Shown here: in pieces, positions 1 through 57,882 of the stretch | Numbering within the stretch: the first letter of the stretch is position 1 | Layout: every line of letters starts with the position of its first letter | NCBI RefSeq assembly: GCF_900129175.1 | Contig: NZ_FQUI01000010.1 | Location: 1-57,882, forward strand | DNA: 57,882 bases | Origin: Marinitoga hydrogenitolerans DSM 16785 | GTDB lineage: Bacteria > Thermotogota > Thermotogae > Petrotogales > Petrotogaceae | Direction of reading: 5' to 3' | Notes under the pieces: generated by a model | The model's input: the letters and a program-made list of their open reading frames with translations, nothing else | What the model was told of the DNA's origin: nothing | Database searches by the model: none | Made by a program: the position numbers and the translations under genes

Positions 1-306
1 TATGAATATCTAAAAGAAATATATGAAGCAGTAAAAGAATTCAAAAAAGTGCTATTTTCCAAAAGCACAGAAAAATTACATAATTGGATAAAAAAATATG
101 AAAAAAGTTCTATTCAAGGGATACAGAGTTTCATACATGGAATAAAACGAGACATAGTAGCAGTAGAAAACGCAATAAAATATGAATATAGTAATGGCTT
201 AGCAGAGGGAAAAATAAACAAAATAAAATTAATAAAAAGAATGATGTATGGAAGATGTAAATTTGAAACATTAAAAAATAAAATTCTGTTGATTGAACAT
301 AATTAA
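1..306 (+). CDS. ISL3-like transposase, C-terminal fragment (cut by window edge)
   Basis: The reading frame is open from the first base to a TAA at 304-306, so about 101 codons of the 3' end are seen. The C-terminal part contains NGLAEGKINKIKLIKRMMYG followed by a short helical tail. This matches the block around the last catalytic acidic residue of DDE transposases of the ISL3 group (pattern SNG-x-x-EG-x-x-N-x-x-K). A first methionine occurs at 49 but is not a real start, because the frame continues upstream. A likely terminal inverted repeat lies 40 bp downstream. Whether the whole element is intact cannot be judged from this window. Confidence 0.85.
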   Translation, partial: YEYLKEIYEAVKEFKKVLFSKSTEKLHNWIKKYEKSSIQGIQSFIHGIKRDIVAVENAIKYEYSNGLAEGKINKIKLIKRMMYGRCKFETLKNKILLIEHN

Positions 307-345
307 ACTAATCTAAGCATAATCACAGTTTATTCAAGTAACTTT

Positions 346-355
346 GGAAAGAGCC
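346..355. mobile_element. Putative right terminal inverted repeat of the ISL3-like element
   Basis: The sequence ggaaagagcc sits 40 bp after the transposase stop. Read from outside inwards it is GGCTCTTTCC, which resembles the GGCTCTTT-type ends of ISL3-family elements. These elements usually make 8-bp target duplications, so bases 356-363 (aaattaat) would be one copy. The left end is outside the window, so this is unconfirmed. Confidence 0.5.
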
Positions 356-380
356 AAATTAATATATAGCTAAGTAAGCA

Positions 381-412
381 AAAATCACCTGCTAACTTGC
401 AGGTGATTTTTT
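381..412. terminator. Bidirectional intrinsic terminator
   Basis: A 12-bp perfect stem (381-392 with 399-410, AAAATCACCTGC / GCAGGTGATTTT) encloses a 6-nt loop. T-runs follow in both directions. It ends the minus-strand outer-membrane operon, whose last stop is at 419, and separates it from the IS end. Confidence 0.85.
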
Positions 413-418
413 AACACT

Positions 419-2002
419 TTAAAAGTAAATTTTTATATTTAAGGAAATTGCATTTAATTTTTCTATTTGTTTTAATGAATGTTTTTTATCTTCTGAATAT
501 GCATATTTTAATTGTAATGATGGTTCAAAATTATCTATTCCTGAGTATGAAATTTTTATATTAGTCATATAACCTGGTTTATATTTATTATCTATTTTCG
601 AAAATGCTATTAATCCTAAACCTTCAAAAGAGATATCTGATATTTTCATTTTTAAATAAGCATCACTTCCAAATGAAATATTATCTTTTAATTCCTCAGT
701 TGGTAATCCATTAAAACCTTCAATTCCTAAAGTAAAATCTTCACCTTTTGTATATTCTATTCCACCAATCATTTTTACATAATATTTTTCGAATATTTCA
801 ATATTTGTAGATGTTTTTGTCGCAATAGTTTTTGTGGGTTGATTTGTATCTGGAATATAATATGATGTATTAACAACAACATACTTTTTTTCAGGGATTA
901 TAAATGCAGCTTCTCCATGATAGCTAATAGAATCAAATAAATTTGATATTCCTTGAGTGTCTAAAATTATAGAATTTCTTGCTGGTCTATATAAAATTGT
1001 TTTTGATGTTCCTGATCCATCTTCAGAATATTGTATATCTATTTTTTCTGGAACCATAAAATGATAGTGATCATGAACATATCCTAATTTAACATCAAAA
1101 TTCATTAGACTTGTTGTAAAATCAAGAGAATAATTTCCATTTAGAGTGTTTAATTCATCAACATTTGTGGCTGAAATAGTTGTTGTTTTTATATTATACT
1201 CTTTAGGTAATGTCAATAAAGTTTGCCCTAAATAAACTTGAAGAATTTGAGTTTCGCTTAAACCAGCATTTGATAGCAATTCGGGATTTTGAAGCATCGC
1301 TTCTATTTCAGTATCACTTAATCCTGAAGATTCTAATTGAGCTTTTAATGCAGCTATTGCAGCTATTGCTTCTTCATGTTTTTGTGTAAATTGATATGTT
1401 AATATAGTAGCATTTTCTTCCGCTATATTTCTATTAATACTTATAGGATATAAATAAAATCCAGGTATGTCATCATAAGTTTTTGGTGTGAAAATGAAAT
1501 TATAACCGTAATCGTTTAAATAACCATTAAATTCTATTCCATCTACTGGTAATGATTTATAGTTCTCAAATGGATTTAAACCATCATGAGCGTTCAATAA
1601 TACAGAAGGACTGTATAATGTTGAGCTTCCGTTATTTAAAATAAATCTTCCAAATTTTAATGTCGAATCTTCTATATATATATCTGAATATGCTTCATTT
1701 AAAACGTATAACGTCCAAGGAATATTTGGTTTTATTAATTCTGAAGGAATTAATCCCATAATGTTTGTAGTGTCAATCTTTAAAGAATTTTTTCCTTCAT
1801 CTAATCTAAATAAATCTAAAGAAAGTTTAAAATATAAAGAATCCATTGAATTTTCTAATGTTATATTTGACTTTAATCCAGAATAAGTTTTTGAGGATTC
1901 ATCTGAAAAGTTATATCCATATATATATTGTAAGTCTCCATTAAATGAGAATATTAAAGTTGCAAATAATGTAAATAATATAATATTTATAATTTTTTTC
2001 AT
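419..2002 (-). CDS. Putative outer-membrane beta-barrel protein of an RND/LolA-like operon
   Basis: The 527-residue protein has an N-terminal signal peptide (KK then a hydrophobic run, cleavage probably near FSFNG). The rest is rich in alternating polar and aromatic strands and ends in a terminal Phe (NIKIYF), typical of BAM-assembled barrels. An unusual Ala/Gln/Glu-rich helical segment, roughly residues 205-265, interrupts the strands. The chosen start is the ATG at 2002, preceded by GGTGAGAGG; the GTG at 2011 lies within this Shine-Dalgarno site. It is the last gene of a three-gene operon with a LolA-like protein and an MMPL pump, a recurrent combination suggesting export of a lipid or lipoprotein-like cargo to the outer membrane. 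The exact cargo is unknown. Confidence 0.65.
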   Translation of the reverse strand: MKKIINIILFTLFATLIFSFNGDLQYIYGYNFSDESSKTYSGLKSNITLENSMDSLYFKLSLDLFRLDEGKNSLKIDTTNIMGLIPSELIKPNIPWTLYVLNEAYSDIYIEDSTLKFGRFILNNGSSTLYSPSVLLNAHDGLNPFENYKSLPVDGIEFNGYLNDYGYNFIFTPKTYDDIPGFYLYPISINRNIAEENATILTYQFTQKHEEAIAAIAALKAQLESSGLSDTEIEAMLQNPELLSNAGLSETQILQVYLGQTLLTLPKEYNIKTTTISATNVDELNTLNGNYSLDFTTSLMNFDVKLGYVHDHYHFMVPEKIDIQYSEDGSGTSKTILYRPARNSIILDTQGISNLFDSISYHGEAAFIIPEKKYVVVNTSYYIPDTNQPTKTIATKTSTNIEIFEKYYVKMIGGIEYTKGEDFTLGIEGFNGLPTEELKDNISFGSDAYLKMKISDISFEGLGLIAFSKIDNKYKPGYMTNIKISYSGIDNFEPSLQLKYAYSEDKKHSLKQIEKLNAISLNIKIYF

Positions 2003-2017
2003 TCCTCTCACCTCGCA

Positions 2018-2782
2018 TTATTTATATTTTAATACTGGCTTTGAAATATTTCTTCTATCAAAGAATCTTTTTGTTATTGGAATATCAAATTCTACTTCTT
2101 TTATTTTCAATATCGTTGAATGATTTTCCTCTAAATTATTTAATTCAATTTCTGTAGCTAAAATGTGTCCGTCAAAATTTTGTTCATCTCTAAAACTCAT
2201 TGTTTTAATTAGCTTATTTTCATGATTATAAAATTCTATTTTTTGAAATAACATATGTTCTTTTTTTATTGTCATAACTATTTTTCCGTAATCATTATCT
2301 TTTTCGTGAGGAATTATTTCTACAACATATTTATCATTATTTTCTTCAATTAATTTTGAGTTATAATCACCATTTTGTTCATTATATATTAAGGAAATAT
2401 CGTTGTATTTAAAATCCGAACCTACGAATTTACCATTTTTAGCTCCACCAGAAATTCTTTTTGTTTTTCTGTATGCAGGCATATATAAATATATTTCATC
2501 ATCTGATAGTGTTAAAAGGGTTATATTTTTTACTTCAGAAGGTTTGTTGAATCTTACCAATGCTAAAGAATCATCTCCATAATGCATTAAATACATGTTA
2601 AATTCTCTTTCTCTAATGTTTCCATTTCCATCCTTTAATTGCATAATAACTACTGATTTTTCTGTTTTAAAATTATCATGTGCATCTTTTACTTTATCCA
2701 GTACCTCTTGCCCTGTAATTGCAAAACCTAATGAAGTTAATAAGATAAGTACTACTGATAAAATCACTACTTGTTTTTTCAT
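2018..2782 (-). CDS. Outer membrane lipoprotein-sorting (LolA-like) protein
   Basis: The 254-residue protein has a Sec signal peptide (MKKQVVILSVVLILLTSLGFA). The mature part contains the block FVGSDFKYNDIS and the preceding YLYMPAYRKTKRISG, both characteristic of the LolA-like family annotated as outer membrane lipoprotein-sorting protein and usually paired with RND/MMPL pumps. It is expected to act in the periplasm as a half-barrel that shuttles a hydrophobic ligand between the pump and the outer membrane. Its start overlaps the pump stop by 4 bp (ATGA), indicating translational coupling. The ligand cannot be deduced from sequence. Confidence 0.8.
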   Translation of the reverse strand: MKKQVVILSVVLILLTSLGFAITGQEVLDKVKDAHDNFKTEKSVVIMQLKDGNGNIREREFNMYLMHYGDDSLALVRFNKPSEVKNITLLTLSDDEIYLYMPAYRKTKRISGGAKNGKFVGSDFKYNDISLIYNEQNGDYNSKLIEENNDKYVVEIIPHEKDNDYGKIVMTIKKEHMLFQKIEFYNHENKLIKTMSFRDEQNFDGHILATEIELNNLEENHSTILKIKEVEFDIPITKRFFDRRNISKPVLKYK

Positions 2783-5508
2783 GCTGCTTCCTCCCTTTTC
2801 TTTAGTTTTCTTTTTAATATGGATTCTTTTGATATTTTAGTTAATAATTTATCACTAAGTATGGTCATCAAAACAGGAAAAATTGTTAAAGTTAATAATG
2901 GTGCCACAAACATTGCAGTTGCAGTTAATACCCCAAATTGTTTTAGCATACCTATTTCAGAGAAGATAAATGTTGCAAATCCTAGTATTACAGCTAAAGA
3001 ATTTATAACGATAGCTCTTCCAGATGTTGCAGATGTTCTTATTGCTGCCTTAAATTTATCCTTGCTTTCTCTATACTCTTTTTTAAATCTTGAAATATAA
3101 TGTATAGTATAATCGATACCTGTACCTATTGTTATTGATGCTATCGTAACAGTAGCTGCATTTAATGAAATTCCTGTTAATCCCATAATTCCAAAATTTA
3201 CAACTATAGTTAAAGTAATTGGTACTAGTGATAATAATCCTAATATTATAGAATGCATTTGTATTGCAAATAATATAAATACTAAAATATACGCTAATAA
3301 CATACTTTCTTTTTGATTATCAAAAACCATATCATTTACTTTGTTTGTTAAAACAGGGATTCCTGTAACTCTTGCTTGTAATATATTTTCACCATTCTCT
3401 ATAGGAACTTGTTCATCGTTTACGTATTGAGATAATTCATTTAAAGCATCTTTTGAAAGTTTAATATCAAGATTTGACAATTTGTTTATTACATATTGAG
3501 CTTTTAGATTTGGTTCATTATCATACAAGAAATAGTCATAATATTCTTTTAAATATTCATCATCAATCATATGATTAATTAAAGATTCAAAAGTTTTATA
3601 ATCTATAGTATTTTCTTCATTGTATTCTAAATAATCATTGAACATATCAAATAATTCTTTTGCATTTAAAGAGGTAATTAAATTTTCTACATTTTCTGAT
3701 TTTGCTTTAATCATCATATCTACAATTTCTTTTTTATACTCACCATTTCTTGAAATTACAAATTGTTTAATTTCTTTTTCATAAGCTTTGATATGTTCAG
3801 GATTTGATATATCAAAATTTTCTATATGATATTTTGTCATTATATATGTGTTTATATATTTTTTTAAAGCCGATTCAAGGAGTTTAACTTCATTAAAACT
3901 TTTTGTATTTACCATAATTTGTGAGATAGATTCATTTTTTTCTGGAGAAAGAATTTTATCTATTCCATCACTACCTTCAATTAACATATAATTTTGTTCC
4001 ATCGCATCATTTGAACCAGGTATATATTTGTAACCAGTAAACCCTTCTGTTAATTCGGCTACAACATCACCTATATTTGTTATTTGTGAAACAACAGTAT
4101 AATTTTTAGCAAACATTGATACGTCTCTTATAGATCTGTTAAAATAAAAATCTCTAAAAGAATTTTTTCCTTTAGCTTGAAAATCAACAAATATATAATC
4201 ATTTCCTCCAAAATTATTTCTTAAAAATTTTGAACCTTTAACCATTTGAGTTTTTTCGCTCATGAAATTTTCAATTTGCATATCTGATTTTATTCTTGGA
4301 ATAAACAAAGTGGTAATTAATACTAATCCGAAAATTATAATCATTGTTATCACTCGATGATGAACGATTTTATCAGATAAATTTCTTAATAAACGGCTTT
4401 CGCCATTTTCAGATAATTGAATTTTTGATTTTGGTTTAAAAATAATCAACATTGCTGGAACAAATACTGTAGCCATTAATAAAGCTAGAGCAATACCTAA
4501 TGAAGTAAAGATGCCTAATTGCCAAACAGGTGTTAAATCAGCAGTCAATAACGATAAAAATCCAGCTATAGTTGTCAAAGCGCTCAAAACAACTGCAGTT
4601 CCAACATGTTTTAATGTGTTATTTACAGCTTCTACAGCAGAAACACCTTTATGAAGTTCTTCATAATATTTGCTGATTATGTGAATAGAATATGCTGTAC
4701 CTATCCCTACAACAGCTATTGGAACAGCAGATGTTGTAATATTGAAGTTAATACCTAAAAGGTACATTATTCCAACTGTCCATATGTCTGCTATTAATAC
4801 AGAAATTATTGGTAAAATCACACCTGCGATATTTCTATAGCTAAAATATAAAACAAGCATAACAAGTATTAATACTATAGGAATTAATTTTAAAATATTT
4901 TCCTTTACTATGTTTTCAATTTCTCTATTAGCAATAGCTGTTCCGAATATATAATAATTAACACCAGCATCTTTGAAAATATTTTCAACCATTAATCCTG
5001 CTGATTTTTCTTCAACATTCTTTTTTAAACCAATAGCAAATAAAACGCTTTTTCCATCCTTCGAAATAAATTTTCCTTTAATCATGTCATCATTAATTAA
5101 TTCATTTTTTAGCCTTTTTGCATCATATGAAGAATTTGTTGAGAAATCAAAACTTGATTTTAAATTACCAACTGAAATATCTCCATATTCCGTCGTACTT
5201 ATTCTTGGTGCATTTACAGGTGATATGACGTTATCAACAACATCTAATTTTTTTAATTTTTCAGTTATTTTATTGATTTCATCAAAATGTTTATATGCAT
5301 CATCGAATTTAACACCTGTTAATATAATTCCATTCAAACCAAATTCATCAGCAACCTCATCATAAATTACTTTGTCTGGATCATCTTTTGGTACATAACT
5401 TGCAATGTTATCCTTTACACTAACTTTTGAAGCGTAATTCATAAAAAACACTGTTAATATAGTTATCGCAACTACTATGAAAATCGATTTACCTTTATCT
5501 AATTTCAT
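2779..5508 (-). CDS. RND-superfamily (MMPL/HAE3-type) transporter
   Basis: The 909-residue membrane protein shows the duplicated RND plan: one N-terminal helix (about residues 9-27), a first periplasmic domain, a helix block with GTAYSIHIISKYYEE (about 268-285), a second N-like helix, a long periplasmic domain and a second block with GTGIDYTIHYISRF near residue 790. These paired motifs are typical of the HAE3/MMPL branch with a sterol-sensing-domain-like core. The protein probably uses the ion gradient to move a lipid or other hydrophobic molecule to the LolA-like partner. The second periplasmic domain is rich in charged helices. The start ATG has GGAGGGAG just upstream and follows one copy of the 19-bp repeat. 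Confidence 0.88.
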   Translation of the reverse strand: MKLDKGKSIFIVVAITILTVFFMNYASKVSVKDNIASYVPKDDPDKVIYDEVADEFGLNGIILTGVKFDDAYKHFDEINKITEKLKKLDVVDNVISPVNAPRISTTEYGDISVGNLKSSFDFSTNSSYDAKRLKNELINDDMIKGKFISKDGKSVLFAIGLKKNVEEKSAGLMVENIFKDAGVNYYIFGTAIANREIENIVKENILKLIPIVLILVMLVLYFSYRNIAGVILPIISVLIADIWTVGIMYLLGINFNITTSAVPIAVVGIGTAYSIHIISKYYEELHKGVSAVEAVNNTLKHVGTAVVLSALTTIAGFLSLLTADLTPVWQLGIFTSLGIALALLMATVFVPAMLIIFKPKSKIQLSENGESRLLRNLSDKIVHHRVITMIIIFGLVLITTLFIPRIKSDMQIENFMSEKTQMVKGSKFLRNNFGGNDYIFVDFQAKGKNSFRDFYFNRSIRDVSMFAKNYTVVSQITNIGDVVAELTEGFTGYKYIPGSNDAMEQNYMLIEGSDGIDKILSPEKNESISQIMVNTKSFNEVKLLESALKKYINTYIMTKYHIENFDISNPEHIKAYEKEIKQFVISRNGEYKKEIVDMMIKAKSENVENLITSLNAKELFDMFNDYLEYNEENTIDYKTFESLINHMIDDEYLKEYYDYFLYDNEPNLKAQYVINKLSNLDIKLSKDALNELSQYVNDEQVPIENGENILQARVTGIPVLTNKVNDMVFDNQKESMLLAYILVFILFAIQMHSIILGLLSLVPITLTIVVNFGIMGLTGISLNAATVTIASITIGTGIDYTIHYISRFKKEYRESKDKFKAAIRTSATSGRAIVINSLAVILGFATFIFSEIGMLKQFGVLTATAMFVAPLLTLTIFPVLMTILSDKLLTKISKESILKRKLKKREEAA

Positions 5509-5519
5509 ACTCTCCCTCC

Positions 5520-5538
5520 TTTGGTGGCAAATAATTAA
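5520..5538. repeat. 19-bp direct repeat, copy 1 (operator candidate)
   Basis: The sequence TTTGGTGGCAAATAATTAA occurs here and again, base for base, at 5601-5619. This copy touches the Shine-Dalgarno site of the minus-strand RND pump gene. It contains TTTG-N4-CAAA dyad symmetry, as many operators do. Binding here could block translation initiation or transcription of the pump operon. Confidence 0.6.
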
Positions 5539-5600
5539 TACTTATTTCAAATTGAATATACTCCAAGATTATTTCATTTTTATTTAAATTTATAGAATTT

Positions 5601-5619
5601 TTTGGTGGCAAATAATTAA
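5601..5619. repeat. 19-bp direct repeat, copy 2 (operator candidate)
   Basis: This is a perfect second copy of TTTGGTGGCAAATAATTAA, 81 bp from the first (start to start). It lies between the divergent pump operon and the zinc-ribbon gene, upstream of an AT-rich stretch with a possible TAAAAT -10 for the plus-strand gene. Its position suits autoregulation by the neighbouring DNA-binding protein. Confidence 0.6.
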
Positions 5620-5709
5620 GTCTTTATTAATGTGGTAAAATATATATAGAAAAAATTTTTCTTATTTCTTTGAACAACAAGATTTATACTTTTGAAAGGG
5701 GTATTTGGT

Positions 5710-6453
5710 ATGACAATTGAAGATTTAAAAGATGATAAAGATGCGGAAAATTTTCTAATTGAGTTAGAAGTGTTAAAAATAGAAAAAAAATGCCCATACT
5801 GTGGTAATACTGAAGTTTATACGGTAAGAAGAAATCATTTAAAATGCAAAAATTGCAGAAGAGAATGGTCAAAGTATAATAATACTATATTTAAAGATAT
5901 TAGAATAAAACCTTTAAAGTTTTTAAAAATAGTTCATGCAATCGCAAAAGGAAAAATCTTAAAAAAAATATCATTGGAAATTGGAGTTTCGTATAATACA
6001 GTATTAAAAATTAAAAATCTTATTTTAAAACGTCTGTTAAAAAGAATTTTTAACATAGATGAAGTTAAGCCTTTGTTTTCTATAGGTATTAAAATAAAAG
6101 AAGAAAATATCACATTAGATTATATTGAAGAAATTAATCTTAAAGAATTATCCAAATTAAAAAATGAAAAAATCGGTAGATTATATTTATTCAAAAATAT
6201 AAAAGATTTTGATTTGTTAATAGTTTTTTCTGAAAAGAATATTAAAGAGTTTGAAGAGAAGTCAGATAGATTAAATATAAAAAGTTTAAAGAAAGATTTA
6301 AGGGATATAATAAAGTCATTTTCACAAAAAGTATTTCAAGGAAAAATCTCAAATATAGACACTTTGTTATATACATTAACCCACTGTCATTTAAATAACG
6401 AAAATGAAGAAGATGAACTCTTTTATTTTTTTCTAGAAATATTAAAAAATTAA
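5710..6453 (+). CDS. Zinc-ribbon/HTH protein resembling a domesticated IS1595-type transposase
   Basis: The 247-residue protein starts at ATG 5710, preceded by GAAAGGGG; an upstream in-frame TTG at 5692 is less likely. Residues 28-49 form a zinc ribbon (CPYC-N14-CKNC) and residues about 80-108 form a helix-turn-helix. Together these look like the N-terminal module of ISXO2/IS1595 transposases. The C-terminal half keeps a vague transposase-like end (DTLLYTLTHCHLNN), but I see no convincing DDE catalytic set and no flanking inverted repeats. It is therefore more likely a regulator derived from a transposase than an active one. It is divergent from the RND operon, with two identical 19-bp sites between them. 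Confidence 0.55.
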   Translation: MTIEDLKDDKDAENFLIELEVLKIEKKCPYCGNTEVYTVRRNHLKCKNCRREWSKYNNTIFKDIRIKPLKFLKIVHAIAKGKILKKISLEIGVSYNTVLKIKNLILKRLLKRIFNIDEVKPLFSIGIKIKEENITLDYIEEINLKELSKLKNEKIGRLYLFKNIKDFDLLIVFSEKNIKEFEEKSDRLNIKSLKKDLRDIIKSFSQKVFQGKISNIDTLLYTLTHCHLNNENEEDELFYFFLEILKN

Positions 6454-6478
6454 CCCCGCAAAAGCGGGGCAATTTTTT
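6454..6478. terminator. Bidirectional intrinsic terminator
   Basis: CCCCGC-aaaa-GCGGGG (6454-6459 with 6464-6469) is followed by a T-run on the plus strand and by ttaattttt on the minus strand. It serves the zinc-ribbon gene and can also stop transcripts from the convergent purine permease gene. Confidence 0.85.
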
Positions 6479-6540
6479 AATATCTTTATTGAATTTATTA
6501 TATTTTTATTTAGAATCAAATATACTAACGCTAATCATTT

Positions 6541-7881
6541 TTAATGTTGTAAGAAAATCAAATAATATACAAAAGCTAATGCTAATATCCAATTTAACCA
6601 ATGAATTTCTTTTCCTTTTCCAGAGAATATTTTTACTAATGGATATAATATCAAACCAAGAGCAATACCATTAGCTATAGAATATGTAAGAGGCATCATA
6701 ATTATTGTTATAAATGCTGGTATAGCTTCTGTTGTATCTTCCCATTTTATTTTTGTTAAATTTTTAAGCATTAAAGATCCAACAAAAATCAAAGCTGGTG
6801 CTGTTGCTGCTGCTGGAATAGTTAACCCTAATGGAGAGAAGAATAACATTAATAACATCAATATTGCTACTGTAACTGCTGTTAATCCTGTTCTGCCTCC
6901 TTGGGCTATTCCTGTTTCACTCTCTATATATGTTGTTACAGTAGAAGTACCAAACAATGCTCCTACACTTGTCCCAACAGCATCTGCCATATATGCTTTA
7001 TTTGATCTTGGGAAATCCGATCCATCCTTTATAAACCCTGCACTTTGTGCTAATCCTGTTAATGTACCAAGAGTATCAAAGAAATCAACAAAGAAAAATG
7101 TTAAAACAACTACCCAAAATGTTCCCGATAACAAATCTCCCCAGGATAATTGTAACTTCATAAATGTTGGAGCAATACTTGGAATTTTACCTATTATACC
7201 TTGATAATGCGTAACTCCAAAAACAGGAAATGCTCCAATAATTGTTGAAATTATAATCCCCAATAATATTGAGCCTGGTATCTTCAAAGCAAACAATACT
7301 GCTGTTATTATTAAACCAATAATGGCAACTACCGCACTTGAATTAGTTAAATCACCTAAACCTACAAAAGTTGCTGGATTTGAAACAATAATATTTGCAC
7401 TTTTCAAACCAATAAAAGCAATAAATAACCCTATACCGGCACTTGTAGCAAATTTTATATTTTGTGGAATAGCTTTAACAACAAAACTTCTTGCGCCTGA
7501 AACCGTTAAAAGAATAAACACAATACCTTCAACGAAAATTGCTCCTAAAGCAACTTGCCAAGGAACTCCCATTTTTAAAACTACTGTATATGTAAAATAT
7601 GCATTTAACCCCATACCTGGTGCCAGCGCAAATGGATAATTAGCATACAATCCCATTATTAATGTTGCTGTTGCTGCACCAAAAATCGTTGCAACCATTA
7701 TAGCCCCAAAATACTGACTATAAATAGTTGATCCAACCTCTGCGCCTGGAGCCATTGCTGTTACTAAAATGTTCGGGTTAACAAAAAGAATATACGCCAT
7801 ACTCAAAAAAATAGTCAATCCAGCCAAAATCTCAGTAGTTACAGTTGTTCCGTTTTCTTTTAATTTAAAGAACTTTTCCAC
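6541..7881 (-). CDS. NCS2-family (AzgA-like) guanine/hypoxanthine permease
   Basis: The 446-residue multi-helix protein begins with EKFFKLKENGTTVTTEILAG followed by LTIFLSMAYILFVNPNIL, the signature N-terminus of AzgA/PbuG-type purine permeases. The conserved segment with FFFVDFFDTLGTLTGLAQ follows. It should import purine bases with protons across the inner membrane. The start is GTG 7881, with AGGAGG nine bases upstream. A guanine-class purine riboswitch lies about 270 bp upstream on the same strand, which supports a guanine or hypoxanthine substrate. Confidence 0.9.
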   Translation of the reverse strand: MEKFFKLKENGTTVTTEILAGLTIFLSMAYILFVNPNILVTAMAPGAEVGSTIYSQYFGAIMVATIFGAATATLIMGLYANYPFALAPGMGLNAYFTYTVVLKMGVPWQVALGAIFVEGIVFILLTVSGARSFVVKAIPQNIKFATSAGIGLFIAFIGLKSANIIVSNPATFVGLGDLTNSSAVVAIIGLIITAVLFALKIPGSILLGIIISTIIGAFPVFGVTHYQGIIGKIPSIAPTFMKLQLSWGDLLSGTFWVVVLTFFFVDFFDTLGTLTGLAQSAGFIKDGSDFPRSNKAYMADAVGTSVGALFGTSTVTTYIESETGIAQGGRTGLTAVTVAILMLLMLFFSPLGLTIPAAATAPALIFVGSLMLKNLTKIKWEDTTEAIPAFITIIMMPLTYSIANGIALGLILYPLVKIFSGKGKEIHWLNWILALAFVYYLIFLQH

Positions 7882-8104
7882 CCCTTGACACCTCCTGAGT
7901 TAATAAAATATAAAAAAACCTTAACATTATTGTATAGAAAATAGATTACTTTGTTTTTTCCGTTTGTTTAAAACGGTGTTAATTTTAATTTCAAAGTTAC
8001 AAAAAACTTTTTCACATAATCTATCAAACATTTATAAAAATAAATCTAATATACGATTACTAAATTTTTATAATAATAAAATATAGATAAACACCTTTAA
8101 AAAT
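7882..8104 (-). other. Long leader between riboswitch terminator and permease start
   Basis: About 220 bp separate the riboswitch terminator from the permease GTG. I see no ORF with a good start here. A CCGTTT-gttta-AAACGG hairpin lies at 7960-7976 but has no T-run in the sense direction. An internal promoter is possible but not evident. Confidence 0.5.
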
Positions 8105-8128
8105 AAAAAACCTCTCTGGAAGAGAGGT
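8105..8128 (-). terminator. Riboswitch-controlled intrinsic terminator
   Basis: On the minus strand, CCTCTCT-tcc-AGAGAGG is followed by six or more T. The 5' arm region CTCTCTTCC (8118-8126) can instead pair with GGAAGGGAG (8147-8155), which includes the 3' strand of aptamer helix P1. This gives the usual antiterminator, with nine pairs including one G-U. Ligand binding should therefore lower expression. Confidence 0.88.
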
Positions 8129-8150
8129 GTAATAAAAATCCTACAACTCC

Positions 8151-8223
8151 CTTCCTATAGTCAAACAGTTTACGGCTGTTTGGTAGAAACTCCCGAGCCA
8201 TATTCTCAGGATTATATAGGAAG
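8151..8223 (-). ncRNA. Purine riboswitch aptamer, guanine-type
   Basis: The minus strand carries the conserved purine aptamer: P1 CTTCCTATA (8223-8215) with TATAGGAAG (8159-8151), then TATAATCC, ATATGGC, GTTTCTACC, the CCGTAAA loop and GACTATAGG. The base in the J3/1 segment GACTA that sets specificity is C, as in guanine-binding members; adenine switches have U (GATTA). With the downstream terminator it forms a transcriptional OFF switch for the NCS2 permease. Confidence 0.95.
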
Positions 8224-8301
8224 ATAAATATTATCAACTTTTTCATACAAATATTACTAAAATTCCATTAATTTCATCTATTTAGAAAGAAAATATTTTC
8301 A

Positions 8302-9972
8302 TCAATCAACTTTATCAAACTTTTCAATCTCAATTCTTTCTCTTTTCTTGTATTCTGTATATATTTTATCAAATTCCAAATGATATTTTTTAAATACTTC
8401 TAAAACTTCAGGATCAAAAATTGATGGTTTAGTTTTAAAATCACCTTTAACAATTATATTATATGCCTCTTCGTGAGTATATTCATCTTTATAAGGTCTT
8501 TCACTTCTTAAAGCATCATAAATATCTGCAAGTGCCACTATTCTTGCTTCAATCGGGATATCTTCTCCTTTTAATCTAAATGGATATCCTGTTCCATCAT
8601 AATTTTCATGATGATACATAGCTATATTTTTTGCCATCTTAAAACGTTCATCATCACCAAATATTTTATCAGCTAATACTGTATGTTTTTTCATTTCCTC
8701 ATATTCATCTCTTGTTAATCCTCCTGGCTTATTTAAAATTTCATGTTTAATCATAAGTTTCCCTATATCATGAAGAGGAGCATACGCTTCTATATCACTT
8801 ACAAACTTTGCGCTGTATCCCATTTTCTTCGCAATTATTTTAGAATATTTTGCCACCCTTTCAATATGATTACCCGTTATTTCATCATATTTTTCTGCAA
8901 TTGAGGACAAGTGTGCTGAGAATTTTCTATATGATTCTTCTAAATCATTATATGCTTTTTCAATTTGCAAATATAAATCTTCAAGTTCTTTATTTGTTGC
9001 TTCTAATTCCTCTGTTGATGCACTAATTTCATCAAATAATTCCAAAATTTCTTTCACCGAATAAAACTCTACTTCTTTTAATTCTTTTAATTCTTCAAAG
9101 TAAAATTCCTCATTTTTTATAGGTTGTATAACATCTTCAAAATCTCTTTCTGAAACATTCAAAAAACTTTGTTTATCCAATATCCTCAATTCTTTCAAAA
9201 AATTTTCCATACTTTTAATTATTTTAGAAAATTCCATTTCAAATATATTCATAAAATTAAGATTTTTCTTTCTATCAACAAAATTCCATATAATAATTAT
9301 TAACATTATCAATGAAATTACCAAATTATATAGCAACTGATTAGTTATATCAACAAAAGTATATAATGTTATTTCATTCCATTTTGAAGGAAAATTTATA
9401 TATAATCTACCATCTAAATATAGAATTTTACTGATTGATTTTAAATTATATTTTGAATATATTATTTCATTCTTTTTATTCTTTATAGCAACAAAATAAT
9501 TAGAATCATTTCCAAAATTTATTTTTTCTAATTCTCCAACTAAATAAGTTTTATTAAATTTACCTCCGATATATAAACGAGATATCTCATCGTTAGTTTT
9601 AAAAATAAAAATACCTGAATTATTGTTGGTTAATTCATAATAAAAATTAGTATCTGATATATTATTTTCTTTATCAAATATTGGTGGTAACGCTTTTCTA
9701 ATATTTCCTTTTTCATCTATAACATAAAATTTAGAAATATTAATATCTTCTAATAACTTTTCATCATTAATAATACTAATATACTTCAAATGATAATAAT
9801 AATTATTCATCATATCATTAAACTTATTTAAATTAATTTTAGATATGGATTTCAAATTTGAATTTATATTCAAAAAAAACAATATCCACAATATGAATAT
9901 AATCAATAAAAAGATTATATTTTGAATTGTGGAATTTTTTATATGTTTTTTAATTAGTTCGCTATATCTCAT
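8302..9972 (-). CDS. Membrane-anchored HD-GYP phosphodiesterase
   Basis: The 556-residue protein has two transmembrane helices (about 18-36 and 213-232) flanking an extracytoplasmic sensor domain of about 175 residues with no recognised fold. A cytoplasmic helical linker (about 240-345) leads to an HD-GYP domain. Catalytic signatures are intact: H401-D402 (LHDIGK), HHENYDGTGYP with GYP at 462-464, and ALADIYDAL. Such enzymes hydrolyse cyclic di-GMP. The sensor probably controls turnover in response to an external cue. It is a single-gene unit between the riboswitch and fhs. Confidence 0.9.
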   Translation of the reverse strand: MRYSELIKKHIKNSTIQNIIFLLIIFILWILFFLNINSNLKSISKINLNKFNDMMNNYYYHLKYISIINDEKLLEDINISKFYVIDEKGNIRKALPPIFDKENNISDTNFYYELTNNNSGIFIFKTNDEISRLYIGGKFNKTYLVGELEKINFGNDSNYFVAIKNKKNEIIYSKYNLKSISKILYLDGRLYINFPSKWNEITLYTFVDITNQLLYNLVISLIMLIIIIWNFVDRKKNLNFMNIFEMEFSKIIKSMENFLKELRILDKQSFLNVSERDFEDVIQPIKNEEFYFEELKELKEVEFYSVKEILELFDEISASTEELEATNKELEDLYLQIEKAYNDLEESYRKFSAHLSSIAEKYDEITGNHIERVAKYSKIIAKKMGYSAKFVSDIEAYAPLHDIGKLMIKHEILNKPGGLTRDEYEEMKKHTVLADKIFGDDERFKMAKNIAMYHHENYDGTGYPFRLKGEDIPIEARIVALADIYDALRSERPYKDEYTHEEAYNIIVKGDFKTKPSIFDPEVLEVFKKYHLEFDKIYTEYKKRERIEIEKFDKVD

Positions 9973-10141
9973 ATTTTGACCTCTTAATTTTAAATGTTTT
10001 ATTAACTCAAAATTAATATATCAGATGATTAATTAATTTTCTATTCGATTATAACATAAAATATATATTTTCTCAAGATCATGGGAACAATTATTATTAT
10101 ATATAATTCAAATTCTATTCATTATATTTTTCGACAAAAAA

Positions 10142-10170
10142 GTCAAAAAACCTTAATATTTTGATATAAT
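10142..10170 (+). promoter_or_regulatory. Candidate promoter for fhs-folD
   Basis: A consensus -10 TATAAT (10165-10170) lies 17 bp after a weak -35 GTCAAA (10142-10147). The predicted leader would be about 85 nt. Confidence 0.4.
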
Positions 10171-10260
10171 AAAAATGAAAATTATATATGGTTATATAAT
10201 TTTAAAAAGCGAAATTGTTATTCAAATCTATATTAAAACAATGGAAGGGGGAGAGAATTT

Positions 10261-11922
10261 ATGTTAAATGATATTGAAATTGCTAAAAAGACTAAATTAA
10301 GAAAAATAAATGATATTGCTAAAGAATTAAAAATCGATGAACAATTTATTCATCAATGTGGTCATCATATTGCAAAAATTTCTCATCATTATTTAAGAGA
10401 ACTAAATCAAAAAGAAAATGGAAAATTAATTTTAGTTACAGCGATAAATCCAACACCTGCCGGTGAAGGAAAAACTACAACAAGTATAGGTCTTTCTATG
10501 GCAATAAACAAATTAGGGAAAAAATCAATAGTTACACTTAGAGAACCTTCATTAGGTCCTGTTATGGGTATAAAAGGTGGTGCAGCTGGTGGAGGTTATT
10601 CGCAAGTTTTGCCTATGGAAGATATAAATCTTCATTTCACTGGTGATATTCATGCCGTTACAACTGCGCATAATCTTGTTTCTGCAGTGATAGATGCGCA
10701 TATAAAATATGGCAATGAATTAAATATAGATGAAACACGTATTTTTTGGAAAAGGGCTATGGATATGAATGACAGGGCTTTAAGACAGATTGTTATTTCA
10801 TTAGGAGGACGCGCAAATGGTTATCCCAGAGAAGATGGTTTTGTAATTACAGCAGCTTCTGAAATTATGGCAGTATTATGTTTAGCAGAAGACATTCCTG
10901 ATTTAAAAAGACGATTACAGAATATTGTAATTGCAAGAAACATAAAAGGAAAACCTATTACTATTGGCGATTTGAAAATAGAAGGCGCTTTAGCTGTTGT
11001 ATTAAAAGATGCCTTAAATCCCAATTTAGTCCAAACAATTGAAGGTACTCCCGCCTTTATACATGGTGGCCCTTTTGCAAATATTGCTCATGGAACAAAC
11101 TCATTAATTTCCACTAAAATGGCTTTGAAAATTTCCGATTATGTTGTAACAGAAAGCGGATTTGGTGCCGATCTCGGAGCAGAAAAATTCCTTGATTTTG
11201 TATCTCCCGCAGCCGGATTCAAACCAAACGTTATAGTATTAGTTGCAACGATTAGAGCATTGAAATATAATGGTAAAGCAAAAGAACTTGACAAAGAAGA
11301 CATGGATGCTTTAAGAAATGGAATCGTTAATTTAAGAATACATATTGAAAATCTTCAAAAATTCGGGATACCAATTGTTGTTGCTTTAAACAAATTTGAT
11401 ACTGACACTGATACTGAAATAAAATATGTTGTTGATTTTGTTGAAAATATGAATACTCCCATAGCAATAAATAACGCATATTATGAAGGTTCTAATGGTG
11501 CTTTAGAACTTGCTCAAAAAGTAATCAATGCTGCAGAAAAAGATAGTGAATTAACAACAATATATAACTGGCATGATCCGCTGGAAGTAAAAATAATGAA
11601 ACTTGCAAAAGAAATATATAGAGCAAAACATGTTGATTATGAATTGTCTGCAAGAAACAAAATTAAATTTTTCAAAAAATTCGGATACGATCACCTTCCT
11701 GTAATAGTTGCAAAAACTCAATATTCAATTTCAGACGATCCAAAAAAATTAGGCGCTCCATCTAATTATAACTTTACTATTAGAGATTTCGAATTGTCTG
11801 CAGGTGCAGGATTTATTGTTGCATTAGCTGGTGAAATAATGAGAATGCCTGGATTACCTAAAATATCAAATGCCGTTCATCTTGATATTGATGCAAAAGG
11901 TAATATTACAGGATTATCCTAA
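10261..11922 (+). CDS. fhs: Formate--tetrahydrofolate ligase
   Basis: The 553-residue protein matches FTHFS along its full length. The nucleotide-binding loop PAGEGKTT is at residues 66-73, followed by [20 protein letters not shown], and near the end by [20 protein letters not shown]. It joins formate to tetrahydrofolate using ATP, giving 10-formyl-THF for purine synthesis or one-carbon flow. The start ATG has GGAAGGGGGAG upstream. folD follows 9 bp later in the same operon, so two consecutive one-carbon steps are coexpressed. Confidence 0.97.
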
Positions 11923-11931
11923 GGTGATATC

Positions 11932-12723
11932 ATGATTATTAATATTGACAATCTTGCAAAAAAAATTACAGAGAATATATTGAAAACATCAACAAAACAT
12001 AAAATTAAGCTCACTAGTGTTGCTTTAAATCCTGAAAAACCAACATTGGCATATCTAAATTCACAGAGAAAATTGGCAAAAAAATTACATATTGATTTTG
12101 ATTTAATCAAATTATCTTCAAAAAATGAACTACTTGAAACTATACATATTCTAAATAACAAAAATGATGTTCATGGGATTTTTTTAGCTCAACCATTACC
12201 TTTTGATCCTTTTGAAATAATCTCTAAAATCAATCCAAAAAAAGATATTGAAGGCATAACACCTTTTAATTTAGGAAACTTATTATATGAAAAATCCTAT
12301 TTTAAACCATGCACAGCAGACTCTGTCGAAAGAATACTTAATGATTTTACAACATTAGATGGAAAAAAAGTTACTGTAATAGGAAGAAGTGTTATTGTAG
12401 GAAGACCTGTATCTATATTATTATCAAATAGCAAAAATAATGCTACTGTAACAATTTGTCATAGTCATACAAAAGATTTAAAAGAGATTACTTTAAATTC
12501 TGATATTATAGTATCTGCTGTGGGTAAAGCTGATTTTATAACAAAAGAAATGGTAAAAAAGAATACTATAATAATTGATGTTGGAATAAATTTTAAGAAC
12601 GGGGAACTTACTGGTGATGTGTCTCCTGATGTAAAAGAAATAGCTTACGTTACAGAAGTCCCCGGTGGTGTTGGAGAAATAACTTCTCTAATTTTATTTG
12701 AAAATTTAACAAAAGCTTTGTGA
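11932..12723 (+). CDS. folD: Methylenetetrahydrofolate dehydrogenase / methenyl-THF cyclohydrolase
   Basis: The 263-residue protein has FolD signatures: Y41 in YLNSQRKLA, QPLP, the Rossmann segment VIGRSVIVGRP and the C-terminal PGGVGEIT. The position of the catalytic lysine (K54 in E. coli, K56 in the human enzyme) is glutamine here (Q45). In the human enzyme that lysine is needed for cyclohydrolase activity, so this FolD may be mainly a dehydrogenase or use another mechanism. The start ATG follows AAGGTGAT. It lies directly behind fhs, completing formyl-THF/methylene-THF interconversion. Confidence 0.93.
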   Translation: MIINIDNLAKKITENILKTSTKHKIKLTSVALNPEKPTLAYLNSQRKLAKKLHIDFDLIKLSSKNELLETIHILNNKNDVHGIFLAQPLPFDPFEIISKINPKKDIEGITPFNLGNLLYEKSYFKPCTADSVERILNDFTTLDGKKVTVIGRSVIVGRPVSILLSNSKNNATVTICHSHTKDLKEITLNSDIIVSAVGKADFITKEMVKKNTIIIDVGINFKNGELTGDVSPDVKEIAYVTEVPGGVGEITSLILFENLTKAL

Positions 12724-12730
12724 TTTATTT

Positions 12731-13246
12731 TCATAATATTGCTATTATTAATCCCATCAAAGCCGAACTTAGGATAATATAAATAGGATCAAGTTTGGTT
12801 TTCATAAATAATATAAAAGCATACGCTGCTATTAATAAACTAATCAAACTTCTATTTATTATTACTGGCTTCAAAACTGATAAAAGAGTCATTGATATTA
12901 AAATAATTGTCCCCATTCTCAGCGATTTTATTAATCTTTTTTTATTAATATTGAATTTTCTCAATAAATTTTTAGCTACTATATAATAAATAATAGCTGG
13001 TATAATTAAAAATATTGTATTAAAAAACGCACCTAAAAACCCATATTTTAAATATCCAATATACGTAGCGAGATTAACCGCTACAGGGCCTGGTGTCATT
13101 TGAGATATAGATATTGCACTCTGTAAAGCTTTTTCTGTCAATAATCCATTTTCTAAAATTAGCTGTTTAATAACTCCTAAAGATGCCCATCCTCCACCAA
13201 AAGAAATAAAACCTATTTCAAAAAAAATTAAGATCATTTTAAGCAT
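12731..13246 (-). CDS. Chromate transporter family protein, second half of pair
   Basis: The protein of about 171 residues has the CHR motif FGGGWASLGVIKQ and SQMTPGPVAVNLATYIGY near the N-terminus, followed by about five hydrophobic helices. CHR proteins of this length work as heteromeric pairs equivalent to one long ChrA. I prefer the ATG at 13246, about eight bases after AGGGA and overlapping the previous gene's end; an in-frame TTG at 13255 is possible. Substrate is not certain: family members move chromate or sulfate-like anions. The gene converges with folD, 7 bp apart, without an obvious terminator. Confidence 0.85.
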   Translation of the reverse strand: MLKMILIFFEIGFISFGGGWASLGVIKQLILENGLLTEKALQSAISISQMTPGPVAVNLATYIGYLKYGFLGAFFNTIFLIIPAIIYYIVAKNLLRKFNINKKRLIKSLRMGTIILISMTLLSVLKPVIINRSLISLLIAAYAFILFMKTKLDPIYIILSSALMGLIIAIL

Positions 13247-13769
13247 TTTTACCAAATCCCTTATCTAAAAAATAAAAAAGTATTATTGAAGCAAAAAATA
13301 TAATAACAGTAAACCGGGGATAAAAAAACATTATGAAAACCGAAAAGATTATAATTAAAATGTCATAAATTCTAATTTTTGTACTTTTTATGAAATCATA
13401 TAAAATTCCTCCAACCATACCAATTAAAGATGCATATGCTCCATTAATAAACCCAGAAACATAAATATTATCAGAATATTCTTTTAAAATAGATGCAACT
13501 AAAATAATGCTAAAAAAAGGCGGAATTAATACTCCCAACGTTGCAGCTATACTACCTTTAATTCCAGCAATTTTTTTACCTGAGAGAAATGAAATCTTAA
13601 AAGCTATTGGTCCTGGCATAGCTTGTGCAACTATTAAAATATGTTTAAATTCATTATTTGTAAGATATCCTTTATTTGTTAAGTTTTTCATCATAACTGG
13701 TACCATAGCATATCCACCACCTAATGCTACAGCTGAAATTTTAAAAAACATCCAAAAAAGTCTCAACAT
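13239..13769 (-). CDS. Chromate transporter family protein, first half of pair
   Basis: The 176-residue membrane protein has the CHR signature LGGGYAMVPVM and AQAMPGPIAFKISFLSGKK near the N-terminus, then several hydrophobic helices. Together with the overlapping downstream gene it forms the short-chain CHR pair. The ATG has GGAGGAAT upstream. The two-gene operon is transcribed away from deoD, sharing its promoter region (13770-13924). Confidence 0.85.
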   Translation of the reverse strand: MLRLFWMFFKISAVALGGGYAMVPVMMKNLTNKGYLTNNEFKHILIVAQAMPGPIAFKISFLSGKKIAGIKGSIAATLGVLIPPFFSIILVASILKEYSDNIYVSGFINGAYASLIGMVGGILYDFIKSTKIRIYDILIIIFSVFIMFFYPRFTVIIFFASIILFYFLDKGFGKNA

Positions 13770-13924
13770 AATATTCCTCCCATATTATAATACAATTAAT
13801 ATTATAATACCATAATTACTTCAACTTCAATTTTCTTAATTGTAATTATATTGAGACATTTTTAAATCGCAAAAAGTGTATAATTATAAACACACTACTT
13901 AAAAAATCAAAGGAGGAGATACTA

Positions 13925-14635
13925 ATGATTCCAACACCACATATTGAAGTGGATAAAAAAGGTATTATTGCAGAAACTGTTATTATGCCTGGAGATCCTT
14001 TAAGAGCCAAATTTATTGCAGAAAATTTTTTGGAAAATCCTGTATTATTTAATAAAGTAAGAAATATGTTTGGCTACACAGGAACTTATAAAGGAAAAAA
14101 AATTAGTGTAATGGGTAGTGGTATGGGAATGCCAAGTATTGGTATATATTCATATGAATTATTCAAATTTTATGATGTTCAAAATATAATAAGGGTTGGT
14201 TCTTGCGGAGCATACACTGATGAAATTGATTTATATGATGTTATTTTAGTAGAAGAAGCTTATAGCGAATCAACTTTTGCAAAGGTTATGGCTGGCATAG
14301 AAGATAAAATATTAAAACCTTCTTTTGAATTAAATGAAAAATTGGAAAATGCGGCAAAAGATTTAAATATCCCTATTCACAAAGGTAGAATTCATAGTTC
14401 GGATGTTTTTTACAGACAAAATTTTGATGATTACAAAAAAATAAGAGATGAACACGGATGTATTGCTGTTGAAATGGAATCTTTTGCTCTATTTGCAAAT
14501 GCAAAAGTTACAGGTAAAAATGCGGCATGTTTATTAACTGTTTCAGATTCTTTAGTAACAATGAAAGCTACATCAAGCGAAGAAAGAATGAAATCATTTA
14601 CAAATATGATGAAAATAGCCTTAGAAATGGCGTAA
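13925..14635 (+). CDS. deoD: Purine nucleoside phosphorylase, DeoD type
   Basis: The 236-residue length is normal for hexameric bacterial PNP. Signatures include MPGDPLRAKF, GSGMGMPS, RVGSCGAY, the base-binding EMESFALF and the catalytic Asp in VSDSL. It cleaves purine nucleosides with phosphate in the cytoplasm, feeding purine salvage alongside the riboswitch-controlled permease 6 kb upstream. AGGAGGAG precedes the ATG. A TATAAT at 13879-13884 may be its -10. A strong terminator follows the stop, so it appears monocistronic. Confidence 0.96.
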   Translation: MIPTPHIEVDKKGIIAETVIMPGDPLRAKFIAENFLENPVLFNKVRNMFGYTGTYKGKKISVMGSGMGMPSIGIYSYELFKFYDVQNIIRVGSCGAYTDEIDLYDVILVEEAYSESTFAKVMAGIEDKILKPSFELNEKLENAAKDLNIPIHKGRIHSSDVFYRQNFDDYKKIRDEHGCIAVEMESFALFANAKVTGKNAACLLTVSDSLVTMKATSSEERMKSFTNMMKIALEMA

Positions 14636-14641
14636 TATAGA

Positions 14642-14678
14642 AAACAACAAAAATGGGCTTTGCCCATTTTTGTTGTTT
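14642..14678 (+). terminator. Intrinsic terminator after deoD
   Basis: A perfect 17-bp stem (14642-14658 with 14662-14678) with a 3-nt loop has GGGC/GCCC at its tip and a T-rich 3' arm. A possible promoter for the next gene overlaps its right arm. Confidence 0.85.
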
Positions 14679-14688
14679 ATGTTATAAT
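14660..14688 (+). promoter_or_regulatory. Candidate promoter of the GGDEF gene inside the deoD terminator
   Basis: TTGCCC (14660-14665), a 17-bp spacer and TATAAT (14683-14688) fit a sigma-A promoter. The -35 lies in the loop and right arm of the deoD terminator. Confidence 0.45.
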
Positions 14689-14718
14689 TAGTATATATTA
14701 AAAAACATAGGTGATAAA

Positions 14719-16470
14719 ATGAAAGATATTTTATATAAAGGATTATTCGATTATACAGATAACGCTATTTTTTATTGGAATAAACACTTAAAATTAATAA
14801 AAGCAAATAAAAGAGCCGCAGAGTTATTAGGATACACATCTCCAGATGAGATGATAGGTATTTCTTATGAAAAACATATTTATGATACCGAAATTGAAAT
14901 ATTAGAAAGAATTAAAAAAGCTATAGAAAATAAAACCTTCATACAGATATTTGAAAAAAAATATATTTCAAAACATGGAAAAATAAGATGGGTTGAGGTA
15001 CATATTTCACCTATATTATTAAAAAACAATGATGATTATATAATACAAGAAATAGCCTATGATATTACCGAGAGAAAGAAATTAGAAAGCCAACTAGATT
15101 TTGAAAAAAGAAAGTTTGAAAATTACTTTAATCTATCACAAACTATAAATATAGTTTTGGATAAAAATGGAAATATATATGATATAAATAACAAAGCATG
15201 CGAATTGTTAAATGTAAATAAAAAAGAGATCATAGGTTCAAATTGGTTTGATAACTTTATTGAAAAAGAATTTAAAGATGAAATTAAAAGTGTTTTTTTC
15301 AAAATAATTAATAATGAAATCGAGCAAGTTGAATTTTATGAAAATGAGATTGTCAGTAAAAATGGAGAAAAGTATTTGGTTTCCTGGCATAATGGATATA
15401 TAGAAGAAAATGGGAGAATTAAATATATAATTTCTTCCGGTATTGATAGAACAAAAGAGAAAATATATATCACTCAGTTGGAATATAATAATATACTATC
15501 AACTGAATTGTTAAAATTATCTAATGAAATTATCTCTTTTGGCTATACTGATGATTTATACAAAAAAATATTGGATAAATTAGTAGAAGTTTTGCCTCAT
15601 GCTGAAGCTGGGAGTTTTGTTTTAAAAAATGGTGATTATTATGAATATAAAGCGGTTAATGGTTTTGACTTCGATAAATTAAAAAAGATAAAATTTCAGG
15701 TTGATTTTGAAAGCTTTTTAAAAGATAGTCCAAGTATAGTTACACAATGGAAAAATTTTTATACTGCTTATGGTCATGATAAATTTATACTGAAAAAATA
15801 CGGAAAAATTGACAAAATAAAGGAAACTTTAGTTATTCCTTTATATATAAAAAATTTATTTTACGGCTTTGTAAATTTCGATACATTTACCAAATCATTT
15901 GACGAAATCGAATTAAACTTTGCTAAAGTCTTGAAATCCAATTTAGAATTTTTGTTATGGAAAATAGAAACTGATAAAAAATTAAAATATGCTGCTGAAT
16001 ACGATTTTTTAACAAAAATCTATAATAGACAAACCTTTATTTCTAAAACTACAGACTTAATGAAATTTGAAAAAAGACATAAAGAGAAAATAGCTTTTAT
16101 ATATATGGATATAAACAAATTCAAACAAATCAATGATAAATATGGCCATAAAATTGGCGATGAAGTCCTAAAATTTTTTGCTGAAAAGGTTTCTTCTATT
16201 CTCAGAGAAAGTGATATTTTCGGAAGGGTTGGTGGTGATGAATTCATAATCTCCTTACCTAACACCGATAAAAATGGTGCCGAAAAAGTAATTGAAAAAA
16301 TAAATAAAGCTCTTTTAACACCTTTTAAATATAATAATATCGAAATATATTTATCAATAAGTTATGGTTATTCTATTTTTCCACAAGATAGCGAAGATAT
16401 AAATAAATTATTTGATATTGCAGATAAAAGAATGTATAAAAACAAAAAAAAATATAATGAAAAAAAATAA
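14719..16470 (+). CDS. PAS-PAS-GAF diguanylate cyclase
   Basis: The 583-residue cytoplasmic protein has no clear membrane helix. Domain order: PAS (about 8-118, ending DITERK), PAS (about 130-245), GAF-like (about 255-410), GGDEF (about 420-583). The active motif GGDEF is at 505-509, preceded by RESD five residues upstream, the RxxD product-inhibition site. It should make cyclic di-GMP and be feedback controlled. TAGGTGAT precedes the ATG. The sensory ligands of the PAS and GAF domains are unknown. Confidence 0.92.
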   Translation: MKDILYKGLFDYTDNAIFYWNKHLKLIKANKRAAELLGYTSPDEMIGISYEKHIYDTEIEILERIKKAIENKTFIQIFEKKYISKHGKIRWVEVHISPILLKNNDDYIIQEIAYDITERKKLESQLDFEKRKFENYFNLSQTINIVLDKNGNIYDINNKACELLNVNKKEIIGSNWFDNFIEKEFKDEIKSVFFKIINNEIEQVEFYENEIVSKNGEKYLVSWHNGYIEENGRIKYIISSGIDRTKEKIYITQLEYNNILSTELLKLSNEIISFGYTDDLYKKILDKLVEVLPHAEAGSFVLKNGDYYEYKAVNGFDFDKLKKIKFQVDFESFLKDSPSIVTQWKNFYTAYGHDKFILKKYGKIDKIKETLVIPLYIKNLFYGFVNFDTFTKSFDEIELNFAKVLKSNLEFLLWKIETDKKLKYAAEYDFLTKIYNRQTFISKTTDLMKFEKRHKEKIAFIYMDINKFKQINDKYGHKIGDEVLKFFAEKVSSILRESDIFGRVGGDEFIISLPNTDKNGAEKVIEKINKALLTPFKYNNIEIYLSISYGYSIFPQDSEDINKLFDIADKRMYKNKKKYNEKK

Positions 16471-16641
16471 CTCTATTGAAATAAAATTATATACAGTTAA
16501 ATATTCAACAGTTGTATTCATACTACAAAAGAAGATAAAAAAATGATTTATTCTAAAAATGTTGTTTTATATAAGAATATATAAAAAATGCCATTAATCA
16601 AATATATATGATTTTTTCAGAAAGCAACATGAGGTGAAAAT

Positions 16642-18441
16642 ATGCTTTTTAAAATAGAAAATGTTTCTCATAATTTTGGAAACCAGGACATCTTCTACGA
16701 TGTCAATTTGTTTGTTTATGAACAAGATAGAATAGCATTAATAGGTCCTAACGGTTCAGGAAAAACAACTCTTTTAAAAATTATAAACGGAGAAATAGAA
16801 CCTTTAGAAGGAACAGTTTTAAAAACCAAAAACTTAAAATTAGGTTATTTAAAACAATTTAGAACAGAAGAATTAAACCTTTCATTGTTTGAATATGTTT
16901 TAAAAGAAATTGAAAAAAATATTAATGATGAAATGAAAAACAAAATAGTTCGTTCTGTACTTAAAGGTATGGGATTTAAAGAGAGTGAATGGGAAAGAAA
17001 GATAAATTCTTTAAGTGGTGGCGAATTAACACGTTTAGCTTTAGGTCGTGTATTAGCAGGTGACTATAATTTATTAATTCTCGATGAACCTACTAATCAT
17101 TTAGATATATATTCCATTAAATGGTTAATTAATCATTTAAAAAATTATAAAGGCGCCCTTATTTTTGTTTCACACGATAGAACATTTATCAGTGAATTGG
17201 CTAATAAATTTTGGGAAATAAATAATTATAAAATTTGGAATTTCAACGGAAATTATAATCAATATTTAACTCTTAGAAAAAATAAGCTTACTAATATTAT
17301 AAATAGAAAGAAAAATTTAGAAAAAGAAATTGAAAGACTAAATGCAATGATAGAACGTTTTAGAAAATGGGGAACAGAAAAAATGATGAAACAAGCAAAA
17401 TTTAGGGAAACGCTAAGAGATAAGCTTATAAAAGAATACGAAGAAATAGATAATTTAAAAGATGATGAAATAATAAAAATTAAAATTCCAGAACCTAAAA
17501 GAACGGGATATAATGTTTTAACTGTTAAAAATCTTTCCTTTGGTTATGAAAAAGGTAATTTACTTTTAAAAAATTTTAATTTTGAAATAAACGAAGGAGA
17601 AAAAATAACCATTTTAGGGAAAAATGGTTGTGGAAAATCTACATTATTAAAAATTTTAATGGGAAAGCTAAATTCATATAACGGAATAGTCAATTGGGGA
17701 TATAATATAAAAATTGGATATTTAGATCAAGTTATATCTTCCTTAAACAAATCTTTAAATGTTATGAACATAATATGGAAAGATGTTCCAGAATGGAAAG
17801 ATTTTGAAGTTAGAAAATATTTGGGTCGCTTCGGTTTTTCTGGAGATTCAGTTTTCAAAAATGTCAACTCTCTTAGTGGCGGCGAATTAACAAGATTAGC
17901 TCTCTCTAAATTAATACTTCAAAAACCTAATGTTTTAATATTAGATGAACCTACTAATCATCTAGACATCTTTACTGTCCAAACTTTAGAAGAAACATTA
18001 AAAGAATTTAAAGGATCGATTATTATGGTTTCTCATGATGAGGATTTAATCAAAAACATCTCTGATAGAATTTTTTTAATTAAAGATGCAAATTTAAAAG
18101 AATACGGAAATTTTGAAGAAGTATTACCAAAATTAATAGATGATTCGTTTAAACTAAAAAAACAAAATAGAACAAATTTAGATTTTGAGCTGTCAAAAAA
18201 GATTAAAAACAAGATAAAATCATTAAAGCGAGAAAAAAAGAAATTAGAAGGAGAATTTGAGGATATTCTGTTGAAAATTGATGAAATAGAGAATTTAATG
18301 TTCACTTATTCACAAAATTATCAAAAATTGATGGAACTAGAAAATGAAAAGTCTTTATTGGAGAAAAAACTAAATGATATCTCTAATAGAGAAAACGAAA
18401 TAATTCTTGAGTTACAAGAATTAGAAAATATTGGAGGATGA
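16642..18441 (+). CDS. ABC-F family ATPase (ribosome-associated type)
   Basis: The 599-residue soluble protein has two ABC domains and no membrane part. Domain 1: GPNGSGKTT (35-43), LSGGE (124-128), DEPTNHLD from 148. Domain 2: GKNGCGKS (326-333), LSGGE, DEPTNHLD from 435. The two are joined by the charged linker typical of ABC-F, and a C-terminal coiled coil spans about 515-599. Members act on translating ribosomes (Uup/EttA/YdiF-like), though the exact subgroup is not clear. The stop lies within the next gene's Shine-Dalgarno region, so the GH13 gene is translationally coupled. Confidence 0.9.
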   Translation: MLFKIENVSHNFGNQDIFYDVNLFVYEQDRIALIGPNGSGKTTLLKIINGEIEPLEGTVLKTKNLKLGYLKQFRTEELNLSLFEYVLKEIEKNINDEMKNKIVRSVLKGMGFKESEWERKINSLSGGELTRLALGRVLAGDYNLLILDEPTNHLDIYSIKWLINHLKNYKGALIFVSHDRTFISELANKFWEINNYKIWNFNGNYNQYLTLRKNKLTNIINRKKNLEKEIERLNAMIERFRKWGTEKMMKQAKFRETLRDKLIKEYEEIDNLKDDEIIKIKIPEPKRTGYNVLTVKNLSFGYEKGNLLLKNFNFEINEGEKITILGKNGCGKSTLLKILMGKLNSYNGIVNWGYNIKIGYLDQVISSLNKSLNVMNIIWKDVPEWKDFEVRKYLGRFGFSGDSVFKNVNSLSGGELTRLALSKLILQKPNVLILDEPTNHLDIFTVQTLEETLKEFKGSIIMVSHDEDLIKNISDRIFLIKDANLKEYGNFEEVLPKLIDDSFKLKKQNRTNLDFELSKKIKNKIKSLKREKKKLEGEFEDILLKIDEIENLMFTYSQNYQKLMELENEKSLLEKKLNDISNRENEIILELQELENIGG

Positions 18442-18445
18442 TTAT

Positions 18446-20434
18446 ATGTTCTTTGGAATTTATTCCGATCAAAGCGAAAACTTTTTAACACCTACTAATC
18501 CAAAAATAGGCGACGATGTAATAGTCAAGATTAGAGTACCAAAAAAATATGGAGAAGTCTCTGGAAATTTATATCTTTTAACAAAAAAAAATTCAAACAA
18601 ATATAAGCATTCACCTATGCATTTAGAAAATGAAAATAGTTTATTTTGGTATTTTTCAACAAAATTTAAACTAACAGAAAGATATATAAGATATCATTTC
18701 GAATTAAATTTTATTAACCATAATAAGAAAATAAAATATGATTCAAGAGGTGTTGCTGAAAATAGACATATCGAAGATTTTGTTATTATACCAGAATTTG
18801 AAGTTCCCAAATGGGCAATTGGCGCTGTTTATTATCAAATTTTCCCTGATAGATTTCACAATAGTGACCCTTCAAATGATCCTGTTGATGGTGAATATAT
18901 TTATGATGGCGAACCTATAAAAAAGAAAGAATGGAACGAACTCCCACATCCTACAAAAGGTCACACAGAATTTTATGGCGGAGATTTAAAAGGTATTATA
19001 GATAAATTAGACTATCTGAAAGATTTGGGTATTGAGGTTATTTATTTAAATCCTATATTCGTATCTCCAAGCCCTCATAAATACGATACTCAAGATTATG
19101 AACACATAGACCCTCATCTTGGAGTTATAGTTGAAGACACTGATAATTTAAGTGAAAAATATAAAGTAAGAACAACTTCAGAAAAAAACTTGACTGAAAG
19201 TGATAAACTTTTTGCAAGATTAGTTGAAGAAGCTCATAAAAGAAACATAAAAGTAGTTTTGGATGGTGTGTTTAATCATTGTGGTTCATATCATAAGTGG
19301 GTTAATGAATACAAAATTTATGGTGAAAATGTTGGAGTTGCTAATGATCAAAATGTTCCTGAATCTGAATTCTTTTACTGGCATAAAGGTGAATATGAAG
19401 GATGGTGGGGATATAAATCTCTCCCAAAATTAAATTATGATAAAACAATGTTAGTTTGGAAATACATTTCAAAAATTGGTGAAAAATGGGTGAGTTATCC
19501 ATATAATGCTGACGGTTGGAGACTCGATGTTGCAAGAGATTTAGGAAAAAATAAAAACATTAATAAAACATTTTGGAGATATTTCAGAAAAATCGTAAAA
19601 AAAGCAAATAAAAATGCCGTCATTTTTGCTGAAGATTACGAATCCCCAAAAGAGTGGATAGAGAGTTTGTCATGGGACGGAGTAATGAATTATATTGGTT
19701 CGATGGATCCTATTAGTTATTTTTTAACGGGCACAGAAAAACATAATGATGAATTTAAACCGGAATTGATTGGAAATTCCGAATGGTTTATAATGCACTT
19801 AAAATGGGCATGGAGCCAATTACCTTTAAATTCAAAATATATTTCATTAAACCAATTAAGCAATCATGATCATTCAAGATGGGCAACAAGAACAACAAAA
19901 AAAATTGGTAGAGCTCATTCTTCAGGACATAAAGAAGCCGAAACTGGAATTGATTGGGATATATTCAAAATTGGTTATTTAATGGCATTTACTCTTCCTG
20001 GAGCACCTGGATTATATTATGGAGACGAAATAGGTTTAGCTGGATGGACGGATCCAGATAATAGAAGAACTTTTCCATGGGAGAATTTAAATGAAAAAAC
20101 TTATCAAGAGCGTTTGATTTTTACGAAAAATATGATACAATTCTATAAAGAGCTTTCTTCATTAAAAAATGGTTCTGTAGAGTTTTTAAAATGGGATAAA
20201 GGTTTTATATCTTATGGTGTATGGAATAAAGATGAACACATAATTGTAATAATAAACATAAACGAAACACCATATGAGTTTGAAATACCTGTATGGATTT
20301 CTGAAATTCAAGATGGCATATTAAAGACTATTTTCAATACTAAACCCGTTAAAAATAAAGAATTTAATGTATATAATGGTGTAATCAAAGGAAATATTCC
20401 AGAAAAATGTGCTATTGTACTTCAAAAATTATAA
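18446..20434 (+). CDS. Glycoside hydrolase family 13 enzyme (neopullulanase/cyclomaltodextrinase-like)
   Basis: The 662-residue protein lacks a signal peptide, suggesting a cytoplasmic enzyme. An N-terminal beta domain (about 1-115) precedes the GH13 barrel. Conserved regions are visible: DGVFNHCG, the nucleophile D363 in DGWRLDVA, the acid E396 in FAEDYE, and D475 in LSNHDHSR. The N-domain and sequence style suggest a maltodextrin- or cyclodextrin-cleaving enzyme. The ATG at 18446 follows GGAGG; an in-frame TTG at 18431 lies inside the ABC-F gene and is unlikely. Exact specificity is not deducible. Confidence 0.88.
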   Translation: MFFGIYSDQSENFLTPTNPKIGDDVIVKIRVPKKYGEVSGNLYLLTKKNSNKYKHSPMHLENENSLFWYFSTKFKLTERYIRYHFELNFINHNKKIKYDSRGVAENRHIEDFVIIPEFEVPKWAIGAVYYQIFPDRFHNSDPSNDPVDGEYIYDGEPIKKKEWNELPHPTKGHTEFYGGDLKGIIDKLDYLKDLGIEVIYLNPIFVSPSPHKYDTQDYEHIDPHLGVIVEDTDNLSEKYKVRTTSEKNLTESDKLFARLVEEAHKRNIKVVLDGVFNHCGSYHKWVNEYKIYGENVGVANDQNVPESEFFYWHKGEYEGWWGYKSLPKLNYDKTMLVWKYISKIGEKWVSYPYNADGWRLDVARDLGKNKNINKTFWRYFRKIVKKANKNAVIFAEDYESPKEWIESLSWDGVMNYIGSMDPISYFLTGTEKHNDEFKPELIGNSEWFIMHLKWAWSQLPLNSKYISLNQLSNHDHSRWATRTTKKIGRAHSSGHKEAETGIDWDIFKIGYLMAFTLPGAPGLYYGDEIGLAGWTDPDNRRTFPWENLNEKTYQERLIFTKNMIQFYKELSSLKNGSVEFLKWDKGFISYGVWNKDEHIIVIININETPYEFEIPVWISEIQDGILKTIFNTKPVKNKEFNVYNGVIKGNIPEKCAIVLQKL

Positions 20435-20450
20435 TTTTTTGTGTTATAAT
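20421..20450 (+). promoter_or_regulatory. Candidate promoter of STAS gene
   Basis: TTCAAA (20421-20426), an 18-bp spacer and a perfect TATAAT (20445-20450) overlap the end of the GH13 gene and lie 28 bp before the STAS ATG. Confidence 0.5.
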
Positions 20451-20477
20451 TAATTGTATTATGAAAGGAGGAATAAT

Positions 20478-20792
20478 ATGAAAAAAGAAATTTACGGGAA
20501 TAGTGCGACAGTTTTTTTACAAGGTAGAATCGACATAAATAATTCTGAAGAGCTCAGGGATGAATTAAACGAATTAGCCGAAAATGGGATAAAAAGGATA
20601 TTTATAGATATGTCTGCTTTAGAATACATTGATAGTAGTGGGCTAGGTAGGATATTATACTTTTTTATGAATTACAAGAAAAAAGGTGGCTCTATGGAAC
20701 TTCATAATGTAAAGAATGAAAACGTTAAAAAAGTGATTGAAATTGTTAGATTAGATAAAATAATTCCCGTAAAAGATTATAATGTTGAATAA
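20478..20792 (+). CDS. STAS-domain anti-sigma factor antagonist-like protein
   Basis: The 104-residue protein is a single STAS domain of SpoIIAA/RsbV type, with the phosphorylatable serine in YIDSSGLGR (S53). Such proteins switch partner by serine phosphorylation and release sigma factors or other targets. The start is the ATG at 20478 behind AAAGGAGG; the in-frame TTG at 20454 is upstream of this site. No anti-sigma kinase or sigma factor is adjacent, so its partner is encoded elsewhere or it controls another process. It has its own terminator. Confidence 0.9.
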   Translation: MKKEIYGNSATVFLQGRIDINNSEELRDELNELAENGIKRIFIDMSALEYIDSSGLGRILYFFMNYKKKGGSMELHNVKNENVKKVIEIVRLDKIIPVKDYNVE

Positions 20793-20816
20793 ATCTTCCC
20801 ATATGGGAAGATTTAT
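20791..20816 (+). terminator. Intrinsic terminator after STAS gene
   Basis: A 10-bp stem AAATCTTCCC / GGGAAGATTT with loop ATAT is followed by a T-rich stretch (atttatttta). It overlaps the last base pairs of the stop codon. Confidence 0.8.
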
Positions 20817-20911
20817 TTTATTTTAACATAAAATGCTTTTAAATTTAAAATTATTATGGCATAAATTTTCTTAGATATATACAATTTGTATATAATTAAG
20901 GAGGGATTATT

Positions 20912-21151
20912 TTGGCTCATGTAAAAATTGCTATATACACTACATCTCGTTGCCCTTGGTGTAAAAAAGCAAAAAAATATTTTAAACAATTGGGCATTCC
21001 TTTTAAAGAATATAATGTAGAAAAAGATCAGAAAGCTGCAGAAATAATGGTAAGGAAAACAGGACAAATGGGCGTACCTGTAATAGAGATAGGAAATCAA
21101 ACTATTGTTGGATTTGATAAAGCGAAAATTGAAAAATTATTAGGAATATAA
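20912..21151 (+). CDS. Glutaredoxin-like (NrdH/GrxC-type) thiol redox protein
   Basis: The 79-residue thioredoxin-fold protein has the redox motif C14-P-W-C17, the cis-Pro segment GVPVIEIG and the C-terminal IVGFDKAKIEKLL of small glutaredoxins. It probably reduces disulfides using a thioredoxin-reductase-type donor. The start is TTG 20912, supported by AAGGAGGG eight bases upstream; no ATG fits. A TATAAT at 20891-20896 sits just before it. It is a single gene convergent with glnA. Confidence 0.92.
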   Translation: MAHVKIAIYTTSRCPWCKKAKKYFKQLGIPFKEYNVEKDQKAAEIMVRKTGQMGVPVIEIGNQTIVGFDKAKIEKLLGI

Positions 21152-21184
21152 TAGAGGAGACTATAATAGTCTCCTCTATTATAT
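21146..21184. terminator. Bidirectional intrinsic terminator between grx and glnA
   Basis: A long AT-flanked stem with core TAGAGGAGACTA / TAGTCTCCTCTA (left arm to 21163, right arm from 21167) has a 3-nt loop. It follows the glutaredoxin stop and lies 13 bp from the glnA stop on the other strand. Confidence 0.85.
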
Positions 21185-21196
21185 ATTTTACAACCA

Positions 21197-22549
21197 CTAT
21201 AATTCAAAATATAATTCAAATTCTTTTGGAACAGGGATTGAATAAATAATATTAGCTTCTTTTAATTTGGTATCAACCCATTTATTAATTAATGATTCTG
21301 GAAATGTTTTTAAATATTTATTATCTTCCTTTAACCCTATGATCACATCTTTTAAATTTAAAGGAAACTCTTTATTATTCTCTCCTTTTGAATGAAATCC
21401 CATTTCTATTGGATCATAATTATTTTCAATTCCACTTAACCCTGCTAAAATCATAGCTGACAAAAAGAAATAAACATTTGCCGTTGCATCACCTGTTCTA
21501 AATTCAATCCTTGTATCAGCTTTACTCAAATAACCTGGAATTCTTATTGCCGCACTTCTACTACCTTTAGAAAATGATGCAGATATTGGCGCTTCAAAAC
21601 CTGGCACTAATCTCTTATATGAATTAGTACTTGGATTAGACCATGCTAATAATGCTCCTGATAAACTATGCTTTAAGATACCTGCAGTATAGTTTAATGC
21701 CAATTTGCTTAAATTATAAATTTCGTTTCCAACAAACAAACTTTTTCCTTCTTTTTCCAGATATTGATGTACGTGCATACCATTTCCTGGCATATTAAAT
21801 ATTGGTTTTGGCATAAAAGTTACATATAATCCATATTCTGATGCAACTCTTCTTATTAAATATTTCGCTAAAGTTACATTATCCGCTGCGTCAACTAAAC
21901 TCATAAAATTTAATTCAATTTCATGTTGAGCTATACCTACTTCATGATGATGATATTTCACAGGAATTCCTGCATTTTCTAATACTTTTACAATATTATT
22001 CCTCAACTCAAAATGGATATCGTAAGGTTCGTTTAAATGATAAGATGAAGCGTTTGCTCTTGGATAATCATGCCCTTCTCCTAAGCCTTCTGCGTTTTCA
22101 ACAAAATAATAGGATTCTGTAAACGCTGTTTTGTAACTTACTTTTTCAAAAACATGAAATTCAAGTTCTACTAACATTTTAGCATCGTCTGCTACATTAG
22201 ATTTTTTTATATATTTTAATGTTTCTTTTGTAATACTTCTTGGATATTGATTAAAAAATTCACCTGTCAATGGATTAATAACATCGGATAAAACATGAAT
22301 AATCTTCCTATCTTCAATTATTTCTAAGTACATTTTCAACAAATCCGGAATAGCCACCATATCTGAATCTGTTACTTTTGCAAATCCAAAATTAGATGCA
22401 TCAAAACCTATTCCTTCTTTGAAAGTTTTTTCACTTACATAACTTTTTGGAAGAGTTACATGTTTCATCTTTCCATGTATATCTACAACCATAATATCTA
22501 AAAAATCATAATCTTCCAAGAGCTTATCAATTTTATAAAATTCAATCAT
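21197..22549 (-). CDS. glnA: Glutamine synthetase, type I
   Basis: The 450-residue protein has the GSI signatures: metal and glutamate-binding ELEFHVFE, KYHHHEVGIAQHEIEL, the ATP region NGMHVHQ, and the Arg-rich RIEFRTGDATANVYF. It condenses ammonia and glutamate using ATP. The short length and absence of a recognisable adenylylation-loop tyrosine suggest the GSI-alpha form, controlled by feedback rather than adenylylation. The start is the ATG at 22549 behind GGAGGTG; the ATG at 22576 lies upstream of that site. A possible -10 is at 22615-22620 on the minus strand. Confidence 0.95.
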   Translation of the reverse strand: MIEFYKIDKLLEDYDFLDIMVVDIHGKMKHVTLPKSYVSEKTFKEGIGFDASNFGFAKVTDSDMVAIPDLLKMYLEIIEDRKIIHVLSDVINPLTGEFFNQYPRSITKETLKYIKKSNVADDAKMLVELEFHVFEKVSYKTAFTESYYFVENAEGLGEGHDYPRANASSYHLNEPYDIHFELRNNIVKVLENAGIPVKYHHHEVGIAQHEIELNFMSLVDAADNVTLAKYLIRRVASEYGLYVTFMPKPIFNMPGNGMHVHQYLEKEGKSLFVGNEIYNLSKLALNYTAGILKHSLSGALLAWSNPSTNSYKRLVPGFEAPISASFSKGSRSAAIRIPGYLSKADTRIEFRTGDATANVYFFLSAMILAGLSGIENNYDPIEMGFHSKGENNKEFPLNLKDVIIGLKEDNKYLKTFPESLINKWVDTKLKEANIIYSIPVPKEFELYFEL

Positions 22550-22766
22550 AACTACACCTCCAATAATAATTTCCAAATATACTATATCATCTTTGAAATT
22601 TTTTTCATAGTTCTATTATATAATCTATTTTGTTATTACATCTAAATAAATCTATTTATTATCAAAAATAGTTAAATTTTTCATTTTTAATAATCTTAAA
22701 ACATTCTTCTTTAATTTTCCTAAGTTTTATTGTATAATAATATTAGACTAGATACGGGGGTGTCAT

Positions 22767-24035
22767 ATGAGAAAAAACGTTATACTATTTTTAATACTTA
22801 CTATTTTATTTCTTCAAAGTTGTTCTCTTTTTAACTTTCAAGAAAAAGATATTATAAATATTATAGAAAATAAAAAGCAATTTAATATTTCACTAAAAAA
22901 CAATACTTTCGTTGCTTCAAAAAGATTCAGAATTCCTTTTAATATTTATATTTCTAACACTGTGGCTGCTACACCTTTTGAAATTATAGATAAAATTAAA
23001 ATTATTCCAGAAACCAAGAATGCCACAGTAAAAATCTATAAAAATTCTCTTGACTTTATAAATCTTACTAAATCCGGAACTTATACTATTACGTTTTATC
23101 ATTCTAATATATCTACTTCATTAACCTTAAAAGTACTACCCGATAAACCAAAAGATATTAAATTAGAACTATCTCAAAAAGTTTTTTTTGCTTCAGAAAA
23201 AATTTTAATTCCTCTTAAAATATATTACACAGATATATACGGAAATAAAATTATTAAAAATTTTAAGAACATTTCTTTGTTTCCATATGTAAAAAATGAT
23301 TTGAAAAAAATTGATGATGAAAATTATGAATTGACTTTATATAATATTACGAAACCTGGAAAATACTTATTTACATTACATATTGAAAATACTACTTCAA
23401 AAAGTTTTTCTTTCAAAATTATTCCAAGCAATCCAAATAAAATACTTTTTGAAAATAGTATTATATATTTAGCAACAAATTATGAGGATAATACACATTT
23501 TCCACCAAAAAAAGCTAAAATAAAATACTCATTATTAGATAATTTTGATAATGAAACAAAAGTAAAAAAATTAAGTTTTAAAATTGTTTCTAATAATTTT
23601 TTAAAACCTACAATATCAATAGAAAATGATTATATAAATATTATTTCAAACATTTATCCGGGTAAGTATTTAGTTGAATTTTATTATAATGAAAAAAAAC
23701 TCGATGGGCATCTTGAAATAAATGTTGTAAGCGTTCCAAGAAAAATTATTTTCGTTGATAAAATTATTAATAGTTCTCTCTATTTGACTTTCTCAATACA
23801 GGATGGTAATACAAACACAACAAATAATATTGAAATAAGTAAGATAATAATTAAAGCTGGCAAAACAGAAATTCTCATTAATGATAAATTAAAAAAATAC
23901 ATATATAGAAGAGGAAATCTGTTTATTTTTGGCAATTATCCATTAGATACCTATTTTAATAATATTGAAATTACCTTTTATGTAAAATCAAAAACTTTCA
24001 ATTACACAAAAAAAATTACAGAAAAAATTTATTAG
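22767..24035 (+). CDS. Putative lipoprotein with repeated Ig-like domains
   Basis: The 422-residue protein has a lipoprotein signal peptide with lipobox LQSC (Cys about residue 19). I do not recognise a named family. The rest is beta-rich and looks like four Ig-like units of about 95 residues. Their borders carry similar linkers: LKVLPDKPKDIKLE, FKIIPSNPNKILFE and INVVSVPRKIIFVD. It is probably anchored at the periplasmic or outer face. GGGGGTG precedes the ATG, and TATAAT at 22733-22738 is a likely -10. It heads a run of five or more plus-strand genes and is followed after 12 bp by an orphan binding protein. Confidence 0.7.
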   Translation: MRKNVILFLILTILFLQSCSLFNFQEKDIINIIENKKQFNISLKNNTFVASKRFRIPFNIYISNTVAATPFEIIDKIKIIPETKNATVKIYKNSLDFINLTKSGTYTITFYHSNISTSLTLKVLPDKPKDIKLELSQKVFFASEKILIPLKIYYTDIYGNKIIKNFKNISLFPYVKNDLKKIDDENYELTLYNITKPGKYLFTLHIENTTSKSFSFKIIPSNPNKILFENSIIYLATNYEDNTHFPPKKAKIKYSLLDNFDNETKVKKLSFKIVSNNFLKPTISIENDYINIISNIYPGKYLVEFYYNEKKLDGHLEINVVSVPRKIIFVDKIINSSLYLTFSIQDGNTNTTNNIEISKIIIKAGKTEILINDKLKKYIYRRGNLFIFGNYPLDTYFNNIEITFYVKSKTFNYTKKITEKIY

Positions 24036-24047
24036 GGGGTGTGCAGA

Positions 24048-24950
24048 ATGAAAAAATTTTTGATTTTTTTCATTTTAATTATTGGATTAACAATTTTTAG
24101 TGGTACCTTTTATAATCCACTTGGTCCAACATTATTGCCAGCTGCTGGAATGTATATAAATAAAGTACCCACATTGCAAACGTCTTATTGGAGAAATATT
24201 GATCAAGCACAAATATTAGTATTAAAAGAGCAGGCAGATTTTATTGTTTTACCTGTCGCTTTAGGGGTTGAATTAATAAATAAAGGTGCTAACTACAAAT
24301 TAGCTGGTATTTCATTATGGAAAACCTTTTATCTTATATCTTCAAATGAAATAAAAACTATCGAAGATTTGAATGGAAAAAGAATAGTCACTTTACATGG
24401 ACCTGGTCAAACTGCCGATGTTATATTAAAGATATTGAAAAAAATGAAAAACATTGATTTTGATATTGTATATATAACAAGCGGCCCAGAAATAATACAA
24501 TTGTTAGCATCCGGGAAAGAAACTATCGCTGCTTTACCTGAACCTTTTGTGTCGCTCGCCGAAGTAAAAACAAAGGGAAAAATAAAAGTACAAATGGATT
24601 TACAGGATTTATATGCTGATTTATTTAATTTAGAAGATAAAAGGTTACCAATTGCTGGTGTATTTGTTTCAAATAAAAAATTTAAAGAAAACCCGAATTT
24701 CGTTAAACGTGTTTTGAATGCTTATGAAAATTCTGCGAATAATTTTTATAAAAATAATTTTAATGATGCTGTAAATTATGTATTTAAAATTATGCAAACA
24801 ATGCCAAAACCTGTATTACAAAAAGCCGCAGAAAGATCTGAGATTTATTATACAAAAGAGATACAAGAAATTACAGACTTATATTTAAAAAATCTTTTTG
24901 AATATGGCGCAATATCAAAACTTCCAAAAGATTTATATTTAAATTATTAA
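24048..24950 (+). CDS. ABC-type substrate-binding protein (SsuA/THI5-like), orphan
   Basis: The 300-residue secreted protein has a signal peptide (KKFLIFFILIIGLTIFSG). The periplasmic-binding fold shows NMT1/SsuA-like features: DFIVLPVALGVELINKG, EDLNGKRIVTLHGPGQTADVIL, and LPEPFVSLAE. Members bind sulfonates, nitrate or pyrimidine precursors, but the ligand here is unknown. No permease or ATPase gene is next to it, which is unusual for this family. The start is ATG 24048 behind AGGGGG; the GTG at 24039 lies within this site. Confidence 0.82.
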   Translation: MKKFLIFFILIIGLTIFSGTFYNPLGPTLLPAAGMYINKVPTLQTSYWRNIDQAQILVLKEQADFIVLPVALGVELINKGANYKLAGISLWKTFYLISSNEIKTIEDLNGKRIVTLHGPGQTADVILKILKKMKNIDFDIVYITSGPEIIQLLASGKETIAALPEPFVSLAEVKTKGKIKVQMDLQDLYADLFNLEDKRLPIAGVFVSNKKFKENPNFVKRVLNAYENSANNFYKNNFNDAVNYVFKIMQTMPKPVLQKAAERSEIYYTKEIQEITDLYLKNLFEYGAISKLPKDLYLNY

Positions 24951-24973
24951 AATTCAATTTATCAAGGTGAAAT

Positions 24974-25369
24974 ATGAATAAAGAATTTTTTGAACAATTC
25001 AAAAAACTATGTGATATTGTAAAAAGAAATATTGAAAAATGCCCATGGGTAAAATCAATAACATTAAATACTATGATAAAAGAAGCCTCTTCAGAAATAA
25101 AAGAAATTGAAGAGGCTTTATTGAAGAATGATCTTGATAATTTAGAAGAAGAAATAGGTGATCTTATTTACGATGCCTTTTTAATACTAAAAATTGCTGA
25201 AAGAGATTATAAAATTTCTTCACAAAAAACTATACAACGTGTAGTTTCCAAAATCTCCAATAGAAAACCCTGGCTTTTTTGGGATAAAGAAATATCTCGA
25301 GATGAAGCTGCAAAAATATGGATAGAAAGAAAAAAACAGGAAAAGAAATTAGGTGAGAATTTTGATTAA
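24974..25369 (+). CDS. MazG-family nucleoside triphosphate pyrophosphohydrolase
   Basis: The 131-residue all-helical protein has the single-domain MazG features: CPWVKSITLNTMIKEASSEI, EEIGDLIYDAFL with metal-binding acidic residues, and a C-terminal RKPWLFWDKE. It should hydrolyse NTPs or dNTPs to the monophosphate, acting in housecleaning of abnormal nucleotides. AAGGTGAAAT precedes the ATG. Its 3' end overlaps the following phosphoesterase gene. Confidence 0.85.
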   Translation: MNKEFFEQFKKLCDIVKRNIEKCPWVKSITLNTMIKEASSEIKEIEEALLKNDLDNLEEEIGDLIYDAFLILKIAERDYKISSQKTIQRVVSKISNRKPWLFWDKEISRDEAAKIWIERKKQEKKLGENFD

Positions 25370-26540
25370 ACTGTATTTAAGTGATCTTCATATAGGTAAT
25401 GGAAATAAAAAAGATGATTTTAAATATGATAAAGAGTTAATTAAAATTTTAGAAGATTTAAATGAAGAATCAAAAAATGAATTGTATATTGTAGGTGATG
25501 GCTTTGAAATCTTACAATCATATGAAAATCCTCAAAAAAATAATGATATATATGAAATAATTAAAAATTTTGATTTTGATTCTATTTTGAAAAAAATAAA
25601 AGAAAGTCATAATGATTTAATCATGGCTTTTAGAAATTACTCAAAAAAGAATAAAATACATTATATCGTTGGAAATCATGATTATTATCTTCTTTTTGAT
25701 GAGAAAATAAAAAACAAATTTAAAAATTTTCTTGGTGAAAATGTTGAAATTCATCCTTATTATTATGATGAAAAATGGGAAATTTTTATAATACACGGAA
25801 ACCAATTTGATACACTTAATAGATTAACGGTTACTAAAACAGGCAAAATCCTTCCACCTTATGGTGAATTAATGGAAAAATTTATTTCAAAATATTTTGA
25901 TAATGAAGTCTTAAATGTTTTACCTGATGAAATTTTAATGGACTATGATAATATAGAACCAAAAATGGATATATTTTTATGGTTAGAAGAAATAAGAAAT
26001 AAATATTCTATAGGACTTGATCTTGAGTATAAATGGATAGATATGTTTGTTAATTTTGTTAGAAGTAAAGAGTCAAAAGAATGGCTAAAAGAAAATTATC
26101 CTTTTATACATATTTTATCTTATTTATTTATAAATAAGATAGGCGGTATAAAATTCGGAGAAATACTTGTTAGGACAATTAGTTCTTTGCGTGGTGCGAA
26201 AAAAACAAATTATTTAATGGAAAATGTTAAAAAAATTTTATATAAAAATAGAGTTATACCAAAAAAATATTGCATAGGCTATTCTAATGAAGATATCTTG
26301 ATTCCTTCAAAATTACAGGGGATAATAATGGGACATATACATGTTCCTACATATGAAATATTCCCAAATAATAATGGTGAAATATTTTATTGTAATTTAG
26401 GCAGTTGGAAACATACTGTCAAAAAAACTTCTGTTAAAAATAAAACCAAATTTTTAAGAAGAACTCAGATAAGTTATTTTATAGTAAAAGAAAGTAACAA
26501 AAGCTTAAACACTCAATTTGTAATAAAAGATATGATATAA
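25362..26540 (+). CDS. Calcineurin-like metallophosphoesterase
   Basis: The protein of about 392 residues has the metal-binding motifs of the superfamily: YLSDLHIGNG, GDGFE, VGNHDYY, IIHGNQFD and GHIHVPTYE. It is longer than simple phosphodiesterases, with a helical insertion of about 130 residues between the HGNQFD and GHIH motifs. I favour TTG 25362 because AGGTGAG precedes it; GTG 25353 is an in-frame alternative. It overlaps mazG by 8 bp, implying coexpression. The substrate is unknown; LpxH-like or nucleotide substrates are both conceivable. Confidence 0.85.
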   Translation: MIKLYLSDLHIGNGNKKDDFKYDKELIKILEDLNEESKNELYIVGDGFEILQSYENPQKNNDIYEIIKNFDFDSILKKIKESHNDLIMAFRNYSKKNKIHYIVGNHDYYLLFDEKIKNKFKNFLGENVEIHPYYYDEKWEIFIIHGNQFDTLNRLTVTKTGKILPPYGELMEKFISKYFDNEVLNVLPDEILMDYDNIEPKMDIFLWLEEIRNKYSIGLDLEYKWIDMFVNFVRSKESKEWLKENYPFIHILSYLFINKIGGIKFGEILVRTISSLRGAKKTNYLMENVKKILYKNRVIPKKYCIGYSNEDILIPSKLQGIIMGHIHVPTYEIFPNNNGEIFYCNLGSWKHTVKKTSVKNKTKFLRRTQISYFIVKESNKSLNTQFVIKDMI

Positions 26541-26554
26541 TTAAGGAGGATATT

Positions 26555-27538
26555 ATGAATATTGGAATTATAGGTGCTGGAAGTTGGGGAACTGCTATCT
26601 CAAAAATTCTTTTAAATAATGGTCATACTGTTAGAATATGGACAAGAGATACCAATGTATACGAATCTTTAACAAATGGGGAGAATCCTTATTATTTACC
26701 AGGAATTTCAATACCAAAAACAATAATCCCTTCTATAGATTTGAAAGATGTTGTAGTAAATTCCAAATTAATTGTTTTAGCCATCCCTACGCAAGCAGTA
26801 AGGGAAGTCGCTAAGCAAATTAAATCTTATTATCAAAATCAAATTATTGTAAACTTAGCAAAAGGGTTAGAAATAAATTCTCAAAAAAGAATTAGTGAAA
26901 TTTTAAGTGAAGTTTTGGGCAATGTTAAATATGTTATATTAAGTGGGCCAAGCCATGCAGAAGAGGTTGCGAGAGATATACCTACAAGTGTTGTTGCCGC
27001 ATCAGAAAATAAAAACTTAGCTAAAATCACTCAAGAAACTTTTAGTAATGTCTCATTTAGAGTTTATACTAATGATGATGTAATTGGTGTAGAACTAGGT
27101 GGATCAATAAAAAATGTCATTGCAATTTCAGCTGGAATTATAGATGGAATTGGTGGTTGGGACAATTCAAAAGCCGCATTGATAACAAGAGGACTTGCTG
27201 AAATAATAAGATATGGGAAGAAAAAAGGTGCAAAAAAAGAAACTTTCATGGGATTAGCTGGCCTTGGAGATCTTATTGTTACATGCAATAGTTTGCATAG
27301 TAGAAATAGATATGTTGGCGAAATGATTGGAAGAGGCAAAAAATTAAATGAAATTATAGAAAATATGAATATGGTTGCAGAAGGAATTTATACAGTTAAA
27401 GCATTATATGATGAAATAAAAGCATTAAAGGTTGAAATGCCGATTATAGAAAAAACCTATGAGGTTTTATATTTAAATAAAGATCCAAGAAAAGCTATTC
27501 ATGAATTAATGATGAGGGAATTAAAAGATGAAAATTAA
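26555..27538 (+). CDS. gpsA: Glycerol-3-phosphate dehydrogenase [NAD(P)+]
   Basis: The 327-residue protein begins with the Rossmann motif GAGSWGTA (7-14). It continues with LAKGLE, SGPSHAEEVARDIPT, ELGGSIKNVIAISAGI and GLAGLGDLIVTC, all diagnostic of GpsA. It reduces dihydroxyacetone phosphate to sn-glycerol-3-phosphate for phospholipid synthesis. AAGGAGG precedes the ATG. It is the last small gene before ppdK, 33 bp upstream, so they may be cotranscribed. Confidence 0.97.
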   Translation: MNIGIIGAGSWGTAISKILLNNGHTVRIWTRDTNVYESLTNGENPYYLPGISIPKTIIPSIDLKDVVVNSKLIVLAIPTQAVREVAKQIKSYYQNQIIVNLAKGLEINSQKRISEILSEVLGNVKYVILSGPSHAEEVARDIPTSVVAASENKNLAKITQETFSNVSFRVYTNDDVIGVELGGSIKNVIAISAGIIDGIGGWDNSKAALITRGLAEIIRYGKKKGAKKETFMGLAGLGDLIVTCNSLHSRNRYVGEMIGRGKKLNEIIENMNMVAEGIYTVKALYDEIKALKVEMPIIEKTYEVLYLNKDPRKAIHELMMRELKDEN

Positions 27539-27571
27539 ACCTTTTATATTGGAATAAGGAGGGAGAAACAC

Positions 27572-30235
27572 ATGGAAAAGATGGTATATTTTTACGGAGG
27601 CGGTATCGCAGAAGGTAGCGCAAAATTGAAAAACTTACTTGGTGGTAAGGGTGCAAACCTTGCTGAAATGGCAAAAATGGGTTTGCCTGTTCCAGCTGGT
27701 TTCACTATTACAACAGAAGTTTGTGATTATTATTGGAAACATAATAAAACATTCCCAGAAACATTAGAAGCTGAAGTTGAAGCTGCTTTAGAAAGATTAG
27801 AAAAAGTTTCAGGTAAAAAATTCGGTGATAAAGATAATCCATTATTAGTATCCGTTAGATCAGGTGCTGCTGTATCAATGCCTGGTATGATGGACACAAT
27901 CTTAAACTTAGGTTTAAATGATGAAACTGTTGAGGCATTAGCAAAAAATACAGGTAATCCTAGATTTGCATATGATGCTTACAGAAGATTCATTCAAATG
28001 TTTGGAGACGTTGCATTAGGTATTCCTCATCATGATTTCGAAGAAGCTTTAAACGAAGTTAAGGCAGAAAAAGGTGTTAAATCAGATATTGAATTAGAAG
28101 CTGAAGATTTTAAAAAAGTCGTTGAATTATATAAAGAAATTTATAAAAAAGCTGGAAAAGAATTCCCACAAGATCCTAAAAAACAATTATGGATTGCTAT
28201 TGAAGCTGTATTTGGTAGTTGGATGAATGACAGAGCTATAAAATACAGAGCTATTAATGGTATTAAAGAAGGAGAATTATTAGGTACAGCAGTTAACGTA
28301 GTTATGATGGTATTTGGTAATATGGGCGAAGATAGTGGTACAGGTGTATGTTTCACAAGAGATCCAAATACAGGAGAAAAGGTAAAATATGGAGAATATT
28401 TACCAAATGCACAAGGTGAAGATGTTGTTGCTGGTATTAGAACACCTTATCCATTAGAAAAATTAAATGAAATTATGCCAGATGTATATAAAGAATTAAT
28501 AGACATTATGGATAGATTAGAACATCATTATAAAGATATGCAAGACATTGAATTCACAGTTGAAAAAGGAAAATTATATTTCTTACAAACAAGAACAGGA
28601 AAAAGAACAGCTAAAGCTGCAGTTAAAATTGCTGTTGATTTAGTAAAAGAAGGATTGATTGATAAAGCTACAGCAGTTATGAGAGTAACACCTGATCAAA
28701 TTGATAAATTATTACATCCTGCTTTTGATGAAAACGAAGTAAAAAAATCACAAGAAATCGGAGAAGGTTTGCCTGCATCACCAGGTGCTGCAACAGGTAA
28801 AGTTGTATTTAATGCCGATGAAGCTGAAGAATTAGCTAAAGAAGGAACACCTGTTATCTTAGTAAGACCAGAAACAAGCCCTGAAGATGTTGGAGGTATG
28901 AATGCTGCAGAAGGTATCTTAACAGCTACAGGTGGTATGACATCACACGCTGCTGTTGTTGCTAGAGGTATGGGGAAACCTGCTATTGTTGGAGCTGAAG
29001 AAATTGTTATTGACGAAAAAGCAAAAGAATTTACAGCAAGAGGAGTTACTGTAAAAGACGGAGACTGGATTTCAATAGATGGTACAACAGGTAAAGTTTA
29101 TCTTGGAAAAATAAAAACAATTAAACCATTAGGTTTAGAAGGTGAAGTTGCTGAATTATTAGAATACGCTGATGATATAAGAGTATTAGGGGTTAGAGCT
29201 AATGCTGACATTCCAAGAGATGCTAATGTTGCCAGAAACTTTGGTGCAGAAGGTATTGGATTATGTAGAACAGAACATATGTTCTTTGAAGGTGACAGAA
29301 TTCAAAAAATGAGAAGAATGATTGTTTCTAAAACAGTTGAACAAAGAGAAGCTGCATTAGCAGAATTATTACCATTACAAAAAGAAGACTTCAAAGGATT
29401 ATTTGAAGCTATGGAAGGATTCCCTGTAACAATCAGATTATTAGATCCACCATTACACGAATTCTTACCAAATGACGAAGAACAAATGAAAGAATTAGCA
29501 CCACAATTAGGTATAACTGTAGAAGAATTAAAAGAAATCGTTGAAAACTTACACGAATTCAACCCAATGATGGGACACAGAGGTGTAAGATTGGCTATCA
29601 CATATCCAGAAGTTGCTGTAATGCAAACAAAAGCTATTATTTTAGCTGCTATCGAAATGGTTAAAGAAGGTAAAAAAGTTAAACCTGAAATAATGATTCC
29701 ATTAGTAGGAACAGTAAATGAATTAAAATACTTAGATAAAATAGTTAGAGAAACTGCAGATAAATTAATTGAAGAAGCAGGAATTGATTTAGATTACAAA
29801 GTTGGTACAATGATTGAAGTTCCAAGAGGTGCCATTACAGCTGATGAAATTGCTGAAGTTGCTGAATTCTTCAGTTTTGGTACAAACGACTTAACACAAA
29901 TGACTTTAGGTTTCTCAAGAGATGATTATGGCAAATTCATAAATGATTACATTGAAAAAGGAATTTACGAAAAAGATCCATTCAAACATGTTGATCAAAC
30001 AGGTGTTGGCAGAATGGTTAAAATTGCAAAAGATTACGGAAGATCAGTAAATCCAGAATTAAAATTAGGTGTTTGTGGTGAACACGGAGGAGATCCAGAA
30101 TCAATCGAATTCTTCCATAAAACACAATTAGACTACGTAAGTTGTTCACCATATAGAGTTCCAATTGCAAGATTGGCTGCAGCACAAGCAGCAGTTAAAT
30201 TCAAAAGAGGAAAATTTGTAAATTACGCTGACTAA
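27572..30235 (+). CDS. ppdK: Pyruvate, phosphate dikinase
   Basis: The 887-residue protein has the three-domain plan. The ATP-grasp N-domain starts GGKGANLAEM. The swivelling phosphohistidine domain has H459 in GGMTSHAAVVARGMGKP. The C-terminal PEP/pyruvate barrel has C835 in GVCGEHGGDPES. It interconverts pyruvate and phosphoenolpyruvate with ATP/AMP/PPi, a central step in PPi-linked glycolysis or gluconeogenesis in anaerobes. AAGGAGGGAG precedes the ATG. A strong terminator follows. Confidence 0.97.
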   Translation: MEKMVYFYGGGIAEGSAKLKNLLGGKGANLAEMAKMGLPVPAGFTITTEVCDYYWKHNKTFPETLEAEVEAALERLEKVSGKKFGDKDNPLLVSVRSGAAVSMPGMMDTILNLGLNDETVEALAKNTGNPRFAYDAYRRFIQMFGDVALGIPHHDFEEALNEVKAEKGVKSDIELEAEDFKKVVELYKEIYKKAGKEFPQDPKKQLWIAIEAVFGSWMNDRAIKYRAINGIKEGELLGTAVNVVMMVFGNMGEDSGTGVCFTRDPNTGEKVKYGEYLPNAQGEDVVAGIRTPYPLEKLNEIMPDVYKELIDIMDRLEHHYKDMQDIEFTVEKGKLYFLQTRTGKRTAKAAVKIAVDLVKEGLIDKATAVMRVTPDQIDKLLHPAFDENEVKKSQEIGEGLPASPGAATGKVVFNADEAEELAKEGTPVILVRPETSPEDVGGMNAAEGILTATGGMTSHAAVVARGMGKPAIVGAEEIVIDEKAKEFTARGVTVKDGDWISIDGTTGKVYLGKIKTIKPLGLEGEVAELLEYADDIRVLGVRANADIPRDANVARNFGAEGIGLCRTEHMFFEGDRIQKMRRMIVSKTVEQREAALAELLPLQKEDFKGLFEAMEGFPVTIRLLDPPLHEFLPNDEEQMKELAPQLGITVEELKEIVENLHEFNPMMGHRGVRLAITYPEVAVMQTKAIILAAIEMVKEGKKVKPEIMIPLVGTVNELKYLDKIVRETADKLIEEAGIDLDYKVGTMIEVPRGAITADEIAEVAEFFSFGTNDLTQMTLGFSRDDYGKFINDYIEKGIYEKDPFKHVDQTGVGRMVKIAKDYGRSVNPELKLGVCGEHGGDPESIEFFHKTQLDYVSCSPYRVPIARLAAAQAAVKFKRGKFVNYAD

Positions 30236-30246
30236 TATAATAATCA

Positions 30247-30280
30247 AACCCCGGGAGAATATTTCTCCCGGGGTTATTTT
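30247..30280. terminator. Bidirectional intrinsic terminator
   Basis: The 13-bp stem AACCCCGGGAGAA / TTCTCCCGGGGTT (30247-30259 with 30263-30275) is unusually GC-rich for this region and is followed by a T-rich tail. It ends ppdK and also lies downstream of the minus-strand small ORFs. Confidence 0.88.
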
Positions 30281-30321
30281 ATTTAAATTTTTCACGTATT
30301 TCAAAACATGTATTCTCTTCT

Positions 30322-30505
30322 TTATTCATTAATAATTTTATTAACCTTATAAATTCTATATCCTCTATTACCTATTATTAATATATGATCATTAACATTT
30401 AATAATCTAACATTGATTTCAAATATTTCATCCAATTGTAATTCATAAAATACTTTAACTATTTTATTTGTATAAGATACATAAGCAACCTTTAGTTTTT
30501 TTCAC
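30322..30505 (-). pseudogene. Small ORF (~60 aa) frameshifted at an A7 run
   Basis: On the minus strand, AGGAGGGG precedes a GTG (30505) followed by seven A. Frame 1 from this GTG stops after 13 codons. Removing one A gives M-K-K-L-K-V-A-Y-V-S-Y and an open frame of about 60 codons to TAA at 30322. The predicted product includes VFYELQLDEIFEINVRLL and GNRGYRIYKVNK. Either the gene is broken, the sequence has an indel error, or slippage on the A-run restores the frame. It lies downstream of the ParB-BMP gene on the same strand. No family is recognised. Confidence 0.5.
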
Positions 30506-30572
30506 ACTTGCCCCTCCTCATACACATATATATCATCTTCAAAAATACTCAAATATAATATTTACAATATTT

Positions 30573-30629
30573 TTATATTTTTCTTCTACCCAGCTTTCTG
30601 TCAAAGTCGGGAGGTAATTCTAAATACAT
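30573..30629 (-). CDS. Very small ORF, 18 aa
   Basis: ATG 30629 has a strong GGAGGAAATAAA Shine-Dalgarno site and begins 19 bp after the stop of the ParB-BMP gene. It encodes MYLELPPDFDRKLGRRKI and ends at TAA 30573. The well-placed ribosome site and operon position are the main support. The function is unknown; it could also be the intact head of a decayed longer gene. Confidence 0.4.
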   Translation of the reverse strand: MYLELPPDFDRKLGRRKI

Positions 30630-30648
30630 TTTATTTCCTCCAATTTAT

Positions 30649-32568
30649 TTATACCTGTTTATCTGTACTAAAAATTACCCTTTCTAATTCTCCTTCAACA
30701 TTGTCAAGATACCAATCTATTTTCAGTAAATCTTCATCCATTATACTTTCATTTTTATCAACAATTAAGTTATTATTATGATCATATATAGGACCGCTAA
30801 AAATATCAAATTCTCTATTCTTTATTAAATGTTTCATTATTCCAACTAATTTTTCTGTTTGTCCAGGTATTAAAGATTTTGATTTGTATAGTCTAACAAT
30901 TTTTCTATCCATACCATACCAATATTTTCTCAAATCTTCTCTGTTTTTTGTTGAAGTTATGACCCATTCATCATTCAACAATTTCTTTATTATCTTTTCA
31001 TAAAATGGCCCCCAATTCCATGTAGCTGCTGCTAAATACGTTTTTGGATTTATATGATCTGTTTTTATATTATAACCAATATTGTATATATTATATTTAT
31101 CAGCTATAATTAACGGTATTAATGTATCCATATTAGAAGATAAAATATCGATCCCTTTATTTATTAATTCCAAAGTTGTTTTTTCTTCTATTTCTTTGTT
31201 TATCCATTCTTTCGTCCATTTTATAATAATCTTCGCCTTGGGATTTACCATTTTCACACCAAGGGCAAATGCATTCAAACTTCTTATAAATAATGGCAAT
31301 GGATAAGGTGCAATGTAGCCTATTTTATTACTTTTAGTCATTGTACCAGCAAGTATTCCCGATAGAAATTTGGGTTGATATATTCTCCCAAAATATACAG
31401 AAAGATTTCTATAACTCTTATATCCTGCACAATTTAAAAATTTTATGTTTGGAAATTCTATTGCCGCTTTATATGTTGAATCCATATAATCAAAACTGGT
31501 AGTTATTATTAAATCATAATTTTGTTCTACTAATTCTTTAATTACATCATACGATTTTTCTTTTTCAACATTTTCTATATAAAATGTTGTTACTTTATCT
31601 TTAAATCTTTCTTCTAAATACTTTCTTCCTATATCATGAGATTTAACCCATGTACTTTCTTCAATGCGATTTCTATATAAAAAAGCTATATTTAAATGTT
31701 TTTCTGAATGTGTTTTTATTAAAGATAGAAAAACATCATGGAATATATTCTTTCTTCCTTCAATATAAATATCTTCTAATTCTTTTATTATTAATCTAAC
31801 CTGTAATTTTAATTCTTTATCAAGAATTGATTTTTCGATTCCATATTTTTTTAAATAGTATAAAAATGCTTCTCCTGTAGTAATTGGTAGTTTCTCGCCA
31901 TTTAATTCATGGTATATCTTTCTGAAATTCCAATAAATTGATTTCTCAAAATATCTAAAAAATTCTTTTGGATTCTCTTTATTTTTTTTGATATAGTCAA
32001 ATAATATTTTTTCTAATTCTTTAAAACCGCCTTCCCTTTTAAACCAGATCATGTTTATTTTTGTTTTATCATAAAATTCTAAAAATTCATAATATATTCT
32101 TATATTTAAATCCATTTCATCATACTTTGGAACTAACCTTTTTACATTTGCCATTATTGATGGTGAATCAAGGTATTTTAAAACACTTGCACGTTTATTT
32201 CCTTCCACAACATAAAATTTATTTAAGTATTCATAAGCAATTATAGCATCTCTAATTCCCTCTTCTTGCTGTGCTTCGAATAAATTCATCCATTTTATAG
32301 CAAACTCTGTATCTTCTTCCAAAAGTGGCATAAAATTCTTTGCAAATGCACTTTTTCTTGATCTATAAAGTGTTCCTTTTACCTTTTTTATAGGAACTTC
32401 TATAATCCCCAAGGAAACTTCACTAATAATATGCTCATCTTTTAATATCTCTTCAAGTGCTGGTAAATATCCATCTTTACCTCTACTTTGCCAATATAAT
32501 AATTCCCTTTCTCCCATCTTTTTTGCATTTCTATATTCTTTTGAACTATCATATCTTATATTGTTCAT
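30649..32568 (-). CDS. Cytoplasmic fusion of ParB-like domain and BMP/PnrA-type binding domain
   Basis: The 639-residue protein has no signal peptide. Residues about 45-135 resemble a ParB/sulfiredoxin-like fold: IIEVPIKKVKGTLYRSRK and, at 116-130, NKFYVVEGNKRASVL. A helical middle (about 140-285) follows. Residues about 290-610 match BMP/PnrA-type periplasmic-binding domains (LNIAFLYRN, FLSGILAGTMTKSNKIGYIA, LNAFALGVKMVNP, the TWNWGP block). PnrA-type domains bind purine nucleosides, so this looks like an intracellular nucleoside-type sensor. GGGAGAGG precedes the ATG. It is downstream of a phosphoesterase gene and upstream of two small ORFs on the same strand. The biochemical role is unknown. 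Confidence 0.7.
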   Translation of the reverse strand: MNNIRYDSSKEYRNAKKMGERELLYWQSRGKDGYLPALEEILKDEHIISEVSLGIIEVPIKKVKGTLYRSRKSAFAKNFMPLLEEDTEFAIKWMNLFEAQQEEGIRDAIIAYEYLNKFYVVEGNKRASVLKYLDSPSIMANVKRLVPKYDEMDLNIRIYYEFLEFYDKTKINMIWFKREGGFKELEKILFDYIKKNKENPKEFFRYFEKSIYWNFRKIYHELNGEKLPITTGEAFLYYLKKYGIEKSILDKELKLQVRLIIKELEDIYIEGRKNIFHDVFLSLIKTHSEKHLNIAFLYRNRIEESTWVKSHDIGRKYLEERFKDKVTTFYIENVEKEKSYDVIKELVEQNYDLIITTSFDYMDSTYKAAIEFPNIKFLNCAGYKSYRNLSVYFGRIYQPKFLSGILAGTMTKSNKIGYIAPYPLPLFIRSLNAFALGVKMVNPKAKIIIKWTKEWINKEIEEKTTLELINKGIDILSSNMDTLIPLIIADKYNIYNIGYNIKTDHINPKTYLAAATWNWGPFYEKIIKKLLNDEWVITSTKNREDLRKYWYGMDRKIVRLYKSKSLIPGQTEKLVGIMKHLIKNREFDIFSGPIYDHNNNLIVDKNESIMDEDLLKIDWYLDNVEGELERVIFSTDKQV

Positions 32569-32588
32569 ATTACCCTCTCCCGAATTTT

Positions 32589-33323
32589 TTAAATATAAAT
32601 ATCTTTAAAAGGAATGATTCCTTCTTCACCTATAATTTCTAATATTTCTTTTTTCTCTTCATCATATTTCACGTACTTATAAGGAACGGTGTTAAGCAAA
32701 TAAGAAACTTTGTTTTTGTAATGAATTTTAAAATTTAGTTTTTGATCTGTATATCTCGGATGTATATGGCCATAAAACCATATTTTAGGGAAATATTTTT
32801 TATATATTAAAGCCATATTTTTTGAACCTTTATGATATGAACTAATCTCCTTTTCAAACATATTTTCTAATCCAGGTGGGGAATGTGTTATTAATATATC
32901 TATATTCTTTATAAGTTTTAATGTTTTACTCCTTTGGAGTTTTCTTTTAAATGGAATCACATCTTTTTCTGAAAAATGAAAAGGTTTTTTTCCATATGAA
33001 AAGGCTCCAGAAAAACCAACAATAAAAAGATTTGATTTTAGATTTAATACATTTTTTAAATTTTTAATATCGTTATGAATAATAGCCAAACCTTTATAAG
33101 TATTAGAATAACCGTTTAATTCCACATCAAAAATATTTTTAAAATATTTTTTATCATGATTTCCATAAATCATATAACTTATTTTTGGTTTTAATGTGTT
33201 TAATAAATAATCAAAGTATCCAGGTGATAAATCCCCACAACCTAATAAAATATCACATTTTTTTATTTTTTTTGGTATATAATTTCGTTCCTCATCAGAA
33301 ACAGCAACTATTTCAATCATCAT
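32589..33323 (-). CDS. Metallophosphoesterase
   Basis: The 244-residue calcineurin-like protein has the motif series CGDLSPGYFD, YGNHDKKYF, THSPPG and YGHIHPRYT. The usual first motif (D-x-H) is not obvious; the N-terminus reads VAVSDEERNYIPKKI, so the first metal site keeps Asp but lacks the typical His. ATG ATG at 33323/33320 follows GGAAGGAAG. It is 20 bp upstream of the ParB-BMP fusion and probably cotranscribed. The substrate is unknown. Confidence 0.82.
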   Translation of the reverse strand: MMIEIVAVSDEERNYIPKKIKKCDILLGCGDLSPGYFDYLLNTLKPKISYMIYGNHDKKYFKNIFDVELNGYSNTYKGLAIIHNDIKNLKNVLNLKSNLFIVGFSGAFSYGKKPFHFSEKDVIPFKRKLQRSKTLKLIKNIDILITHSPPGLENMFEKEISSYHKGSKNMALIYKKYFPKIWFYGHIHPRYTDQKLNFKIHYKNKVSYLLNTVPYKYVKYDEEKKEILEIIGEEGIIPFKDIYI

Positions 33324-33666
33324 ATCTTCCTTCCAATTTTTTTATTATTATACCAGAAATTTATTAAATATATTTGTAGATAAACTACGATTTCTTATGT
33401 TAATTTATTGTAATTTGTTAATATTTTTGTCATATTGTATGTAATATTCTAATATAAGGTCTTTCATTATATTAATATAACGAAATCCCTATAACCTGGG
33501 GGTGGGAATATAAATTTTATATAAAAAAAGCATTACCTTTTTATAACTAGAATTAGTTTTTAAACTTTTTTTATAATAAGTCTTTATATTTTCTTAGCCA
33601 TATATACGATAATTTTTGTTATAATTAATTTGTATTAGTGAAAAATATATCGAAGGAGGTTGTAAA
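33324..33666. other. Intergenic region, divergent promoters
   Basis: This 343-bp AT-rich stretch separates the minus-strand phosphoesterase from the iron transporter operon. I see no ORF. A TATAAT at 33620-33625 is a likely -10 for the iron operon, with no clear -35. A G-rich patch (CCTGGGGGTGGG at about 33496-33507) stands out but has no partner I can identify. Confidence 0.5.
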
Positions 33667-34683
33667 ATGAAAAAGTTTGCATTTTTTATAGTTTTGATTA
33701 TTTCTTTAAATATTTTTGCCGGAGTATTCGGGTATGGCCAAGGCGGTGAAGTAAATGTTTATACCAGCAGACATTATGATACAGATCAAAAGTTATATGA
33801 TGAATTTACAAAACTAACTGGCATCAAAGTTAATGTGATTAAAGCGGGTGAAGACGAGTTAATAGAAAGAATGAAAAATGAAGGAAAAGATACAAATGCT
33901 GATTTATTTATTACTTCTGATGTTGGAAGATTACACAGAGCTAAAATACTTGGTTTATTGCAACCAATGGTAACTGAAACTTTAACAAGAAACATTCCAG
34001 CCTCTTTAAGAGATAGAGATAATTATTGGTATGCTTTAACTGTAAGAGCAAGGGTTTTAGCTTATGCTCCGGAAAGAGTTGATATTACAAAAATAAAAAC
34101 ATATGATGACTTAATTAATCCAGAATGGAAGGGAAAGATTCTTATACGTTCTTCTTCTAATATATATAATCAATCATTAGTTGCTTCATTTATTGCAATG
34201 TATGGTGAAGAATGGGCATTTAATTGGTCAAAAGGGATAGTTAAAAATATGGCAAGAGAACCAAAAGGAAATGATAGAGCTCAAGTTATAGCTGTAGCCT
34301 CTGGTGAAGGTGATATCGCTGTGGTAAACACTTATTATATTGGAAAAATGTTATTTTCATCAGATAAACAACAGGTAAATGCGGCAAAAAAAGTAAAATT
34401 ATATTTTCCTGAGAAAACACATATAAATGTAAGCGGTGCTGGTATTGCAAAATATTCCAAAAATAAGGAAAATGCCATTAAATTATTAGAATTTTTAACA
34501 AGCAAAGATGCTCAAAAAGAATTTGCTGAAGCTAATTATGAATACCCTGCAAATCCTGAGGTTGAACCCTCTGACTTCTTAAAATCATTTGGTGAATTCA
34601 CATCACAAGGCGTAGATTTAACTTTATTAGGAGAATATAATTCAAAAGCTGTAGAATTAATGGATAAAGCAGGATGGAAATAA
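33667..34683 (+). CDS. Ferric iron ABC transporter, substrate-binding protein
   Basis: The 338-residue secreted protein has a signal peptide (MKKFAFFIVLIISLNIFAG). The mature part begins VNVYTSRHYDTDQKLYDEF, typical of the FutA/FbpA group. The paired iron-ligand tyrosines are present (Y223-Y224 in NTYYIGKML), as is a further ligand region near YTSRHY. It binds Fe(III) in the periplasm and delivers it to the permease encoded 1 bp downstream. GAAGGAGG precedes the ATG. Confidence 0.93.
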   Translation: MKKFAFFIVLIISLNIFAGVFGYGQGGEVNVYTSRHYDTDQKLYDEFTKLTGIKVNVIKAGEDELIERMKNEGKDTNADLFITSDVGRLHRAKILGLLQPMVTETLTRNIPASLRDRDNYWYALTVRARVLAYAPERVDITKIKTYDDLINPEWKGKILIRSSSNIYNQSLVASFIAMYGEEWAFNWSKGIVKNMAREPKGNDRAQVIAVASGEGDIAVVNTYYIGKMLFSSDKQQVNAAKKVKLYFPEKTHINVSGAGIAKYSKNKENAIKLLEFLTSKDAQKEFAEANYEYPANPEVEPSDFLKSFGEFTSQGVDLTLLGEYNSKAVELMDKAGWK

Positions 34684-34684
34684 A

Positions 34685-36271
34685 ATGAAAAAAACTACCT
34701 ATATATTAATTTTACTGATTTCTATACCAATATTTATTGTTTTGTACAACCTATTTACTTCATATAATGAAAATTGGATACACATTTCTAATTATCTTTT
34801 AAAAGATTATATAATTAATTCATTAAAATTAGCTATAGGTACAGCTTTATTTTCATCTTTATTAGGAGTATTAAGTGCATGGTTTGTTAGTTATTATGAT
34901 TTTCCTCATAGAAAATTTTTTGAATGGGCGTTAATTTTACCTTTAACAATACCTCCATTTATCGGAGCATATGTTTATGCTGGAATGCTTAGTTATACTG
35001 GCACTATTCAAGTTTTTTTAATGCGATATACATCTTTTTCTGGAAAATCTTATTTGATAGATATTATGTCTATTCCAGGAGCAATTTTTATTTTTTCAAT
35101 GTTTTTATTTCCATATATATATTTAACAGTAAAATCTTTTTTTTCGAAACAAATTTCAGGAATTATTGAAGCATCTTATTCTTTAGGAAAAAACACTTTA
35201 ACAACATTTTTTAAAGTAATTCTTCCGTTGGCTAGACCCGCTATTGTTGGCGGGGGTAGCCTTGTAATAATGGAAGTTTTCAACGATTATGGTGTAGTTA
35301 AATATTATGGAATACCAACATTTAGTACTGGAATTTTTAAAGCTTGGTTTTCTTTAGGTGACATTAACACAGCAATAAAATTATCTTCCATTTTATTGAT
35401 ATTTGTTTTTGGTATTCTTTTTACAGAAAGATTATTAAGAAAACACAAAGCTTATTTCACGAAAAATAAGAACGTTATAAAAAGAAGGAAAATTAAAGGC
35501 TTTAAATTGTTTTTAATTTTATTCTTTTTAATTACATTATTTTTATTATCTTTTTTATTACCTTTATTACAATTAATACAATGGACAATTTTTTCATTTA
35601 AAAATACAAATATTAGGTTTTTCGAATTAACTTTTAACTCTATTTTTATTTCTTTAATAAGCTCTATTTTAATAATTGTTATTGCTCTTATTTTATCTGA
35701 TACTATACGATTTAGTGGAAAGAGTTCAAAATATGTTGCAAAATTGGCAACCATGGGATATTCAATACCAGGAGCAGTAATTGCTGTTGGTGTAATGGTT
35801 TTTTTTATTGGATTAGACAAAAAAATTATTCCACTATATAATTTTTTAAATTTTAAAACTAACTTAGTTTTATCATCATCTATTTTAATGCTTATATATG
35901 CTTATATTGTTAGATTTTTAAATATAGCTTATAGTCCTATTGATGCAAACTTTGAAAAAAACGGAAAAATATATCATGAATCTTCTAGAAGTTTAGGAAA
36001 AAGTTTTTTTACAACTTTTATAAAAATAGATATCCCTATGATAAAACCAGCCATTATAAGTGCGTTTATATTCTCATTTATTGAAATAATAAAAGAATTA
36101 CCTCTAACGCTCATATTAAGACCTTTTAATTTTGATACATTAGCAACAAAAGTATTCGAATATGCAAATGACGAAATGATTCACGAAGCTTCAGTGGCTT
36201 CAATAACAATAATTTTTATAATATTTATTTTTATAATAATATTAAGAAAAATAACAGGAGATGAAAAATAA
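34685..36271 (+). CDS. Ferric iron ABC transporter, permease
   Basis: The 528-residue protein has about 12 helices. It carries the duplicated permease domain of FbpB-type iron transporters, with two EAA-like coupling loops: IEASYSLGKNTLTTFFKVILPLARPA near 160 and HESSRSLGKSFFTTFIKIDIPMIKPA near 435. It forms the whole membrane channel. The gene begins immediately after the binding-protein stop and its stop overlaps the ATPase start by 1 bp, so the three genes form a tight operon. Confidence 0.93.
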   Translation: MKKTTYILILLISIPIFIVLYNLFTSYNENWIHISNYLLKDYIINSLKLAIGTALFSSLLGVLSAWFVSYYDFPHRKFFEWALILPLTIPPFIGAYVYAGMLSYTGTIQVFLMRYTSFSGKSYLIDIMSIPGAIFIFSMFLFPYIYLTVKSFFSKQISGIIEASYSLGKNTLTTFFKVILPLARPAIVGGGSLVIMEVFNDYGVVKYYGIPTFSTGIFKAWFSLGDINTAIKLSSILLIFVFGILFTERLLRKHKAYFTKNKNVIKRRKIKGFKLFLILFFLITLFLLSFLLPLLQLIQWTIFSFKNTNIRFFELTFNSIFISLISSILIIVIALILSDTIRFSGKSSKYVAKLATMGYSIPGAVIAVGVMVFFIGLDKKIIPLYNFLNFKTNLVLSSSILMLIYAYIVRFLNIAYSPIDANFEKNGKIYHESSRSLGKSFFTTFIKIDIPMIKPAIISAFIFSFIEIIKELPLTLILRPFNFDTLATKVFEYANDEMIHEASVASITIIFIIFIFIIILRKITGDEK

Positions 36272-36924
36272 TGTTTTTATATATTGAAGATATTTGGTTT
36301 AAATATGATAAAGAATTTGTTTTAAAAGGTGTTGATTTTCAAATTTCAAAAGGAGAAACTGTTGCAATTTTAGGAGAAAGTGGTAGTGGAAAAAGCACCA
36401 TACTTAGAATAATTGCTGGTTTTGAAAGACAACAAAAAGGTATTATTAGATTAGAAGATCAAATATTATCATCTAAAAATAAATTTTTATTACCAGAAAA
36501 AAGACATATTGGATTTGTTTTTCAAGACTATGCTTTATTTCCACATATGACTGTTAAACAAAATATAGAGTATGCCAAAAAAGGTAAATATAAAAATATG
36601 TTAAAATTAGTCGATTTAGAAGGATTCGAAAACAGATATCCTCATGAACTAAGTGGTGGTCAACAGCAAAGAGTTGCTCTTGCTAGAACATTGGCAGTCG
36701 AACCAAAATTACTTTTATTAGACGAACCTTTTAGCAATTTGGATGAAATGTTAAAAGATAAGATAAGAAATGATTTAAAAAATATATTGAAAAAAGCCAA
36801 AATAACAACAATTATAGTTACTCATGATAAAAATGATGCATATGCTTTAGCTAATAAGATTATTACATTAAAAGACGGAAAAGTTGAAAATATTGAAAAT
36901 ACTAAAATTAAAGTCATGATGTGA
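36271..36924 (+). CDS. Ferric iron ABC transporter, ATP-binding protein (short form)
   Basis: The 217-residue ABC ATPase has Walker A GESGSGKST (35-43), Q-loop FQDYALFPHM, signature LSGGQQQRVALAR, Walker B LLLLDEPFSNLDE and the H-loop THDKNDA. It energises iron import with the preceding two proteins. It lacks the C-terminal regulatory beta domain of about 130 residues found in typical FbpC. Its start overlaps the permease stop. Confidence 0.93.
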   Translation: MFLYIEDIWFKYDKEFVLKGVDFQISKGETVAILGESGSGKSTILRIIAGFERQQKGIIRLEDQILSSKNKFLLPEKRHIGFVFQDYALFPHMTVKQNIEYAKKGKYKNMLKLVDLEGFENRYPHELSGGQQQRVALARTLAVEPKLLLLDEPFSNLDEMLKDKIRNDLKNILKKAKITTIIVTHDKNDAYALANKIITLKDGKVENIENTKIKVMM

Positions 36925-36967
36925 CCCAAAAGAACATTCGTTCTCGATCTTTATATTATTTAAAAAT

Positions 36968-36990
36968 CCCCTGTACAAAAAGTACAGGGG
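36968..36990 (-). terminator. Intrinsic terminator of the phosphomutase operon
   Basis: CCCCTGTAC-aaaaa-GTACAGGGG (36968-36976 with 36982-36990) is followed on the minus strand by ATTTTTAAA, close behind the phosphomutase stop. On the plus strand the T-run is weaker, but it may also end the iron operon. Confidence 0.82.
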
Positions 36991-36997
36991 AGATTTG

Positions 36998-38716
36998 TTA
37001 ATCAACAGAATTAATTATTTCCATTATCTTTTCCTTCATTAATGCTAGTTTCTCTTTTGATTTTTCTTCTTCATTATCTTTAGAATATATATATATTTTT
37101 AACTTTGGCTCTGTTCCTGAAGGTCTTACAGCATACCATGAACCATCATCAAAGAAAAATCTTAAAACATTAGATTTTGGCACATCAGTTTCTTTTGTTT
37201 CACCACTAATAAGGTCATAATCTTTCTTTTCAAGGTAATCAATATATCTAACAAGTTTCATATTTCCTATTTTTGTTGGGAAATCTTTTCTATAAACTTC
37301 CATAATCTTTTTCATTTTAGCCATTCCTTCTAGCCCTTCAATTATAATAGAAAAATTATTTTCAAAATAATATCCTATTTCATTATATAAATCATACAAT
37401 ACATCGATTAATGTTTTTCCTTGTTTTTTATAATATGCTGTTGCTTCAGAAACAAACATAGAGGAAATAACCCCATCTTTATCTCTTACAAAAGTTCCTG
37501 TTACATAACCTATACTTTCTTCATATCCAAATTCGAAATCATATTTGCCTTCTAATTCATTTTCTAAACCACAAATATTTTTAAATCCTGTTAATGTTTC
37601 AAAAGTAACTACTCCATATTTTTTTGCCAACTCTTTTCCTAAATCACCTGTAACTATAGATTTTATAATCATTCCTTTATCAGAAAGTGTACCTTTTTCT
37701 TTTCTTCCTTCTATAATATATTTAATTAATATAGCACCTGTTTGATTACCATTTAACGGGATATATTCACCATTATGTTTTACCATTACAGCTGTTCTAT
37801 CACAATCAGGATCTGTTGCTATTATTACATCTGCATCTTTTTCCTTGGCTAATTTTTTTGAATATTCAAATGCTTTTATATCTTCTGGATTTGGATAACC
37901 TACTGTTGTAAAATCTGGATCAGGATTTTCCTGCTCAGGAACAACAAAAATATTTTTAAACCCTCTTTCTGCCAAAACCCTTCTTACAGGTTTATTTCCT
38001 GTACCATTAAGTGGCGTATATACAATTTTAACTTCTTTATCTATATCTTCTTCTCTAATAGCTAAGCTTTTCACTTTTTCAATATATTCATCCTCAATCT
38101 CTTTACCAACATATTCTAACAATCCTTTTTCAAGAGCCTCTTTTTCAGAAATCTTTTTAATCATTGAAAAATCAGTAAGTTTTTTGATATTTTCCATAAT
38201 TGGTATGGCAACATCATCAAGAATTTGCGATCCTTGTTCCCAATAAACCTTATATCCATTATAATTCTTCGGATTATGACTTGCAGTTACAACTATCCCT
38301 GCTGCAGTATGTAATCTTCTTACAGAAAAAGATAATAAAGGTGTTGGTGCAATATGATCGAACAAATATGCTTTTATTCCATTTGCTGCAAGAATCAATG
38401 CTGCTGTTTTTGCAAAAAGATTAGAATTATGCCTTACATCATATGCAATAACAACTCCACGTTTCATATATTCTTCACCTTTAGAAACAATGAAATCAGC
38501 TAATCCTTGTGTCGCTTTCCCTACAGTATATATATTCATTCTATTTGTTCCTGCACCAAGAACGCCACGTAGACCTGCTGTACCAAATTCTAATTCTTTA
38601 TAAAATCTTTCCATAATCTCTTTTTCATTATCTTTTATAGATAACAATTCTTTTTTAGTATCCTCATCAATATAAGGACTATTTAACCATTCTTTATATA
38701 CTTTCATATAATCCAC
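36998..38716 (-). CDS. Phosphoglucomutase/phosphomannomutase family enzyme
   Basis: The protein of about 572 residues has the four phosphohexomutase signatures: FGTAGLRGVLGAG, the catalytic-serine loop VTASHNPKNYNGYK, the metal loop DPDCDRT, and the sugar/phosphate sites FGYEESIGY and VRPSGTEPKLKIY. Size and motifs fit bacterial PgcA-type alpha-phosphoglucomutases, with possible use of other hexoses or pentoses. The preferred start is GTG 38716, eight bases after AGGAG; GTG 38725 and ATG 38707 are in-frame alternatives. A MoaD-like gene lies just upstream. Confidence 0.92.
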   Translation of the reverse strand: MDYMKVYKEWLNSPYIDEDTKKELLSIKDNEKEIMERFYKELEFGTAGLRGVLGAGTNRMNIYTVGKATQGLADFIVSKGEEYMKRGVVIAYDVRHNSNLFAKTAALILAANGIKAYLFDHIAPTPLLSFSVRRLHTAAGIVVTASHNPKNYNGYKVYWEQGSQILDDVAIPIMENIKKLTDFSMIKKISEKEALEKGLLEYVGKEIEDEYIEKVKSLAIREEDIDKEVKIVYTPLNGTGNKPVRRVLAERGFKNIFVVPEQENPDPDFTTVGYPNPEDIKAFEYSKKLAKEKDADVIIATDPDCDRTAVMVKHNGEYIPLNGNQTGAILIKYIIEGRKEKGTLSDKGMIIKSIVTGDLGKELAKKYGVVTFETLTGFKNICGLENELEGKYDFEFGYEESIGYVTGTFVRDKDGVISSMFVSEATAYYKKQGKTLIDVLYDLYNEIGYYFENNFSIIIEGLEGMAKMKKIMEVYRKDFPTKIGNMKLVRYIDYLEKKDYDLISGETKETDVPKSNVLRFFFDDGSWYAVRPSGTEPKLKIYIYSKDNEEEKSKEKLALMKEKIMEIINSVD

Positions 38717-38743
38717 TCGAATCACTCCTTTTTATAAATTTTA

Positions 38744-39052
38744 TTATCCACCACCAAGTAATGGTAAAATTTGCAACTCCCCATCCTGTATTTTTTTATC
38801 AATCGAAATAAATTCATTATTATAAATGAATTTGATTCTCATGGTTATATAACTTGGTTGACCCATAATATTAATAAATAATTTCACAACCATATGATCT
38901 TGTTCTTTCTTTATCACTTCAAATCTGGATTTAATAGCATTCCCAATTTCAGTTAAAATATCTTCAATATTTTTCTCTTCTTCCAATTTTAGTTCTATAG
39001 TCTTTTTATCAACTATACTTCTCAAATTACTCATAAATTTTATTTTAAGCAT
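38744..39052 (-). CDS. MoaD/ThiS-like beta-grasp protein
   Basis: The 102-residue protein shows a ubiquitin-like beta-grasp pattern and ends in LPLLGGG, a C-terminal di-glycine tail as in the sulfur carriers MoaD and ThiS. One extra glycine is present. Such proteins are adenylated by an E1-like enzyme and carry thiocarboxylate for cofactor synthesis; no E1-like, moa or thi gene is adjacent. GGGGTGATTTT precedes the ATG. It lies 27 bp ahead of the phosphomutase in the same direction. The sequence is divergent, so assignment rests mainly on length, fold pattern and tail. Confidence 0.7.
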   Translation of the reverse strand: MLKIKFMSNLRSIVDKKTIELKLEEEKNIEDILTEIGNAIKSRFEVIKKEQDHMVVKLFINIMGQPSYITMRIKFIYNNEFISIDKKIQDGELQILPLLGGG

Positions 39053-39134
39053 AAAATCACCCCTTCTTATTATATCACAATATTAAAAATTCATCGTAAA
39101 ATCACACGCTTTTTCATTACTATTGTTAATAATT

Positions 39135-40541
39135 TTATTTAAATTTTTCTTTCATTTTATACATTTTTTCATCTGCTATTTTTAATGCTCCAATATAATT
39201 ATCAATATATAATTCTGCTATGCCATATGATATTGTAACATCAAAATCAAAATTATTCTTTTTGATTTTTTGAGATAATTCTTTCATTTTAATTTTTATA
39301 TTTTCAAATGAGGAATCTGGAAAAATTATTAAAAACTCATCCCCACCAAATCTGATAGCTATATCCATTTTTCTTATATTATTTAAAATAACACTTGATA
39401 CAAATTTTAAAACTTCATCTCCTTTAATATGTCCATACATATCATTTATTTTTTTAAATTTATTAATATCTATCATTACTATAATAGATTTTTTATTATT
39501 CCTTTTTAAATATTCTATATGTTTTATAATCCATTCATTGAAAAAATATCTGGAATATAAATTTGTCAAAATATCTTTATTTGCTATAGTTTCAAAATAT
39601 TCTTTTTCTTTTTGGTATTTTCCAAGAATATTCTGATATCTAATAATAAAATCTATTTGACGAGCTATAAGTTCTATCAATTTTTTTTCTTCTTCTGTAA
39701 ATGCATCTTTACCTTTTTTTGAAAATGCAAATATCCCACCTATTTTTCTATTAAAATGATATGGGAAAATATATGAAGTTATCTCTCTATTTTTTATTTC
39801 TTTACACAAAATATTATATCCATTTATTTCAAATTTAGAAATATCCGGAATATATAATTTTTCTAAATTATTATCTACAAAATACCATATTATACTTTTA
39901 TCCTTATGTGTTTTTGTATAGTTATATAACTTATTTTCATAATACAAAACCACTTTTGCGGTTTTATTATCATTTAAATTTGCATAAGCAAATAAATCTA
40001 TTAATTGCATTTTTCTTAAATAATTGTATATAATTTCCATAGCTCCTTTTAAATTAAAACTTTCATCATAAGTTAAAACGAGCAATTTCTTTAAAACGTA
40101 TTCTATTTCGTCTAATTTCTTAATTTTTTTATCCTTTTCTAATTTTATGGTTATATCATTGAAGACAGCTAATGTCAAGTTTTTATTATTTATTTTAATA
40201 GGATTTGAAAATATAGAATAAATCTTTTCACCAATTTACCTTAAATTATTTTCATAAATATACTCTTTCCCTTTCAATTTCTTCATCAATTCAAATATTC
40301 TTTCTTTTTGTAATAATTTTAAGACGTCATGATTTGTTTTTATATTATCATCAAAAACCATTTTTGCTTTAGAACTAATATAGTATACATTTGAATCATC
40401 ATGTATTATAATACATTGTGGAACTTTATCCAAAATCTGATAAAGTTCTTGAGTTTTATTTTTTACTTTTTTATTTATTAAAAATATATATACCGATAAT
40501 ACAAAAACTAATATTGATAATATAAATAATAAATATATCAT
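39135..40541 (-). pseudogene. TM-PAS-GAF-GGDEF diguanylate cyclase gene interrupted by an in-frame stop
   Basis: Two same-frame ORFs, 40541-40236 and 40178-39135, are separated only by a TAA at 40238-40236. Reading through gives NNLR-stop-IGEKIYSIFSNPIKINNKNLTLAVFNDIT, which restores a complete PAS domain. The whole frame is 469 codons including both stops. Domains: TM helix (about 2-20), PAS (about 30-145), GAF-like (about 150-310), GGDEF with RKMD five residues before GGDEF. The downstream half could still start at TTG 40178 and make a soluble GAF-GGDEF protein. A point nonsense mutation is the simplest explanation; sequencing error is possible. Confidence 0.85.
40236..40541 (-). CDS. N-terminal fragment (TM + partial PAS) of the interrupted GGDEF gene
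   Basis: This 101-residue piece starts at ATG 40541, behind GGAGGATAAA, 1 bp after the amidohydrolase stop. It has one membrane helix and the first part of a PAS domain (LDKVPQCIIIHDDSNVYYISSKAKMVF). It ends at the premature TAA discussed for the full pseudogene. On its own it would lack any output domain. Confidence 0.7.
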   Translation of the reverse strand: MIYLLFILSILVFVLSVYIFLINKKVKNKTQELYQILDKVPQCIIIHDDSNVYYISSKAKMVFDDNIKTNHDVLKLLQKERIFELMKKLKGKEYIYENNLR

Positions 40542-40542
40542 T

Positions 40543-41790
40543 TTATCCTCCGATCTCCGGAAAAGTTAATCTAACAAATGGATTTTCTTTAAAAATTAAT
40601 ATTTTATCTCTTTCGAATTTATCAATCTTCATTGGGAAATATGTCATATGATAAATTATATAATTTAATGGTATTCCTAATTTATTTAATAATTGCGCAT
40701 CTCTAAACCAATCTGGAACCTCTACTGGGGCATCAGAAGAAAAAAACATAGGAACTTCTTTATCATATAATTCTTTAAATCTATACGTTAAAAAACTTCT
40801 TTCGCCTAATCTTGACTTTAATATTGATTTATCCGAAATTATGAATTGTGGTTGCATATCTAAAATTAATTTGTATTTTTTTATTTCTTCGATTTGATCG
40901 TCATGCAATATCGAAGCATGTATAATTCTATGGTGATTTTGTGGTTTAATTTCTTTTACAACATTTAATATTAAATCTGTAGCTCCATCACCTATTGAAT
41001 GCATACATAAATGCAGATCATTGCTTTCACAAAACTCTATAACTCTTTTTAATTCATAACTATTCCAAATTAAAATTCCGTTATCTTTTCCATCATTATA
41101 TTTTTCCCTTAAATATGCTGTCTTCCCTCCAAAAGAACCATCAATATAAACTTTTACTGATTTAAAACTTTGAAAATAATTTTTATTATAATACTCTTTC
41201 AATTCATTAAAATTGTTTACTGCAACTTTTTCATATATCTTTAAATCATTATCAAAAGGCAACTTTTCCTTAGTTATCCCATGCAAATCATCAGAATGCA
41301 CATAACCATATCCTTTTGATATCAAATATTCTTTTGCTTTTTTATATGCCATATTGATATCAGAAAAATATCCGAATTTTTCATAAACCTCTTCTAACGC
41401 TTTTTCTCTAATTTCTCCACTGCTGTAGACTATATATTTTTCATTTTGGTTTAACCTCTCTAAAACTTTTGAATTTACTATAGCAACATGTCCACATCTT
41501 CTCACTAATATTATTGGAATATTTTTAGAAATTTCATCTAATTTTTTCCTATCAATATCTGTTTTGCTCCATCCTCTTAAAATGATTTTTGCGGGGTTTT
41601 CTTTTAATTTTAATTTGATTAATTTTAATATTTTTTTATCTTCTATCCTATCTAAATCCGGATTTAATAACTTTTCACCAAATCCTAAAATGTGCATATG
41701 TGTATCTGTAATCAATGGTGTTATATATTTTTTATTATTGAATTTTGTACTTTTATATATAAAATTCCCACTTTCATCTAAAATATACAT
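40543..41790 (-). CDS. Amidohydrolase family protein (YtcJ-like)
   Basis: The 415-residue protein has the metal-dependent amidohydrolase pattern: DTHMHILGFG (H-x-H), HSIGDGATDLI, HASILHDDQIEEI and FSSDAPVEVPDWF. It belongs to the amidohydrolase_3/YtcJ group, whose substrates are mostly unknown N-acyl or cyclic amides. No signal peptide is seen. The start ATG 41790 has AGGAG eight bases upstream; the ATG at 41796 is too close to that site. Its stop overlaps the Shine-Dalgarno region of the GGDEF gene, so they are coupled. Confidence 0.85.
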   Translation of the reverse strand: MYILDESGNFIYKSTKFNNKKYITPLITDTHMHILGFGEKLLNPDLDRIEDKKILKLIKLKLKENPAKIILRGWSKTDIDRKKLDEISKNIPIILVRRCGHVAIVNSKVLERLNQNEKYIVYSSGEIREKALEEVYEKFGYFSDINMAYKKAKEYLISKGYGYVHSDDLHGITKEKLPFDNDLKIYEKVAVNNFNELKEYYNKNYFQSFKSVKVYIDGSFGGKTAYLREKYNDGKDNGILIWNSYELKRVIEFCESNDLHLCMHSIGDGATDLILNVVKEIKPQNHHRIIHASILHDDQIEEIKKYKLILDMQPQFIISDKSILKSRLGERSFLTYRFKELYDKEVPMFFSSDAPVEVPDWFRDAQLLNKLGIPLNYIIYHMTYFPMKIDKFERDKILIFKENPFVRLTFPEIGG

Positions 41791-41847
41791 TATCATTCTC
41801 CTTTTTTATTTTTATTTTAATTATACTACAATTTACATATTTAAAAT

Positions 41848-41874
41848 AAAATCAGCTCTTCAAGAGCTGATTTT
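41848..41874 (-). terminator. Intrinsic terminator of the phosphoesterase gene
   Basis: AAAATCAGCTC-ttcaa-GAGCTGATTTT forms an 11-bp stem whose right arm overlaps the stop codon of the minus-strand phosphoesterase. T-rich sequence follows on the minus strand. Confidence 0.8.
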
Positions 41875-42643
41875 ATAATTTAAATCCGATTTCTTTTTTA
41901 CTTATAGCCTTACCCATATCAAATGTTCCACCTAAAGCTAACACAGTTGCTAATTCTACTGGTAATCCTGCTCTAATAATTTTTTCTACTGTTGTTTTTA
42001 CATCATATTTAACTTTGATAAACTCATAATTATATACACCATTATTAAGATTTAAAACCATATATGTTGCTACTGATTCACCATCTTTTGTTCTTCCCAC
42101 ACTACCTGGATTCAAAACCGTTTTACCATTAATATGTTTTGCCATTATTAAATGTGTATGACCATTTATAATTATTTCTGCATTTACATTATCTGTTAAT
42201 TCTTTCAATCTTTCTGATAAAACATTGGGCCTTACATATTCAAGTAAATAGTTTAACGGACTACCATGAACTAATAGAAATTTTACTCCTTCTATTTCTA
42301 TTTCTTTTTTTAATGGTAATGTTTTTAAAAACTCTTTATTTTCTTTCGATGTGTTTTTAATAGTCCAATTTATAGATTCATCTCCAACCTCAGTTTCCCT
42401 TCCGGGATTATACGCACACCCACAACTTTCTTTTTCATAGCCAATTGCATCATCATAATTTCCCATTATACTTTCTATATTATTTTTTCTTATAATATCT
42501 ATAACTTCATTGGGATTTGGACCATAACCTACCAAATCTCCTAAACAATAAATTTTATCAATATTTCTATTTTTTATATCTTTTAAAACAGCTGTTAATG
42601 CTTCTAAGTTACTATGAATATCAGAAATAAAAGCTATCTTCAT
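41873..42643 (-). CDS. Metallophosphoesterase (YfcE/DUF2437-like phosphodiesterase)
   Basis: The 256-residue protein has the standard motifs FISDIHSNLEAL, LGDLVGYGPNPNEV, MGNYDDA, LVHGSP and INGHTHL, then LNPGSVGRTKD. These are typical of the bacterial family of small phosphodiesterases acting on nucleotide or phosphodiester substrates. The exact substrate is unknown. The gene begins 11 bp after the dihydrolipoyl dehydrogenase stop and is probably cotranscribed with it. Confidence 0.87.
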   Translation of the reverse strand: MKIAFISDIHSNLEALTAVLKDIKNRNIDKIYCLGDLVGYGPNPNEVIDIIRKNNIESIMGNYDDAIGYEKESCGCAYNPGRETEVGDESINWTIKNTSKENKEFLKTLPLKKEIEIEGVKFLLVHGSPLNYLLEYVRPNVLSERLKELTDNVNAEIIINGHTHLIMAKHINGKTVLNPGSVGRTKDGESVATYMVLNLNNGVYNYEFIKVKYDVKTTVEKIIRAGLPVELATVLALGGTFDMGKAISKKEIGFKL

Positions 42644-42654
42644 TTTATGCCTCC

Positions 42655-44007
42655 TTATATGTGTAAAGCCATCCCCTCTGCTGATTCAAAAGAACCTAAA
42701 ATAGTTTCTGTTAAAGTTGGGTGTGGATGTATTGAATTAACAACTTGTTCTAAAGTCAATCCATATTTAACTGCTAGTACCCCTTCCATAATCATATCAG
42801 TAGCAGAAGCTGAAACCACTGAAAATCCTAAAACTTTTTTGGTTTTCTTGTCAATAATGACTTTTGCAAAACCATCTCTTTCTTCCATAGTTCTTGCTCT
42901 TCCATTAGCTGAAACTGGAAATTTTCCTACAATAATCTTTTCTGGATCTAGATCTTTTTCTTTTAATCCAGTTGAAGCAACTTCTGGATTTGAAAAAATA
43001 ATTGAAGGTATAGCAGAATAATCCATTTTCATATTTTCACCTGCAATATTATGAGCAGCAACTATACCTTCAAACATTGCAACATGTGCAAGCATTATTT
43101 TTGCCCTTATATCACCAATTGCATAAACATTATCTATATTTGTTTTCATGGTATTGTCTGTAATAACTCCTTTTTCTATTTCTATCCCTAATCTTCTAAC
43201 ATCCTCTGGAATATTTGGTCTTCTTCCAACAGCTAGTAATACTTTTTCTGATGAAATTTCAAATTCTTTATCGGAATCAACAATCACAGAATACACATCG
43301 TCATTCTTAATAACTTTTTTAACCTTTGATTTTTCATAGATTTTAACTCCTTTTTTCAACAAAGTCTTTTTAATTTCTTCCGCAACATCCAAATCTTCAA
43401 AAGGTAAAATATGATCTGCAAGTTCAACAATAGTAACTTCTTTTTTTAATGTGGAAAAAAAGGTAGCAAATTCTATTCCTATAACCCCACCACCTATTAT
43501 AACAATACTTTCAGGTAATTTATCCATTTTAAAAACATCATCACTTGTCCAAATTCCTTCAACTTCATTAAAAGGGGGAAATTTTGATGGAACAGATCCA
43601 TGAGCTAATACTAAATAATCACCTTCTATTATTTCACCATTTACCCTTACATGATTTTTATCTATTATTTCACCAGTTCCTTTTAAAACATCAATAGTAT
43701 TTTTTTTCATTAAATATTCTATCCCTTTTCTTGACATAGTCACAGATTTCTTCATATGTTTCATAATTCCTGCAAGTTCATACGTGACATTTTCCACTTT
43801 TATTCCAAATTTTTTAGATTTAGAAATAATATCAGAATATAAATGCGCTGCTGTAAGTAAAGCTTTTGTTGGAATACATCCCTGATTTGTGCATGTTCCA
43901 CCTAAATTTTCTTTCTCAACTAATGCAACCTTTTTTCCTAACTGAGACAATCTAATAGCGGTAACATATCCGCCAGGACCCCCACCAATTATTATTGCAT
44001 CGTACAT
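42655..44007 (-). CDS. lpdA: Dihydrolipoyl dehydrogenase
   Basis: The 450-residue flavoprotein starts DAIIIGGGPGGYVTAIRL (FAD site), has the redox disulfide C39/C44 in GGTCTNQGCIPTKA, the NAD motif GGGVIGIEFA, and the interface His-Glu in HPHPTLTE. It reoxidises dihydrolipoamide of a 2-oxoacid dehydrogenase or glycine cleavage complex, but no such partner genes are in the window. The start ATG 44007 follows GAGGTGG; the GTG at 44016 lies within that site. Confidence 0.93.
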   Translation of the reverse strand: MYDAIIIGGGPGGYVTAIRLSQLGKKVALVEKENLGGTCTNQGCIPTKALLTAAHLYSDIISKSKKFGIKVENVTYELAGIMKHMKKSVTMSRKGIEYLMKKNTIDVLKGTGEIIDKNHVRVNGEIIEGDYLVLAHGSVPSKFPPFNEVEGIWTSDDVFKMDKLPESIVIIGGGVIGIEFATFFSTLKKEVTIVELADHILPFEDLDVAEEIKKTLLKKGVKIYEKSKVKKVIKNDDVYSVIVDSDKEFEISSEKVLLAVGRRPNIPEDVRRLGIEIEKGVITDNTMKTNIDNVYAIGDIRAKIMLAHVAMFEGIVAAHNIAGENMKMDYSAIPSIIFSNPEVASTGLKEKDLDPEKIIVGKFPVSANGRARTMEERDGFAKVIIDKKTKKVLGFSVVSASATDMIMEGVLAVKYGLTLEQVVNSIHPHPTLTETILGSFESAEGMALHI

Positions 44008-44222
44008 TAAAACCACCTCTTTTTGAATAATCTATCTTTATTTTATAATTTAAACTGTAAAAAGCATTTACATTTATGTTAAAGCATTAAAAAGATATAA
44101 CTTCTAAAGCCACTATAAAATTTTTAATTTGTCAATCAAATATAAAAATATGAGATTTTTTATCATAATTGACTTTAATAGTTTCTTAATAGTTTTAAGC
44201 TATGAATATACATATATTTTTA

Positions 44223-44252
44223 TTGAAATTTCAAATATTAAAGGAGTATAAT
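44223..44252 (+). promoter_or_regulatory. Promoter of the V/A-ATPase operon
   Basis: TTGAAA (44223-44228), an 18-bp spacer and TATAAT (44247-44252) lie just before the first ATPase gene. The transcript would begin near 44259, leaving a leader of about 13 nt that is mostly the GGAGGTGG ribosome site. Confidence 0.7.
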
Positions 44253-44271
44253 ATTTTCAGGAGGTGGTAGA

Positions 44272-44589
44272 ATGGATTTATCCCCAAATGAAATTATCAA
44301 TAAAATTGTTAACGCTGAAATTGAAACTAATGAGAAATTAAAAAAAGCTGAAGAAAATCTAAAAAAAGAATTAAAAGAGAAAATATTTGACTTAGAAAAG
44401 AAAAAAAATGAAAAGTTTGATGAAATTAACAAAAGTTATTATACTATTATAAAAAATGCTGAAATATCATCTAAAAAGATTATGGATGAATGCGGAAAAG
44501 ATATTTTAAAAATAAAAGAAAAGTTTGACGAATTAGAAAAAAATATTGATTCTATTACTTTAAAAGTGTTAGATAAAATCATTTTATAA
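44272..44589 (+). CDS. V/A-type ATPase subunit H (G-like stalk coiled coil)
   Basis: The 105-residue protein is almost entirely a charged coiled coil (KKAEENLKKELKEK, EKKKNEKFDEI), as expected for the peripheral stalk subunit that pairs with subunit E. CAGGAGGTGG precedes the ATG. It is the first gene of the operon. Assignment rests on position, size and coiled-coil character, since the family has low sequence identity. Confidence 0.8.
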   Translation: MDLSPNEIINKIVNAEIETNEKLKKAEENLKKELKEKIFDLEKKKNEKFDEINKSYYTIIKNAEISSKKIMDECGKDILKIKEKFDELEKNIDSITLKVLDKIIL

Positions 44590-44604
44590 TTGGGGATGAT
44601 TAAA

Positions 44605-45645
44605 TTGAAATTTCCAGCTTTAATGGCAAAAATAAAATCTTTAAATTCTAAAATCCTTAATAAAGAAGATTTTAGAAATCTAATAAACACTAACTCAGTT
44701 ACTGAAATTGCTGAATATTTAAAAAAACACACACATTATAATAAAATATTTGAAAATGAAGATATCTCCAAACTCCATAGACGAGATATTGAGATATTAA
44801 TCAGAAAATCTATACTTTCAGATTTTTACAATATTTATTTCTATCTTCCAATAGAAGGGCAAAAATTTTTTAAAATTATGGAAAAAAGATTCGAAATTGA
44901 AAATATAAAGTTTGTATTAAGGTCTCTTCACTCAGAACATTCTGAATATATATCAAAAGAAAAATTTTTTCCTTTAAATCATCAATATATCGATGAAGAT
45001 ATTTTAGCTTCAACCAAATCTTTTGATGATGTTCTAAATATTCTCAAAAATACACCTTATAAATCTGTTATAGATTCCACATTTCAAAATTATTTAAAAA
45101 CAAATAAAATTCAATATTTGTTAAATGCTTTCGATTTTTGGTATTTTACAAAAATGAAATCCATCTTAGGATTAATCCCAAGCTTCGGAAAAAATTTAAA
45201 AAAAATATTTTTTATACAGATGGATCTTGCAAATATTCAATGGGTATATAGAGCGAAAGTTTTATTCAAATTTTCTACAGAAGAGGTTTTAAATTTTCTT
45301 ATGCCTATTTCTTTTAATCTTTCATCTGAAGAATTAAAAAACATAGCTACTGCCGAAAACACTGAAGATTTTATAAACAAAATTTCTGTTTGTTCTTATG
45401 GTAAGTATTTCCAAAACATTGAAAAAGATATATTTCCATACGTAATAGAAAGAACATGTGAAAAGATCTTATTAGAAAATGCAAAAATGCTACTTAGTCA
45501 CACACAAAATGGATTTGATGTTATGAGTGGATATCTATACGTAAGAGAATATGAATACAAAGATTTAATTACATTAATAGAAGGGAAAAGATATGAAATC
45601 CCAAATGATAAAATTAAAACTTTTTTACTTCTGGTAGGTGATTGA
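44605..45645 (+). CDS. V/A-type ATPase subunit C (central stalk cap)
   Basis: The protein of about 346 residues resembles the V-ATPase C/d subunit, starting FPALMAKIKSLNSKIL and all-helical, with the later conserved NIKFVLRSL and NIQWVYRAK segments that mark repeats of this funnel-shaped subunit. It joins the rotor ring to the central shaft. I favour TTG 44605, seven bases after GGGGATG; ATG 44596 and TTG 44590 are in-frame alternatives. The stop overlaps the next gene's upstream region. Confidence 0.87.
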   Translation: MKFPALMAKIKSLNSKILNKEDFRNLINTNSVTEIAEYLKKHTHYNKIFENEDISKLHRRDIEILIRKSILSDFYNIYFYLPIEGQKFFKIMEKRFEIENIKFVLRSLHSEHSEYISKEKFFPLNHQYIDEDILASTKSFDDVLNILKNTPYKSVIDSTFQNYLKTNKIQYLLNAFDFWYFTKMKSILGLIPSFGKNLKKIFFIQMDLANIQWVYRAKVLFKFSTEEVLNFLMPISFNLSSEELKNIATAENTEDFINKISVCSYGKYFQNIEKDIFPYVIERTCEKILLENAKMLLSHTQNGFDVMSGYLYVREYEYKDLITLIEGKRYEIPNDKIKTFLLLVGD

Positions 45646-45647
45646 TT

Positions 45648-47504
45648 ATGCATGAAAAATTAAAACCTTTTACAATTATTTCTAATAAATACGAATTAGA
45701 ATCTATTTCAAAAAAAATTTTAGATTCACAAGAAATTGAAATTATTTCACTCGACAAAGTTTTAGATCAACACGCTTTAAAAGTATTAAAAACTGAAAAA
45801 GAAAACGCATACAAATATATATATGAAAATTTTATAAATATATTTAATTACGCAGAAAAAGTTCCAGAACCTAAAACAAAAAAAATAAAATTTCCATTAA
45901 TTATAGATAAAGAAAAAATTTTAGAATTTTCAAAAAAATTAGATTCCAAAATGAAAAGCATATCTGAAACAATGGAAAAGCTAAAAGAAGAAAGAGAAAA
46001 ATTGGAAAAAGAAATTGAAATATTTGAAAAATTAAAACCTATAAAACTAAAAATTGAAGACCTTAAAAAATTAAAATTTTTAAAATATACTGTTGGAAAA
46101 ATTAGTACTATGTATTATGCCAGATTCTTAGAAAGTATTAAAGATAGAAATATACTGGTAATTAATCTTGCTGAAGACTCTGATTTCACATGGCTTTTTA
46201 TTATTTATGACTCAAAAATTAAAATCGAAAAAACGTTATCAATCGCTAATTTTCAAGAATATATTATTTCAAATGAGTATATTGGAACTCCAAAAGAAAT
46301 ACTTTGGGAATTATATGATAAATATCGTTCTTTGAAATATGAGATTGAAATGTTAAAAATCTCTTTAAAAAAAATATTTTTTGAAAACAGAAGACATATT
46401 TACAAATATTTCGATTATATTTTCGTATTAAAAAATATATATGATCTCACTCATTCAATGAGATTCACAGAAAATTTCTTTGTAATCTCAGGTTGGGCAA
46501 CTGAAAAGATATATTCTGAATTATTAAATTACTCGAAAGAAAATGAATTTGTTTTACTTCTTGATTATTCATTTAACGAGAAATCCCCAACTCTATTGAG
46601 AAACAATAGCTTTTTTAAACATTTTGAATTCGTCGTAAAAATGTTCGGAACACCTTCAAGTGATGAAATAGATCCAACTCCTATAATTTCAATATTATTC
46701 TTACTGTTTTATGGCATGATGTTCGGAGATGCTGGACAGGGAATGATATTATCTTTATTTGGTTTCTGGATTTATAAGAAAAAAAAGAATGATCTCTTTT
46801 ATATTATTGGCGCTTCCGGTATTTCGTCTGTACTATTTGGTATTTTATATGGAAGTTTTTTTGGTTTCGAAAATGTAATAAAACCTTTATGGAAAAGGCC
46901 TATGGACAATATAAATTATTTTTTAATGCTTTCTATATATTTTGGTATTGCAATACTTACAGCAGCAATGTCTTTGAATATAATAAATAAAATAAAAAAT
47001 AAAAAGAATAAAGAATTAATTTTTGATCCGAATGGATATGCTGGAATTTCTCTTTATTGGATTTTATTAGGTTCAATATTTTATATGATAAAAAATGGTG
47101 TTTTCCCATCTATTAGTTATTTTTTCATCATATTTCTCATAACTCTTATATATATAAAGAGCATTATTTTTGAAGAAGGAAGTTTAGGAGAAAAAATTGT
47201 CCAGGGATTTTTCGAATTATTTGAAGTTATGTTGGGTTATCTAAGTAATACCCTATCTTTTATCAGATTAGGCGCTTTTGCATTAAATCATGCCGGATTA
47301 TTTTTAGCTTTTTATATGATGTCAAAAATGACAAATAATTCCTTTTTATCTTTTACAATTCTTTTGCTTGGTAATGTTTTAATTATTGTTTTAGAAGGTT
47401 TAGTCGTTTTTATTCAAACATTAAGGTTAGAGTATTATGAATTCTTTACGCGTTTCTTTAAAGGAAATGGAAAAGAGTTCAATCCTATTAAATATAAATT
47501 TTAG
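45648..47504 (+). CDS. V/A-type ATPase subunit I (stator membrane subunit)
   Basis: The 618-residue protein has an N-terminal cytoplasmic coiled-coil part (about 1-325) and a C-terminal membrane part with seven or eight helices. The membrane part includes DPTPIISILFLLFYGMMFGDAGQG and the essential arginine region SFIRLGAFALNHAGL. It forms the ion half-channels against the K ring and anchors the peripheral stalks. The start ATG 45648 is behind AGGTGAT; TTG 45642 is an in-frame alternative. Confidence 0.95.
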   Translation: MHEKLKPFTIISNKYELESISKKILDSQEIEIISLDKVLDQHALKVLKTEKENAYKYIYENFINIFNYAEKVPEPKTKKIKFPLIIDKEKILEFSKKLDSKMKSISETMEKLKEEREKLEKEIEIFEKLKPIKLKIEDLKKLKFLKYTVGKISTMYYARFLESIKDRNILVINLAEDSDFTWLFIIYDSKIKIEKTLSIANFQEYIISNEYIGTPKEILWELYDKYRSLKYEIEMLKISLKKIFFENRRHIYKYFDYIFVLKNIYDLTHSMRFTENFFVISGWATEKIYSELLNYSKENEFVLLLDYSFNEKSPTLLRNNSFFKHFEFVVKMFGTPSSDEIDPTPIISILFLLFYGMMFGDAGQGMILSLFGFWIYKKKKNDLFYIIGASGISSVLFGILYGSFFGFENVIKPLWKRPMDNINYFLMLSIYFGIAILTAAMSLNIINKIKNKKNKELIFDPNGYAGISLYWILLGSIFYMIKNGVFPSISYFFIIFLITLIYIKSIIFEEGSLGEKIVQGFFELFEVMLGYLSNTLSFIRLGAFALNHAGLFLAFYMMSKMTNNSFLSFTILLLGNVLIIVLEGLVVFIQTLRLEYYEFFTRFFKGNGKEFNPIKYKF

Positions 47505-47518
47505 TGGAGGTGTTAGTT

Positions 47519-47956
47519 ATGGCATACATTATTTCTCTCTTTATTTTAGTATTTTTAACTGTTGTTTTCGGATTTTATTTTGCAAAAAACCCAGAAAAAT
47601 CCAGAAGATTCGCAAAGAAAATATTTGCAGGAAACATAGCTCTATTTATAGCTATTATGGTATTCGCTTTAATTAGTTTAGTTCCAACAACTACATACGC
47701 TGCTTCTGATAATCCTTCAACTCCTGTAGTTGATACAACAGACAATACAGGTCTAGGATTAATCGGTGCTGCTTTAGCTACAGGTTTAGCTGCTGTTGGT
47801 GCTGGTGTCGGTGTCGGTATGGTTGGTGCTGCTTCAGTTGGTGCAATTAGTGAAAAACCGGAATTGTTAGGAAAAACTTTAATCTATGTTGGCTTAGCTG
47901 AAGGTATTGCTATTTATGGGTTAATAGTTACCATAATGATACTTGGGAGGATATAA
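47519..47956 (+). CDS. V/A-type ATPase subunit K (proteolipid ring)
   Basis: The 145-residue protein has an N-terminal helix (about 3-21), a second hydrophobic segment ending TTTYAAS that resembles a leader, then one c-type helical hairpin (about 78-145). The ion-binding carboxylate is E128 in GLAEGIAIYG. The positions that supply Na+ ligands in Na+-type rings (Gln in the first helix, Ser/Thr after the Glu) are V99, G129 and I130 here by my alignment, which points to proton rather than sodium coupling. GGAGGTG precedes ATG 47519; the GTG at 47504 lies upstream of that site. Confidence 0.92.
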   Translation: MAYIISLFILVFLTVVFGFYFAKNPEKSRRFAKKIFAGNIALFIAIMVFALISLVPTTTYAASDNPSTPVVDTTDNTGLGLIGAALATGLAAVGAGVGVGMVGAASVGAISEKPELLGKTLIYVGLAEGIAIYGLIVTIMILGRI

Positions 47957-47959
47957 TTC

Positions 47960-48274
47960 ATGAAATTTTTTCTCATTAGCGATAACATCGATACTACAAC
48001 AGGTTTAAGATTAAGTGGTGTAAAAGGTGTTGTTGTTCATGAAAAAAATGAGATTTTAGAAGCATTTAAAAACGCTCTAAAAGATAAAAATATTGGTGTT
48101 ATTTTAATTACAGAGTTAGCAGCCAAAAAAATACCTGAAGAATTAAAAAATCATAAACTTTCAGGAAAACTTCCTCTTATTTTTGTTATACCTGACAGAC
48201 ACGGTTGGAGAAGTGATAAAGATTTTATTACCAAATATGTAGAGGAAGCTATTGGGGTGAGAATAAATGAATGA
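47960..48274 (+). CDS. V/A-type ATPase subunit F (central stalk)
   Basis: The 104-residue protein matches subunit F, a small Rossmann-like regulator bound to the rotor: FFLISDNIDTTTGLRLSGVKG, GVILITELAA and PLIFVIPD. It sits 3 bp after subunit K and overlaps subunit E by 8 bp. GGGAGGATATAATTC precedes the ATG. Confidence 0.93.
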   Translation: MKFFLISDNIDTTTGLRLSGVKGVVVHEKNEILEAFKNALKDKNIGVILITELAAKKIPEELKNHKLSGKLPLIFVIPDRHGWRSDKDFITKYVEEAIGVRINE

Positions 48275-48842
48275 AATGGAAAATAAATTAGACAAAATGA
48301 TAAGATTATTAGATAAAGATTTTGAAATAGAATTCATCTCTATTAAGAAAAAGTATGAAGATGAATATAAAAATATTGAAGAAAAAATAAAAAAGGAAAT
48401 AGACAATTATGAAAAAATAAAACTTAAAGAAGCTCATGAAAAACAAGAACAAATCTTAAAATTAGCTGAAGCTAAAGCTGAACTTAAATTAAAACAAGAA
48501 AATTTAATTTTAAAAAATCAGTTGTTATCCAAAATATTGGAATTATTAAAAAGTAAACTAATAGATTTAGATCCAGAAAGAAAAAAGTTGTTTTATCAAA
48601 AATTATATAGAGAAGCAGTTAAATTGATTGATGAAGATTACATTGTCTTATGCAACGAAAAAGATTATAATATCATTAACTCTTTTATAAAAGATCATAA
48701 AATTGAAATAGACAATACCATTAAAGGTGGAATAATCTTGAAAGGAAAATATTTAAATATAAAAAATACTATAGATTCATTTATAGAAGAAAATAAAAAC
48801 TGGATTTTCAGCCTTGTCTTAAAAGAGGTGGGAGAAATATGA
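48267..48842 (+). CDS. V/A-type ATPase subunit E (peripheral stalk)
   Basis: The 191-residue protein has a long N-terminal coiled coil (about 5-95) and a C-terminal globular part with DEDYIVLCNEKDYNII and the conserved GGIILKG strand typical of subunit E. It forms the stator stalk with subunit H and caps the A/B head. The ATG is preceded by GGGGTGAG. It overlaps the genes on both sides. Confidence 0.92.
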   Translation: MNEMENKLDKMIRLLDKDFEIEFISIKKKYEDEYKNIEEKIKKEIDNYEKIKLKEAHEKQEQILKLAEAKAELKLKQENLILKNQLLSKILELLKSKLIDLDPERKKLFYQKLYREAVKLIDEDYIVLCNEKDYNIINSFIKDHKIEIDNTIKGGIILKGKYLNIKNTIDSFIEENKNWIFSLVLKEVGEI

Positions 48843-50587
48843 TGCAAATTAGAGAAATAAATGGCCCTGTTGTAAAAGTTAAAAATGCAAAAGGGGTTTT
48901 TATGAATGAAATGGTTAGAGTTGGTAATTTTAAATTAACTGGTGAGATTATAGGTATTGATGGTGATATTGCAACAGTACAAGTGTATGAAGAAACCTCA
49001 ATGCTAAAACCCGGAGAACCTGTTGAAGGTACTGGAAAGATGCTATCTGTAGCTCTTGGTCCAGGATTACTCGGTAGTATTTATGATGGTATTCAAAGAC
49101 CTTTAAATGAATTAATCAAAAAATCCGGGTCATTTATTGGAAGAGGTATTGATTCTTTTGGCCTTGATGAATCTAAATTATGGGAAGTTTCATTTATAAA
49201 AAAGATTGGTGATATTGTATCCGGCGGAGAAATTATTGCAGAAGTTCAAGAAACAGAATATTTAAAACATAAGATAATGATACCTCCAAATATTAACGGA
49301 AAAATAATAGAACTTAAAGAAAATGGAAGCTATAGAGTCACTGACACATTAGCAAAAATCGAGACAAATAATGGCATTAAAGAGATAAAATTATATCAAG
49401 AATGGCCTGTCAAAATACCAAGACCTGTGAAAAAACGTTTAGAGCCAAAAATTCCATTAATTACTGGGCAACGTGTAATAGATTTGTTTTTCCCTATAAG
49501 CAAAGGCGGAACAGCTGCTATACCAGGAGGTTTTGGTACAGGTAAAACAATTACTCAACATCAATTAGCAAAATGGGCAGATGCTGATATTATTGTATAT
49601 ATAGGTTGTGGAGAACGAGGTAATGAGATGACAGAAGTTTTAGAGGAATTCCCTAATTTAAAAGATCCAAGAACTGGGGCTCCATTAATGGACAGAACTG
49701 TTTTAATAGCAAATACCTCTAATATGCCTGTTTCAGCAAGAGAAGCTTCTATTTATACAGGTATCACTATTGCAGAATATTTTAGAGATATGGGATATAA
49801 TGTTGCAATAATGGCTGATTCTACATCAAGATGGGCTGAAGCTTTAAGGGAATTATCTGGACGTCTTGAAGAAATGCCAGCTGAAGAAGGTTACCCTTCA
49901 TACCTCGCATCTAGAATTGGCCAATTTTATGAACGAGCTGGAATTTCTGAAAATCTAAATGGAACAAAAGGTTCCGTTACAATTATAGGTGCAGTTTCAC
50001 CTCCCGGTGGAGATTTTTCGGAACCAGTTACACAAAACACCAAAAGATTTGTAAAATGTTTCTGGGGATTAGATAAAAACCTCGCTTATTCCAGGCATTA
50101 TCCATCAATTAATTGGCTCACAAGTTATAGTGAATATTCAGAAGATTTAAAAGAATGGTTCTCAAATAACGTTGAAGAGAAATGGAATTACTATCGAGAT
50201 GAAGCAATGAAATTATTAACAGAGGATGATAGATTACAACAAATTATAAAAATTGTAGGGGAAGATGTCTTGCCAGATAACCAAAAATTAGTTGTTTTAA
50301 TAGCTAAAATAATAAAAGTTGGTGTTTTACAGCAGAGTGCATTTAGCAACGTTGATTCGTTTTGCTCATTGGAAAAACAATATAATTTAATAAAAGTTAT
50401 TATGGATACTTATAATAAAGCAAAAATATATATTGATAAAAATATAGCTATTAGTCGTGTTTTACCATCAGAAATTGTTTCTAAATTACTTACAATGAAA
50501 GAAGAAATTAAGAATATTGACGAATTTAAAGAAATAGAAAATATGATGAATGAACATTTTAAAAAATTAGACACTATTTATAATTAA
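48839..50587 (+). CDS. atpA: V/A-type ATPase catalytic subunit A
   Basis: The 582-residue protein is the catalytic subunit. The P-loop is GGFGTGKT (230-237), followed by [26 protein letters not shown] and [11 protein letters not shown]. The bulge domain of about 90 residues before the P-loop, typical of A subunits, is present. The loop reads GGFGTGKT rather than the more common GPFGSGKT. The two ATGs at 48839/48842 follow GGAGAAAT. Confidence 0.97.
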
Positions 50588-50609
50588 GTCTCCTTGTGGA
50601 GGTGAGTTA

Positions 50610-51980
50610 ATGGCAATTAGAGAATATAGTGGAATTTCACAGATTCACGGACCACTTATTGTTATTGAAAATGTTAAAGATATAAAATATGATGAAGTTG
50701 TTGAAATTGAGCAAAATGGTCAAAAAAGAACTGGAAAAGTTATAATGGTTAGTGAAAATGCTGCTATTATCCAAGTTTTTGAAGGAACACAAGGCTTATC
50801 TTTAAAAGAACCTAAAATAAAATTTTTAGGAAAACCTTTAGAAATTAATATATCTCCTGATATATTAGGAAGAACTTTTGATGGTTTAGGAAGACCTATT
50901 GATAACATGGGCGAAATTATTGGAGAAAAAAGTATCGATATTAATGGTTCTGCTATTAATCCGGCAGCAAGAGAATATCCAAGAAATTTTATACAAACTG
51001 GAGTTTCAGCTATAGATAGCATGCTTACTCTGATTAGAGGACAAAAACTCCCTATTTTTTCCGGAAACGGATTACCACACAACAGATTAGCTGTTCAGAT
51101 TGCTAAACAAGCAAAATTAAAGTCAAATGAAGAATTTGCTGTAGTTTTTGGGGCTATTGGTCTAAAGAAAGATGATGCAAATTTTATTATAAAAAGTTTC
51201 GAAGAAAGTGGCGCCATTAAAAATATGGTGGTTTTTTTAAACTTAGCTAGTGACCCAGTTGTTGAAAGAATTGCAACTCCCCGAATAGCTTTAACGGTTG
51301 CAGAATATCTGGCATTTGAACTAGAAAAACATGTACTTGTTATATTAAATGACATGACAAATTATTGTGAAGCATTACGAGAATTATCTAATTATAGGGG
51401 TGAAATCCCGGGAAGAAAAGGGTTCCCCGGTTATCTTTATTCAGATCTTGCATCCATATATGAAAGAGCTGGTATGATTAGAGGAAAAAAAGGATCTGTT
51501 ACGCAAATTCCTATTTTAACTATGCCAAATGATGATATCACGCATCCTATTCCTGATTTAACTGGTTTTATTACAGAAGGACAAATTGTTTTATCACGTG
51601 ATTTGCATAGAAAAAATATTTACCCACCTATAAATGTTTTACCTTCATTATCAAGATTAATGAAAGATGGCATAGGTAAAGGATATACAAGGGAGGATCA
51701 TCCAGATGTTGCTTCACAATTATTTGCTTCTTATTCAAGAGTTTTTGAAATAAGATCTTTAGCAGCTATTATCGGTGAAGATGATTTGTCAGATATAGAC
51801 AAATTATATCTAAAATTCGGAAAAGAATTTGAAGAAACTTTTATCAATCAAGGATTTAATGAAGAAAGAAATTTGGATTCAACACTTGAATTAGCATGGA
51901 ACATATTATCTATACTTCCAAAAACAGAATTGACAAGAATAAAGAAAACATTTATAGAGAAATATTACAATGAAAAATAA
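50610..51980 (+). CDS. atpB: V/A-type ATPase regulatory subunit B
   Basis: The 456-residue protein is the non-catalytic nucleotide-binding-fold subunit: [67 protein letters not shown] and [12 protein letters not shown]. It lacks a P-loop, as expected. GTGGAGGTGAGTTA precedes the ATG. It alternates with subunit A in the hexameric head. Confidence 0.97.
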
Positions 51981-52013
51981 TTTCTTTAACCACCAAAGAT
52001 TGAAGGTGAAAAA

Positions 52014-52622
52014 ATGATTTTTAATCAAACAATTCCAACAAAAGGTAATTTAATAAATTTAAAGCAACAATTTGTTCTTGCAAAGCAAGGACATGACCTG
52101 CTTGAGAAAAAAAGAAATATTATCATGAAAGAATTAATAGATTTAATAGATCAAGCCAGAGATATTCAAGAAAAAATATTAAAAATTTTTGAAAAGGCCT
52201 ATGAGTCTCTTCAACTGGCAAACCTTGATTTGGGAATTGAAAATGTTGAAGAATATGCAAATGGTGTTCCTGAATATGATAATTTAAATATAAGATTTAG
52301 AAGTGTAATGGGTGTAGAAGTTCCAGAATTCTATCGAGAAAAACAAACAATTGAGATTCCATATGAAATTTATAGAACTAACGCCGCTCTTGATCAAGCT
52401 TATATTTCATTTAAAACTGTTTTGGAACTAATAACTGAAGCCTCAATTATAGAAAACAAAGTTTATAAACTTGCATATGAAGTAAAAAAAACCAAAAAGA
52501 GAGTTTCATCACTCGAAAATATTGTTATTCCTCAATTGAAAGAATCTATAAAATTTATTCAAGATACTTTAGAAGAATTTGAAAGAGAAGAATTTTTTAA
52601 ATTAAAAAAATTAAAAAAATAA
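52014..52622 (+). CDS. V/A-type ATPase subunit D (central shaft)
   Basis: The 202-residue protein shows two long antiparallel helices with the family start PTKGNLINLKQQFVLAKQGHDLLEKKR, and the C-terminal KTKKRVSSLENIVIPQLKESIKFI segment. It is the rotating shaft inside the A3B3 head. GAAGGTGAAAAA precedes the ATG. It is the last operon gene; a promoter-like sequence and a terminator follow within 60 bp. Confidence 0.95.
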   Translation: MIFNQTIPTKGNLINLKQQFVLAKQGHDLLEKKRNIIMKELIDLIDQARDIQEKILKIFEKAYESLQLANLDLGIENVEEYANGVPEYDNLNIRFRSVMGVEVPEFYREKQTIEIPYEIYRTNAALDQAYISFKTVLELITEASIIENKVYKLAYEVKKTKKRVSSLENIVIPQLKESIKFIQDTLEEFEREEFFKLKKLKK

Positions 52623-52628
52623 AAACTC

Positions 52629-52657
52629 TTGACAAAATATTTTTTTTATGATATAAT
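52629..52657 (+). promoter_or_regulatory. Near-perfect sigma-A promoter behind the ATPase operon
   Basis: TTGACA (52629-52634), exactly 17 bp, TATAAT (52652-52657): both hexamers are consensus. It starts 7 bp after the subunit D stop. Transcription would begin near 52664 and meet a terminator within about 40 nt. Confidence 0.75.
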
Positions 52658-52677
52658 TAACAATGAGAGTTGTTTTT

Positions 52678-52706
52678 ACGACCTGGAATTTTCAGGTCGT
52701 TTTTTG
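52678..52706 (+). terminator. Intrinsic terminator after the ATPase operon
   Basis: ACGACCTG-gaatttt-CAGGTCGT (52678-52685 with 52693-52700) is followed by TTTTTTG. It ends the ATPase operon and would also end any short RNA from the promoter at 52629-52657. Confidence 0.88.
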
Positions 52707-52793
52707 TTTTCTATGGGATTTGAGCATCTTAAAAATTTTATTGTTCGATAAAATTATGTTATAATTTAGATGTTTAAAAACATACGCTTACGA

Positions 52794-52983
52794 TGTCTAA
52801 AAAGTCAAATTCACTCAGACAGCTTGATTGCTAATCCTTAAAATTATTTATTCTCAGCCGTCGCTCAAACAATACATCGTGTATTGTTTCGCTCAAAATT
52901 ACATCCATGTAATTTTGACGGCTTCCATTCATAATTTTAAGGGCAATCTTCGAGTCTTCGTTTCATTTGAGACTTTTTAGACA
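52794..52983. repeat. 190-bp nested inverted-repeat element (MITE-like or structured RNA)
   Basis: Outer arms TGTCTAAAAAGTC (52794-52806) and GACTTTTTAGACA (52971-52983) are perfect inverted repeats. Inside are GATTGC/GCAATC (52826-52831, 52943-52948), CCTTAAAATTAT/ATAATTTTAAGG (52836-52847, 52931-52942) and AGCCGTC/GACGGCT (52856-52862, 52917-52923). The core holds two hairpins: AAACAATACA-tcg-TGTATTGTTT (52867-52889) and AAAATTACAT-cc-ATGTAATTTT (52895-52916), each preceded by CGCTCAAA. The folding is continuous and multibranched. No ORF is present. I do not recognise a named family; a non-autonomous mobile repeat or a structured RNA both fit. Confidence 0.8.
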
Positions 52984-53007
52984 ACCTAAATATATGCTAA
53001 ATATAAT
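52978..53007 (+). promoter_or_regulatory. Candidate mgsA promoter using the edge of the repeat element
   Basis: TAGACA (52978-52983), an 18-bp spacer and TATAAT (53002-53007) precede mgsA. The -35 is the last six bases of the 190-bp inverted-repeat element, so the element may supply it. Confidence 0.5.
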
Positions 53008-53028
53008 TAAAATTTTTGGAGGGATAAA

Positions 53029-53421
53029 ATGATAAATGTTGCTTTAATAGCTCATGATAAGAAAAAATTGGATTTAGTCATGTTTGTAAAAGAATGGAAA
53101 CACGTTTTCAAAAAATGTAATTTATATGCTACTAATTCTACAGGAACTTTAATTGAACAAAAAGTTGGTTTGAAAGTAACAAAATTTGCTTCTGGTCCAT
53201 ATGGCGGTGATTTACAAATAGGTGCTATGATAACAGCTGGAAGTATGGATTTTGTAATATTTTTACGAGATCCTTTAACTGCTCAACCACATGAGCCTGA
53301 TGTTTCTGCTTTAATGAGAGTATGTGATGTTCATAATATCCCTCTTGCTACTAATTTAGCTACGGCAGAAGGTCTTGTATTAGAAATTGAAAAAAAAATT
53401 CCTATAGCGGAAGGTGAATGA
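53029..53421 (+). CDS. mgsA: Methylglyoxal synthase
   Basis: The 130-residue protein has the MgsA signatures: [10 protein letters not shown]-like start ([11 protein letters not shown]), [21 protein letters not shown] with the catalytic Asp (D61), and [14 protein letters not shown]. It converts dihydroxyacetone phosphate to methylglyoxal and phosphate, a bypass that relieves phosphate limitation in glycolysis. GGAGGG precedes the ATG. The gene follows the structured element directly and overlaps the next gene by 8 bp. Confidence 0.96.
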
Positions 53422-54073
53422 TATTAAAGACTTAAATAATTTTGAAAAATATACAAAAGGCGAAGAACTTGCAAATTCAATAACTCATGGAATAGGTGCC
53501 ATATTAAGCTTGGTTGCTCTTGTCATCTTGATTATTTTTTCTTCATTTAATGGAACTTTTTTACAGACATTTAGTGTAATTATATATGGAATTAGCTTAT
53601 TTTTGCTATATTTATCTTCAACTTTATATCACAGCATTCAACACAAAAAAGCAAAACAAATTTTAGAAATTATAGATCATTCATCTATTTATTTATTAAT
53701 CGCAGGAACATATACACCTTTTACTTTAGTAACTTTAAACGGAAAAATTGGTTGGTCAATTTTCATAATAGTATGGATACTTGCTTTAATTGGTATAATT
53801 TTAAAACCTTTCTTTGTAAAAAAATTCAGAATATTATCAACTCTATTATATATTGCAATGGGATGGATGATTATCTTCGCCATAAAACCTCTTGTTAATA
53901 ATCTTCCACAAACAGGTATTATGTGGTTAGTGATTGGTGGATTATCATATACTATTGGAGCTATATTTTATATCTGGAGAAAATTGCCATATGGTCATAT
54001 GATATGGCACCTTTTTGTGTTAGGTGGAAGTGTTTCTCACTTTATAGCTGTATTTTTTTACGTTTTAAATTAA
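53414..54073 (+). CDS. Hemolysin III / PAQR-family membrane protein
   Basis: The 219-residue protein has seven predicted helices and the PAQR motifs: [46 protein letters not shown] and [17 protein letters not shown], including the conserved Ser/His/Asp metal-binding residues. Bacterial members (YqfA/HlyIII) are thought to influence membrane lipid homeostasis. The start GTG 53414 overlaps the mgsA end, and AAGG lies at the edge, so coupling to mgsA is likely. No ATG is available near the N-terminus. Confidence 0.9.
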
Positions 54074-54105
54074 ACATTATTTTTTATATTAAATCGGGGG
54101 ATATT

Positions 54106-55014
54106 ATGTATAAATTCTTCATATTGATTTTTATCCTATTTGCTCATATTATTTTTTCTTATGAAATCTTCATAACTCCTTCTTATAAAATATATAATTT
54201 TATAAAAGAAAAAACTATCTTATCAGATAATCTAAAATTTGCTTCTTTAAGTATAAATTCCCCATTTTTAGAACTTTTAGATACCAACAAATCTTCAGGA
54301 TATATAGAATATGAAAATTTATATTTCAAAAGTTACAATATATTACCAGATAAAAATCTTGAAGGGTATTTGCATGAAAAATTTATTATTTTTGATAATA
54401 ATAGCGTTTTATTTGGAACAGGAAACTTTACAAAAGGTAGCATTTTTGAAGATTTAAATATTTTTATATATTCTGAAGATAAAAACATTGTTTCTTTGTT
54501 TTTAAAAGAATTTGATAATTTTAAAAATGGGAATTTTGGAAAAAATAAAAGAATAATAGATAAAGTTATAAATTCAAAAGATTTAGGTAAGGTCGTATTT
54601 GTAACAGGACCATCAGAAAACATTTTTAATGTAATAGATAATTTTATATTATCTTCGAAAAAAATTCTATATATTTTCACTTTTTCGTTTACCGATAATA
54701 GAATTTTATATAATCTGGAATATTTATCTTCAAAAAATATAGATGTAAAAATTATAGCTGATAATTGGAATATAAAAAACTACTCTAATTTAAAGTATTT
54801 AAAAAGCGTAAAATATACTATTTCAAAAAAATATAGAAATATGCATTTAAAGGTGTTAATAAATGAAAACGGTGTTTTACTCGGAAGTTATAATTTAACT
54901 TATAGAGCCAGAGAAAAAAATGATGAGTTCATTATTATTTTATACAATAAAAATATACAAAAGACTATGTTAGATTTATTCAACAAATTATGGAGTGAGG
55001 AAAAATATGAATAA
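54106..55014 (+). CDS. Secreted phospholipase D-like protein
   Basis: The 302-residue protein has a signal peptide (MYKFFILIFILFAHIIFSYE) and two PLD motifs. HKD motif 1 is H90-x-K92-x4-D97 followed by GTGN; motif 2 is H247-x-K249-x4-E254 followed by GSYN, where the usual Asp is Glu. Such secreted small PLD-fold proteins are nucleases or phospholipases; the substrate here is unknown. The true start is ATG 54106, behind CGGGGG; the long upstream extension of the frame overlaps the PAQR gene and is not coding. It is followed by two periplasmic-sensing genes with overlapping ends. Confidence 0.85.
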   Translation: MYKFFILIFILFAHIIFSYEIFITPSYKIYNFIKEKTILSDNLKFASLSINSPFLELLDTNKSSGYIEYENLYFKSYNILPDKNLEGYLHEKFIIFDNNSVLFGTGNFTKGSIFEDLNIFIYSEDKNIVSLFLKEFDNFKNGNFGKNKRIIDKVINSKDLGKVVFVTGPSENIFNVIDNFILSSKKILYIFTFSFTDNRILYNLEYLSSKNIDVKIIADNWNIKNYSNLKYLKSVKYTISKKYRNMHLKVLINENGVLLGSYNLTYRAREKNDEFIIILYNKNIQKTMLDLFNKLWSEEKYE

Positions 55015-56017
55015 AAAAACTTTTTTTATCTCTTTTATGGTTGTTATTATTGTTACTATATATATAATAAATAAACCTATAAAAATAGGAATAATAGGAA
55101 ATTTTAGTGGTGATGAAACTTTTACAACACAAGATGTGGTAAGAAGTGTGAATTTATTCTTAAGTGAAAACAAACAAGTTAAACTAAAAATATATTATGA
55201 AGACGCCAGCGGTAATCCTGATAGTGCTTTAGTTGCTTATAATAATTTAAAAAAGAAAAATATAAAAATTATACTATTCTCGACAGATTCCACATCATTT
55301 AAACCTATATATCCCTTATTAAAAAAAGATAAGATACTTGGAATAGGTATTTCTATCAGCCATGATTCTTATACCAATGAAGATGATTGGTTTATAAGAG
55401 TTTCTTTAAATAATAAAAACGAACAAAAAAAAATTTCAGATTTTTTAAATAAAAAAACTAAAAAAATTTTAGTAATTAAAAGCTATGAAAATTCTTTATA
55501 TATAAATAATGCTTTTGAAAATTTTAAAAAATTCTATAATGGAGATATTAACTTAATTACTTTAGATAAAATTACATCATCAATAAAAAAAATTAAATCT
55601 CTTTATAATGGCGAAAACTATGCTTATCTATTAATAAACTCTGTTAATAAAACCGTTTTAATTTCAAATCTTTTGAAAAGATTAAATCCTGAGATAAATA
55701 TAATAGTTTTATCCTGGTTTAATGATGATGAAATTACGAACTTATTTGATAATCATAATAATATTTTTTCTCTTACATATTTTCAACAAAACCCTGATTT
55801 CTTAAAAACTTTTAAGAAAAAATATAATAAAAACCCAAATATATATGCTTATCTTACATATGAAACACTGGAAATATTATCTCAAACATTTAAAAATACT
55901 AAAAATAACCCAAAAGATATTAAAAATTATATATTGAATAATTCGTTTACTACTTCATTTGACACTGTTGAATTTGATAAATATGGCGAAATTAAACGCA
56001 CCTTACGGAGTGAATAA
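55007..56017 (+). CDS. Type-1 periplasmic-binding-protein-like protein (LivJ-like)
   Basis: The 336-residue protein has an N-terminal membrane segment (about 5-24) that may stay as an anchor. The rest reads like a type-1 binding fold used by branched-chain amino acid receptors: KIGIIGNFSGD, IYYEDASGNPDSALVAYNNL, FSLTYFQQNPDFLKTFKKKYNKNPNIYAYLTYE. No LivHMGF genes accompany it. Since it is followed after 1 bp by a membrane diguanylate cyclase, it is more likely a sensory partner than a transporter part. ATG 55007 has GTGAGG upstream and overlaps the PLD gene by 8 bp. Confidence 0.75.
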   Translation: MNKKTFFISFMVVIIVTIYIINKPIKIGIIGNFSGDETFTTQDVVRSVNLFLSENKQVKLKIYYEDASGNPDSALVAYNNLKKKNIKIILFSTDSTSFKPIYPLLKKDKILGIGISISHDSYTNEDDWFIRVSLNNKNEQKKISDFLNKKTKKILVIKSYENSLYINNAFENFKKFYNGDINLITLDKITSSIKKIKSLYNGENYAYLLINSVNKTVLISNLLKRLNPEINIIVLSWFNDDEITNLFDNHNNIFSLTYFQQNPDFLKTFKKKYNKNPNIYAYLTYETLEILSQTFKNTKNNPKDIKNYILNNSFTTSFDTVEFDKYGEIKRTLRSE

Positions 56018-56018
56018 T

Positions 56019-57824
56019 GTGAAAAAAATTATTCTATTATTCATTATTATAACATTAACGCAAATTTCTTTGAGCTATACATTAAAAATAGGGGTTTATG
56101 AAAACCCTCCGTTGATGTATGCAGAAGATGGGAAAATCAAAGGAATATTACCTGAAATAATGAATTATATTGCAAAAAAAGAAAAATTTACTCCTCAATA
56201 TGTTTATTTAAATTTTTCTGATGCTTTGGATTATCTCGAAAATGATTTAATAGATATGGTATTGGGAGCTGGATATACGAAAGAAAGAGATAAAATATTT
56301 GAATATAATTCCGTTCCATTATACGATACTTATGGTAAGATTTTTACGAATAAGCATACGAAGATACAAAATTTTATAGATTTGAAACATAAAAAAATTG
56401 GCGTTATAAAAGATGATATTTTTTATACAGGTGAAAAAGGTTTAAAAAATATAAATGAAATGCTTGACTTAGATATTAACTTTATTGAATTTAATACACA
56501 TGAAGAGATGTGTAAATCGTTAAGCAAAAATGAAATAGATGCTGGATTGCTTAATTATTACTCTGGAATAACTTTATACAAAAAATATAATTTAGTAGAA
56601 ACACCTATTTCCTTTTATATAATCAATGCTTATATCATATATCATAAAAAAAGTTTAAAGGATATAATTCAAAAAATAGATATTGAATTGAGTGAATTAA
56701 AAGCTAATAAAAATTCCATATATTATACAGTAACAAACAAATATATTTTCAATTTTAAATTTCCAACATGGATTAAATTATTTGTATTTTTTTCTTTAAT
56801 AATTTTAATTTCATTATCTTTTATAATATTATTAATGAGAAACATTATTCAAAAAAGAACCATAGAATTAAAAAAACAAATTGAAATTACAAAATCTAAA
56901 AATGAAGAATTAAGATTTTTGTTAGATTCCCTTGAAGCATATACAAGAGAGTTACAATTCACAAAAGAAAAATTAGAAAAATCCGAAACCTTATTAAAAG
57001 CCATTATAGAAAATAGTCAGGATGGCATTTTATTTGTCGATAAAAAACTCAATATAATACTGGCAAATTCTGTCTTTAAAAAATGGACAAAAAGAGACTT
57101 TAAAAAAGAATTAAAAGAAGGAGATAATCTAAAAGATGTTTTTAAAGGAGAAAACCTGTTTTTTAAAGAAATCGAGATTGCTATAAAAGAAAAAAGAAAG
57201 TTCTTTGTAGAAAAGGAAATAAAAAGATTTGATGGAAGCAAATATTGGGTAAGCAATAGTTACTATCCAATTTTCCAAAGCAAAGAAATACAAGGTATAG
57301 CTTTAATTAGCAGAGATATTACAAAATCTAAAAAGAATGAATTAGTTTTGCAAAAAATGGCTCATTTTGATTCTTTAACAAATGTTTATAATAGACATGC
57401 TGGATTTCAATTATTAAATGAAATCATATCTTTATCCAAAAGAAACGGTATTCCTGTTACTATAGGTTTTATAGATGTAGACAACTTAAAAAACATAAAT
57501 GATACTTATGGTCACTTTGAAGGTGATAAATCATTAAAAATCATAGCAAATACTATAAAAAAACATATTAGAGAATCTGATATTGTTGCAAGATATGGCG
57601 GAGATGAGTTTTTTATAGGTTTATACAATTGCAGATTAGAAAATGCTCGGAGACTTGAAAAAAATATAGCAAAAGAGCTGAAAAAACTTAGTGAAAAAAA
57701 TAAGATTAATTACAGTGTTAGCTTTGGCTTCATAGAATATAATCATTCAGAAACACTTGATTCGATAATATCCAAAGCTGATGAAATTATGTATAAAAAC
57801 AAGAGAAAAAAGAAGAAGCTCTAA
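56019..57824 (+). CDS. Membrane diguanylate cyclase with periplasmic SBP_bac_3 sensor and PAS
   Basis: The 601-residue protein has a signal peptide, then an amino-acid-type solute-binding domain (about 19-225: LKIGVYENPPLMYAEDGKIKG, DMVLGAGYTKERDKIFEY). A membrane helix follows (about 232-258), then a coiled coil, a PAS domain (about 312-425, ending SRDITKSK) and a GGDEF domain. GGDEF is at 527-531, with the inhibitory RESD five residues upstream. A periplasmic ligand should control cyclic-di-GMP synthesis. The start is GTG 56019, behind ACGGAGTG; earlier in-frame codons lie inside the previous gene. Confidence 0.92.
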   Translation: MKKIILLFIIITLTQISLSYTLKIGVYENPPLMYAEDGKIKGILPEIMNYIAKKEKFTPQYVYLNFSDALDYLENDLIDMVLGAGYTKERDKIFEYNSVPLYDTYGKIFTNKHTKIQNFIDLKHKKIGVIKDDIFYTGEKGLKNINEMLDLDINFIEFNTHEEMCKSLSKNEIDAGLLNYYSGITLYKKYNLVETPISFYIINAYIIYHKKSLKDIIQKIDIELSELKANKNSIYYTVTNKYIFNFKFPTWIKLFVFFSLIILISLSFIILLMRNIIQKRTIELKKQIEITKSKNEELRFLLDSLEAYTRELQFTKEKLEKSETLLKAIIENSQDGILFVDKKLNIILANSVFKKWTKRDFKKELKEGDNLKDVFKGENLFFKEIEIAIKEKRKFFVEKEIKRFDGSKYWVSNSYYPIFQSKEIQGIALISRDITKSKKNELVLQKMAHFDSLTNVYNRHAGFQLLNEIISLSKRNGIPVTIGFIDVDNLKNINDTYGHFEGDKSLKIIANTIKKHIRESDIVARYGGDEFFIGLYNCRLENARRLEKNIAKELKKLSEKNKINYSVSFGFIEYNHSETLDSIISKADEIMYKNKRKKKKL

Positions 57825-57833
57825 GCTTCTTCT
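57811..57833 (+). terminator. Possible terminator after the SBP-GGDEF gene
   Basis: AGAAGAAGCT-cta-AGCTTCTTCT forms a 10-bp stem overlapping the stop codon at 57822-57824. The following sequence is AT-rich but has only a weak T-run. Confidence 0.5.
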
Positions 57834-57882
57834 AAATATCGAAATTTTTACTTTGCTATTACATTACATTTCTAATTTTTCT

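Follow-up and report, generated by a model that had tools for sequence, protein, structure and literature searches.

What does a solute-binding domain do when it stays inside the cell? This question is raised by a gene in the 57,882 bp of DNA from Marinitoga hydrogenitolerans DSM 16785 that we analyzed (the whole stretch is here referred to as the window). The gene is filed as a transporter part despite the missing export signal of its product. In this product a BMP domain is fused to a ParB-like N-terminal domain (here named N-domain), and the gene of a metallophosphoesterase (here named MPE) lies next to it. The explanation that we prefer, with slightly less than even confidence, is a cytoplasmic ligand-gated nucleotide switch which works with this dedicated phosphoesterase. 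The coordinates of all features are listed in Table 1.

Table 1. Position and basis of the fusion gene, its domains and adjacent features in the window
Feature	Position	Strand	Details and basis
ParB/Srx-fold - helical - BMP fusion gene	30649..32568	-	ATG ORF, 639 aa, no signal peptide
ParB/sulfiredoxin-fold domain, residues 47-147 (predicted)	32128..32430	-	Noc, ParB, Srx, SerK and SbnI structure matches; profile search
P-motif E122-G-N-K-R-x-S128 (GxxR)	32185..32205	-	Alignment of 61 proteins
Helical domain, residues 154-284 (predicted)	31717..32109	-	AlphaFold2 models; long terminal helix 250-284 runs into the BMP domain
BMP (type I periplasmic-binding-protein) domain, residues 290-630, AtzT/3s99 type	30679..31701	-	6pi5, E 2.4e-52; 6pii, TM 0.94
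Partner metallophosphoesterase (MPE), calcineurin-like, 244 aa, motif I D-x-E	32589..33323	-	Pfam Metallophos, E 2.1e-14
Terminator-like inverted repeat between the PPDK and fusion genes	30247..30275	both strands usable	Pattern match only

Architecture and cellular location of the fusion protein

An earlier note on this DNA had described a ParB/sulfiredoxin-like N-terminus joined to a helical middle and a BMP domain, and this architecture was confirmed by structure models, structure search and Pfam. Bmp (PF02608) was the sole Pfam family matching the fusion above the cut-off (residues 293-575, E 2.5e-43). The NCBIfam scan yielded a single match, to a BMP transporter family and below the cut-off. 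The AlphaFold2 model of the whole fusion, built from 61 aligned sequences, had a mean pLDDT of 88.9 and a pTM of 0.57 with a weak hinge at residues 272-287. For residues 1-287 (56 sequences) the values were 92.7 and 0.84, respectively, and the helical middle was likewise predicted in these models. The window genome contained one full copy of the fusion; two further matches were BMP segments with 24% identity.

The lack of a signal peptide, also claimed before, held throughout the family. When the maximum 15-residue Kyte-Doolittle mean within the first 70 residues was taken as signal test, no hydrophobic N-terminal segment was found in 72 fusion rows (duplicates included). These reached values of at most 1.85, as compared to 2.67-3.58 in 12 secreted relatives. 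Judged from the missing signal segment the fusion protein is cytoplasmic, and its annotation as part of an importer in databases is misleading.

The annotation of a Collinsella copy (WP_320677882.1) as 'BMP family ABC transporter substrate-binding protein' would make the fusion an ordinary ABC-transporter solute-binding protein with an odd N-terminus. We consider this extremely unlikely, given that a signal segment was found in none of the 72 rows and that the MPE is a constant partner. Furthermore, a BMP-type permease or ATPase is absent beside the window copy, as the earlier note had stated. The only ABC genes nearby (33667-36924) are unrelated and match the BPD_transp_1 and SBP_bac families. 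They form a complete SBP_bac_6-type solute-binding/permease/ATPase system which is divergent from the MPE gene and presumably represents an iron(III)-type importer.

PBP-fold domains outside transport are also represented in the fold search by LacI/PurR regulators and by the comK activator 2hqb.

The N-domain and the binding pocket

The top structural match of the modelled N-domain (residues ~50-147) was Noc (7ol9_A, Z 8.3, rmsd 2.7, 79 residues), and Srx 6ky4 was aligned with a Z score of 8.1 (rmsd 2.7, 81 residues). The best 32 structural rows consisted solely of ParB/Noc/KorB/PadC/SbnI/SerK/Srx-type or uncharacterised chains. Foldseek retrieved Noc (E 1.6e-4) and Srx (E 1e-3) with the same model, and a sequence profile of 15 N-domains found ParB 6sdk (E 3.6e-4) and Srx 6ky4 (E 8.7e-4). 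The stretch V-E-G-N-K-R-x-S-V-L, on which the ParB-like assignment had been based, corresponds to residues 121-130 and includes the GxxR P-motif; E122, G123, K125, R126 and S128 were invariant across 61 aligned proteins. The presence of the fold had been named beforehand as the point on which this assignment should be judged, and it was found in the models, with Foldseek, by structural alignment and by the profile. Even though a Z score of about 8 can reflect a common arrangement, we regard the predicted divergent ParB/Srx fold at residues ~47-147 as secure, because sequence, motif and the near-uniform list of matches agree.

Pfam ParB_N (PF02195) matched weakly in 3 of 56 family members (best E 0.008), and the fusion family therefore lies below standard annotation. 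Since it is below PF02195 detection, it is probably also outside of a PF02195-based survey of ParB-fold proteins (PMC12704722), the available main text of which contains no BMP, substrate-binding, phosphoesterase, ferredoxin or iron-sulfur term. The same text names CTP, ATP or GTP as the nucleotides bound by ParB-fold proteins, describes fusions to further domains as frequent, and treats canonical ParB as a DNA clamp gated by CTP.

One alternative is that a ligand gates the fusion as a DNA clamp or transcription regulator, in analogy to LacI/PurR but with a ParB-type DNA-loading domain in place of the HTH. The structural matches include canonical ParB, Noc and KorB, which share, like Srx, the fold of residues 47-147 and the GxxR P-motif with the fusion. 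The cytoplasmic PBP-fold sensors of the LacI/PurR type were represented by 1pnr in the BMP fold search. However, no HTH or other DNA-binding family was recognised in the Pfam scan of the fusion, and its output, unlike that of LacI/PurR, is not recognisably an HTH. The HTH and the C-terminal dimerisation domain of ParB were found neither in Pfam nor in the structural rows, although such lists do not prove absence, and an HTH or another output domain overlooked by Foldseek may exist. In these rows the helical part showed no alignment to the DNA-binding domain of ParB. The structural rows that the helical part did produce were dismissed as relatives, being generic helical bundles. A ParA neighbour is lacking within the window, and a DNA clamp leaves the phosphoesterase unexplained. 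We therefore regard this reading as very unlikely. The DNA-acting output of the earlier note finds no support in the Pfam and structural results, and a nucleotide-related output is our best guess.

The closest solved sequences to the BMP half were AtzT (6pi5) and 3s99 (E 3.2e-50), whereas PnrA/Bmp nucleoside binders ranked far behind, and a PnrA-type nucleoside assignment, as proposed earlier, was not upheld. Foldseek placed the BMP half on AtzT 6pii with a TM of 0.94 by target length, an rmsd of 2.0 and 30% identity, and in this model the BMP fold is intact. Both AtzT and the Brucella BMP protein 3s99 (PF02608) have the fold in common with the fusion, in which their stacking and polar pocket is largely retained. 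They are exported, whereas the fusion is cytoplasmic and joined to a ParB fold and the window protein carries a Leu in place of AtzT Glu165.

AtzT binds guanine with a KD of ~110 nM via Tyr45, Ser97, the Phe98 backbone, Glu165, Trp194, Asn218 and Asn220, according to PMC6834077. The window protein has W307, S358, F359, L426, W455, N479 and D481 at these positions, respectively. Loss of the contacting residues had been put forward as evidence against a purine sensor; here the residues of the stacking and polar frame are retained, but L426 takes the place of the base-reading Glu165.

To survey the pocket, 63 fusions (20 from Thermotogota and 43 others) were compared. A Trp at AtzT position 45 was common to all 63. 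Position 97 was Ser in 20/20 Thermotogota and 31/43 other fusions, and position 194 was Trp in 18/20 and 15/43, respectively. Glu was found at position 165 in 12/20 Thermotogota (Glu or Asp in 22/43 others) and Asp at position 220 in 20/20 (Asp or Asn in 39/43 others). The 12 secreted relatives retained W, S, F, E, W and D at the pocket positions with position 218 being variable, while the residues diverge further in many Clostridia fusions. From the pocket residues a purine-like ligand of the BMP domain is plausible, and the ligand may have changed in Marinitoga. Thus, of the intracellular purine-nucleoside-type sensor suggested before, the intracellular sensor is supported and the purine part is retained at this strength, whereas the PnrA nucleoside type is not.

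In a tree of BMP halves the 63 fused domains grouped in a single clade with a support of 0.905 and the 14 unfused domains fell outside of it, which fits one fusion event.

Distribution and linkage with the phosphoesterase

Full-length relatives of 616-679 aa were present in Thermotogota, Bacillota and Collinsella; named carriers are Anaerostipes, Agathobacter, Ruminococcaceae bacterium, Subdoligranulum and Collinsella. Among 103 Thermotogota-class genomes 21 carried the full-length fusion, and these are all the genomes listed in the family of the window. The remainder matched in the BMP half only (81 genomes) or not at all (one genome). In the Clostridia class (391 genomes) the N-domain was matched in 40 genomes at E 1e-3 and in 39 at 1e-67 or better. 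One of the 21 carriers, Marinitoga lauensis (G040, locus L013), has a fusion gene split by frameshifts or stops, due to assembly error or decay, next to an intact MPE gene; the relative L004, also from Marinitoga lauensis, stands at 71%.

A role in phage or mobile defence was rejected. No relatives were found in the viral-contig scan, and of 50,697 phage records three matched (Bacillus phage G twice and one unverified faecal scaffold). Among defence models the MPE matched the generic phosphoesterase candidate PDC-S10 (E 2.3e-13), the other matches being weak ParB-motif ones. The Bacillus phage G locus (L156, 2968-4409) encodes gp57 with a ParB-like domain (E 8e-6) followed by gp58, a dUTPase_2-family gene.

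The phosphoesterase neighbour reported in the earlier note is located on the same strand as the fusion gene at a distance of 20 nt; its constancy as a partner is new. With the window MPE as query, 21 of the 103 Thermotogota-class genomes were matched, which were exactly the fusion carriers with one copy each. For Clostridia, a profile of 8 MPEs was searched against the 391 genomes. It matched 41 of them with E values no higher than 1.8e-50, whereas the match ranked after these had 2.6e-18. These comprised 38 of the 39 fusion genomes versus 3 of the 352 others (Fisher p 4e-48, with independence overstated since the genomes are related). G205 was the sole fusion-bearing genome of this class without an MPE match, and its fusion is cut at a contig end. 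An MPE without detected fusion was present in G342, G318 and G184. At the locus of G318 (L152, 4594-5819) a DUF402 gene and the MPE gene remain and the fusion, which separates the two in other genomes, is absent from between them.

Adjacency was defined as a distance within 600 bp, and L040 and the repeat stretches L117-L124 were dropped before counting. The MPE adjoined a fusion-family gene in 76 of the resulting 84 loci. Among the exceptions, L007 and L095 have a fusion truncated at the end of the contig, and L111 and L112 are second fusion copies. The others were L104, the MPE of which is found on a different contig, L115 (a weak 375 aa match) as well as L148 and L149 (125 aa). In the genome of L104, where the MPE is located on contig G276:C107, a thioredoxin-reductase-like gene follows the fusion.

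The order of the two genes was less conserved. Within 74 loci the MPE gene was located upstream (36), downstream on the same strand (18) or downstream in convergent, tail-to-tail orientation (20), and 4-nt overlaps were found in many of them. If synteny had simply been inherited, a single order would be expected; the repeated re-pairing suggests that fusion and MPE are functionally linked. This near-perfect and order-independent linkage provides a testable partner and a substrate search. On the other hand, the three genomes with an MPE and no fusion, the second copies L111 and L112 without adjacent MPE, the Leu in place of Glu165 in the window protein and the further divergence of the pocket in many Clostridia speak against our best explanation. 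Mirror-tree distances were uninformative and did not single out the N-domain/MPE link (partial r -0.21 for N-domain/MPE given BMP and 0.55 for BMP/MPE given N-domain).

The MPE belongs to the same fold family as the calcineurin-like metallophosphoesterases of the YfcE and MPPED2 type and shares their motifs GD, GNHD, H and GHxH; the nearest solved chain reached only E 0.02. It differs from them by its ParB-fold partner and by motif I, which is D-x-E in 65/74 MPEs and in none of the 74 D-x-H, the usual form in calcineurin-like metallophosphoesterases. The metal-ligand positions D10, GD30-31, GNH54-56, H147, GH185-186 and H188 were kept in all 74, so that the MPE, as read from these positions, should be active.

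A DUF402 gene, whose family includes the nucleotide phosphatases NtdP and FomD, was located directly upstream of the fusion in 9/78 loci. This would fit an enzyme complex for nucleotide salvage or repair, with the BMP domain supplying a captured purine to the catalytic partner and the MPE acting as nucleotide hydrolase. However, DUF402 is limited to these few loci and no salvage gene was recurrent among the clustered neighbours examined. To our knowledge BMP domains are binding domains and not catalysts, which argues against a salvage enzyme as well. Such a complex is in our view quite unlikely.

A general link to sugar or alpha-glucan metabolism was rejected too. Marker genes (sugar-permease, GH13, GH36, glycogen-phosphorylase) were present in 5/71 pair loci, including the repeat stretches L117 and L121, versus 2/20 controls. 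In L006, L039 and L157, which represent three phyla, the fusion/MPE pair lies within sugar-ABC/alpha-glucan clusters.

Exchangeable tails and the proposed module

The N-domain profile was searched through 398 genomes of the phylum of G103, of which 25 matched. Five of the matches were BMP-type, 13 carried a cysteine-containing tail (308-361 aa), three were short forms and four were weak. The MPE was located directly upstream in 13/13 cysteine-tail relatives. Eight of these contained 9-10 cysteines and five contained 4. Three of the 13 were scanned, with Fer4-type matches in L144 (E 2.5e-13) and L138 (E 1.2e-5) and none in L136. The helical part of L144 and L138 matched DUF4032 (PF13224), for which the Pfam scan of the window protein gave no match and a literature search returned no paper. 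Profile-profile comparison of 12 cysteine-tail N-domains with 56 BMP-type N-domains resulted in E 1.8e-18 over 205 columns.

Further variants were found in Cetobacterium, where the N-domain carries an unrecognised C-terminus unlike BMP and the MPE lies upstream, and in Tsukamurella, where the gene of a 288 aa 'ParB' overlaps that of an MPE with 36% identity to the Anaerostipes MPE. The same N-domain is thus combined with other tails beside the MPE, so that ParB-fold protein and MPE form the core of the module and the sensor half is exchangeable. A stand-alone ParB-like domain of 125 aa with no MPE nearby was present in L148 (4351-4728) and L149 (4433-4810).

One cysteine-tail relative brings in a further alternative. 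L136 matched NCBIfam SerK with E 1.9e-6 over residues 71-219, that is the ParB fold and the helical part. SerK, described in PMC5120207 as an ADP-dependent free-serine kinase once annotated as ParB, and SbnI have both parts in common with the fusion and appeared among the structural matches of the N-domain (Z 6.6 and 6.4, respectively). ParB/Srx fold and helical part would then be a small-molecule kinase of this type under the control of the BMP or Fe-S sensor, and its phosphorylation would be reversed by the MPE. However, the L136 match scored 27.2 bits, far below the NCBIfam cut-off of 380, and no SerK match was listed for the window protein in NCBIfam. For E30 of SerK, mutated in PDB entries according to their titles, no conserved acidic equivalent stands out in the alignment of the fusions, the segment having been compared without residue-level alignment. 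In addition, the fusion differs from SerK and SbnI by its sensor domain and the constant MPE. A kinase/phosphatase pair therefore appears unlikely to us.

Beyond the domain architecture, the MPE linkage and the tail exchange, which are shown by the results above, we infer the following mechanism for the nucleotide switch that we prefer, with the AtzT-type BMP domain as putative sensor half and the divergent ParB/Srx fold plus helical domain as putative output half. A purine-like metabolite would close the BMP domain, and the movement could travel via helix 250-284 to the ParB-fold domain. As a result, this domain would bind or turn over a nucleoside triphosphate differently. One of the nucleotide states might allow the fusion to contact the MPE directly and thereby to start or stop the hydrolysis of an intracellular phosphoester by this enzyme. 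Elsewhere among bacteria a cysteine-containing, partly ferredoxin-like tail or the Cetobacterium domain replaces the sensor half while output half and MPE stay, and one output would serve different inputs.

Literature searches returned no description of the fusion or of the fusion/MPE pair. We tentatively propose, with a probability slightly below even, an undescribed and widespread signalling or enzyme module of at least four phyla (Thermotogota, Bacillota, Actinomycetota and Fusobacteriota). In this module a nucleotide-binding protein of the ParB/Srx fold, fitted with interchangeable sensor tails (purine-binding BMP, cysteine-rich/Fe-S and others), and an obligate D-x-E MPE would jointly act on a nucleotide or phosphometabolite. 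If true, this takes the ParB-CTPase fold beyond DNA segregation, to the control of a phosphoesterase gated by a metabolite, and shows a solute-binding domain that has moved into the cell as a sensor.

With regard to the neighbourhood in the window, the two unrecognised small ORFs which the earlier note had placed in the operon were not recovered, the longest minus-strand ORF wholly within 30236-30648 being 37 aa. This gap of ~410 bp between the PPDK and fusion genes contains no substantial ORF, measures ~85 bp in the relative L008 and may carry a decayed stretch. A second, longer metallophosphoesterase of 395 aa (25353-26540) is outside of the partner MPE family; it is preceded by a small ORF (24974-25369) and followed by a dehydrogenase-like gene (26555-27538). 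Finally, a MoaD/ThiS-like small protein (NCBIfam moaD_arch, below the cut-off) is encoded at 38744-39052 beside a phosphoglucomutase-like gene.

Follow-up and report, generated by a model that had tools for sequence, protein, structure and literature searches.

The window, the 57,882-nt stretch of the Marinitoga hydrogenitolerans DSM 16785 genome analysed as a whole, carries a short, highly folded repeat upstream of mgsA, the methylglyoxal synthase gene (53029–53421, + strand; NCBIfam NF003559/TIGR00160, above cut-off). A sequence-only reading had described a nested inverted-repeat element at 52794–52983, and its parts lie where that reading placed them. These are the perfectly pairing 13-bp outer arms TGTCTAAAAAGTC (52794–52806) and GACTTTTTAGACA (52971–52983), nested arms (e.g., 52836–52847 with 52931–52942), two core hairpins (52867–52889 and 52893–52918), each preceded by the shared tag CGCTCAAA, and, upstream, a TATAAT (52760–52765) and the palindrome ATGTTTAAAAACAT (52770–52783). 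The element contains no ORF, as was also claimed, at a threshold of 80 aa. The limits needed partial revision: the arms are correct, and comparison with homologues sets the true ends slightly wider, at 52789–52988 (+ strand, ~200 bp), adding the terminal TA bases of the family.

The outer arms are terminal inverted repeats (TIRs), the right one (− strand) a perfect 13-bp inverted match to the left one (+ strand), and both are the same as the ends of resident insertion sequences (ISs). Just outside the element lie the two copies of a probable decayed target duplication, ACATACGCT (52780–52788) and, read from the sequence, ATATATGCT (52990–52998), which agree at 7/9 positions and may match by chance. 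Between the arms, a multi-branched conserved core spans 52811–52960 on the + strand (171 bits with covariance model R1). Its two-hairpin junction is closed by a helix of AGCCGTC (52856–52862) with GACGGCT (52917–52923). The first apical hairpin has the loop ATCG in the window copy and ATCC in most relatives; the second has the loop CATCCATG, which is an ATGGAT hexaloop on the − strand. The minimum free energy of the 216-nt region is −62.7 kcal/mol on the + strand and −75.5 kcal/mol on the − strand (z = −8.9 and −9.2), and none of 200 dinucleotide-preserving shuffles was equally stable. The fold is thus beyond chance on both strands.

The mgsA leader

An extended −10 box of mgsA, TGTTATAAT, lies at 52757–52765, and its TGnTATAAT form is recognisable in most congeners, ~35 nt ahead of the mgsA start codon. 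Given this box and the start codon at 53029, the element fills the mgsA leader: it sits between promoter and Shine-Dalgarno (SD) site and extends the leader from ~25 to ~255 nt. The element is missing upstream of mgsA in all six Marinitoga congeners. If mgsA is transcribed from that promoter and through the element, its mRNA is predicted to begin with a long folded leader, and mgsA may be affected. The right end of the element may also supply the −35 box of a second mgsA promoter, since TAGACA of the right TIR is followed, after 18 nt, by a TATAAT in the flank (52978–53007, + strand, 11/12 matches), and such sites number just 12 over both strands of the entire window. At other family copies TATAAT is not enriched 16–18 nt from the TIR. 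We therefore reject a general hybrid-promoter role for the TIR and regard the pattern as a local possibility at mgsA only.

Further upstream, directly after a V-ATPase D-subunit-like gene, the window holds a consensus promoter (TTGACA-17-TATAAT) ~20 nt before a terminator hairpin (52678–52700). This pair, at 52629–52710, has a similar counterpart upstream of mgsA in most congeners and may encode a very short RNA.

Copies, ends and partner insertion sequences

The suggestion that the element is a dispersed repeat was borne out. BLASTN finds more copies in its own genome and in all six other Marinitoga genomes, and none in 54 genomes outside Marinitoga. A covariance model derived from 20 cores recovers at least 182 copies across the seven Marinitoga genomes: at least 5 in G000, 1 in G001, 36 in G002, 26 in G003, 41 in G004, 72 in G005, and 1 in G006, all lower bounds because assemblies break at repeats and the number of candidates had an upper limit. 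Outside Marinitoga, among 103 Thermotogota genomes, the model yields only five weak full-length matches, all in G010, which represents another genus of the same family. These come from a repeat present there in six copies, whose ends differ but whose nested helices likewise close on a pair of hairpins (ATCCATCCGTGGAT and GAAAAACATCCGTGTTTTTC); this shared architecture, together with the loops, suggests homology to the Marinitoga core. A search of viral contigs, phages, and plasmids returned no match, and carriage by a phage or plasmid was rejected on that basis. Within the literature searched, whose scope excluded subscription papers, we found no report of a Marinitoga or Thermotogota MITE. 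The element is one copy of an apparently unreported gene-less mobile family found throughout Marinitoga. In one copy (L166, G000:C45) the core is split by a foreign segment of ~160 bp.

The window copy and its close relatives share A-type ends of the form TAnnn-TGTCYAAAAAGTC (family TIR, TAnnnTGTCYAAAAAGTC). Flanking duplications of 8–11 bp are found in 44 of 52 A-end copies, beginning about 3–5 nt outside the TGTC/GACA, whereas the window copy has only its 7/9 match. The longest string shared by the two flanks averages 9.6 in A-end copies, against 5.6 in a null of mismatched left and right flanks. Identical ends bound ISs coding for DDE transposases (Pfam DDE_Tnp_1, 1.1e-8). These partners resemble IS5/IS982-like ISs in their ends and DDE domain; their partial proteins score below the curated NCBIfam cut-off of every family, IS982, IS5, and IS4 included, so any assignment to one IS family is tentative. 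The element's own genome contains nine protein matches to the IS transposase, mostly partial or at contig ends, and no intact full-length IS is assembled in this 87-contig draft, which breaks at IS ends.

The earlier proposal of a mobile repeat is upheld by the dispersal of copies, by their TIRs, by the target duplications seen in relatives, by vacant orthologous sites, and by autonomous ISs with matching ends. Very probably, the window element is a non-autonomous DNA transposon (MITE) that was moved by an IS5/IS982-like DDE transposase and inserted downstream of the mgsA promoter. From the matching ends we infer that resident ISs mobilise A-type elements in trans. Their transposase would recognise the TGTCYAAAAAGTC ends and move the element, duplicating ~9 bp of AT-rich target, often immediately upstream of a gene start; in M. 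hydrogenitolerans such an insertion would have fallen downstream of the mgsA promoter. What sits uneasily with a plain MITE is the core, as covarying helices with conserved loops exceed what a MITE needs.

A-type copies favour gene starts, 24 of 52 having an SD and start codon within 90 nt, compared to 2 of 41 B-type copies (described below; p = 6e-6), which adjoin gene ends; promoter and orientation figures throughout come from ±1-kb loci and simple SD/ORF rules. A target preference of the A type for −10 boxes was dropped, as the target duplications are merely AT-rich. Two A-type loci in G005 stand apart. In L054 (1501–2320; G005:C2:34277 onward), 820 bp between A-type TIRs include a GPR1/FUN34/YaaH-family gene (PF01184, 1.1e-41), as if these ends were able to move a passenger gene. 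In L036 (G005:C1:44996), an A-type left end adjoins an ORF that has a P-loop-like motif and, judged by eye, looks ATPase-like.

The same core also occurs between other ends. Many core copies in G003 and G004 carry unrelated B-type ends (CAGTTTGTAGACAAA... and CAGACTGTTGACAAA...), and in G001 B-type ends flank an IS1182 transposase, recognised by its N-terminal (3.9e-12) and C-terminal (4.5e-13) pieces. Two or more unrelated sets of transposon ends thus enclose the folded core, which makes the family unusual. At least 15 B-type copies, counted by eye, have a rho-independent terminator hairpin on both sides, with a different hairpin at each locus. IS1182-type copies at L179–L194 and L215–L225 (G004 and G003), with the same terminator hairpin on both sides, represent natural duplications of a whole stem-loop. 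Copies with end types C and D, in G004 and G002, frequently sit within B-like elements at a position that recurs, which points to amplification of composites. Elements nested centrally in other elements, at recurrent positions, are seen at L170–L177, L209–L211, and L228–L245.

The shared core and how its pairing is kept

Covariation, whose absence the sequence-only reading had named as evidence against its proposals, is strong. The window copy was aligned (MAFFT) with 43 representatives sharing no more than 93% identity. Of the paired cells, 96.5% are complementary, compared to 72.9% after shuffling. Covariation scores 0.651, whereas shuffling gives 0.215 and sliding 0.187 or less. With the window copy's own structure the score is 0.463 against 0.165. 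All four Watson-Crick forms occur at outer pairs ~150 nt apart. Within the nested helices, the twin apical hairpins have near-invariant CATCC loops and CRCTCA junctions, and conservation is higher in unpaired columns (0.80) than in paired ones (0.74).

A structured RNA, the other proposal of that reading, fares poorly as the reason for the fold. No Rfam family matches the element at its gathering score; the only match in the window is a purine riboswitch elsewhere (8138–8239, − strand). Over 34 well-aligned pairs, the element has 1425 Watson-Crick, 17 GU, and 14 AC cells in + strand letters, and same-phylum purine riboswitches handled similarly have 584, 29, and 3. The GU/AC contrast (17:14 versus 29:3; Fisher p = 0.0017) is indicative, as the cells are few and non-independent, the pairs were picked as well aligned, and there is one control family. 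If the RNAalifold structure, with its additional helix of doubtful register, is used in place of these pairs, the counts are 61 GU and 21 AC on the + strand and 16 and 9 on the − strand. The near-equal GU and AC counts over the 34 well-aligned pairs indicate that neither strand tolerates wobble over its complement. Unlike in the riboswitch control, these pairs show no G-U preference on either strand, so it is probably as DNA that the core keeps its complementarity, and this speaks against a functional RNA.

Two more specific RNA readings can be weighed against this result. A riboswitch-like cis-regulatory leader evolved for mgsA would fit a stable fold between promoter and start codon, but the six empty sites in congeners already contradict it, the same element lies beside many unrelated genes, and the missing Rfam match also counts against it; we consider such a leader most unlikely. 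A CsrA/RsmA-binding element, which once transcribed would serve as a mobile CsrA site or sponge, has more in its favour. Both − strand apical hairpins read C-A-N-G-G-A-U-G, presenting an ANGGAX hexaloop on a stem, the high-affinity form for CsrA (PMC4005645), and they lie 27–29 nt apart, so that one CsrA dimer could bridge both. Loops and spacing fit the published SELEX consensus RUACARGGAUGU and the bridging range of 10–63 nt, with an optimum above 18 (PMC7652899). Of 44 representatives, 31 have two copies of CATCC(N)TG and 11 have one, all 44 give a more stable RNA from the − strand, and B-type right ends read TTGACA-16-AATAAT into the − strand. All eight genomes tested encode csrA, but Thermotoga maritima does too, so its presence does not discriminate. 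Against CsrA binding, substitutions show no G-U preference on either strand, and neighbouring genes run mainly along the + strand (38 versus 17), so their mRNAs carry loops without GGA; the window copy, moreover, retains one of the two sites. The CsrA reading of the loops is therefore disfavoured, and we judge it improbable.

If the core is kept as self-complementary DNA, as it appears to be, with hairpins bearing conserved loops and junctions, either something would recognise the folded single strand or the palindromes would be repaired to perfection; the transposase has no obvious need for a conserved core. The second course could operate without selection, through quasi-palindrome correction, in which replication switches template from one arm to the other; the core would then be only passenger DNA. 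Nearly all cells are Watson-Crick and GU and AC are equally rare, as DNA-level correction would give, but compensated changes occur even in arms ~150 nt apart (columns 8–156 and 9–155), and unpaired bases are the more conserved, with loops and junctions invariant beyond what such correction explains. We regard it as possible, though rather doubtful. Recognition would instead make the core a module under selection, a folded single-stranded DNA identified by its CATCC loops and its CRCTCA junctions. This module would have picked up transposon ends of unrelated kinds on two or more occasions, IS5-like in one case, IS1182-like in another, and probably of other types as well. Such a module would be older than the genus, because the other genus has the same two-hairpin architecture with other ends. 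We put this forward tentatively, as a conjecture that may well prove wrong.

Relation to known elements and significance

The window element moves as an ordinary MITE would. Like it, bacterial MITEs such as Correia elements and QMITE are short, AT-rich, TIR-bounded, gene-less, and intergenic, are mobilised in trans by ISs, give folded transcripts, and sometimes carry promoters (PMC10969869), as may be the case here. The Marinitoga elements differ from these in genus, in IS partners, and in a covarying multi-branched core common to families with unrelated TIRs. REP/BIME palindromes, tagged GTAG or CGTC (PMC3733652), are also tagged hairpins in many copies, whereas the Marinitoga tag is CRCTCA, the unit is nested and ~150 nt long, and the ends are of DDE-transposon type. 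IS1272, of the IS1182 family that partners the B-type copies, likewise targets stem-loops; it is reported to replace them, with duplication of the whole stem-loop drawn as an alternative pathway b (PMC5678879). B-type copies keep a terminator hairpin on both sides, which corresponds to pathway b.

The shared folded core, probably kept at the DNA level, is the interesting part of this apparently unreported superfamily. IS1182-type copies offer natural cases of an insertion that duplicates an entire terminator hairpin. A covarying core without an RNA-like G-U pattern gives a handle on whether the upkeep of a mobile palindrome takes place at the DNA level and on what carries it out. For Marinitoga itself, this is an abundant repeat family, with at least 72 modelled copies in the top genome, that reshapes gene leaders and terminators.
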